Under the pieces are notes generated by a model that saw nothing but the letters and a program-made list of their open reading frames with translations, was not told where the DNA came from and made no database searches. The position numbers and the translations under genes are program-made. A DNA stretch of 43,229 bases from Candidatus Omnitrophota bacterium (GTDB taxonomy: Bacteria > Omnitrophota > Gorgyraeia > Gygaellales > Profunditerraquicolaceae): positions 1 through 43,229 of the forward strand of contig JAUYBI010000029.1 in assembly GCA_030693145.1 (NCBI GenBank), written 5' to 3'. Position 1 is the stretch's first letter, and each line of letters opens with the position of its first letter. Positions 1 through 43,229 of this stretch are shown one piece after another.

Positions 1-36
1 CTGTTGATCGGTAAATCTTTTGTGTAATTGTGCCAT
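1..36 (-). CDS. N-terminus of a probable IS transposase running off the left window edge (MAQLHKRFTDQQ...)
   Basis: Reverse complement reads AAGGAGGTTTACAAGT-ATG GCA CAA TTA CAC AAA AGA TTT ACC GAT CAA CAG; SD plus ATG, 12 codons only. Confidence 0.4.
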   Translation of the reverse strand, partial: MAQLHKRFTDQQ

Positions 37-73
37 ACTTGTAAACCTCCTTTTTCTTACAAGTATGGCACAA
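28..73. repeat. Inverted repeat at the transposase start: TTGTGCCATACTTGT / ACAAGTATGGCACAA (15 bp arms)
   Basis: Perfect 15 bp arms at 28-42 and 59-73; the loop contains the SD of the minus-strand ORF. Confidence 0.75.
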
Positions 74-125
74 AAAACAGTGCACTTTTAAATTGTAACT
101 CCCTTTAAAAACAGTGCACTTTTAA
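73..125. repeat. Direct repeat AAAAACAGTGCACTTTTAA (73-91 and 107-125), possible IS terminal repeats
   Basis: Identical 19-mers spaced 34 bp apart at the junction with the recombinase remnant. Confidence 0.7.
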
Positions 126-136
126 TTTGGAGATGA

Positions 137-448
137 CATAACAGAAAATCTTTCTTTACAGCAATACAAAAGGCAGGTATAATTAATTTTCACTTCCATG
201 ATTTAAAGTATACTTTTGCTAGTCAGTTAGTTATGGCTGGCGTTGAGATAAACACTACCCGGGAATTACTGGGGCATAAAGATATCTGGATGACACTCCG
301 ATATAGCCATCTTTCCCCGGATCATAAGAAGCGCGCGGTTGACGTTTTAAGTAGTAAGATGGACACTATTTGGACACTAGACACCAAATTCAAAAAAGAC
401 GAAAATTCAGCCGTTTCAGAAATTATTGATAGTGTTAAGGTTAAGTAG
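137..448 (+). pseudogene. C-terminal remnant of a tyrosine recombinase/integrase
   Basis: In-frame translation RKSFFTAIQKAGIINFHFHDLKYTFASQLVMAGVEINTTRELLGHKDIWMTLRYSHLSPDHKKRAVDVL; canonical HDLRHTFAS is degraded to HDLKYTFAS; the N-terminal part is absent and replaced by IS-like sequence. Confidence 0.8.
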
Positions 449-451
449 TAA

Positions 452-534
452 CGGGGCGTGGCTCAGCTTGGTAGAGCGTCCGCCATTACAGCGTTGGCGG
501 ACGGGCGCCAAAGTATCAGTGGCGCCCGCTTGAT
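452..534 (+). other. tRNA-like fragment: tRNA 5' half and D-arm followed by two hairpins with no recognisable T-arm
   Basis: CGGGGCGTGGCTCAGCTTGGTAGAGC resembles tRNA-Pro 5' half; then GTCCGCC-N11-GGCGGAC and CGGGCGCC-N11-GGCGCCCG. Confidence 0.55.
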
Positions 535-555
535 TCCGAAAAAGATAGTAGTAAC

Positions 556-630
556 CGGGGGATGGCTCAGTTTGGCTAGAGCGCTTGAATGGGGTTCAAG
601 AGGTCGAGAGTTCAAATCTCTCTCCCCCGA
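556..630 (+). tRNA. tRNA-Pro (anticodon GGG)
   Basis: Acceptor CGGGGGA/TCCCCCG, D arm GCTC..GAGC, anticodon stem CTTGA-ATGGGGT-TCAAG, T arm GAGAG-TTCAAAT-CTCTC; CCA not encoded. Confidence 0.93.
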
Positions 631-652
631 TTTATAAAATAGAGAGGTGATT

Positions 653-985
653 ATGCAGGAAAAAAGAAAAACCGTCCGGATTGAGAAAACATTAATTATC
701 CAATACGCGCAAATTACACCGGAACCACTGTGCTGGGATTCTTCAACCATTAAGAATATCAGCATCGAAGGGATTTTATTTAATTCCAGTAAAATTTTCA
801 CCAACAACGCAAAACTGCAATTACGTTTCACAATACCCACGGATCCTTATAACCGCCTGGAAGCAACAGGGGAAGTAGTGGAATCTTTTGCCAATAGAAC
901 GCGTATAAAGTTTATCCAGCTGGGAGAGCATGAGAAGAAGATGATCAGCGATTATATGCAGAGCTTATTAAAAAATAAGAAATAG
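653..985 (+). CDS. PilZ-domain protein
   Basis: ORF 647-985 (possible start at 653); MQEKRKTVRIEKTLIIQY...KNISIEGILF..LQLRFTIPT PilZ-like pattern. Confidence 0.65.
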   Translation: MQEKRKTVRIEKTLIIQYAQITPEPLCWDSSTIKNISIEGILFNSSKIFTNNAKLQLRFTIPTDPYNRLEATGEVVESFANRTRIKFIQLGEHEKKMISDYMQSLLKNKK

Positions 986-1008
986 GGGTAGGGGTCAAAG
1001 GAGGATCT

Positions 1009-1371
1009 ATGCCAAAAGAATTCGATGGGCAGGAAAAAAGAAAGTATCCCCGCGCAAAAGGTAGATTTATTATTTCCTACAGGGTTATTCCGAGTAACAG
1101 CAACATCGATATTTCACAAACTAAAAATTTAAGTTTAGGTGGAATGCTTTTAACCACCAATTGCCAGTTTCCGGAAGGAACGAATTTGGCGCTGGAGATT
1201 CGCCTGCCCTTTGATCCTGATCCGATTGTGACTATCGCTAAGGTCCTGGAATCAAAAGAAATTACTAAAGGCGTGATCTATGATACGCGCCTTGCTTTCT
1301 TAGCGGTAGATGAAAAACATCGCGAGATAATCGGTGAAACGGTTGGTTATTATCTTAAGAAAGGTTGCTAA
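1009..1371 (+). CDS. PilZ-domain protein
   Basis: QEKRKYPRAKGRFIISYRV...TKNLSLGGMLLTT...LALEIRLP is typical PilZ; SD GGAGG upstream. Confidence 0.8.
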   Translation: MPKEFDGQEKRKYPRAKGRFIISYRVIPSNSNIDISQTKNLSLGGMLLTTNCQFPEGTNLALEIRLPFDPDPIVTIAKVLESKEITKGVIYDTRLAFLAVDEKHREIIGETVGYYLKKGC

Positions 1372-1374
1372 TCT

Positions 1375-2670
1375 ATGAGAAAAATCAATATCGGCATTAT
1401 CGGTTTCGGCAATATCGGATGCGGAGTGGTCAAGATTCTTAATTCCAGGAAATCATTACTGGCGCAAAAAATAGAAACCGAAATCGTAATTAAAAAAATA
1501 TGCGATAAGGATTTGGCAAAAAAAAGAAATGTTACTGTAGATAAAGCCTTACTCACGTCCGATGCCTATGAAATTATTAATGATCCCGGAATTGACATTA
1601 TTGCGGAATTAATCGGCGGGATCAATCCGGCCCAGGAGTTTATTTTAGCGGCTTTAAAAAAAGGAAAACACGTGGTCACTGCCAATAAAGCCCTGTTGGC
1701 GGAACATGGAAATGCGTTATTCAGAGAGGCTGATGCGCGGGGTAAAAATATTTATTTTGAAGCCTCTGTAGGCGCGGGCATCCCCATTATCAAAGCCATT
1801 AAAGAAGGGTTGGTGGCCAATAAATTCAACAGTATTTTTGGTATTGTAAATGGCACATCAAATTATGTGCTTACGCAGATGTCTAAAGAAAACTGCTCTT
1901 TTGCTAATGCCTTAAGCGGCGCTAAGCTTAAAGGCTTTGCCGAGAATGATCCCACTTTCGATATCCAGGGTATTGATTCAGCGCATAAGCTGGTGTTGCT
2001 TACTTATCTGGCTTTTGGAAAAATTGTTAACTTAAAAGATATTTTTATTGAAGGCATCACACACATATCTGCTGCTGATATTGCTTATGCTCAAGAGTTA
2101 GGATATACCATAAAATTATTGGCCGTCGCCAAGAAGAGAATCAATGAGTTGGAAGTAAGGGTCCATCCAACCCTTTTACCGAGCGAACACCTGCTTTCTT
2201 CGGTAGACGGGGTGTTTAACGCTATTTATGTCTCCAGCGACCTGGCCGGGGAGCTTATGTTTTACGGCCCGGGTGCAGGGCAATTACCCGCTGCCTCGGC
2301 AGTTGTTTCTGATATTGTTGATCTGGCCCAGGATATTAAAGCCGGATTGTTTAGGCCAACTTTAAATTCCAGGGAAGATAACTCCATTAAAGGTTTACGC
2401 AAGATAGATGAATTTAAAAATAAACATTACATCCGGATTACGGCAGTAGATAAACCGGGAGTATTAGCAAAAATATCCGGAATCCTGGCAAAATTCGGTA
2501 TTAGCATTGCTTCCGTCACTCAAAAAGAGAAGTTAAAATCTCATATCGTTCCAGTGGTGATGGTTACGCATGAAATAAAAGAAAAAAATCTGCGGGGTGC
2601 CTTAAAAATGATTGATAAATTAACAGAAATCAAAGATAAATCTGTCGCCATTCGAATCGAGGGTGTTTAA
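1375..2670 (+). CDS. hom: Homoserine dehydrogenase with C-terminal ACT domain
   Basis: GIIGFGNIGCGVVKIL, VTANKALLAEHG, GIVNGTSNYVLTQM, ACT-like C-terminus. Confidence 0.95.
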   Translation: MRKINIGIIGFGNIGCGVVKILNSRKSLLAQKIETEIVIKKICDKDLAKKRNVTVDKALLTSDAYEIINDPGIDIIAELIGGINPAQEFILAALKKGKHVVTANKALLAEHGNALFREADARGKNIYFEASVGAGIPIIKAIKEGLVANKFNSIFGIVNGTSNYVLTQMSKENCSFANALSGAKLKGFAENDPTFDIQGIDSAHKLVLLTYLAFGKIVNLKDIFIEGITHISAADIAYAQELGYTIKLLAVAKKRINELEVRVHPTLLPSEHLLSSVDGVFNAIYVSSDLAGELMFYGPGAGQLPAASAVVSDIVDLAQDIKAGLFRPTLNSREDNSIKGLRKIDEFKNKHYIRITAVDKPGVLAKISGILAKFGISIASVTQKEKLKSHIVPVVMVTHEIKEKNLRGALKMIDKLTEIKDKSVAIRIEGV

Positions 2671-3752
2671 TGAACGGGCAAAAATATAGGGGAATAATTC
2701 AGAAATATAAACGGTTTTTACCGGTGAGCGAGAAAACTCCGGTAATTACTCTAAATGAAGGAAATACCCCCTTGATTTATGCCGGCTATTTAAGCGGGCT
2801 GGTAGGAAAAAATTGTGAAGTTTATTTAAAGTACGAAGGCCTTAACCCCACCGGTTCTTTTAAGGATAGGGGAATGACCCTGGCTATCTCCAAAGCCTGC
2901 GAAGCAAAGGCGGCTGCGGTAATCTGCGCCTCAACCGGAAACACTTCAGCCTCTGCCGCTGCTTACGCCGCCGTCGCCGGAATTAAATGCATCGTGCTTA
3001 TTCCCAGCGGAGCAATTGCTCTGGGAAAACTTAGCCAGGCGTTAATTCACGGGGCAAAGGTCTTAGCGATTAAAGGTAATTTTGATGCTGCTTTAGGCCT
3101 GGTTAAAGAAATTACTCAAGCGTTTCCCATTACTCTGGTGAATTCTATAAATCCTTACCGTATCCAGGGGCAAAAAACTGCCAGCTTTGAAATATGCGAC
3201 TACCTGGGGGATGCTCCGGATTTTCAGATTATGCCGGTGGGAAACGCCGGAAACATTACTGCTTACTGGAAAGGTTATAAAGAATATCAGAGCCGGGCTT
3301 TAAGTAAAAAACTTCCGGTAATGTTAGGTTTTCAGGCTCAAGGAGCTGCGCCGATTGTAAAAAATAAGCCCATTCTTAACCCGGAAACGATTGCCACCGC
3401 CATCCGGATCGGAAACCCGGCCAGCTGGAAAAGCGCGATAGACGCCCGCGATGAATCGGGCGGATTAATTGACCTGGTTTCAGATACGCAAATACTTACT
3501 GCTTACAAAATGCTCGCGGAAAAAGAAGGCGTATTTGCTGAGCCGGCTTCGGCCGCTTCCATTGCCGGCCTGTTAAAATTAATTAAAAAGGGATACTTTA
3601 AAAAATCCAATTTAAATAATAAGAAATTCTCGATTGTGTGCATCTTAACCGGGCATGGCTTAAAAGACCCGGAGCGGGCGATTAAGACGATTAAACCGCC
3701 TAAGCTGGTGCGCGCAGATTTAAAAACAATTATTAAAGAAATTGGCTACTAG
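2670..3752 (+). CDS. thrC: Threonine synthase
   Basis: LNEGNTPLIYA, GLNPTGSFKDRGMT (PLP lysine), ASTGNTSASAAAYA; overlaps the hom stop. Confidence 0.95.
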   Translation: MNGQKYRGIIQKYKRFLPVSEKTPVITLNEGNTPLIYAGYLSGLVGKNCEVYLKYEGLNPTGSFKDRGMTLAISKACEAKAAAVICASTGNTSASAAAYAAVAGIKCIVLIPSGAIALGKLSQALIHGAKVLAIKGNFDAALGLVKEITQAFPITLVNSINPYRIQGQKTASFEICDYLGDAPDFQIMPVGNAGNITAYWKGYKEYQSRALSKKLPVMLGFQAQGAAPIVKNKPILNPETIATAIRIGNPASWKSAIDARDESGGLIDLVSDTQILTAYKMLAEKEGVFAEPASAASIAGLLKLIKKGYFKKSNLNNKKFSIVCILTGHGLKDPERAIKTIKPPKLVRADLKTIIKEIGY

Positions 3753-4380
3753 AAAAAGAATTCTGATTACTGCCGGCCCCACCTGGGTAGCGCTTGACCG
3801 GGTGCGGGTAATAAGTAATTTGGCTACGGGAGAAACCGGGCTTATTCTGGCAGATAAATTTAAAAAACTTGGGTTCAAAGTTACGCTGTTGCTTGGGCCG
3901 GGAAATTTCTGCCGGGCCGGACAAACGGGCATTCAGCTGATACGTTTTAAATATTTTTCTGAATTAGCGCAGCTTTTAGATAAAGAATTGAAAAATCAAA
4001 AATTTGCGGCGGTTATTCATGCGGCGGCAGTGGCAGATTACCAGCCTAAAGATATAATTCAGCATAAGGTCAGTTCACAACGCAAGAGCTGGAAAATAAA
4101 TTTAGTTCCCACGAAGAAACTGATCCAGAGCTTAAAAATTTACCAACCGGATTTATTTACTGTGGGTTTTAAGTTCCAACCGGATGCAGGTAAAAATATA
4201 CTGATAAAAAAAGGCGAAAGGCTGCTAGAGACGGCAAATTTAGATTTGGTGGTAGCTAATTCTAATAAAAACAGGGGTTATCAAGCCTATATTTTAGACG
4301 GCCAGAATAAATACGGGCCTTTCTTAAGTAAAACAAAAATGGCTATTTATTTATCCGGATTAATGGAGAATCAACTATGA
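3742..4380 (+). CDS. coaB: Stand-alone phosphopantothenate-cysteine ligase (CoaB) domain protein
   Basis: RILITAGPTWVALDRVRVISNLATGETGLILAD is typical of CoaB; no CoaC decarboxylase domain in the 212 aa; TTG start overlapping thrC. Confidence 0.8.
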   Translation: MATRKRILITAGPTWVALDRVRVISNLATGETGLILADKFKKLGFKVTLLLGPGNFCRAGQTGIQLIRFKYFSELAQLLDKELKNQKFAAVIHAAAVADYQPKDIIQHKVSSQRKSWKINLVPTKKLIQSLKIYQPDLFTVGFKFQPDAGKNILIKKGERLLETANLDLVVANSNKNRGYQAYILDGQNKYGPFLSKTKMAIYLSGLMENQL

Positions 4381-5585
4381 CAAAATATATTGTACTGGTT
4401 GGTGATGGTATGGCAGATTACCCCCTAGAAGAGCTGGGCATGCGCACTCCTTTAGAGGCGGCCCGCACACCGAACATGGATTTTATCGCTAAAAATGGAT
4501 GCCTGGGGCAGGCTAAGACCATTCCGGATAAAATGACTCCGGCATCCGATGTCGCTAATCTTTCCATCTTAGGATATGACCCAAAAAAATATTATTCCGG
4601 AAGAGGGCCTTTAGAAGCGGCCAACCTGGGTATTGAACTGGAAGATGACGATGTTGCTTTTCGTTGCAACTTAATCACCACCGGAGGGGATAAGTTACTC
4701 GATTATAGCGCCGGGCATATTAAGTCCACAGAGGCGCACACCCTGATTAAATTTATTGATCAAAAGCTGGGAAATAATAAACTGCGATTTTTTCCAGGCG
4801 TAAGTTACAGGCACCTGCTTTTAGTTAAGCGTGGAGCGGAATTAAAACTGCAAAATTTGAAATGCTGGGCGCCGCATGATATTGCCGGCCGGAGCATTAA
4901 CCGCCACCTGCCTAAAGGGGAAAACGCGGATATAATTGTTAAACTTATGCTGGATTCCAAAGAAATTCTGGGGTCACATGAAATTAATCATGTCCGGCTG
5001 GATTTAAAAGAAAATCCGGCAAATATGATCTGGCTTTGGGGCCAGGGGGTCAAACCCAATATGCCTAAATTTATGGAAAAATTCAATTTATCCGGAAGCG
5101 TAATTTCTGCGGTGGACCTGATTAAGGGGTTAGGGCGCATCCTGGGGTTGGAGGTAATTAATGTTCCCGGGGCAACCGGTTATTATGATACGGATTACGC
5201 GGGTAAGGCCCAGGCAGCAATTGAGTCTTTAAAGAAAAATGATTTTGTTTTTGTGCATGTTGAGGCTCCGGATGAAGCCGGGCATAACGGTGATTTGCGG
5301 GAAAAACTTACTGCCATTGAGCGTTTTGATCAATTAGTGGTCGGCTCTTTGCTGGAATATTGTAAGGATAAGGATGATTTCCGGATTATGGTTTTACCGG
5401 ATCACGCCACTCCGCTGTCTTTAAAAACCCATACCGCAGAAGCCATTCCTTTCGCGATTTACGGCAAAGGCATACCTAAAGGAGAATTTCTTAATTACTG
5501 CGAAAAAGAAGCGCAAAAATCACAACTTTATTTTGAGAATGGTTATCAACTTATGGAATATTTTATTTTAAACACCCGGAGCTAA
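4377..5585 (+). CDS. ApgM-family cofactor-independent phosphoglycerate mutase / proposed homoserine kinase
   Basis: YIVLVGDGMADYPLEELGMRTPLEAARTPNMDFIAKNG, DKMTPASDVANLSILGYDP, VHVEAPDEAGHNGD; located between hom-thrC and lysC. Confidence 0.88.
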   Translation: MTKYIVLVGDGMADYPLEELGMRTPLEAARTPNMDFIAKNGCLGQAKTIPDKMTPASDVANLSILGYDPKKYYSGRGPLEAANLGIELEDDDVAFRCNLITTGGDKLLDYSAGHIKSTEAHTLIKFIDQKLGNNKLRFFPGVSYRHLLLVKRGAELKLQNLKCWAPHDIAGRSINRHLPKGENADIIVKLMLDSKEILGSHEINHVRLDLKENPANMIWLWGQGVKPNMPKFMEKFNLSGSVISAVDLIKGLGRILGLEVINVPGATGYYDTDYAGKAQAAIESLKKNDFVFVHVEAPDEAGHNGDLREKLTAIERFDQLVVGSLLEYCKDKDDFRIMVLPDHATPLSLKTHTAEAIPFAIYGKGIPKGEFLNYCEKEAQKSQLYFENGYQLMEYFILNTRS

Positions 5586-5615
5586 GTTGTTTTGAGTAGA
5601 CAAGGAGATTAAAGA

Positions 5616-6842
5616 ATGCCTAAAGGTTTAGTCGTGCAAAAATACGGCGGCTCTTCCGTCGCTAATGTCGAGCGTATTCAAAGAGTAGCGCAAAGGGTGG
5701 TGGGGTATAGTAAAAGAGGCTGCCAGCTGGTGGTAGTCGTTTCGGCTTTAGGAGATACTACCGACGAATTAGTGGAACTGGCTGATAAAATCAATCCCGA
5801 TCCTTCGGAACGGGAAATGGATATGCTCTTATCTACCGGAGAACAGATCTCGGCTGCGCTTTTGGCGATGGCTATTCAAAAGTTAGGATTCCCGGCTATT
5901 TCATTTACCGGCGCTCAGGTCGGGATTATTACTGATAGCAGCCATACCCGGGCTAGAATTATCAAAATAAACGTAGATAAAATTAAAGCGGAATTAAAAA
6001 AGGGCAGGATCGTTATCGTTGCCGGTTTTCAGGGAGTAACCTTAAATCAGGATATTACCACTTTAGGCAGGGGCGGCTCAGATTTAACCGCGGTAGCTTT
6101 AGCTAAAGAACTCCAAGCGGATACCTGCGAGATTTACACCGACGTCATGGGTATTTATACTACTGACCCGCGCATTGAACCCAATGCTAAAAAGATTAAA
6201 GAGATTACTTATGACGAAATGCTGGAGATGGCTTCCTTAGGGGCTCAGGTAATGCAGCCGCGCTCTATCGAAGTAGCTAAAAAATTCAATGTCCCTTTGC
6301 ATGTGCGTTCTTCATTTAATACAAAAAGCGGAACCATGATTATTAAGGAGGTTAAAAAGATGGAAGATGTCTTGGTCAGCGGGGTAATTTTAAATAAAAA
6401 TGAAGCAAAAATTACTCTCTGCGGGGTTACGGATAAACCCGGAGTGGCGGTAAAATTATTTAAAGATCTGGCGGCCTCCGGAGTAAGCGTGGATATGATC
6501 GTGCAAAACGTAAGCCATACCCGCCAAACAGATATATCTTTTACCGTGGCCAAAGCCGATTGCGCCAAAGCCAATAAGATCACTAAAATGGTCGCTAAAA
6601 AAATCGGCGCCGGAGATGTCTTGCTGGATGAAGATATCGCCCGGGTTTCGATTGTCGGGGTAGGCATGAAATCTCATCATGGTGTTGCGGCAAAAATGTT
6701 CGGGGTCCTGGCGGACAATAAAATCAATATTGGAATGATCTCTACTTCGGATATCAGTATTTCTTGTATTATCAAGAAGAAAGACGCTGAAATAGCGGTA
6801 AAAAAATTACACGCTGATTTTGGGCTAAGTAAACCCCGCTAG
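5616..6842 (+). CDS. lysC: Aspartate kinase
   Basis: VVQKYGGSSVANVERIQRVA, TTLGRGGSDLTAVALA, two C-terminal ACT repeats. Confidence 0.95.
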   Translation: MPKGLVVQKYGGSSVANVERIQRVAQRVVGYSKRGCQLVVVVSALGDTTDELVELADKINPDPSEREMDMLLSTGEQISAALLAMAIQKLGFPAISFTGAQVGIITDSSHTRARIIKINVDKIKAELKKGRIVIVAGFQGVTLNQDITTLGRGGSDLTAVALAKELQADTCEIYTDVMGIYTTDPRIEPNAKKIKEITYDEMLEMASLGAQVMQPRSIEVAKKFNVPLHVRSSFNTKSGTMIIKEVKKMEDVLVSGVILNKNEAKITLCGVTDKPGVAVKLFKDLAASGVSVDMIVQNVSHTRQTDISFTVAKADCAKANKITKMVAKKIGAGDVLLDEDIARVSIVGVGMKSHHGVAAKMFGVLADNKINIGMISTSDISISCIIKKKDAEIAVKKLHADFGLSKPR

Positions 6843-6849
6843 AGGCGGC

Positions 6850-6870
6850 GCCCCGCGGCGCGGGGCTTTT
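6850..6870 (+). terminator. Possible short intrinsic terminator downstream of lysC
   Basis: GCCCCGCGGCGCGGGGC followed by TTTT. Confidence 0.4.
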
Positions 6871-6898
6871 AACCGGATAAATAAACAAGAGGTAATTT

Positions 6899-8464
6899 AT
6901 GACAACGGTAAAATTATACGATACCACCTTAAGGGACGGTTCACAGGCAGAAGGCATATCTTATTCGGTAATGGATAAAATCCGCATTGCTGAAGAGCTG
7001 GATAAGATCGGCATGCATTTTATTGAGGGGGGTTGGCCGGGTTCAAATCCTAAGGACCGGGAATTCTTTGAGAAAATAAGCCGGTCTAAACTTAAAAATT
7101 CTAAGATTGCTGCTTTTAGCATGACCCGCAGGCCGAATATCCCCGCTCACCAGGATAGTAATTTATTAGCCCTGCTAAAATCTAAAGCCCAAGTAATTAC
7201 CATCGTCGGTAAAACCTGGGATTTTCATGTAACCGAGGTTTTAAAAACTACGCTGGATGAGAATCTGGCGATGATTTTTGACAGTATTGATTTTTTGGTT
7301 AAAAAAGGATTCTTGGTATTTTATGACGCGGAGCATTTTTTTGATGCCTACCGCGCTAACAAAGATTACGCCTTAAAAACTTTAATCGCTGCCCAAGATG
7401 CCGGTTGTTCGGCAGTTTGTCTTTGCGATACTAACGGCGGGGCTTTAACCAGCCAGATTAGTTCTACGATTAAAGAAATTGAAGGAAAAATTAAGGTGGA
7501 TTTAGGAATTCATTGCCATAATGACTCCGGAGTGGCGATTGCTAATTCCCTGGCCGCGGTAGAGGCCGGAGCAAGCATAGTGCAGGGGACGATTAATGGT
7601 TACGGGGAACGCTGCGGAAATGCCGACTTAATCCCGATTATTGCGAATTTAAAAATTAAATTAGGAATCGACTGTATCCCGGATGCGCAATTAAAACAGC
7701 TGACGCATCTTTCACATTTTGTTAGTGAAATCAGCAATATGCGGCTAAAGAATGAGCAGCCTTTTGTGGGTGATTCGGCATTCGCGCATAAGGGCGGAAT
7801 GCATATTAACGCCATAATGAAAAACCCAAAAACCTACGAACATATTGATCCCTCTTTAGTCGGAAATCATCGCCGGGTTTTAGTTTCCGAACTGGGTGGC
7901 AAAACCGGAATTTTATTAAGGGCCAAGGACTTAAACTATGACCTAACTAAGACCGATCCGCAAACAAAAAAAATCCTGGAATTAGTGCAAGCTTTGGAGC
8001 ACAAGGGTTTTCAATTTGAAGCTGCCGAGGCGTCTTTTCAAATATTGATGCAAAGATCTTTAAAAAAATTTAAAAAATTCTTTGAATTAGAAGGATTTAA
8101 GGTAGTTATAGAAAAAGGTAAAGATAAGAAGATCACCTCTGAAGCCGTCATCAAGTTAAAGGTCAACGGAATTAAAGAGCATACTGCCGCCGAAGGAGAT
8201 GGCCCGATCAACGCATTAGACAATGCCTTGCGCAAGGCCCTTAAGGATTTTTATCCGACTTTAGCCAAAATGCATCTGTCTGATTTTAAAGTGCGCGTTC
8301 TGGATGAGAAAGCAGGCACCGCCGCCCGGGTGCGGGTATTAATCCAATCCCAGGACGGAAAAGACATCTGGAATACAATCGGAGTCCATGAAAATATCAT
8401 CGAGGCCAGTTGGCAGGCTCTGGTTGACAGTGTTGAGTATAAGCTCCTAAAGGATAAGCAGTAA
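6899..8464 (+). CDS. cimA: (R)-citramalate synthase
   Basis: KLYDTTLRDGSQAEGISYSVMDKIRIAEELDKIGMHFIEGGWPGSNPKD, CHNDSGVAIANSLAAVEAGASIVQGTINGYGERCGNADL, HKGGMHINA; LeuA-type C-terminal domain. Confidence 0.92.
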   Translation: MTTVKLYDTTLRDGSQAEGISYSVMDKIRIAEELDKIGMHFIEGGWPGSNPKDREFFEKISRSKLKNSKIAAFSMTRRPNIPAHQDSNLLALLKSKAQVITIVGKTWDFHVTEVLKTTLDENLAMIFDSIDFLVKKGFLVFYDAEHFFDAYRANKDYALKTLIAAQDAGCSAVCLCDTNGGALTSQISSTIKEIEGKIKVDLGIHCHNDSGVAIANSLAAVEAGASIVQGTINGYGERCGNADLIPIIANLKIKLGIDCIPDAQLKQLTHLSHFVSEISNMRLKNEQPFVGDSAFAHKGGMHINAIMKNPKTYEHIDPSLVGNHRRVLVSELGGKTGILLRAKDLNYDLTKTDPQTKKILELVQALEHKGFQFEAAEASFQILMQRSLKKFKKFFELEGFKVVIEKGKDKKITSEAVIKLKVNGIKEHTAAEGDGPINALDNALRKALKDFYPTLAKMHLSDFKVRVLDEKAGTAARVRVLIQSQDGKDIWNTIGVHENIIEASWQALVDSVEYKLLKDKQ

Positions 8465-11190
8465 TGACACAAGAGCTTAGCAAACAGTACAACCCTAAAG
8501 ATACCGAAAGTAAGTGGTATAAAATTTGGGAAGAAAATAATCTTTTTTCCGCCGCGCCATCCCCGGATAAATTACCCTATTGCATAGTTATTCCGCCGCC
8601 TAATGTTACCGGAATCCTGCACATGGGCCATGCCTTAAATAACACTATTCAAGATATTTTAATCCGTTACAAGAAAATGCGGGGTTTTGCGGCCCTGTGG
8701 ATGCCGGGTACGGATCATGCCGGAATCGCCACGCAAAATGTTGTAGAAAAAGCCCTGGCTAAAGAGGGGCTCAAACGGCAAGATCTCGGCCGGGAAAAAT
8801 TCCTGGAGAAAGTCTGGGAATGGAAGCAGCTCTACGGGACAACCATCATTAACCAGCTTAAAAAAATCGGCTGCGCCTGCGATTGGGAGCGGGCGCGTTT
8901 TACCATGGATCAAGACTATTCTTTAGCTGTCACCGAAGCCTTTGTCAGGCTTTATGAAAAAAAACTGATTTATCAAGGCCACTATATTATCAACTGGTGC
9001 CCGCGCTGCCAGACGGCGTTAAGCGATGAAGAAGCCAGCCATATTGATTTAGAAGGAAATCTTTACTACCTTAAATACCCCCTCAAGGATAATCCGCAGG
9101 AATTTATCAGTGTTGCCACTACCCGGCCGGAAACTATGCTCGGTGATACAGCCGTAGCCGTAAACCCCAAAGATAAACGCTATAAAAAATATATCGGTAA
9201 ATACCTGATTCTGCCTATAATTAACCGGCCGATAAAAATCATTGCCGATAGCATAATCGACATGCAATTCGGGAGCGGAGCGGTTAAAGTTACTCCCGCG
9301 CACGACCTCAATGATTATGCTTTAGGGAAAAAACACGGTTTGGAATTTATCAATGTCCTGGCTCCGGATGGCAGGATGAACGAATTGGCGCAAAAATTCT
9401 GCGGGCTTGAGCGCTTTAAAGCCAGAGAAGCAATATTAGAAGATTTAAAATTATTGGGCTTACTGGAAAAAATTACGCCACATACGCTCTCTGTGAAGCA
9501 TTGTTACCGCTGCAACACGATTGTAGAGCCATATTTGTCAAAACAATGGTTTGTGAAAATGAAACCCTTGGCTAAACCGGCGATTGCGGCAGTTAAAAAA
9601 GAGAAGATAAAGTTTTATCCTGCGCGCTGGACTAAGGTTTATTTAAACTGGATGGAGAATATCCAAGACTGGTGTATCTCCCGGCAAATCTGGTGGGGAC
9701 ACCGGATGCCGGTTTATTACTGTAAAAATTGCCGGGAGAAAAATCCAAAAGCCGGGATCATCGTATCCAGAATAAAACCTTCTAAATGCCCGAAATGCGG
9801 ATCAGAGAACTTAACGCAAGAAGAGGATGTCCTGGATACCTGGTTTTCCAGCTGGCTTTGGCCGTTTGCCACCTTCTATTGGCCTAAAGAAAATGCCGAC
9901 TTAAAATATTTTTATCCCACTGCAACTCTGGTTACTGCTCCGGAAATTATCTTTTTTTGGGTAGCGCGCATGATTATGGCGGGTTTTGAATTTAAACAAC
10001 AAATCCCTTTTAAAAATGTTTATATCCACGGCACGGTGCGCGACAGTCAGGGAAAAAAGATGTCCAAATCTTTAGGTAATGCGCTTGACCCCTTGGAGGT
10101 CATCGCGGAGTATGGAACAGATGCCTTACGTTTTAGCCTTATCTCGATAACTTCTCAGGGCCAGGATGTATATTTGTCTAAAGACAGATTTGAGCAAGGC
10201 AGGAACTTTGCCAATAAAATCTGGAATGCCTCACGCTTTATTCTAACTAACCTTAAGCCTGAAGATGTAAACGTAGATTTGTGCGTTTTCTTTAAACGCG
10301 AACAGCTGGATATTGTTAACCGCTGGATCTTAAGCCGTTTTTATACAACCCTGGAGAAAGTAGGCAAAGAATTAGATAATTTTAAATTCAATGAAGCTGC
10401 CAGTAGCTTGTATTCATTTTTCTGGCATGAATTCTGTGATTGGTATCTGGAATTAATTAAACCTCAAATCGGACAAAAGCAAACCCAAATAGTGATGTAT
10501 AAGGTTTTAGAAAAATACCTTAGGCTAATTCATCCTTTTATGCCTTTTATCTCCGAGGAGATTTGGCAGCGCCTTCCAGGCGCCAAAGATTCAACCCCTT
10601 CGACGCACCCCGGGCTAAAGCCCGGGGTTTGCTCAGGGTTGATGGTGAGCAAAGTCGAACCATCAATTATGCAACAAAACTGGCCGCATTTACAGAGCGA
10701 ACTAATCAATAAGCAAGATGAATTGCAGATGGAGCTGGCTTTTGAGGTGATTAATGTAATAAGAAATACGCGCGCAGAGTTAGAGGTTAACCCTGCCAGC
10801 CGTATTGATATCCAAATAAGCGTCGCAAGTAAACTTACTCAAAAATCTCTGGGGCTACTTTCAGGCTACATAAAAAATTTGGCTAAAATTAACGATTTAA
10901 CTCTAACCGAGAAATATATTGCTCAAAATAACCAATACGCGGTTGTTTTTAAGGATCTGCATATTGTCATGCCGCTTGAGGGGATCGTTAATATCGCCCA
11001 GCAGCTTAATAAAACTAATCTAAAAATTGATAAATTAAAATCCGAAATTAAAAATAAAGAGGGGATGCTGGTAAATAAAAATTTTACTCTGCGTGCCCCC
11101 GAAGAAATTGTAGAAGCAGAAAAAAATAAATTAATTGATATGCGTGAGCAGGTAAAGAAACTGGAGGCAATCAAAAATGGCTTACGCTAA
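8464..11190 (+). CDS. valS: Valyl-tRNA synthetase
   Basis: PPPNVTGILHMGHALNNTIQD (HIGH), ISRQIWWGHRMP, KMSKSLGN (KMSKS); contains an in-frame palindromic insertion at about 10590-10666. Confidence 0.97.
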   Translation: MTQELSKQYNPKDTESKWYKIWEENNLFSAAPSPDKLPYCIVIPPPNVTGILHMGHALNNTIQDILIRYKKMRGFAALWMPGTDHAGIATQNVVEKALAKEGLKRQDLGREKFLEKVWEWKQLYGTTIINQLKKIGCACDWERARFTMDQDYSLAVTEAFVRLYEKKLIYQGHYIINWCPRCQTALSDEEASHIDLEGNLYYLKYPLKDNPQEFISVATTRPETMLGDTAVAVNPKDKRYKKYIGKYLILPIINRPIKIIADSIIDMQFGSGAVKVTPAHDLNDYALGKKHGLEFINVLAPDGRMNELAQKFCGLERFKAREAILEDLKLLGLLEKITPHTLSVKHCYRCNTIVEPYLSKQWFVKMKPLAKPAIAAVKKEKIKFYPARWTKVYLNWMENIQDWCISRQIWWGHRMPVYYCKNCREKNPKAGIIVSRIKPSKCPKCGSENLTQEEDVLDTWFSSWLWPFATFYWPKENADLKYFYPTATLVTAPEIIFFWVARMIMAGFEFKQQIPFKNVYIHGTVRDSQGKKMSKSLGNALDPLEVIAEYGTDALRFSLISITSQGQDVYLSKDRFEQGRNFANKIWNASRFILTNLKPEDVNVDLCVFFKREQLDIVNRWILSRFYTTLEKVGKELDNFKFNEAASSLYSFFWHEFCDWYLELIKPQIGQKQTQIVMYKVLEKYLRLIHPFMPFISEEIWQRLPGAKDSTPSTHPGLKPGVCSGLMVSKVEPSIMQQNWPHLQSELINKQDELQMELAFEVINVIRNTRAELEVNPASRIDIQISVASKLTQKSLGLLSGYIKNLAKINDLTLTEKYIAQNNQYAVVFKDLHIVMPLEGIVNIAQQLNKTNLKIDKLKSEIKNKEGMLVNKNFTLRAPEEIVEAEKNKLIDMREQVKKLEAIKNGLR
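10598..10666. repeat. Composite palindromic element inside the valS ORF: CCTTCGAC...[CCCCGGGCTAAAGCCCGGGG]...GCTCAGGGTTGATGGTGAGCAAAGTCGAACCATCAA
   Basis: Perfect palindrome arms at 10608-10627; TTGATGGT/ACCATCAA arms at 10639-10646 and 10659-10666; the second part is shared with glyS at 36003-36030. Confidence 0.85.
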
Positions 11191-12058
11191 ATACTTCTTA
11201 TCTGAAACCAAGCCTGAGCTTAACCCTGAGGAACTAAAAGCAATCATTGAGCGTGCGCTTACGGAAGATATTGGCCGGGGCGATATTACCACGCAGCTAA
11301 ATATCCCCAAAGACATCTGCATCCAGGCTGAAATTATCGCCCAAGAAGATTTCTTGCTTTGCGGCATTGATCTGGCGGGCAATGTATTTAAAACCGTAGA
11401 CCCAAGCTTAAAATTCACCCCAAAGATCAAAGAGGGCAGGGGAGTCTGCAATAAGGATACTCTGGCGATTATCTCAGGAAGGGCAGGCAGTATTCTTACG
11501 GCGGAGCGCGTGGCCTTAAATTTATTAGCATTACTTTCCGGGATCGCCACCAAAACATCTAAGTTTGTTAAACGGATAGAACCCTTTAAAACCAAAATTA
11601 CCGATACGCGTAAAACTTTTCCCGGCTTAAGGGCCCTGCAGAAATATGCGGTTAGAATCGGCTCAGGCTATAATCACCGCATGCGCCTGGATGAAATGGT
11701 GCTGCTTAAAGATAACCATTTAAAAATTGTGGGAGGGTATTCTCAACTACCCAAAGTGCCTAAGGGATGTAAGATTGAAATCGAAACTCAAAACTTAAAA
11801 GAATTTTTACAAGCTTTGAGCCTTAGGCCGGATATCATTATGCTGGACAACATGAAGATTCGGGATATTCAAGAGGCGGTAAGCATTAGGAATAATCTTA
11901 AATTTAATGGACGGCGCTGCCCTACTTTGCTCGAAGCAAGCGGAGGTATACATCTGGGTAACGTAAGAAAATACGCCGCAAGCGGAGTGGAAATAATTTC
12001 AATCGGAGAGCTAACCGATTCGGTAGAATCCGTGGATATCAGCTTAGAAGTGCTCTAA
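11177..12058 (+). CDS. nadC: Nicotinate-nucleotide pyrophosphorylase (carboxylating)
   Basis: ALTEDIGRGDITTQL, AERVALNLLALLSGIAT, DTRKTFPGLRALQKYAVRIGSGYNHRMRLDEMVLLKDNH, LEASGGI. Confidence 0.95.
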   Translation: MAYAKYFLSETKPELNPEELKAIIERALTEDIGRGDITTQLNIPKDICIQAEIIAQEDFLLCGIDLAGNVFKTVDPSLKFTPKIKEGRGVCNKDTLAIISGRAGSILTAERVALNLLALLSGIATKTSKFVKRIEPFKTKITDTRKTFPGLRALQKYAVRIGSGYNHRMRLDEMVLLKDNHLKIVGGYSQLPKVPKGCKIEIETQNLKEFLQALSLRPDIIMLDNMKIRDIQEAVSIRNNLKFNGRRCPTLLEASGGIHLGNVRKYAASGVEIISIGELTDSVESVDISLEVL

Positions 12059-12067
12059 AATGTTCTG

Positions 12068-14041
12068 ATGAATAAGTTTAAGCTTGTTTCTAGTTTCTCA
12101 CCCTGCGGCGATCAGCCTAAAGCAATACAAGCACTCTCTAAATCCATCCTGGCTAAACAGCGTTATTCTACGCTTTTAGGGGTTACCGGAAGCGGTAAAA
12201 CATTTACGCTGGCTAATGTTATCGCCAAAGTAAACTTGCCGACGCTGATAATCTCTCACAATAAAACCTTAGCCGCCCAGCTTTATGCTGAATTTAAAGA
12301 ATTTTTTCCGCGTAATGCGGTTGAATATTTCGTAAGTTACTACGATTACTACCAACCGGAAGCCTACATTCCTTCTACGGATACTTACATCGAAAAGGAT
12401 TCTTCAATTAATGAACGCCTGGACCGTTTACGGCTTTCTGCGACTACCTCCTTAATTAGCCGGCCGGATGTAATTGTCGTGGCTTCCGTATCCTGTATTT
12501 ATAATTTAGGCTCACCGCAGGACTACCAAGAAATGCTGGTTATCTTAAATAAGGGCGCCTCTATCTTGCGGGATGAATTAATCGCTAAACTCATTCAGAT
12601 TAAATATGAGCGTAATGATTATGAATTTAAGCGGGGAAAAATCAGGGTGCGCGGAGATACAATTGAAATATTCCCAGCTTACAGCCAACAAGCGCTGCGC
12701 CTGGAATTAACCCAGGACAAAATATCCCAAATTTCAGTAATCGACCCGGTATCGGCAAAAATAATCAACCGGATCAATCGGGTAGCTATTTATCCGGCCA
12801 AGCATTTTATCGCCTCCCCGGATAGAATCCAGGCGGCGGTAGGTTCGATAAAAGAAGAGCTGGCTGCCCGGTTAAAAGAATTACGGGAAGAAAATAAATT
12901 ATTGCCGGCCCAGCGCCTGGAGTCGCGCACAAATTATGATTTGGAGATGCTTAAGGAAATCGGATATTGTCACGGAATAGAAAATTATTCGCGCCATTTG
13001 AATAGTTCTGCGGCAGGATCCCGGCCGTCGGCAATGATGGATTATTTTGGCGGAGATTTCTTAACGATTATTGATGAATCACATGCTACTCTACCGCAAA
13101 TAAGAGGGATGTATGCCGGTGACCGGGCCAGAAAAGAGACGCTCGTAAATTACGGATTCAGGCTGCCTTCATGCCTGGATAACCGTCCGCTAAAATTTAA
13201 TGAATTTAACCGCCTGGTAAAACAATTAATCTTTGTTTCCGCTACCCCTGATGAATATGAATTAACCTTAAGCGCCAATAAAATTATTGAGCAGATTATC
13301 CGCCCTACCGGGTTAATTGATCCGGAGATTATGGTTAAGCCTACAGCCGGCCAAATTGAGGATTTGATTCTACGGATAAAGCAGCGGGCAAAAAATAATC
13401 AACGCGTCCTGGTAACCACATTGACCAAAAGGTCAAGCGAAGACCTGGCCCATTATCTTACGGAGCAGGGAATAAGAGTGAAATATTTACATTCTGAAAT
13501 ACAAACTATCCAGCGATCGGTGATCCTTAAAGAACTGCGCGAAGGAAAATTTGACTGCCTGGTAGGAATTAACCTTCTTCGTGAAGGCCTGGATTTACCG
13601 GAAGTTTCATTAGTGGCAATCCTGGATGCAGACAAAGAAGGGTTTCTGCGGAGCTCTACCGCGCTTATTCAGGTAGGCGGCCGCGCTGCCCGCAACTTAA
13701 ACGGTACAGTAATCATGTATGCCGATACGATCACCAAATCGATGAAAAAAGCAATTGACGAAAGCAAACGGCGCAGAATCATGCAAATGAAATTTAACCG
13801 GAAAAATAAAATTACCCCGCGTTCTATTCGTACAGCCATCAAAAAAGGTATTGATGATTTAAAGGGAGCCCAGGAATTTGTGCAAGGGCTAACCGGAGAA
13901 CCGCTCGAGCAATACCAGTTGCATAAATATATTACTGAGTTAGAATATGAAATGGAGTTAGCAGCCCGGAACTTACAATTTGAGAAAGCCGCCGGCTTAA
14001 GGGATAAAGTTAAGGAGTTACGCGATGCTATTAGCCATTGA
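12068..14041 (+). CDS. uvrB: Excinuclease ABC subunit B
   Basis: LGVTGSGKTFTLANVIA, FVSYYDYYQPEAYIPSTDTYIEKDSSINE, GINLLREGLDLPEVSLVAILDADKEGFLRS. Confidence 0.97.
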   Translation: MNKFKLVSSFSPCGDQPKAIQALSKSILAKQRYSTLLGVTGSGKTFTLANVIAKVNLPTLIISHNKTLAAQLYAEFKEFFPRNAVEYFVSYYDYYQPEAYIPSTDTYIEKDSSINERLDRLRLSATTSLISRPDVIVVASVSCIYNLGSPQDYQEMLVILNKGASILRDELIAKLIQIKYERNDYEFKRGKIRVRGDTIEIFPAYSQQALRLELTQDKISQISVIDPVSAKIINRINRVAIYPAKHFIASPDRIQAAVGSIKEELAARLKELREENKLLPAQRLESRTNYDLEMLKEIGYCHGIENYSRHLNSSAAGSRPSAMMDYFGGDFLTIIDESHATLPQIRGMYAGDRARKETLVNYGFRLPSCLDNRPLKFNEFNRLVKQLIFVSATPDEYELTLSANKIIEQIIRPTGLIDPEIMVKPTAGQIEDLILRIKQRAKNNQRVLVTTLTKRSSEDLAHYLTEQGIRVKYLHSEIQTIQRSVILKELREGKFDCLVGINLLREGLDLPEVSLVAILDADKEGFLRSSTALIQVGGRAARNLNGTVIMYADTITKSMKKAIDESKRRRIMQMKFNRKNKITPRSIRTAIKKGIDDLKGAQEFVQGLTGEPLEQYQLHKYITELEYEMELAARNLQFEKAAGLRDKVKELRDAISH

Positions 14042-14774
14042 TATCGGCAATACGAATATATCCGGCGGAATATTCGCCGGAGAAAAACTAAAACACCATT
14101 TTGATATCGCCACTAAAAGTTATAAAAAAGCAGAATTGGCAAAAAAATTAAAAGCTTATCCTGAAATATCCGCCAGTATTATCTGCAGCGTTGTCCCTAA
14201 ACTGACCCGGGTTATTCAGCGTAACTTAAAGCTCCTCTATCGCCAAACTCCCTATATAATAGGTAAAGACTTAGTCGTCCCCCTGGAAAATCGTTACCGC
14301 CTGCCGCAACAAGTTGGCCAGGATCGGCTGGTAAATGCTTATGCTGCCAGCAGCCTTTATACCGGCCCTCTGATTGTTATAGATTCCGGCACGGCCATTA
14401 CCTTTGATGTAATCTCTAGAGACCGGGCATACTTAGGAGGTTTAATTTTCCCGGGAATGAGTATCTCTCTGGAGGCCTTAAAGGAGAAAACCGCATTATT
14501 ACCTCAAGTAAAATTACAACAGCCGAAAATGTTTATTGGCCGGGATACCAAAAATAGCATTTTAAGCGGAGTTGTTTTTGGCACTGCCGCCTTGAGTAAA
14601 GAGTTGGCCGCAAGAATTAAACAGTATCTTGGTAGAAACGCTAAGATTATCGGCACCGGCGGTAATATCTCTTTAATCAAAAAATATTCCGGTATGAAAA
14701 TGGAAATCAACAAAAACCTGACTTTAATCGGAATCAAGCTTATTTATGAAAATGAAAGAACACCCCGGATTTAG
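14025..14774 (+). CDS. coaX: Type III pantothenate kinase
   Basis: MLLAIDIGNTNISGGIF, VGQDRLVNAYAA, IVIDSGTAITFDVIS, GGLIFPGMSIS. Confidence 0.92.
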   Translation: MLLAIDIGNTNISGGIFAGEKLKHHFDIATKSYKKAELAKKLKAYPEISASIICSVVPKLTRVIQRNLKLLYRQTPYIIGKDLVVPLENRYRLPQQVGQDRLVNAYAASSLYTGPLIVIDSGTAITFDVISRDRAYLGGLIFPGMSISLEALKEKTALLPQVKLQQPKMFIGRDTKNSILSGVVFGTAALSKELAARIKQYLGRNAKIIGTGGNISLIKKYSGMKMEINKNLTLIGIKLIYENERTPRI

Positions 14775-14783
14775 AAAAAACTC

Positions 14784-14811
14784 TTGACAAGAAATTTTTT
14801 TTCTATATAAT
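14784..14811 (+). promoter_or_regulatory. Sigma-70-type promoter of groESL (TTGACA-16-TATAAT)
   Basis: TTGACA at 14784-14789, TATAAT at 14806-14811, directly abutting CIRCE. Confidence 0.8.
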
Positions 14812-14837
14812 TAGCACTCTAGAGAAAAGAGTGCTAG
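14811..14837 (+). promoter_or_regulatory. CIRCE operator (HrcA binding site)
   Basis: TTAGCACTC-N9-GAGTGCTAG. Confidence 0.95.
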
Positions 14838-14917
14838 TTCTAAATTAACAACCGGATGACACCCCGCGCTAATTGGTATTGCGCGGGTGTTATGTCATTA
14901 CATAAGGAGGTGACAAG

Positions 14918-15208
14918 ATGGAGATTAAACCATTGGGTGATCGCGTTGTCGTTAAACCTTTAGAAGCAGAGAATAAAAGTAAGGGCGGTATTGTCCTGCC
15001 GGATTCTGCCAAGGAAAAACCGCAAGAGGCCAAAGTGGTGGCTGTAGGCAAAGGTAAAATATTAGAGAGTGGCGCTATTCAGGCCCCGGAAGTAAAAGTC
15101 GGAGATAAGGTAATATTTGGAAAATATTCCGGCAATGAGTTTATTACCAAAGAAGGCGAAGAGTTGCTTATTCTGCGCGAGGAAGATATTTTAGCGATTA
15201 TTAAATAA
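14918..15208 (+). CDS. groES: Co-chaperonin GroES
   Basis: [36 protein letters not shown]...[11 protein letters not shown]. Confidence 0.98.
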
Positions 15209-15290
15209 AACAGGGAAGCTCCCGCCTCAAATTATTCGGCGGGATTAATTCACGCATTAACTTACTCACACTACCGTGTTCGTAAGTTAA

Positions 15291-16949
<1,659 letters not shown>

Positions 16950-16974
16950 AAAGTAGTAAATAGTAGTTAGTATT

Positions 16975-17018
16975 AAACATGGGGACGGTTCTATTTTTAT
17001 AGAACCGTCCCCATGTTT
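16975..17018. terminator. Palindromic repeat AAACATGGGGACGGTTCTAT-TTTT-ATAGAACCGTCCCCATGTTT, likely terminator of groEL
   Basis: 20 bp perfect arms, 4-nt loop; T-run follows. Shares GGGGACGGTTCT...AGAACCGTCCCC with 39176-39209. Confidence 0.8.
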
Positions 17019-17022
17019 TTAA

Positions 17023-17187
17023 GACACTATAATAAACTCTGTTGACTTTTATTAATTATTAACAATAGTAGGGTGGGTTTAAACCCACCCTACTATTGTT
17101 AATAAGCCGTGTAGGGATGTTCCTGCCTACCGGCAGGCAGGTAAACCTCCCTTACTGTTGAAAGTCAACAAGGCTTGTTACATTGTC
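17023..17187. repeat. Composite palindromic element, copy A (MITE-like)
   Basis: GACACTATAATAAACTCTGTTGACTTT...AAAGTCAACAAGGCTTGTTACATTGTC terminal inverted arms; contains a 50 bp perfect palindrome (17056-17105) and a second core carrying an inserted palindrome (17122-17141). Confidence 0.85.
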
Positions 17188-17212
17188 GTTTTGTTTTGTT
17201 TTTAAATATATA

Positions 17213-17241
17213 TTGACAAATAACCCTAATTAATATAAAAT
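17213..17241 (+). promoter_or_regulatory. Sigma-70-type promoter upstream of the guaB3-like gene (TTGACA-17-TAAAAT)
   Basis: TTGACA at 17213-17218 and TAAAAT at 17236-17241. Confidence 0.65.
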
Positions 17242-17334
17242 TATTAATCTTATCGGTAATATTCCCAGGTGAGGCGAAATATTCATAACTTATTGCAAAA
17301 CAACGGTTTAATATCATAATAAGGAGAATTTAAG

Positions 17335-18495
17335 ATGGCGGAATGGATCGGTATAAACAGGCGCGCAAGAAGATGTTATGGTTTTGATGAGGTAGCCTTA
17401 GTTCCCGGAAGCCAAACCGTTAATCCTAATGAGGTGGACACGAATTTTAAATTTAATGGGAAAAAATTTAAAATACCCATCTTGGCCGCAGCCATGGATG
17501 GAGTGGTAGATGTAAAGTTTGCTATTGAAATGTCGCGTTTAGGAGGGATTGCGGTTTTAAACCTCGATGGTATACAGACCCGTTATGAAAATTCGGATGA
17601 AGTACTCAAAGAAATCTCCCAAGCTACTCCCCAAAAAGCCACAGAATTAATTCAAACGGTTTATACCACACCCATCAAAGAAAAGCTGGTCACCAAAAGA
17701 GTCGCCCAAATTAAAAAAGCTAGGGCGATAGCCGTAGTTAGCTGTATCCCGGCTAATGCCGAAAAATTTTCGAAATTAGCCATCGCTGCCGGGGTAGATA
17801 TTTTTATCATCCAGTCCACCGTGGCCACACTTAAGCATCTCTCTAAGGAATATAAGACATTAGATCTAGTCAAGTTTTGTAAGTCTGTAAAAATTCCGGT
17901 CATCCTGGGAAATTGCGTAACCTATGAAACAACCCTGGAACTTATGGGAACCGGGGCCAGTGGCTTACTCGTCGGAGTAGGTCCGGGTGCTGCCTGCACT
18001 ACGCGCGGCGTATTAGGTATCGGAGTCCCCCAGGTTACAGCTACCGTGGATGCCGCGGGAGCACGCGATTTTTATTTCAAACGCACGGGAAAATATGTTT
18101 CAATCATTACTGATGGCGGAATGAACCGCGGCGGAGATATCTGTAAAGCCTTTGCCTGCGGAGCGGATGCCGTAATGATCGGCTCAAGTTTTGCCCGCGC
18201 CAAAGAAGCTCCCGGAAGAGGATTTCATTGGGGAATGGCTACTTCCCATGTTAATTTACCCCGCGGAACCCGTATTCAGGTGGGTACCACCGGGGCGTTA
18301 AAAGATATTTTACTGGGGCCGGCAAAAGTTGATGACGGCTCACAGAACCTCCTGGGAGCTTTGAAAACTTCCATGGGTTCATTAGGAGCATCAAACTTGA
18401 AAGAAATGCATGATGTGGAAATAATCATTGCTCCTTCAATCCAAACTGAAGGCAAAATTTTCCAGGTAGGCCAAAAAGTAGGAATGGGGAAATAA
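17335..18495 (+). CDS. GuaB3-family IMP dehydrogenase-related protein (no CBS domains)
   Basis: [53 protein letters not shown]; 386 aa. Confidence 0.85.
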
Positions 18496-18496
18496 A

Positions 18497-20086
18497 ATGA
18501 AGAAAAAAGCCAAGTTAAAAAAACCACAGGAAAAGAAGAACGGAATGACCAGGCAAATAATAGTAATCTTAGATTTTGGTTCGCAATATACGCAATTAAT
18601 CGCCCGCCGGGTAAGAGAAAATAAAGTTTTCTCAATAATTATTCCTTACAATACCCCGGCCAAAGAGATTGCCGCGTTAAATCCGAAAGGGATCATTCTT
18701 TCCGGCGGCCCGGCTTCAGTGATCGATAAGAAATCACCTTATCCTGACATTGACATCTTTAAGTTAGGCGTGCCGATATTGGGTATCTGTTACGGAATGC
18801 AGGTTATCTGCGAGCTATTAGGAGGCAAGGTCAGGCATACCCGCGAGCGCGAATATGGAAAAGTAGAATTATTTATTGATGACAACCGGGATCTTTTTAG
18901 CCACCTGCCGGGTAATTTTACCTGCTGGGCCAGCCATGGGGATTATGTAACCAAAATGCCCGCCGGATTCCACACCATCGCTCATACTACCAATACCCCG
19001 ATCGCGGCCATCTCTAACCAAAAAAGAAAAATATTTGCCGTGCAGTTCCATCCGGAAGTAACGCATACGGAAAAAGGCAATCAGATCTTAAGTAATTTTT
19101 TATTTAAAGCTTGCGGCGCCTCCAGTAGATGGACGATGCAATCCTTTATTAAAGAATCGATTGAGAATATTAAAAAAATCATCGGCAAAGATAGAGTAGT
19201 TTTGGGTTTAAGCGGCGGGGTGGATTCATCCGTGGCGGCTTTGTTAATTCATAAAGCCATCGGTAAAAATTTACGCTGTATTTTTATCGATAACGGACTG
19301 CTGAGAAAAGGCGAGGCCGGGCAGGTCAAGAGCGTTTTTAAAGACTTCTACCATCTTAATTTAAGCTATGTTGACAGAAGCAAAAGATTCCTTGAGCGCT
19401 TAAAAGGGATAACAGATCCGGAGGAAAAAAGAAAGATCATCGGAGATGAATTCATTAAAGTATTTGAAGAAGAGGCAAAAAAAACCAAAGGGGTAAAGTT
19501 TTTAGGCCAAGGCACTCTTTATCCGGATGTAATCGAATCTATCTCGCCTACGGGCGGGCCAAGCCGAAAAATTAAAAGCCATCACAATGTCGGAGGCTTA
19601 CCCGCGCAGATGAAGCTTAAACTTATTGAGCCTTTACGGGAATTATTTAAAGACGAAGCGCGTCAAATCGGCAGTCAGTTAGGGTTGCCGGAAAATATCA
19701 TTCAGCGCCAGCCGTTTCCCGGCCCGGGGCTGGCGGTGAGAATTATCGGAGAAATTAATCTTACCCGGCTTGAGCTTCTGCGCGAAGCAGATAAACGCGT
19801 TATTGAAGAAATCTCAAAAGCCGGGCTATATGACCAAATCTGGCAGTCCTTCGCCGTATTACTCCCCATTAAAAGCGTGGGAATAATGGGTGATGAACGT
19901 ACCTATGAAAATGTCTGCGCTTTACGCTGCGTATCCAGTTTTGACGGTATGACCGCGGATTGGGTAAAACTTCCTTATGAAGTTATGGAAAAGATCTCTA
20001 ATCGTATCATCAATGAAGTAAAAGGGATCAACCGGGTAGTTTACGATATAAGCTCTAAGCCTCCGGCAACCATAGAGTGGGAATAA
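18497..20086 (+). CDS. guaA: GMP synthase (glutamine-hydrolysing)
   Basis: [71 protein letters not shown]. Confidence 0.98.
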
Positions 20087-20104
20087 ATTAGCTAAGTACC
20101 CGCA

Positions 20105-23100
20105 ATGCCACACTCTGAATTCGTCCACCTCCACCTGCACACGCAATACAGCCTTCTTGATGGAGCCTGCCGTATACCGGAGATACTCGCCATTGCTAAA
20201 AGTTTCAAAATGGATTCTTTGGCCATCACCGATCATGGCAGCATGTTCGGGGCTATTGATTTCTATCTCGAAGCGCAAAAAACAGGAATCAAACCCATCA
20301 TTGGCTGTGAAGTTTACGTTGCCCCGCAAAGCCGCTTGGAGAAAAAAAGCGGCGGGATAGAAGATGCCGCTAATCACTTAATCCTTTTAGCCCGCAATGA
20401 AGAGGGGTATCATAATTTGATGAAGCTGGTCTCCATCGGTTATCTGGAAGGATTCTATTATCGGCCGCGGATTGATAAAGAGGTTCTCGCCCAACATGCC
20501 GCCGGATTGATCGGCTTATCTGCCTGCCTTAAAGGAGAAATTCCCTGTTTGATACTGCAAAAACGTTTTAACGACGCAATAAAAGCCGCGGACACTTATC
20601 AGAACATACTGGGAAAAGGAAACTTTTATCTGGAAATCCAAGGCAACTCTATCCCCGAGCAAAAAATAGTAAATACGGGGATGATTAAAATCTCCGGCGA
20701 ACTGGGCATTCCTCTGGTAGCGACTAACGACGTACATTATCCCACCAAAGACAGGGCCGCAGCCCATGAAGCATTACTGTGCATTCAAACACAAACTACC
20801 CTGGATGACCCTAAACACATGCGTTTTCAAACAGAAGAATTTTATTTTACCTCTCCCGAAGAAATGAAAAAGCTATTTAGCGAATGCCCGGAGGCTTTAA
20901 AAAATACCTTAGAAATTGCCTCCCGGTGTAACCTGGAACTGGATTTTACCCAGATGCATTTACCTAAATATTCTCCTCCGGGAGGAAAGAACAAGGAAGA
21001 ATTTCTGCTGGAGTTATGTGAAAAAGGCTTAACCGAAAAAAATCTTGAGCATAATCCTGAAGCGCAAAAACGCCTGGATCATGAATTAAAAATTATCCGG
21101 CATATGGGTTTTATCAGCTATTTTTTAATTGTCTGGGATTTTATCGCTTACGCTAAAAGCCAAAGTATCCCCGTTGGGCCGGGAAGAGGTTCCGCTGCCG
21201 GAAGCCTGGTGAGCTATCTTTTAGGAATTACCGATCTTAATCCGTTAAAATACGGATTGCTCTTTGAAAGATTCCTTAATCCGGAGCGCATGGGGCTGCC
21301 GGATATTGATATTGATTTCTGCTACGAACGCCGGCAAGAGGTGATTGATTATGTCACGAATAAATACGGCCAGGAAAATGTTGCCCAGATTATTACCTTC
21401 GGAACCATGCAAGCGCGCGCCGTAATCCGGGATGTCGGACGGGTAATGGCTATTCCCTATGCCGAAGTCGACCGGATTGCTAAGCTGATTCCCGCGGAAC
21501 TTGAGATGACCCTTAAAAAAGCGTTAGAGAGCGAGCCCGAACTAAACAACCTTTATAAAAATAATCCGCAAATTACCAAGCTGATTTCTATCGCTCTATC
21601 CCTGGAAGGATTAAACCGCCACGCTTCAGTTCATGCTGCCGGAGTAATTATCGCGGATAAACCGTTAAGTAATTACATGCCCGTGTTTAAAACCGGAGAT
21701 GATCAGATTACCACCGGATATAGCATGGGGACACTGGAAAAAATTGGGCTGCTTAAAGTTGACTTTCTTGGCCTAAGGACGCTTACCGTAATTGATGAAA
21801 CTTTGAAACTAATTAAAAAAATCCGCGGCATTCAAATTGACTTTGAAAAATTGCCGCTGGATGACCAGAATACTTATAAACTATTAGCCTCAAGCCATAC
21901 GATTGGTATCTTCCAGGTAGAAAGCTCAGGAATGCGCGATTTGCTTAAAAAACTTATTCCTGAACGTTTTGAAGATTTAATCGCGCTTTTGGCATTGTAC
22001 CGGCCCGGGCCAATTGGCTCCGGAATGTTGGATGACTTCATGAAACGTAAACATGGGATTATCCCGATTAAATATGAACATCCTAAACTTGAGTCCATCC
22101 TTAAGGAAACCTATGGAATTATGGTTTATCAGGAACAGATTATGCAGATTGCGTCTGTTTTGGCGGGATTCTCACTTGCCCAGGCAGATATCTTACGTAA
22201 GGCCATGGGTAAAAAAATCCCGGAAGTCATGGAAAAGGAACGCAATAATTTCCTTAGCGGCTGCGTCAAAAATGGAATCAAGGAATCTACCGCCGGCAAG
22301 ATATTTGATTTAATAGAATATTTTTCCGGTTATGGTTTTAATAAATCACATTCCACTGCTTATGCTTTGATTTCATACCGCACTGCTTATTTAAAAGCCA
22401 ATTACCCGGTAGAGTTCATGACTGCCCTGCTTACTTCAGAACGCGATAATACCGATAAAATAGTCGAATATGTGAATGAATCCCTGCGCATGGGCTTAAA
22501 GGTGCAGCCGCCGGATATTAATGAAAGTGAGGCGCTTTTTAAGGTAGCAGATGAATCCACTATCCGTTTTGGCCTTTTGGCGATTAAAAATGTCGGCCGG
22601 GGCGCGGCAGAATCAATTGTCAGACAGAGAGAGAAGTTAAAATTTAAATCTTTGGAAGATCTCTGCCAACGCATAGACTTACGGTTAGCTAACCGTAAGG
22701 TTTTAGAAAGCCTGATTAAATGCGGGGCCCTTGATTATTTTGGCGTCGGACGGGCTAAAATGTTCGCCAGCCTGGATATAATATTAGAAGGGGCGCAAAA
22801 AATCCAAAAAGAAAAATCCAGCGGCCAACTTTCATTCTTTGATCAAACTCTAAAAAATAACGGATTTGGAAAAACTACGAACAATTTAATTGATTGCCAA
22901 GAATGGCCGGAGCCGCAACTTTTGGCTTTTGAAAAAGATGTGCTCGGTTTTTACGTTAGCGGCCACCCTCTAGCGCGTTATGCTCATCAGCTTAAACGCT
23001 TTGTTTCCTGCTCTACTGCTAACCTGCATGAACACAAAGATCAGGATATCATTAAGATCGTTGGCCTAATCGTTAAAATCAAACACACCGTTACCCGGGT

Positions 23101-23560
23101 CAAACAAGAAAAAATGGCGATATTAAAGTTAGAAGACTTAAGCGGGGCAGTAGAAATACTGGTTTTTCCGCGCGCATTCGCTAAAATAAGCTCCCATATC
23201 CAAGCCAATACCATTGTGCATATCCGCGGAGTGCTTGACCTTAAGGAAGAAACGCCCAAAATTATCGCCGAAGACCTTTTCCCATTTGAAGAAATTTACA
23301 AGCTCATCACCGCCATAAACATCAACTTGTCCGGGATAAGGGAGAATATCTTTGAATCCTTAAAAACTCTACTCGGGGCGCATCGCGGAAGAGTCCCTGT
23401 ATATTTACGCCTGGATACCTGCCTGTCCGGCAGGCAGGCGCCCGCTAAATCCCGGGTACAGTTAATTGTCGGTGAAGGATTGTATGTTGAACCTAATGAA
23501 CAACTTATCCAGGATCTGGATGAACTCTTAGGCCCGGAACACTTATCCCTGGTGATATAA
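20105..23560 (+). CDS. dnaE: DNA polymerase III subunit alpha
   Basis: FVHLHLHTQYSLLDGA PHP domain, GPGRGSAAGSLVSYLLGITDLNP, LPDIDIDF, FNKSHSTAYALISYRTAYLKANYP. Confidence 0.98.
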   Translation: MPHSEFVHLHLHTQYSLLDGACRIPEILAIAKSFKMDSLAITDHGSMFGAIDFYLEAQKTGIKPIIGCEVYVAPQSRLEKKSGGIEDAANHLILLARNEEGYHNLMKLVSIGYLEGFYYRPRIDKEVLAQHAAGLIGLSACLKGEIPCLILQKRFNDAIKAADTYQNILGKGNFYLEIQGNSIPEQKIVNTGMIKISGELGIPLVATNDVHYPTKDRAAAHEALLCIQTQTTLDDPKHMRFQTEEFYFTSPEEMKKLFSECPEALKNTLEIASRCNLELDFTQMHLPKYSPPGGKNKEEFLLELCEKGLTEKNLEHNPEAQKRLDHELKIIRHMGFISYFLIVWDFIAYAKSQSIPVGPGRGSAAGSLVSYLLGITDLNPLKYGLLFERFLNPERMGLPDIDIDFCYERRQEVIDYVTNKYGQENVAQIITFGTMQARAVIRDVGRVMAIPYAEVDRIAKLIPAELEMTLKKALESEPELNNLYKNNPQITKLISIALSLEGLNRHASVHAAGVIIADKPLSNYMPVFKTGDDQITTGYSMGTLEKIGLLKVDFLGLRTLTVIDETLKLIKKIRGIQIDFEKLPLDDQNTYKLLASSHTIGIFQVESSGMRDLLKKLIPERFEDLIALLALYRPGPIGSGMLDDFMKRKHGIIPIKYEHPKLESILKETYGIMVYQEQIMQIASVLAGFSLAQADILRKAMGKKIPEVMEKERNNFLSGCVKNGIKESTAGKIFDLIEYFSGYGFNKSHSTAYALISYRTAYLKANYPVEFMTALLTSERDNTDKIVEYVNESLRMGLKVQPPDINESEALFKVADESTIRFGLLAIKNVGRGAAESIVRQREKLKFKSLEDLCQRIDLRLANRKVLESLIKCGALDYFGVGRAKMFASLDIILEGAQKIQKEKSSGQLSFFDQTLKNNGFGKTTNNLIDCQEWPEPQLLAFEKDVLGFYVSGHPLARYAHQLKRFVSCSTANLHEHKDQDIIKIVGLIVKIKHTVTRVKQEKMAILKLEDLSGAVEILVFPRAFAKISSHIQANTIVHIRGVLDLKEETPKIIAEDLFPFEEIYKLITAININLSGIRENIFESLKTLLGAHRGRVPVYLRLDTCLSGRQAPAKSRVQLIVGEGLYVEPNEQLIQDLDELLGPEHLSLVI
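23418..23438. repeat. Palindrome CCTGCCTGTCCGGCAGGCAGG inside dnaE
   Basis: 8 bp arms; near-identical to intergenic CCTGCCTACCGGCAGGCAGG at 17122-17141; translates as TCLSGRQ in a divergent C-terminal linker. Confidence 0.8.
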
Positions 23561-23625
23561 AACCAGATTAAATCCCCGATGTTTACGTTGAGCAGGTAAC
23601 GTTGAGAGTAGGGTTTATTAACAAT

Positions 23626-23729
23626 AGTAGGGTGGGTTTAAACCCACCCTACTGAAAGTCGGCAGGGTTCTTGACAACGTAGGGTTTAAACCCACCCTAC
23701 TGAAAGTCGGCAGGGTTCTTGACAACGTA
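23626..23729. repeat. Composite palindromic element, copy B, with a 48 bp tandem duplication
   Basis: AGTAGGGTGGGTTTAAACCCACCCTACT at 23626-23653; the unit gggtttaaacccaccctactgaaagtcggcagggttcttgacaacgta occurs at 23634-23681 and 23682-23729. Confidence 0.9.
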
Positions 23730-23748
23730 GACGTCCATAAATTTAGGC

Positions 23749-23777
23749 TTGACACTCTAACTTTTTGCTGTTATTAT
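23749..23777 (+). promoter_or_regulatory. Sigma-70-type promoter of the HU-family gene (TTGACA-17-TATTAT)
   Basis: TTGACA 23749-23754, TATTAT 23772-23777. Confidence 0.7.
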
Positions 23778-23799
23778 ACTTAGCAATAGGGGGTGGAAG

Positions 23800-24072
23800 A
23801 TGACCAAAAAAGATATTGTTTTAAAAGTATCTGATGAAACTAATCTTAAGCAGATAGACGTCAAAAAAATAGTACAAAAGACCTTTGATTGCATTATTGA
23901 TGCTCTGATTAGGGGCGAAAAAATTGAATTACGTAATTTTGGTGTTTTCAAAGTAAAACAAAGAAGAAGCCGCACAGGCAGAAATCCGCGTACTAATCAG
24001 GTTATCCCTGTCCCGCCCAGAAAAGTTGTAGTCTTTAAAGCTGGCTTGGAAATGAAACAAAAGATAAAATAA
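23800..24072 (+). CDS. HU/IHF family DNA-binding protein
   Basis: MTKKDIVLKVSDETNLKQIDVKKIVQKTFDCIIDALIRGEKIELRNFGVFKVKQRRSRTGRNPRTN. Confidence 0.95.
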   Translation: MTKKDIVLKVSDETNLKQIDVKKIVQKTFDCIIDALIRGEKIELRNFGVFKVKQRRSRTGRNPRTNQVIPVPPRKVVVFKAGLEMKQKIK

Positions 24073-24166
24073 ACGCAAAAATAAGTAAATAGCTAGTAGC
24101 GAACATAGAATAGCTAGTTAAGCTGGCTACTAACTACTGCCCACTAACTACTGAATAAAATTTTAC

Positions 24167-25405
24167 ATGTTTAAAAGAATCCCGGGTACTAAAGATATCT
24201 TGCCCGAAGAAACATCTTCCTGGCAAACAGTCGAAGCAACAGCGCGCAGAATATTTTCATTCTATAATTACCGTGAAATCCGTACGCCGGTAATGGAAGA
24301 GGCATCGCTTTTTAACCGTACTTTAGGCGCAACTACCGAGATCGTACAAAAGCAGATGTTCCTCATCCATAACCAAGAGGATACTTACGCGCTGCGCCCG
24401 GAAGGAACGGCCTCAATCGTACGCAGTTATCTGGAAAATAATTTAGAAAAAACCAGTGGTTTTACAAAATTATATTATATTGGCCCGATGTTCCGCCTGG
24501 AACGCCCGCAAAAGGGAAGGCTGCGTCAATTTCATCATATTGGGGTCGAAGCCATCGGCTCAACTCTAGCCAGCTTAGATATAGAGGTAATTAGTTTAGC
24601 CGAACAATTACTGAAAGGTTTCGGAATTACCGGTTACCAGATCAAGATTAACAGCCTGGGTTGCCAGAAAGATAAACAGGCCTTAAGCGCTGCTTTTAAA
24701 AAAAGTTTACCGGAAAAATTACCCCAGCTGTGCGCGGATTGCCAGCGGAGAGCTAAAAATAACGTATTAAGAATATTAGACTGCAAAAACGAAGATTGTC
24801 AAAAAATAGTTAAAACACTCGAAGCTGGACACACCCATCTTTGTCCGGATTGTCGAAACCATTTTGAAGAGGTAAAACGCGGATTAAATGATCTGGGTAT
24901 TTCATTTCAAGTGGTTCCACAGCTGGTGCGCGGCCTGGATTACTACAATCGCACGGTCTTTGAAATCACCCATAGCGATTTAGGCAGCCAGGATGCTATT
25001 GGCGCAGGCGGCCGTTATAATGATTTGGTTAGAGAACTGGGCGGACCAGAGTTAGGGGCAATGGGTTTTGCTTTCGGGGTCGAAAGGCTGCTTTTAGTGC
25101 CCAACGCTCTAAGGCAGAATCCGCCAAAAAAGTTAGTTTATTTAATTACGCTGGGAGAGGCTGCAAAATCCGCAGGCATAAAAATATTAAACCAACTCAG
25201 AAATGCCGAAATACCCGCGGATACGGATTATTTAAATAAATCATTGAAAGGCGCTATGCGCGCGGCTAATGATGCCGGCGCGACTTTTGTCTTAATCTTA
25301 GGAGATGATGAATTAAAAAAACACGCTATTTCCGTTAAAGATATGGCTAACAGCACACAGAAAGAAGTATTCCTGCAAAATTTAATCCAGGAACTAAAAT
25401 GTTAA
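24167..25405 (+). CDS. hisS: Histidyl-tRNA synthetase
   Basis: RIPGTKDILPEE, ALRPEGTASIVRSYLE, LVRGLDYYNRTVFE, GAGGRYNDLV. Confidence 0.97.
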   Translation: MFKRIPGTKDILPEETSSWQTVEATARRIFSFYNYREIRTPVMEEASLFNRTLGATTEIVQKQMFLIHNQEDTYALRPEGTASIVRSYLENNLEKTSGFTKLYYIGPMFRLERPQKGRLRQFHHIGVEAIGSTLASLDIEVISLAEQLLKGFGITGYQIKINSLGCQKDKQALSAAFKKSLPEKLPQLCADCQRRAKNNVLRILDCKNEDCQKIVKTLEAGHTHLCPDCRNHFEEVKRGLNDLGISFQVVPQLVRGLDYYNRTVFEITHSDLGSQDAIGAGGRYNDLVRELGGPELGAMGFAFGVERLLLVPNALRQNPPKKLVYLITLGEAAKSAGIKILNQLRNAEIPADTDYLNKSLKGAMRAANDAGATFVLILGDDELKKHAISVKDMANSTQKEVFLQNLIQELKC

Positions 25406-26787
25406 GGACACATACCTGCGGACAGCTTAAGGTCACCGATACGGGCAAACAGGTAACCCTCTGCGGTTGGGTGGCCAATCGGCGCGACCATGGTAAATTA
25501 ATTTTTATCGATATCCGCGACCGCTACGGCCTTACTCAGGCCGTTTTTATCCCCAAAGAATGCCCTGCCGATAGTTACGCGCAAGCAGGCCAATTAAGAA
25601 ACGAATTCGTAATTAAATTAAAAGGTTTGGTAAATAAGCGCCCCGCAGGCACAATTAATCCCAAGCTGGCTACCGGAGAAGTGGAAATTTTAGCGCAAGA
25701 ACTGGAAATACTAAATCCCAGTAATACTCCGCCCTTTGAAATCCAGGAGGATGTTGAAATAACCGAAGAGCTTCGCCTAAAATACCGCTACCTGGATTTA
25801 AGAAGAAATAAAGTTTTTAATAATTTGCTCTTAAGAAGTAATCTCTATAAAATTATCCGCCTCTACCTGGGAAGTAAAGACTTCATCGAATGTGAAACTC
25901 CCGTCCTTACTAAATCTACTCCGGAAGGCGCCCGGGACTATCTGGTTCCTTCGCGGGCAAATCTTGGCCAATTTTTTGCTTTACCGCAGTCTCCGCAATT
26001 ATTCAAACAGATACTGATGGTGGCTGGAATTGAAAAATATTATCAGATCGCTAAATGCTTCCGGGATGAGGATCTGCGCGCTGACCGCCAGCCGGAATTT
26101 ACCCAGTTGGATATTGAAATGTCTTTTATAAACGAAGAGGATATCTTTAGCTTAACTGAAGAGTTAATGAAATTAATCTTTAAGGAACTGAAAAATATCG
26201 ACATCGCTGTGCCTTTTACGCGTATCAGCTATCAGCAAGCGATGGAAAAATATAAATGCGACAAACCCGATTTACGGGAACAATTAAAAACAGAGTTTGC
26301 CTTCTGCTGGGTAGTGGATTTCCCGCTTTTCAAATTTAATACCGAAGAGAAACGTTGGGAAAGCGAACATCATCCTTTTACCTCTTTCGCCGCCGAAGAC
26401 CTGGAAAATTTAGAACTCGCCCCGGATAAAGTTAAATCCCGCTCTTACGATTTAGTTTTAAATGGGACGGAGCTGGGCTCAGGCTCAATCAGAATTCACC
26501 GCCAGGAAATCCAGGAAAAGATTTTTAATATTATCGGACTGGAAAAAGAAGAAATTCAGAAACGTTTTGGTTTTCTCCTGGAAGCTTTTCAATTCGGCGC
26601 GCCGCCGCACGGAGGAGTGGCTTTTGGATTAGACCGGCTCCTGGCTATACTCTCCGGGGAAACAAGTATCCGCGAGGTAATTACCTTTCCCAAAAACTCA
26701 AGCGCATCTTGCCCGTTAACCGGCGCGCCTTCGGATGTTGAAGATAAACAATTAAGAGAACTAGGAATAGCTATTAAAAGGAGGTAA
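25399..26787 (+). CDS. aspS: Aspartyl-tRNA synthetase, bacterial-type fold but lacking the GAD insertion domain
   Basis: RTHTCGQL, TKSTPEGARDYLVPSR, ALPQSPQLFKQILMVAG, FRDEDLRADRQPEFTQLDIEMSF, FGLDR; YKCDKPDLREQLKTEFAFCWVVDFPLF joins directly; 462 aa. Confidence 0.95.
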   Translation: MLRTHTCGQLKVTDTGKQVTLCGWVANRRDHGKLIFIDIRDRYGLTQAVFIPKECPADSYAQAGQLRNEFVIKLKGLVNKRPAGTINPKLATGEVEILAQELEILNPSNTPPFEIQEDVEITEELRLKYRYLDLRRNKVFNNLLLRSNLYKIIRLYLGSKDFIECETPVLTKSTPEGARDYLVPSRANLGQFFALPQSPQLFKQILMVAGIEKYYQIAKCFRDEDLRADRQPEFTQLDIEMSFINEEDIFSLTEELMKLIFKELKNIDIAVPFTRISYQQAMEKYKCDKPDLREQLKTEFAFCWVVDFPLFKFNTEEKRWESEHHPFTSFAAEDLENLELAPDKVKSRSYDLVLNGTELGSGSIRIHRQEIQEKIFNIIGLEKEEIQKRFGFLLEAFQFGAPPHGGVAFGLDRLLAILSGETSIREVITFPKNSSASCPLTGAPSDVEDKQLRELGIAIKRR

Positions 26788-26792
26788 GTAAA

Positions 26793-27335
26793 ATGAACAG
26801 ATTTAGGCTAGCGGGAATTTGCGTATTAACATCAACTCTGGCACTATCCGGATGCGTGGCCAGGACCTACAATTTAACGCGCGATCGGGTTGACCAAGAA
26901 CTCTCTTCATCATCGGGCAATCGCGGTTACATCACCGGGCAAGCTCCGGAACCCGGGGAAAGAAAAGCCACCCGGACCACCAGAGTCTTTGAGGTAGAAC
27001 TGGGTTCATCGAATAAAACTAAAGCCCCTTGCCCGGCGGTTACTCCACTATCTAGGGATAGCTTCAATAGGCCCAGCATGGTTCAGGAAACACAAACTGA
27101 ACAAGCAAATTTAAATTCCGAACAATACACCGTAGCTAAAAATGATACTTTACAGAAAATCTCTAAAAAATTCTACGGAACAACTACGGGGTGGATGAAG
27201 ATTTATGAGGCAAATAAGGATGTTTTACGCGGGCCGAACAAACTTTATCCCGGCCAAGTTTTAAATATTCCTTCCGGCCCTAAGGTAAGCGCTAAGCATC
27301 GCAGGATGAAGGAGCCTAAGGAAAATTTAAAGTAA
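26793..27335 (+). CDS. LysM-domain lipoprotein
   Basis: Lipobox-like LALSGC; C-terminal YTVAKNDTLQKISKKFYGTTTGWMKIYEANKDVLRGPNKLYPGQVLNIP. Confidence 0.88.
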   Translation: MNRFRLAGICVLTSTLALSGCVARTYNLTRDRVDQELSSSSGNRGYITGQAPEPGERKATRTTRVFEVELGSSNKTKAPCPAVTPLSRDSFNRPSMVQETQTEQANLNSEQYTVAKNDTLQKISKKFYGTTTGWMKIYEANKDVLRGPNKLYPGQVLNIPSGPKVSAKHRRMKEPKENLK

Positions 27336-27364
27336 GCACTGCCTGGGTAAAATAATTCAAGCCT

Positions 27365-28672
27365 ATGAAAAAACTATTCCCTAAAACCAAACTTGTGCCG
27401 ATTGGAATATGCGTTTTCATGTTCCTTTTTAGCGAGATTATCCACCTAAACCTGGCAATCCCCTTCTTCTTAATCCTGCTTTATTTATGCTTTTACAAAA
27501 AATTTACTAAAATTAAACATGCCCGCCTGCCGGCTTTAACTTTTCTTTTTCTAATTTCATTCTGCCTGGGTTATTTTTTAATTAGGCAGGGATTATCAAT
27601 TTATTTTATCCCGGTGGCGATCATTCCCATGCTCAGCGTGCTGCTATTTAATAATCTGGAGGTGGCTTATTTCTTGTCACTGGGAACCTGCATCTCCCTG
27701 GCCGCTTTAAGCCCGGAGCCATTTAAGGCCTGGTTTATTTTGATGACCTCTTGCGTCTGCGCGATACAATTAGTAAACAAGGCCCGTAAACGGGCCCAGG
27801 TTATTCAAGCCGGGATTATTGCCGGCATCCTGCAATTAGTCAGCTTAATACTCTTAGAACATCTCATGCTTAATCAGGCGCAAAGATACCTAATAATTTT
27901 AATTAATGGTTTGCTTTCCGGGGTGATCACTTTGGGGATCCTGCCCTTCTTTGAATATATCCTGCAGACCGTAACCAACATCAGCCTGTTAGAGCTGGCA
28001 GATTTTAATCATCCCATCTTACAGCGGATGATCCTGGAAGCACCGGGTACCTATCACCACAGCCTGGTTGTCGGCAATCTTTCCGATACCGCCTGCTCCG
28101 TGGTGGATGCCAACGGCCTTTTAGCCAGAATCGGCGCGTACTACCATGATATCGGTAAACTGCAAAAACCAGAGTATTTTATCGAAAATCAGGATATCAA
28201 AAAGAACGCCCATGACGAACTTACTCCGACGATGAGTAAGTTAATTATCATGAACCATGTTAAGGAGGGCTTAGAGCTGGCTAAAAAATACTCCTTAAGC
28301 CCCATACTCTGGGATTTTATCCAACAACACCACGGCAGCAGCCTGGTTTATTATTTTTACCGAAGAGCATTGGAGGGCAAGGAAGAAAACCAGGAAGTGG
28401 CCGAGGAAGGTTTCCGTTATCCCGGCCCAAAACCCAACACCAAAGAAACCGCCATCGTATTATTAGCGGATTCCGTAGAGGCAGCCACGCGCAGCTTAAA
28501 AGATCCCACTCCGGACAAGATCGAAGAAACAGTACGCAAGGTAATCAACAATAAATTTATCGATGGGCAGCTTGATGAATGCGAGCTTACCTTAAAGGAT
28601 ATCGAAAAAATATCCAGCGTTTTTAGTAAAATATTAAGCGGCATCTACCATAGCCGGGTTAATTACTCTTGA
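27365..28672 (+). CDS. Membrane-anchored HD-domain phosphohydrolase, PgpH-like (c-di-AMP phosphodiesterase family)
   Basis: Multiple TM segments then APGTYHHSLVVGNLSDTA...YYHDIGKLQKPEYFIENQ...QQHHGSSLVYYFY; adjacent to ybeY; no large N-terminal extracytoplasmic domain. Confidence 0.85.
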   Translation: MKKLFPKTKLVPIGICVFMFLFSEIIHLNLAIPFFLILLYLCFYKKFTKIKHARLPALTFLFLISFCLGYFLIRQGLSIYFIPVAIIPMLSVLLFNNLEVAYFLSLGTCISLAALSPEPFKAWFILMTSCVCAIQLVNKARKRAQVIQAGIIAGILQLVSLILLEHLMLNQAQRYLIILINGLLSGVITLGILPFFEYILQTVTNISLLELADFNHPILQRMILEAPGTYHHSLVVGNLSDTACSVVDANGLLARIGAYYHDIGKLQKPEYFIENQDIKKNAHDELTPTMSKLIIMNHVKEGLELAKKYSLSPILWDFIQQHHGSSLVYYFYRRALEGKEENQEVAEEGFRYPGPKPNTKETAIVLLADSVEAATRSLKDPTPDKIEETVRKVINNKFIDGQLDECELTLKDIEKISSVFSKILSGIYHSRVNYS

Positions 28673-28679
28673 AAAACAG

Positions 28680-29096
28680 GTGAAAATAACTCTTCAGAAC
28701 CTGCAAAAAAAGGTTCCTGTCCAAACCGGAAAAATAAAAAAATTAATCCTTAAAGTCCTTAAAGGTGAAAAGGTAAAAGAGTCCGGATGGATCAACCTTT
28801 GTTTTGTAGATAATCCGCAGATTAAAAAATTTAACGCTAAATTCCTTAAAACCAGCGGCGCAACTGATGTTTTGGCTTTTAATCTCAGCGATAAAAAAGA
28901 AAAAAACATTATTTTGGCGGATATTATGATTTCGGCGCAGGCCGCTTCAAAACAGGCGCGTAGCTTTAAAACTACCCCGGATTATGAATTATCACTTTAT
29001 GCGGTACACGGTATACTGCACATTTTAGGGTTTGGCGACCGGACGGAGAGCCAGATAAAACTGATGCGTAAAAAAGAAAGCCAATATGTCGATTGA
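28680..29096 (+). CDS. ybeY: Endoribonuclease/rRNA maturation factor YbeY
   Basis: FLKTSGATDVLAFNL, ILADIMISAQAA, ELSLYAVHGILHILGFGD (H-x3-H-x5 zinc motif); GTG start. Confidence 0.9.
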   Translation: MKITLQNLQKKVPVQTGKIKKLILKVLKGEKVKESGWINLCFVDNPQIKKFNAKFLKTSGATDVLAFNLSDKKEKNIILADIMISAQAASKQARSFKTTPDYELSLYAVHGILHILGFGDRTESQIKLMRKKESQYVD

Positions 29097-29844
29097 TCGA
29101 GCGGTAGGGTTAGTTTTAAACAAGAGGGACTTACGCGAGACTTCCTTAATTGTGGATTTTTACACCAAAGAATTCGGAAAAATATGCGGGATAGTTAAAG
29201 GTATCCGCACCGATCCGAAAAAGTTCGCTTCAAATTTAGAGCTTTTTTCCCTAAATGAAATTATCTTCTACAGAAAAACACACTCCAGCTTCCACTTAGT
29301 AAGCCAGGCAGATAAACTAGATAACTTTACCCGCATCAGGCAAAATATCGAGCGAACCACTATTGCGGGTTTTATGATGGAAATGGTCTCCTCCATCATG
29401 CAGCTTGAAGATAAAAATGAAGAGATCTTTAATTTAACATTGGCCAGCCTCAAAGAATTGGAAACCAACTATAGCCCGGAAAAAATTGCCACAATATTTA
29501 AAATTAAAATGCTCAGCCTTTCAGGATTTAAACCGCATTTCGATTCCTGCGTAAGCTGCCTGGATAAGATTATGGGGCAATCCAAGTTCAGCCTTTCTTT
29601 AGGCGGACTGCTTTGTCCGCATTGTATGCCCAAAGACCCTGCGAGCCGCTCGATATTCCGGGGGACCATCGCTACGGTCTTGCATATCGAAAAAAGCAGC
29701 TTTAACAGCTCCTTAAGCCTGGGGATGAACCCTCAGATAAAAAAAGAATTGGATTTGATCCTGAATGCTTTTTTGAATTTTCACCTTGGCCGAGAACTAA
29801 AATCTCAGAAGCTGATTAATAAATTAGAGGTTGCTGTTGGATAA
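29086..29844 (+). CDS. recO: DNA repair protein RecO
   Basis: SIDRAVGLVLNKRDLRETSLIVDFYTKEFGKICGIVKGIR; zinc-finger-like CVSCLDK...GGLLCPHC. Confidence 0.88.
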   Translation: MSIDRAVGLVLNKRDLRETSLIVDFYTKEFGKICGIVKGIRTDPKKFASNLELFSLNEIIFYRKTHSSFHLVSQADKLDNFTRIRQNIERTTIAGFMMEMVSSIMQLEDKNEEIFNLTLASLKELETNYSPEKIATIFKIKMLSLSGFKPHFDSCVSCLDKIMGQSKFSLSLGGLLCPHCMPKDPASRSIFRGTIATVLHIEKSSFNSSLSLGMNPQIKKELDLILNAFLNFHLGRELKSQKLINKLEVAVG

Positions 29845-29860
29845 AACACTTTTAATAATA

Positions 29861-30000
29861 GTGTAACAAACCTTGTTGACTTTTTACAGTAGGGGAGGTT
29901 TAAACCTCCCCTACAGCTTATTAACAATAGTAGGGTGGGTTTAAACCCACCCTACTGTAATTGATAATTAATAAAAGTCAGCGGAGTTTGTTTTAATGTC
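29861..30000. repeat. Composite palindromic element, copy C, carrying two different palindrome cores
   Basis: GTAGGGGAGGTTTAAACCTCCCCTAC (29889-29914) and AGTAGGGTGGGTTTAAACCCACCCTACT (29929-29956) flanked by GTGTAACAAACCTTGTTGACTTTTTA and AAAAGTCAGCGGAGTTTGTTTTAATGTC. Confidence 0.9.
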
Positions 30001-30019
30001 CTTTTAATTGGGAGGTTAA

Positions 30020-30949
30020 ATGAAAATTGTCGTTGTGGGCCCGGGAGCAATCGGGTGTCTTTTCGCGGCATATCTCGCAAAATCAAAAGAAGAGATTTGG
30101 CTTCTAGATAAAAATAAGGAACGCGCTGCCAAGATTAATGAGTGCGGAATCTCTCTGGAAGGCGCCAGCGGCTCCTGGCAAGTGAAAGTAAAGGCTACTG
30201 CTAACCCTGCCGATATTGGAAAAACGGATTTAATAATTATTTGCGTGAAATCATTTCATACCAAATTAACCATTGAACAGATTAAGCCGCTTTTAAGCGA
30301 TGAGACTAAAATTTTAACCCTGCAAAATGGAATCGGCAACGTTGAAATTATTTCAGAGTTGACCGGTGAAGAAAGAGTGATTGCCGGCATAACCAACGAA
30401 GGCGCGACTTTAATCGATACCGGTAAAATTCGCCACGCCGGGCGCGGTGAAACGATTATTGGAACGATTGACGGCAAAACCCCGGTCCAAATGCGCGCTA
30501 TCCGCGAGCTTTTGAACAAAGCCGGCTTTGAATGCAAAATGTCACGCGATATAAAAAGCCTGCTCTGGAGTAAATTAATTATTAATGTTGGAATTAATGC
30601 TTTGTCCGCAATTACGCGCCTGCCCAATGGAAAACTCATAGAATACGAAGGCACCAGAAGAATCTTGAGGGATGCGGTCACGGAAGCCGCGCGCATTGCC
30701 AAGAGAAAACGTATAAAATTAATTTTTGATGATCCGTTGGCCAAGGTGGAAGCAGTTTGTGAGGGCACGCAGGGCAATCTTTCTTCAATGCTTCAGGATG
30801 TATTAAGAAAAAAACGCACAGAGGCCGACTTCATTAACGGAGTAATTGTGCGGCTGGGGCAAGAGTTGGGTATTGATGTGCCCACCAATAAGTTCCTTCT
30901 CGATTTAGTTAAAACCATTGAATCCAGCTACGCACAATCAGCGCAATAA
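30020..30949 (+). CDS. panE: 2-dehydropantoate 2-reductase (ketopantoate reductase)
   Basis: MKIVVVGPGAIGCLFAAYLAKS, ICVKSFHT, LQNGIGN, LWSKLIINVGINALSAITR. Confidence 0.92.
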   Translation: MKIVVVGPGAIGCLFAAYLAKSKEEIWLLDKNKERAAKINECGISLEGASGSWQVKVKATANPADIGKTDLIIICVKSFHTKLTIEQIKPLLSDETKILTLQNGIGNVEIISELTGEERVIAGITNEGATLIDTGKIRHAGRGETIIGTIDGKTPVQMRAIRELLNKAGFECKMSRDIKSLLWSKLIINVGINALSAITRLPNGKLIEYEGTRRILRDAVTEAARIAKRKRIKLIFDDPLAKVEAVCEGTQGNLSSMLQDVLRKKRTEADFINGVIVRLGQELGIDVPTNKFLLDLVKTIESSYAQSAQ

Positions 30950-30970
30950 ACTTAAAAAACTTTTAAACGC

Positions 30971-31933
30971 ATGGCTTTTAGCGCGAAAACACGCAAGTTT
31001 TTAGTTGCTTTTTTAATCACCGCATGGTCTATTGCTTTAATTTATTCTGCCCTGCATTCTCATCCGCCAAAATTCCCGCTAAAAGCAAAACGACTTTACC
31101 ATGACAATCGCCTTTTAATGGGCACATTTTGGGAAGTAACCTCGCCGAATAAACAAGCCAGCGGGATTGTTTTTTCAGAAGCCAGCTCAATTGAACAACT
31201 GCTGAGTAAATATATCCCGGCCAGCGAAATCTCCCGGCTTAATCGTTTAGGAAAATTAAAAGTAAGCGCGGATACGTTTTATATTATAAAAAAATCACTG
31301 GAATACTACCGCCAAACTCAGGGGGCTTTTGACATTACCGTTGCCCCTTTAGTTGACCTTTGGGGATTCACCAACCAAAATTTCCAGGAACCTGGCGCTG
31401 ATAAAATCCGCGCGGTTTTAAATCTGGTGGGAAGTGATAAAATTATTTTACATGAAAAAGATAATGTGGTAGAATTCAAACTTCCGGGAATGAAGATTGA
31501 CCTGGGGGCAATTGCCAAAGGGTTTGCCCTGGATTGCGCAGTCAAAAAATTAAAGGAGAACAATGTTCATAGCTGCCTGATTAACGCCGGAGGGCAAATT
31601 TATGCCTTAGGAGATAACTTCGGGCAAAGCTGGAAGATCGCCATCCAAGGAGCGCGTAAACCTGAAATTACAGGAATACTGAAGCTAAAAAATAAATCCG
31701 CATCTACCAGCGGCAATTACGAACAATTTTTTTTAAAAGCAGGAACGCGCTACTGCCATATTATAAACCCAAAGACCGGTTACCCTGTTAATTCCGGTAT
31801 CACTTCTGTAACGATAATTGATGATAGCGGCTTAACCGCTGATGTTTTATCTACAGCTGTTTTTGTCCTGGGAAAAGACGGGGAAAAAATACTGAAAAAC
31901 AAATTCCCTAGAACCAGGTTTTATATCAAATAA
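30971..31933 (+). CDS. apbE: FAD:protein FMN transferase
   Basis: LLMGTFWEVT, KIDLGAIAKGFALDCAVKKLKEN, LINAGGQIYALG, HIINPKTGYPVN, SVTIIDDSGLTADVLSTAVFVLG. Confidence 0.93.
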   Translation: MAFSAKTRKFLVAFLITAWSIALIYSALHSHPPKFPLKAKRLYHDNRLLMGTFWEVTSPNKQASGIVFSEASSIEQLLSKYIPASEISRLNRLGKLKVSADTFYIIKKSLEYYRQTQGAFDITVAPLVDLWGFTNQNFQEPGADKIRAVLNLVGSDKIILHEKDNVVEFKLPGMKIDLGAIAKGFALDCAVKKLKENNVHSCLINAGGQIYALGDNFGQSWKIAIQGARKPEITGILKLKNKSASTSGNYEQFFLKAGTRYCHIINPKTGYPVNSGITSVTIIDDSGLTADVLSTAVFVLGKDGEKILKNKFPRTRFYIK

Positions 31934-31938
31934 AGAAA

Positions 31939-33342
31939 ATGGTAATGAAAAACGGAAACCACAAATCTTTGAGCGTCTTTTCCTTGTTCCTTCCGGAAAT
32001 CAAAGAACTGCTGGAAACAAAAGATTTTATCGGAGTAAAAAACCTCGCCAAGGCAATCAACTCCATGGACTTAGCTGAAGGGTGGAGGAGCTTAGAGCCC
32101 AATATGAAGATTATCATCTTTAAATTACTGGGCACAAAAAAATCAGTTGAACTTTTCGAGAACCTTCCCTTTAACGAACAAACCCATATAATCAATAACC
32201 TTGATAATCAGGAAGTAGGCCAGATTATAAATGATATGGCTCCTGACGAACGCGCTGACCTTTTTAAAGAATTGCCAAAAAAAGTTTTCCGCAAACTTTT
32301 CCTTCTTGTCAGCAAAGAACATGCCATAAATATCAAAGAACTTATGGATTTTAAAGAAGGCACTGCCGGCAGCCTGATGACCACGCAGTTAGTAGAACTA
32401 AAAAAAGATATGACTGCTAAACAAGCGCTCCTGCACATACAGGAAAACCTGCGCACTGACTATAGAGAAAATATCTATTCACTTTTTGTAACCGACGAAA
32501 ACCACAAACTTAGCGGAGTAATCCCATTACAGGAATTGCTTAAAGCCCCTCCGGACATAGCAATAAGAGATGTCATGATCCGAGCGGAATTAATTAAAGT
32601 TGATGTTGATGCAGATACTATTGATGTTTCTCTGTTGTTTAAAAAATATGATCTCTTTGACGCACCAGTGGTAGATAAAAATAATACCCTAATCGGAATA
32701 ATCACCGTTGACGACATCGTTGAAAGAATAGAAAAGCAAGCCACAAAAGAATTCTACGAAATCGGAAAGATGAGCCCGAAAGGCGGTGAAATAATTAGCT
32801 ATGACAAGGCCACAACGCTAGATCTGATAAAAAGAAGGTCAGGGTGGTTAATTCTACTGCTTATTTTTGATTTTCTTACCGGCACAGTGCTTAAAAACTT
32901 TGAAGCTACGCTTAGCTCTGTCGTGGCATTGACATTCTTCATCCCGATGCTACTTGATACCGGAGGAAACGCCGGGGCGCAGACATCGATTACGATTATT
33001 AGAGGCCTGGCAACCGGAGATGTAAACCTTAAGAATATGGTGCGGGTAATCCGCCTGGAATTTAAAACCGCGCTTTTCATGAGCCTAATCGTAGGAGCTG
33101 TTGCCTTCGGCAGGGCATTCTTACTGCAAAAAGATTTTGCTTTGGCAGGGGTAGTAGGTATTACTATGCTCCTCATCACATTATTGGCAATCGCCACAGG
33201 CGTATTCCTGCCGCTGTTTTCTAAAAAAGTCGGCCTTGACCCGGCTGTACTTGCCGGCCCGATAACTACCAGTATTGTAGATGTAGTCGGCTTAATTATT
33301 TACTTTAAGATCGCCCAGATGCTTATCCCTGGATTAAGGTAA
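31939..33342 (+). CDS. mgtE: Magnesium transporter MgtE
   Basis: N-domain repeats, GTAGSLMTTQLVEL, CBS domains, FIPMLLDTGGNAGAQTSITIIRGLATGDV. Confidence 0.95.
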   Translation: MVMKNGNHKSLSVFSLFLPEIKELLETKDFIGVKNLAKAINSMDLAEGWRSLEPNMKIIIFKLLGTKKSVELFENLPFNEQTHIINNLDNQEVGQIINDMAPDERADLFKELPKKVFRKLFLLVSKEHAINIKELMDFKEGTAGSLMTTQLVELKKDMTAKQALLHIQENLRTDYRENIYSLFVTDENHKLSGVIPLQELLKAPPDIAIRDVMIRAELIKVDVDADTIDVSLLFKKYDLFDAPVVDKNNTLIGIITVDDIVERIEKQATKEFYEIGKMSPKGGEIISYDKATTLDLIKRRSGWLILLLIFDFLTGTVLKNFEATLSSVVALTFFIPMLLDTGGNAGAQTSITIIRGLATGDVNLKNMVRVIRLEFKTALFMSLIVGAVAFGRAFLLQKDFALAGVVGITMLLITLLAIATGVFLPLFSKKVGLDPAVLAGPITTSIVDVVGLIIYFKIAQMLIPGLR

Positions 33343-33343
33343 A

Positions 33344-34168
33344 ATGAACACTGTAGAAATAATCGCTTTAAAAAACAAACGAAAAATAACTATGCTGACT
33401 GCCTATGATTATCCCATAGCTAGCCTGGTGGATAAAGCCGGGATTGACATAATCTTAGTCGGTGACTCTTTAGCCAATGTCGTTTTAGGGCTGGAATCCA
33501 CCACCCAAGTGGGAATGCCGGAAATGCTGCACCATGCCAAAGCGGTAAACCGAGGGGTAAAAAACGCCCTGCTGGTCGGCGATATGCCGTATAGCGCTTA
33601 TCAACTCAACCCCGATGAAAGCCTGGCCAACGCCCAAAGATTTATCGTTGAGGCTGGCTGCCAGGCAGTTAAGCTTGAATGGTTTGATAATTGCCTGCAG
33701 GTAACTGAACAAATTATCCAGGCGGGGATCCCGGTGATGGGCCATATCGGCTTAACCCCGCAAACCGCGGATAAAATTGGGGGTTTTAAGTGCCAGGGAA
33801 AAGATGCCCAGGCCGCTAAGCGCTTAATTGACCAGGCCAAAGAGCTGGAAAAGAAAGGATGCTTTGCTATAGTCCTGGAGTGCCTGCCGGATAAAATTGC
33901 CGAACTGATTACTAAAGAAATAAAGATTCCCACCATTGGTATCGGCTCCGGAATTCATTGTGACGGACAGGTGTTAGTAATTAATGACCTGCTCGGTTTA
34001 TTTGAGCGTTATACCCCAAAATTTGTTAAAAAATACGCCAATCTTTCCGGCGTAATATTAGAGGCTGTTGAGAATTTTAAAAATGAGGTGCTTCAGGAAA
34101 AATTTCCCGCTCCCGAGCATTCTTTTACCATTAAAGAAGAGGAGCTAAAGAAAATCCATGGCTGCTAA
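33344..34168 (+). CDS. panB: 3-methyl-2-oxobutanoate hydroxymethyltransferase
   Basis: KITMLTAYDYPIASLVDKAGIDIILVGDSLANVVLG, GHIGLTPQ, IGIGSGIHCDGQVLVINDLLGL. Confidence 0.97.
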   Translation: MNTVEIIALKNKRKITMLTAYDYPIASLVDKAGIDIILVGDSLANVVLGLESTTQVGMPEMLHHAKAVNRGVKNALLVGDMPYSAYQLNPDESLANAQRFIVEAGCQAVKLEWFDNCLQVTEQIIQAGIPVMGHIGLTPQTADKIGGFKCQGKDAQAAKRLIDQAKELEKKGCFAIVLECLPDKIAELITKEIKIPTIGIGSGIHCDGQVLVINDLLGLFERYTPKFVKKYANLSGVILEAVENFKNEVLQEKFPAPEHSFTIKEEELKKIHGC

Positions 34169-34883
34169 GCGTCGTAAGCGCTTCGCTAAATATTTAAGCC
34201 GCACGATCGCTATGGTTATTGCTTTGGCGTTTGTTATTAAATTCGCCGGGCCGAATCTCTTAAGGCAATATATCAGTTATGGCGTCGGCAACTGTAAAAC
34301 TACTCCCATACTCTGCATGCAGCCCGAAGAAAAAGTATTTACTCCCGAAATTGACAGCGTTTATCTGGACACCTTGGCCTGGAGCGCGTTCCCCAGAATG
34401 GGGATCAGCGCGCCTAAGCGGTTTACTTTAATCCAGGAGTTAATTAAGAAGCAATACTATAAAAAAAGACGTGGCAATAAGAAAGCGGTTATCTATTTAC
34501 TCTTCCAGGAACCGGGAGCTTTTATTAAACTTTATCCGCAGGTACAAAAACAGGGAGTCACCAACAACCATGAATTCATCCGCCGCCTGATGTATGCCCA
34601 TCTAAACCAAATAAACAATATTACCGATACTTTTTTTGTAATCATGAAAAGCGTATTTACTCCGGATGTGGGGAATCAGAGTACCGCTAAAATGATTAGA
34701 TTCCAACTCCATAATCTAAAGGGTTTCATTAACTACTCCATGTCTAAACCGGATAATTATTTTGATTGCAATGTTTTTGATGATGCGGGAAATTTCTTTA
34801 AAGTGTATATAAAAGATATCGGCGCGCAACTGAACCTAAATAATGTATTCGCAATAATCTCCACCCTTAAGCCAATTCAGTAG
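34158..34883 (+). CDS. Hypothetical protein with an N-terminal signal/TM segment
   Basis: ORF of 241 aa overlapping panB; SRTIAMVIALAFVIKFAGPNLL hydrophobic segment; no family recognised; stop codon lies inside repeat copy D. Confidence 0.6.
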   Translation: MAAKRRKRFAKYLSRTIAMVIALAFVIKFAGPNLLRQYISYGVGNCKTTPILCMQPEEKVFTPEIDSVYLDTLAWSAFPRMGISAPKRFTLIQELIKKQYYKKRRGNKKAVIYLLFQEPGAFIKLYPQVQKQGVTNNHEFIRRLMYAHLNQINNITDTFFVIMKSVFTPDVGNQSTAKMIRFQLHNLKGFINYSMSKPDNYFDCNVFDDAGNFFKVYIKDIGAQLNLNNVFAIISTLKPIQ

Positions 34884-34943
34884 GGTGGGTTTAAACCCAC
34901 CCTACTATAATTGATAAAAGTCGGCAGAGTTTATTGTAATGTC
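34879..34943. repeat. Composite palindromic element, copy D (core plus right arm only)
   Basis: AGTAGGGTGGGTTTAAACCCACCCTACT (34879-34906) then ATAATTGATAAAAGTCGGCAGAGTTTATTGTAATGTC. Confidence 0.9.
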
Positions 34944-35011
34944 ATCTTGTGAATGTCATCTTGCGGATTTAACTTGCTTTTTTGGCTGGATTATGATAAA
35001 AATATAAAACT

Positions 35012-36364
35012 ATGGCTGAAAATTTAATGGATAAAATTGTTTCCCTGTGTAAGCGCCGGGGATTTATTTTTCAAGGCAGCGAAATTTACGGCGGGCTGGC
35101 CAATACCTGGGATTACGGCCCTTACGGAGTAGAATTAAAAAACAACCTTAAACGCGCCTGGTGGAAAACCAATGTCCAGGAGCGCAATGATATCTTAGGC
35201 ATGGACTGCGCCATCCTGATGCATCCGGGAGTCTGGGAAGCCAGCGGCCATGTGCATAATTTTTTTGATTTAAAAAGCGACTGTAAAAACTGCAAAAAAC
35301 GTTTTAAAAGCGCTGACCTTAAAGATACCGCTAAATGCCCCGAATGTTCCGGTGAGCTTACCAAAGCCCGGCCATTTAATCTTATGTTTAAGACTTACCA
35401 GGGGCCGGTGGAAGAAACCGGAAACCAAATACACCTGCGCCCGGAAACAGCGCAGGGGATGTTTGTAAATTTCTTAAATATCCTGGACTCCCGCCATCCT
35501 AAACTTCCTTTTGGCCTGGCTCAAATCGGAAAATCATTCCGTAATGAAATTACCCCGGGTAATTTTACCTTCCGCACCCGGGAATTTGAACAGATGGAAA
35601 TCGAGTATTTTGTTAAGCCTCAAGACGCCGATCAAGCGCTGGAAGAATGGATTCAATTGCGTTTTGATTGGTATTTAGCTTTAGGGATGAAAAGCCAAAA
35701 TTTAAGAAAACGCCAGCACGGTAAAGATGAACTGGCGCATTACGCCCACGCCTGCATGGATGTCGAGTATAATTTCCCTTTCGGCTGGGCGGAACTGGAG
35801 GGGGTTGCTAACCGTTCGGATTTTGATTTAAAACAGCACGCTCAATACAGCGGCAAAGATTTACAATATTATGACGATACCGCTAAAGAAAAGTTCTACC
35901 CTTATATTATTGAACCCTCCGGAGGCGTTGACCGGGCAGTCTTGGCTTTTTTAATTGATGCCTACCAAGAAGAACAAGTCAATCCTTCGACAAGGCTCAG
36001 GATTGATGGTGAGCAAAGTCGAACCATCAAAGAAGATACCCGCGTGGTCTTAAAATTAAATAAGGAGCTGGCCCCGGTCAAAGTAGCCATCTTTCCGCTC
36101 TTGCGCAACCGGCCGGAAATTGTGGAGCTGGCTAAGAAAATCTCGCGGGATTTAAAAAAATCTTTTGCCGCGATTTATGATGACACCGGTTCCATCGGTA
36201 AGCTCTACCGCCGGCAAGATGAGGTAGGCACACTCTACTGCGTAACCGTGGATGTGCAAACGCTGGAAGATAAACAGGTAACGGTGCGCGATCGCGATAG
36301 CATGCAACAAGTAAGAATTTCAATAGATAAATTAAAAGAATATTTAGTCAACCAACTTAGTTAA
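35012..36364 (+). CDS. glyS: Glycyl-tRNA synthetase, dimeric (alpha2) type
   Basis: CKRRGFIFQGSEIYGGLANTWDYGPYGVELKNNLKRAWW, RPETAQGMFVNF, FRNEITPGNFTFRTREFEQMEIEYF, PSGGVDRAVLAFL. Confidence 0.97.
   Translation: MAENLMDKIVSLCKRRGFIFQGSEIYGGLANTWDYGPYGVELKNNLKRAWWKTNVQERNDILGMDCAILMHPGVWEASGHVHNFFDLKSDCKNCKKRFKSADLKDTAKCPECSGELTKARPFNLMFKTYQGPVEETGNQIHLRPETAQGMFVNFLNILDSRHPKLPFGLAQIGKSFRNEITPGNFTFRTREFEQMEIEYFVKPQDADQALEEWIQLRFDWYLALGMKSQNLRKRQHGKDELAHYAHACMDVEYNFPFGWAELEGVANRSDFDLKQHAQYSGKDLQYYDDTAKEKFYPYIIEPSGGVDRAVLAFLIDAYQEEQVNPSTRLRIDGEQSRTIKEDTRVVLKLNKELAPVKVAIFPLLRNRPEIVELAKKISRDLKKSFAAIYDDTGSIGKLYRRQDEVGTLYCVTVDVQTLEDKQVTVRDRDSMQQVRISIDKLKEYLVNQLS
35983..36030. repeat. Palindromic repeat inserted in frame in glyS: TCCTTCGACAAGGCTCAGGATTGATGGTGAGCAAAGTCGAACCATCAA
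   Basis: TTGATGGT (36003-36010)/ACCATCAA (36023-36030) arms; TTGATGGTGAGCAAAGTCGAACCATCAA is identical to valS 10639-10666. Confidence 0.88.
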
Positions 36365-36375
36365 GTTATTAACAA

Positions 36376-36405
36376 TTGTAGAGGAGGTTTAAACCTCCTC
36401 TACAA
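36376..36405. repeat. Copy E: perfect 30 bp palindrome TTGTAGAGGAGGTTTAAACCTCCTCTACAA
   Basis: Same TTTAAA-centred architecture as the other copies, with compensatory arm changes. Confidence 0.85.
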
Positions 36406-36433
36406 AATAAGGAAAGGCAGGGTTTAAAAAGTA

Positions 36434-39166
36434 ATGGCTAAGAAATATATTTACAGTTTCGGCGGCGGTAAAGGCGAAGGCAATGAAAGCATGAAGAACC
36501 TCTTAGGAGGAAAAGGCGCGAATTTAGCCGAGATGGCCGGTAACAAGAATTTAATGCTGCCTGTCCCTCCGGGATTTACCTGCACCACAGAGGTCTGCTC
36601 ATATTATTATCAGCATAAAAAGAAATACCCCCAGGAATTAAAAGAGCAGGTTTTAGCTGCCCTTTTAAAGGTAGAAAAAATAATGAACCGGAAATTCGGC
36701 GACAGCAATAATCCGTTATTATTTTCCGTACGCAGCGGCGCCAGAAAATCCATGCCGGGGATGATGGAAACGGTTTTAAATGTCGGGCTGACGGAAGAGA
36801 CTATTCCCGGGCTGATCAAGCAAAGCGGCGGTAACAGCCGTTTTGTCTATGACGCTTACCGGCGCTTAATTATGATGTATTCGGATGTGGTTATGGAAAA
36901 GGCTGCCGGAATTGAGCCCAAAGGCGAAGAGGGAATTCGCAAACAGCTGGAAAAAATCATGGCCCAGATGAAAAAAGATAAAAACTATACCCTGGACACG
37001 GATTTAAACGCTGAGGATTTAAAAAGGCTTTGCGCGCTATTTAAAGCTAAAATTAAAGAAGTTTTAGGCAAAGCATTTCCCGATGAACCCATGGAGCAAT
37101 TGTGGGGCGGCATGGGCGCGGTATTTTCTTCCTGGAACGGAAAACGCGCTATTAGCTACCGCCGGATTGAAGGTATCCCTGATGAGTGGGGCACCGCGGT
37201 TAACGTGCAAGCTATGGTTTTTGGCAACATGGGAGATGATTCCGCCACCGGAGTCGCCTTTACGCGCAACCCGGGAAACGGAGAAAATAATTTCTACGGT
37301 GAATACCTGATTAACGCCCAAGGTGAAGACGTGGTCGCCGGTATTCGCACGCCAGCTCCCATCAATGAATATTCAACTTCCAGCCACAACAAAGAGTTGC
37401 TCACCCTGGAAAAAGCCATGCCTAAAATTTACAAAGAACTTTACCTTATTCAAAATCGCCTGGAGAAACATTATCATGATATGCAAGATATTGAGTTTAC
37501 CATTGAAAAAGGCAAGCTCTTTATGCTGCAGTGCCGCGTAGGCAAACGCAATGGACCGGCAGCTGTACGCATGGCGGTAGATATGGTCAAAGAAAAAATG
37601 ATTAAAAAGGAACAGGCGGTAATGCGCGTAACTCCGGCGCAGCTTGAGGAATTGCTGCATCCGATTATTGACCCTAAAACTGAAAATACGGTCAAGCCTT
37701 TTGCTAAAGGGCTGCCTGCCGGCCCGGGTGGCGCTTGCGGACAGATTGTTTTTTCATCTAGCGACGCGGTAGAGTGGGCAAAAACCGGTAAAAAAGTAAT
37801 CCTGGTGCGTGAGGAAACTAATCCGGAAGACGTAGAAGGTATGCGCGTAGCCCAGGCAATTCTTACTGCCCGCGGCGGCATGACTTCACACGCGGCTTTA
37901 GTTGCCCGGGGTTGGGGTAAATGCTGTATTGTCGGATGCTCCGCGATGCATGTTGATCTGGATAAAAAAACTGTGCAGGTCGAAAGCAAGATCTTAAAAG
38001 AAGGGGACTGGATTACCTTAAACGGCACTAAAGGCAATGTCTATGAAGGCCAGCTTCCGATGATGGATGCCTCCGAAGAAAATATGATACTTTCGGAGTT
38101 TTTAAAGATGTGCGACGCAATAAAAACGCTGGGCGTGCGCACGAATGGGGATACGCCCCAGGACGCGCAAAAAGCCCTGCAATTCGGAGCCGAAGGTATC
38201 GGGCTTTTCCGCACTGAACATATGTTTTACGGCAAAGGTTCAGATCAACCTTTATTCCTTCTGCGTAAAATGATTGTTTCCAAGACCAGTGAAGAAAGGC
38301 AAAAGGCCTTAGATGAATTATTCCCGTTTGTAAAAAAAGATATCAAAGGGACCATCGCGGCAATGGACGGTTTTCCGGTAGTCATTCGTTTATTGGATCC
38401 GCCGCTGCATGAATTCGTGCCCCGCGAGCAGGCAAAGCTTGAGCAATTAGCTAATGATTTAAATATCGATATGCAAGAACTAACTAAAAGAGCCGAAGGT
38501 TTGCACGAATCGAATCCGATGATGGGGCATCGCGGCGTACGCCTGGGAATCACCTATCCGGAAGTAAGCGCTATGCAAATCCGCGCAATTTTAGAGGCAG
38601 CCGCGGAATTAGTTAAAGAAGGCAAGGATCCTTATCCGGAGATTATGATTCCGGTGGTTTGCGATGTAAAAGAATTAACCGATCAATTCGCGATTGCCGA
38701 ACAGATCTATAAGGAAGTCCTGGCAAAATACGGATTGAAAAAAATAAAACATCTTTTGGGAACAATGATTGAAATTCCCCGGGCAGCGATTGTCGCGGAT
38801 AAACTGGCCACTGTCGCCAAATTCTTCTCCTTTGGCACCAATGACCTGACCCAGATGGGTTTTGGTTTCTCCCGGGATGATATCGGCGGGTTCTTGCCGG
38901 ATTATATCCAAAAAGGTATCTTGCCGGAGGACCCCTTCCAAAGCATTGATCAGGAAGGAATCGGCGAATTAATGAAGATGGCTATTAAACGCGGCCGCGC
39001 AACGAATAAAAACTTAGAAATTGGTATCTGCGGAGAGCACGGCGGTGAGCCTAAATCTGTGGAGTTTTGCCATAATATAGGTATGGATTATGTCAGCTGT
39101 TCTCCGTTTAGGGTGCCGATTGCCAAATTAGCCGCAGCGCAAGCGGTAATTAAAAATAAGAAGTAG
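36434..39166 (+). CDS. ppdK: Pyruvate, phosphate dikinase
   Basis: LLGGKGANLAEMA, SVRSGARKSMPGMMETVLNVG, LTARGGMTSHAALVARGWGKCCIVGCSAM, SFGTNDLTQMGFGFSRDD, GICGEHGGEPKSVEFC. Confidence 0.98.
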   Translation: MAKKYIYSFGGGKGEGNESMKNLLGGKGANLAEMAGNKNLMLPVPPGFTCTTEVCSYYYQHKKKYPQELKEQVLAALLKVEKIMNRKFGDSNNPLLFSVRSGARKSMPGMMETVLNVGLTEETIPGLIKQSGGNSRFVYDAYRRLIMMYSDVVMEKAAGIEPKGEEGIRKQLEKIMAQMKKDKNYTLDTDLNAEDLKRLCALFKAKIKEVLGKAFPDEPMEQLWGGMGAVFSSWNGKRAISYRRIEGIPDEWGTAVNVQAMVFGNMGDDSATGVAFTRNPGNGENNFYGEYLINAQGEDVVAGIRTPAPINEYSTSSHNKELLTLEKAMPKIYKELYLIQNRLEKHYHDMQDIEFTIEKGKLFMLQCRVGKRNGPAAVRMAVDMVKEKMIKKEQAVMRVTPAQLEELLHPIIDPKTENTVKPFAKGLPAGPGGACGQIVFSSSDAVEWAKTGKKVILVREETNPEDVEGMRVAQAILTARGGMTSHAALVARGWGKCCIVGCSAMHVDLDKKTVQVESKILKEGDWITLNGTKGNVYEGQLPMMDASEENMILSEFLKMCDAIKTLGVRTNGDTPQDAQKALQFGAEGIGLFRTEHMFYGKGSDQPLFLLRKMIVSKTSEERQKALDELFPFVKKDIKGTIAAMDGFPVVIRLLDPPLHEFVPREQAKLEQLANDLNIDMQELTKRAEGLHESNPMMGHRGVRLGITYPEVSAMQIRAILEAAAELVKEGKDPYPEIMIPVVCDVKELTDQFAIAEQIYKEVLAKYGLKKIKHLLGTMIEIPRAAIVADKLATVAKFFSFGTNDLTQMGFGFSRDDIGGFLPDYIQKGILPEDPFQSIDQEGIGELMKMAIKRGRATNKNLEIGICGEHGGEPKSVEFCHNIGMDYVSCSPFRVPIAKLAAAQAVIKNKK

Positions 39167-39175
39167 TAAAAACAA

Positions 39176-39209
39176 GGGGACGGTTCTCCTAGCTAGGAGA
39201 ACCGTCCCC
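39176..39209. repeat. Perfect 34 bp palindrome GGGGACGGTTCTCCTAGCTAGGAGAACCGTCCCC
   Basis: Two 17 bp arms, no loop; outer half shared with 16975-17018. Confidence 0.92.
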
Positions 39210-39221
39210 GATATAAAACCC

Positions 39222-40037
39222 ATGGAAGCCTTAAAAACATACCTTAAAGAAGTCAGGTTAATTCCTCTCTTAACCGCTAAACAGGAAATTGAGTTAAATA
39301 AATTAATCCGTAAGGGAGATGAAATTGCCCGTAAAAATATGATCCGGGCAAATCTACGCCTGGTAATTAATATCGCTAAACGCTATATGCGCATGGGCAC
39401 TCCCTTTCTGGATTTAATTGAAGAGGGGAACCTGGGGTTAATGAAAGCCGTGGAAAAGTTCGACCACCGTAAAGGTTTCCGTTTTTCAACTTACGCCGCC
39501 TGGTGGATCAAGCAGGGGATTAGCCGTTCGATTAGCGAACAAGGCAAGATGATCCGGATTCCGGTGTATATGAATGACTTGATTAGCAAATGGAAGAAGA
39601 CTAAAGAGCGCTTAAGCCAAAAATTAAAGCGCGTGCCTTCGGATAAAGAGATCGCCAAAAAATTAAAGCTTACTCCCGAAAAAACAGATCAGATCAATTT
39701 CTGGATGGCCAGTACCACTTCTTCCCTGGAAGCGCCGATTGGCGAAGATAATGAGAACCAGATATCCGAATTAGTCGAAGACAAAAATACCACGCCTCCG
39801 GATGCCGGGATCAAAAAACTCCTTGACCGGGAGAGAATAGACAATCTTCTGGAAGTAATGTCTGACCGGGAGAGAGAGATCTTGGATTTACGTTTTGGAT
39901 TAACGAACACCAAACCCCAAACTTTAGCCGTAGTTGCCAAAAAGCTGGGGGTATCCCGCGAGAGAATCCGCCAGATTGAGGAGGCGGCTTTAAGGAAATT
40001 AAGAAAATTTGTCGTCAGCCAGGAAAAGGAGCATTAA
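39222..40037 (+). CDS. RpoD/RpoS-type (group 1/2) sigma-70 family factor, no region 1.1
   Basis: ANLRLVINIAKRYMRMGTPFLDLIEEGNLGLMKAVEKFDHRKGFRFSTYAAWWIKQGISRSI; C-terminal LGVSRERIRQIEEAALRKLR. Confidence 0.93.
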   Translation: MEALKTYLKEVRLIPLLTAKQEIELNKLIRKGDEIARKNMIRANLRLVINIAKRYMRMGTPFLDLIEEGNLGLMKAVEKFDHRKGFRFSTYAAWWIKQGISRSISEQGKMIRIPVYMNDLISKWKKTKERLSQKLKRVPSDKEIAKKLKLTPEKTDQINFWMASTTSSLEAPIGEDNENQISELVEDKNTTPPDAGIKKLLDRERIDNLLEVMSDREREILDLRFGLTNTKPQTLAVVAKKLGVSRERIRQIEEAALRKLRKFVVSQEKEH

Positions 40038-40152
40038 CCCTTCGACCTTGCTTCCTTCGACAAGCTCAGGATACTTCGAAGGACACTGAGTAGAATCGAA
40101 GTGCAGGGTTATGGTGAGCTTGAGTAAATAAAATGAGGAGTCGAACCATAAT
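40036..40152. repeat. CCTTCGAC/AAGCTCAGG-type composite repeat spanning the sigma-apt gap up to the apt start
   Basis: TTCCTTCGACAAGCTCAGGAT..., GGTTATGGTGAGCTTGAGT...GAGTCGAACCATAA, same architecture as the valS/glyS insertions. Confidence 0.75.
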
Positions 40153-40681
40153 GAACAACATCCTTTTGGAAAAATCTATCCGCAGCATTCCGGATTTCCC
40201 TAAACCAGGAATTCTTTTCCGGGATGTAACGACACTAATTCAAAATAAAGCGGCTTTTAAAAAATCCGTGGACTTACTCGCTAAAAAATATACAAGCAAA
40301 GGATTTGATAAAGTAGTGGGGGTGGAGGCGCGCGGGTTTATCTTTGGAGCGGCAGTGGCGTATAAAATCGGGGCAGGTTTTGTGCCGGTGCGCAAAAAAG
40401 GCAAGCTCCCCTTTAAAACTATTTCTACGACTTACGCGCTGGAATATGGCACAGGCACTTTGGAAATTCATCAAGACGCGATTATTCCCGGTGAAAAAGT
40501 TTTAATTATTGATGACCTTTTAGCTACCGGCGGCTCAGTGGAAGCCGTCCTTAAGCTGGTAAAGCAGTTGGGAGGAAAAGTCGCGGGAATCGGTTTTGTC
40601 ATTGAATTGGAAGATTTAAATGGCAAAGATAAATTCAAAGAGTACCCGGTGTATTCTTTGGTTAAGTTTGGCGGAGCATAA
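40151..40681 (+). CDS. apt: Adenine phosphoribosyltransferase
   Basis: [69 protein letters not shown]; the ORF-track start at 40133 lies within repeat sequence, so start at 40151 is preferred. Confidence 0.93.
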
Positions 40682-40685
40682 ATCC

Positions 40686-40759
40686 GCGCCTGTAGCTCAC
40701 CTGGATAGAGCAAGAGTTTCCTAAACTCTGGGTAGCAGGTTCGACTCCTGCCAGGCGCA
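40686..40759 (+). tRNA. tRNA-Arg (anticodon CCT)
   Basis: Acceptor GCGCCTG/CAGGCGC, anticodon stem AGAGT-TTCCTAA-ACTCT, T arm GCAGG-TTCGACT-CCTGC; CCA not encoded. Confidence 0.93.
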
Positions 40760-40769
40760 TTTTTAAAAA

Positions 40770-41420
40770 ATGTATAATTTACACGCACACACATTTTTAA
40801 GCGATGGGGCGCTGCTTCCTTCAGAAGTAGCGGTTCGCTATCTGGATAAAGGCTATACGGTAATCGCTATCACTGACCACGCTGACTACAGCAATATTAA
40901 ACAGATTGCCAAATCCGTGGTAGAATTTTGCCGGCGCTGGCCAAAAAATTCCGGAATCAAAGTGCTTCCGGGAATCGAATTAACGCACTTGCCTCCGGAA
41001 CAGTTTAAGCCCTTGGCAAGCCTGGCCAGAAAAGAAGGAATTAAAATTATTATCGCCCACGGAGAAACTCCGGTTGAGCCGGTGGCTAAAGATACTAATC
41101 GTTTAAGCCTCCTGGCAGATATCGATATCCTCGCTCATCCCGGATTAATCTCCGATAGCGATACGCAGCTAGCCAGCCAACGCGGGATATTTTTAGAAAT
41201 TACCAGCCGCCGCGGCCACAACCAGGCCAACGCCCATGTCATAAAACAAGCCAGAAAATTCGGCGCAAAATTAATTTTAAACAACGACAGCCATACTCCC
41301 GAAGATATCATTACCCCGGAGCAATTAATCCAGGTAGGTTTAGATTCCGGATTAACCCCCGGTGAGATTGATACAGTTTATGAGGATGTCAAAAAATTTT
41401 TAAATAAGAAGAAACTATAA
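40770..41420 (+). CDS. PHP-domain phosphoesterase (histidinol-phosphatase-like)
   Basis: YNLHAHTFLSDGALLPSEVAVRYLDKGYTVIAITDHADY, IIIAHGETPVEP, DILAHPGLIS, LNNDSHTPED. Confidence 0.88.
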   Translation: MYNLHAHTFLSDGALLPSEVAVRYLDKGYTVIAITDHADYSNIKQIAKSVVEFCRRWPKNSGIKVLPGIELTHLPPEQFKPLASLARKEGIKIIIAHGETPVEPVAKDTNRLSLLADIDILAHPGLISDSDTQLASQRGIFLEITSRRGHNQANAHVIKQARKFGAKLILNNDSHTPEDIITPEQLIQVGLDSGLTPGEIDTVYEDVKKFLNKKKL

Positions 41421-41424
41421 ACAC

Positions 41425-41497
41425 GTCATTCTGAGCCCCGATGGGCGAAGAATCTAAAAGATAAGATTCTTCGGTCGCTTCGCTCCCTCAGAATGAC
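41425..41497. repeat. Imperfect palindromic repeat GTCATTCTGAG...GAAGAATCT / AGATTCTTCG...CTCAGAATGAC
   Basis: Outer arms GTCATTCTGAG/CTCAGAATGAC and inner arms CGAAGAATCT/AGATTCTTCG. Confidence 0.85.
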
Positions 41498-41512
41498 AGA
41501 ATAGGGGGCTAA

Positions 41513-41962
41513 ATGAAAATTATTCTTTGCTGCTTACTTACTATTATCCTAATGGGCTGCTCAACTCTTTCCGATAATCCCAGATCCGTAAATACCGGAG
41601 GGAGGATGCTGGAGCCTCAGGCAATTTTAAAATTCAGCGATGTGCCGGTACCTGTGGGCTTAAAATCACTGCCCCAGGAATCATATTCTTTTGAAAGTTC
41701 AGGGGTGCGCGTAGGAGTTTTAAAATACCGGGGTAAAGCTAATGCCGACCAGGTAATCATTTTCTATAAAGAACAAATGCCTTTGTATAACTGGAACCTG
41801 GTAAACATCGTCGAATATGGGCAAAGGTTAATCAACTTTGAACGTGAAAATGAAACCTGTATTATTACCCTGGAACCTAAAGGAAATAATATCGCTTTAA
41901 TTATCTCCCTGGGGCCAAAATCCCAAATTTCGGCTAGAAGAGTTAAGTCCCCGGTAAAATAA
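41513..41962 (+). CDS. Small lipoprotein of unknown function
   Basis: Signal peptide with lipobox LMGC; 149 aa; VIIFYKEQMPLYNWNLV resembles small DUF lipoproteins. Confidence 0.6.
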   Translation: MKIILCCLLTIILMGCSTLSDNPRSVNTGGRMLEPQAILKFSDVPVPVGLKSLPQESYSFESSGVRVGVLKYRGKANADQVIIFYKEQMPLYNWNLVNIVEYGQRLINFERENETCIITLEPKGNNIALIISLGPKSQISARRVKSPVK

Positions 41963-41976
41963 GCCGGGAATCAAAA

Positions 41977-42029
41977 GACATTGTAATAAACCCTGCGAAC
42001 TTTTATCAATTACAGTAGGGGAGGTTTAA
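41977..42029. repeat. Composite palindromic element, copy F (left half), interrupted at the palindrome centre
   Basis: GACATTGTAATAAACCCTGCGAACTTTTATCAATTACAGTAGGGGAGGTTTAA then abruptly GAGGCTGTGCGCC. Confidence 0.85.
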
Positions 42030-43229
42030 GAGGCTGTGCGCCAATACCCTTCCCTGCTATATGTTATCATCGTCGGAGAAATAGTTTTTTCCCGTCGACA
42101 ATTTAGTTGATTTTTACAAGCCTCTTGGTATAATAAAGGTAACCAAAGGAGGCCTAAAATGAATTACAGAGAATATAATCCGAATCAAACTCAACTCTTC
42201 GGCTATAAGCCTGAAGATGTCCTTTCGGAAGATCATCTCGCATATTTAGTTGATGAAATGGTTGAAAACCTTGATCTAAAAAAGTTCTATAATTTAACTC
42301 CCGGCGCGGGAAATCCCGCGTACGACCCGAGGTTAATGCTAAAGATCCTTTTCTTTGGCTATGCTACGGGGGTATTCTCATCACGCAAACTCCAGCAGCA
42401 ATGCCAGGAGAATTTAGCCTTTATTCACTTAAGCCGGGGACAACAACCAAAATTCAGGGCCATCTGCGAATTCAGGGTTCTTCAGCAAAATCATATCAAA
42501 GAGCTCTTTGGGCAACTACTTGAAATAGCCAAAAAATTAAAAATCCTAAAAATAGGCCGCCTGGTCTTGGACTCTACCAAGATAAAAGCTAATGCCTCCA
42601 GCGGCAGAATCGTCAAAGCCGATGAGTATGATGAAGTATTAAAATCAATCGACGACTATCTCGCAAACGCCCAGGCCCAGGATTCCGAAGAAGATACAGT
42701 TTACGGCAAAGGGCTCTCCGGCCAAGAACTACCCAAAGAATTACGTTCAAAGAGCAAAAGGCTGCAAAAACTAAAAGAAATCATTACTAACGCCAAAAAT
42801 CAAAATCTAAATTATGTAAACACTACCGATCCCGAAGCAAGATTTATGAAAGACAACGGTATTAATAAAATAAAACCATCCTACAGCGCGCAGGCAGTTT
42901 TAGATAAAGATTCCGGTTTAATCGTTGCCTGCGCAACCTGCGATACTTCAGCTGACAATGAGCACTTAGAGCCGATGATCAAGCATTTTGAAGAGAACAC
43001 CGGCATAAAGCCAAAAGAAGCTGACGCCGACAGCGGTTATTATTCCAATGCTTCAATAGCTGCTCTGGAAAAAGAACATATTGATACTTGTATTCCTGAT
43101 TCTATCACCGCTTCTTCTTTACGCAAAGCTAAAGTTACAATGGATAATGCATTAATAAAATACACACAGGATGATTTTAAATACGACGCGCGGCAAAATA
43201 ACTACATTTGTCCGCAGGGCAAAATTCTT
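42030..43229 (+). mobile_element. IS1182-like insertion sequence, left end and partial body (runs off window)
   Basis: Starts with GAGGCTGTGCGCC at the disrupted palindrome; contains a transposase with IS1182-like N-terminus. Confidence 0.75.
42159..43229 (+). CDS. IS1182-family-like transposase, incomplete at the window end (absent from the ORF track)
   Basis: AAAGGAGG SD; MNYREYNPNQTQLFGYKPEDVLSEDHLAYLVDEMVENLDLKKFYNLTPGAGNPAYDPRLMLKILFFGYATGVFSSRKLQQQCQENLAFIHLSRGQQPKFRAICEFR...LVLDSTKIKANAS...DADSGYYSN. Confidence 0.9.
   Translation, partial: MNYREYNPNQTQLFGYKPEDVLSEDHLAYLVDEMVENLDLKKFYNLTPGAGNPAYDPRLMLKILFFGYATGVFSSRKLQQQCQENLAFIHLSRGQQPKFRAICEFRVLQQNHIKELFGQLLEIAKKLKILKIGRLVLDSTKIKANASSGRIVKADEYDEVLKSIDDYLANAQAQDSEEDTVYGKGLSGQELPKELRSKSKRLQKLKEIITNAKNQNLNYVNTTDPEARFMKDNGINKIKPSYSAQAVLDKDSGLIVACATCDTSADNEHLEPMIKHFEENTGIKPKEADADSGYYSNASIAALEKEHIDTCIPDSITASSLRKAKVTMDNALIKYTQDDFKYDARQNNYICPQGKIL

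Follow-up and report, generated by a model that had tools for sequence, protein, structure and literature searches.

A 20-bp palindrome inserted inside another repeated palindrome in an Omnitrophota genome, and a loose base preference at its insertion sites

How does one palindrome come to lie in the middle of another, and does such nesting imply that the inserted one recognises cruciforms or hairpins? The question is raised by a locus on contig C47 of the genome (1.8 Mb in 75 contigs; G000) of an uncultured Omnitrophota bacterium; this contig, 43,229 nucleotides long, is the window analysed here. Between groEL and the IMPDH gene lies a two-core palindromic repeat element, MITE/REP-like in character (17023-17187, + strand), with the groEL terminator on one side and the IMPDH promoter on the other. 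The element ends in imperfect terminal inverted repeats, GACA...TGTC, with 27-nt arms (17023-17049 and 17161-17187) that are 78% complementary, and as DNA it folds as a whole at -42.7 kcal/mol (z -9.9). Both of its cores are of the type GTAGGGnnGGTTTAAACCnnCCCTAC. The first, GTAGGGTGGGTTTAAACCCACCCTAC (17068-17093, unstranded), is intact, and a perfect 50-bp palindrome (17056-17105) is centred on it.

The second core is interrupted by a palindrome of exactly 20 bp, CCTGCCTACCGGCAGGCAGG (17122-17141, + strand), hereafter CC20, present here as an A variant with one A.C mismatch in its dyad. The preliminary description had read this core as GTAGGGATGTT-[CCTGCCTACCGGCAGGCAGG]-TAAACCTCCCTTAC (17111-17155), a palindrome inside a palindrome, and both the sequence and the uninterrupted paralogues bear this out: the left arm GTAGGGATGTT (17111-17121, + strand) and the right arm TAAACCTCCCTTAC (17142-17155, + strand) align with an uninterrupted core. 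The further claim that the insert sits at the exact centre holds for the middle of the core, but not to the base, as the junction left by removing the insert, GTT|TAAAC, misses the exact dyad of GTTTAAAC by 1 bp. Apart from CC20, the second core already lacks one base and has one mismatch. It still folds round its insert; in RNA folds the core stem is kept and CC20, whose own hairpin reaches -11.2 to -11.8 kcal/mol as RNA, is stacked on top. Judging from shuffled window sequence, the CC20 pattern is not expected by chance, and about 21 copies with at most three mismatches occur in the 1.8-Mb genome, against 0 for a reversed-pattern control. These and the other counts in the same genome are pattern searches and, where matches were many, the places given are those among the matches listed. 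The insertion of a 20-bp palindrome inside another repeated palindrome is thus real and confirmed.

In the closest relative found (L017), whose IMPDH is 96% identical, the groEL-IMPDH spacer keeps the promoter and an orthologue of the terminator-like GGGGACGGTTCT hairpin that lies 3' of groEL in the window (16975-17018, + strand), and the entire element is missing. The element is therefore a recent arrival, and because the orthologous locus lacks it altogether, paralogues were used for comparison of the insert. When these were aligned end to end with the element, CC20 was absent from an uninterrupted two-core paralogue within the window ('copy C', 29889-29955, - strand) and from another two-core element, L175, and present in a further copy, L252. 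Four GTAGGG cores of G000 are split by CC20-type palindromes, namely those of the window, L015 (contig C71), L016 (C25) and L252 (C38), and in all four the split falls at GTT|TAAAC or its mirror GTTTA|AAC. The filled L016 and the empty L115 match over about 115 bases apart from a single 20-bp stretch at GGTTTA|AACC, and target duplication is absent. Together with the dnaE gene compared with its congeners and the tRNA paralogues in L199 and L224 (see below), this exact filled/empty pair justifies the term 'mobile palindrome' used in the preliminary description. For 22 copies, 177 cores and three central positions, and on the assumption that only 8-20% of the genome is open to CC20 copies, a Poisson model predicts 0.03-0.08 central hits. 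Four were seen (p ≤ 2e-6), and two independent hits, the minimum if interrupted cores were copied, would give p ≤ 0.003. Such copying is possible, and fewer than four insertions may lie behind the four interrupted cores, since three of them share the orientation GGTAGGCAGG|AAC.

G000 has 177 intact GTAGGG cores; five congeners have 60, 27, 15, 9 and 7, and the rest of the 58 relatives 0-5. All 177 start with GTAG, yet this motif is paired inside the full palindrome, and cores lie 0.35 to ~1.3 kb from two Y1 genes. Several cores (L121:1501, L132:1585, L006:1453, L007:1453, L143:1501) are flanked, on both sides or on one, by arms of other hairpins, GGGGACGGTTCT...AGAACCGTCCCC and AATAAGGGTC...GACCCTTATT, so that CC20 is not alone in being nested. 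At 23634-23729 the window holds an exact tandem duplication of a 48-bp unit that includes half a GTAGGG core, and partial-core tandem copies recur in the genome at L130, L137, L139 and L142. Near its start the window also carries two copies, 34 bp apart, of the direct repeat AAAAACAGTGCACTTTTAA(A/T)TTG (73-129), and contigs C1 and C17 have a string resembling it, GTGCACTTTTAAAAAATCGGTAACA, close to their starts (L097, L132).

A CCTGCC-type palindrome had also been described, correctly, as occurring independently inside dnaE, and comparison with empty congeners reveals a precise, in-frame insertion there. This CC20-type palindrome, CCTGCCTGTCCGGCAGGCAGG (23418-23438, + strand), adds the seven residues CLSGRQA between LDT and PAKS, the empty site being GGATA|CGCCC, and the reading frame is kept because the insert is 21 bp long. 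In about 14 congeners the protein reads LDT|PAKS, or nearly so, with nothing inserted, and in others this position is taken up by diverged or doubled inserts. Beyond this genome, the same 20-mer is present in 35 of the 58 related genomes, and exact CC20 occurs with diverse flanks in 41 IMG/VR stretches, whereas a control palindrome matched in composition gave 0 and a second control 2. In two of these stretches a tRNA-Met-like gene carries CC20 in its variable loop, as judged by eye. No paper with the exact 20-mer was found in the literature.

CC20 copies and their flanks were gathered from 35+ related genomes, giving 151 distinct sites, or 97 after removal of similar contexts. The logo of the flanks consists of T at -2 and G/C at -1 only. 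T at -2, which is A at +2 when seen from the other side, occupies 54% of sides as against about 28% (p = 4e-14), and G is rare at -2. This preference is loose, since T(-2) and A(+2) occur together in just 21.6% of sites, as compared with 28.7% if independent; the two sides being uncoupled, we rejected the idea that the flanking T/A is the end of a longer palindrome. In both core types, TNNA is found at offsets 12, 13 and 14 of 26 only, which are the central positions. Base preference alone could therefore suffice to make an insertion in a core central. Flanking direct repeats of 2-7 bp were not in excess at CC20 sites, indicating no target-site duplication. A Shine-Dalgarno motif followed by a start codon is straddled (AAG|GAGG) by 19 of the 151 copies (12.6%, against 1.3% of control points, p = 2e-13), and the bias of CC20 towards 5' leaders is strong. 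Its sites are mostly extragenic, an open frame of at least 420 nt covering 39 of 88 sites as compared with 258 of 352 points 300-380 bp away. In one genome (G020), a leader hairpin CACCCCGCGC...GCGCGGGTG lies directly 5' of the Shine-Dalgarno motif of five genes (L228, L229, L231, L232, L233), and each copy of it carries CC20 at the identical spot in its 3' arm. This shared hairpin is a possible repeated leader RNA; Rfam did not match it at the leader loci tested.

Any structural signal is far weaker than either the base preference or the straddling of Shine-Dalgarno motifs. According to the preliminary description, the palindrome would target cruciform tips or hairpin loops, and enrichment at palindrome centres should reveal this. 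When CC20 was removed in silico and inverted repeats were scored about the junction (cut-off ≥5), 7 of the 151 junctions (4.6%) lay at inverted-repeat centres, compared with 2.3% of distant points and 5.4% of points 8-40 bp away. The full set thus gave no enrichment over near points, and a weak residual persisted in the reduced set (5 of 97 against 1.6%, p = 0.02). Minimum-energy folds of the 151 copies revealed no enrichment of junctions in hairpin loops either (24.8%, against 28.0% far and 26.2% near). Since loops are not enriched over controls, nor inverted-repeat centres over near points, structural targeting is not the rule, and as a general model it is largely refuted here. It would account for the four core-centre copies in G000, for a few clear insertions at hairpin tips (L262, CCCCACACTTC|CGTGTGGGG; L283; L260 and L295), for the copies in tRNA D-loops and in the variable loops from IMG/VR, and for the residual of the reduced set, but many copies lie in hairpin arms (GCGCG|GGGTG, GGGGACG|GTTCT), Shine-Dalgarno motifs or AT-rich direct repeats, and we regard guidance by structure as unlikely.

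The interrupted cores might instead go back to a single ancestral insertion, the split core having then been copied by transposition of the element or by recombination between palindromic arms. An unusual GTGTAGGG linker common to the window and L015 is consistent with such descent, as is the like orientation of insert relative to core in three of the four copies; however, L016 belongs to a different element subtype and has the CC20-free twin L115, otherwise identical, and the inserts differ in sequence as well as in offset (GTT|TAAAC versus GTTTA|AAC), so that we hold this scenario to be plausible but lean against it. We doubt still more that CC20 is kept as a functional part, its longer hairpin serving as a terminator, an mRNA stabiliser or a protein site: its stable fold on both strands and its 5'-leader bias would suit such a role, but the same sequence occurs in tRNA genes, in dnaE and in many unrelated contexts, and the sister genome does without the entire element at the groEL-IMPDH locus. 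An artefact of assembly or binning, for which a 75-contig assembly with palindromic repeats might give grounds, is highly improbable given copies inside long contigs and the recurrence of the same 20-mer, with differing flanks, in related genomes and IMG/VR stretches alike.

CC20 also lies in tRNA D-loops at six loci, just 5' of the 3' half of the D-stem, and among 20 CC20 loci submitted to Rfam tRNA was the sole family matched. At L199 and L224, an intact tRNA paralogue adjoins the CC20-bearing copy and represents the empty site. In four Omnitrophota genomes, a tRNA 5' half with CC20 in its D-loop is followed directly by a small GIY-YIG frame (about 95 aa). Loci of this recurring unit are L198, L258, L306, L240 and L349, four from Omnitrophota and one from IMG/VR, the latter recognised by eye as a D-loop CC20 followed by a GIY-YIG-like frame. 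Across the 58 genomes, CC20 and GIY-YIG counts are correlated when kinship is ignored (rho 0.46, p = 0.0003). CC20 could accordingly be imagined as a cosmopolitan 20-bp selfish palindrome, mobilised at TN|NA sites by small GIY-YIG endonucleases that travel with tRNA genes and tolerated by folding out of the transcript, a proposal that we put forward as a long shot. Under the GIY-YIG proposal, Shine-Dalgarno sites, tRNA D-loops and in-frame protein sites would survive CC20 because it folds out of the transcript. At L382 (G000, C25:45906), a GIY-YIG gene follows a tRNA-Pro-like 5' half carrying a different palindrome, TCCGCCATTAAGGCGTTGGCGG, which is repeated downstream near an intact tRNA-like copy; at L224, the broken tRNA-Ser copy with CC20 in its D-loop has a second, different palindrome in its anticodon loop, and the intact tRNA-Ser lies just 3' of it.

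Taken together, we consider it probable that CC20 is a very small (20-21 bp), dispersed, mobile hairpin repeat of an SDR/REP-like type, whose central position in the core most likely stems from local base preference, cruciform recognition not being needed. CC20 entered the middle of one core, without target duplication, in a larger palindromic element itself recently mobile, and the local preference for T at -2 and A at +2 would have put it at the core centre. Tolerance may then act as a filter, in that a self-contained hairpin would fold out and let the interrupted structure and the flanking signals re-form around it. An enzyme or an RNA intermediate would move CC20. A Y1/RAYT transposase was considered for this part and rejected: G000 has four Y1 genes, with no CC20 within their 2-3 kb loci. 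Counts of Y1 transposases and of CC20 in the 58 genomes showed no correlation (rho 0.21, p = 0.11).

Among known systems, the nearest kind to CC20 appears to be the SDRs of Nostoc, and by analogy CC20 would work like one of them. SDR1-8 of Nostoc and relatives, which Elhai et al. are said to have described in 2008, are reportedly about 20-27 nt long, hairpin-forming and mobile, with no gene of their own, and reportedly occur inside mini-transposons and in nested insertions, with heptamer repeats and HIP1 as host contexts. CC20 resembles the SDRs in its small size, its hairpin, its dispersal, its exact filled/empty sites and its nesting in other repeats, here core centres, GGGGACGGTTCT hairpins and leader hairpins. 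It differs from them in its unrelated sequence, in the phyla concerned and in that these SDR host contexts are absent from its sites. Rickettsia palindromic elements are longer than CC20, RPE-1 measuring about 100 bp or more, and fungal mitochondria harbour mobile GC clusters and double-hairpin elements, short GC-rich palindromic inserts that are also found in RNA genes. Unlike CC20, these fungal elements are organellar and have a different sequence and target. The Rickettsia palindromic elements (RPE) are palindromic inserts tolerated in frame in genes (PMC3733652), as CC20 is in dnaE, but are confined to Rickettsiales. The SDR paper of Elhai et al. (2008) is cited in PMC3116915.

CC20 shares with GTAG/CGTC-tagged REPs a repeated, mostly extragenic palindrome in the range of 20-40 bp (PMC3733652). 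In contrast to REPs, its flank logo includes no unpaired GTAG/CGTC end tag, its copy number is modest and it has no RAYT (Y1) link here; in contrast to IS and MITEs, it makes no target-site duplication of fixed length. As it failed the tests for the REP tag and for a fixed target duplication, CC20 was filed neither as a REP nor as a MITE. The GTAGGG core may come closer to a REP than CC20 does, and differs in being a full palindrome in which GTAG is paired. Insertion sequences aimed specifically at REPs have been described (PMC1525189) and are likewise mobile elements within a repeated palindrome, but they are full IS with a transposase, whereas CC20 has no coding capacity. REPs located within other palindromes are reported from A. 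variabilis, T. roseum and H. neapolitanus, and R. conorii has a REP inside DnaE (PMC3733652). Palindromes inside palindromes are therefore already known, and the nesting of CC20 has precedent.

If our preferred reading is true, CC20 shows how nested palindromes can form without cruciform targeting. It would then rank among the smallest mobile DNA units known, with a range that covers a whole phylum; from its sites in viral-labelled contigs, other phyla may be concerned too. It would enter essential genes, tRNA genes and ribosome-binding sites while doing no evident harm, and would make a long-standing question testable: by what means tiny repeats that carry no gene spread, and whether they are guided by structure or by base preference.
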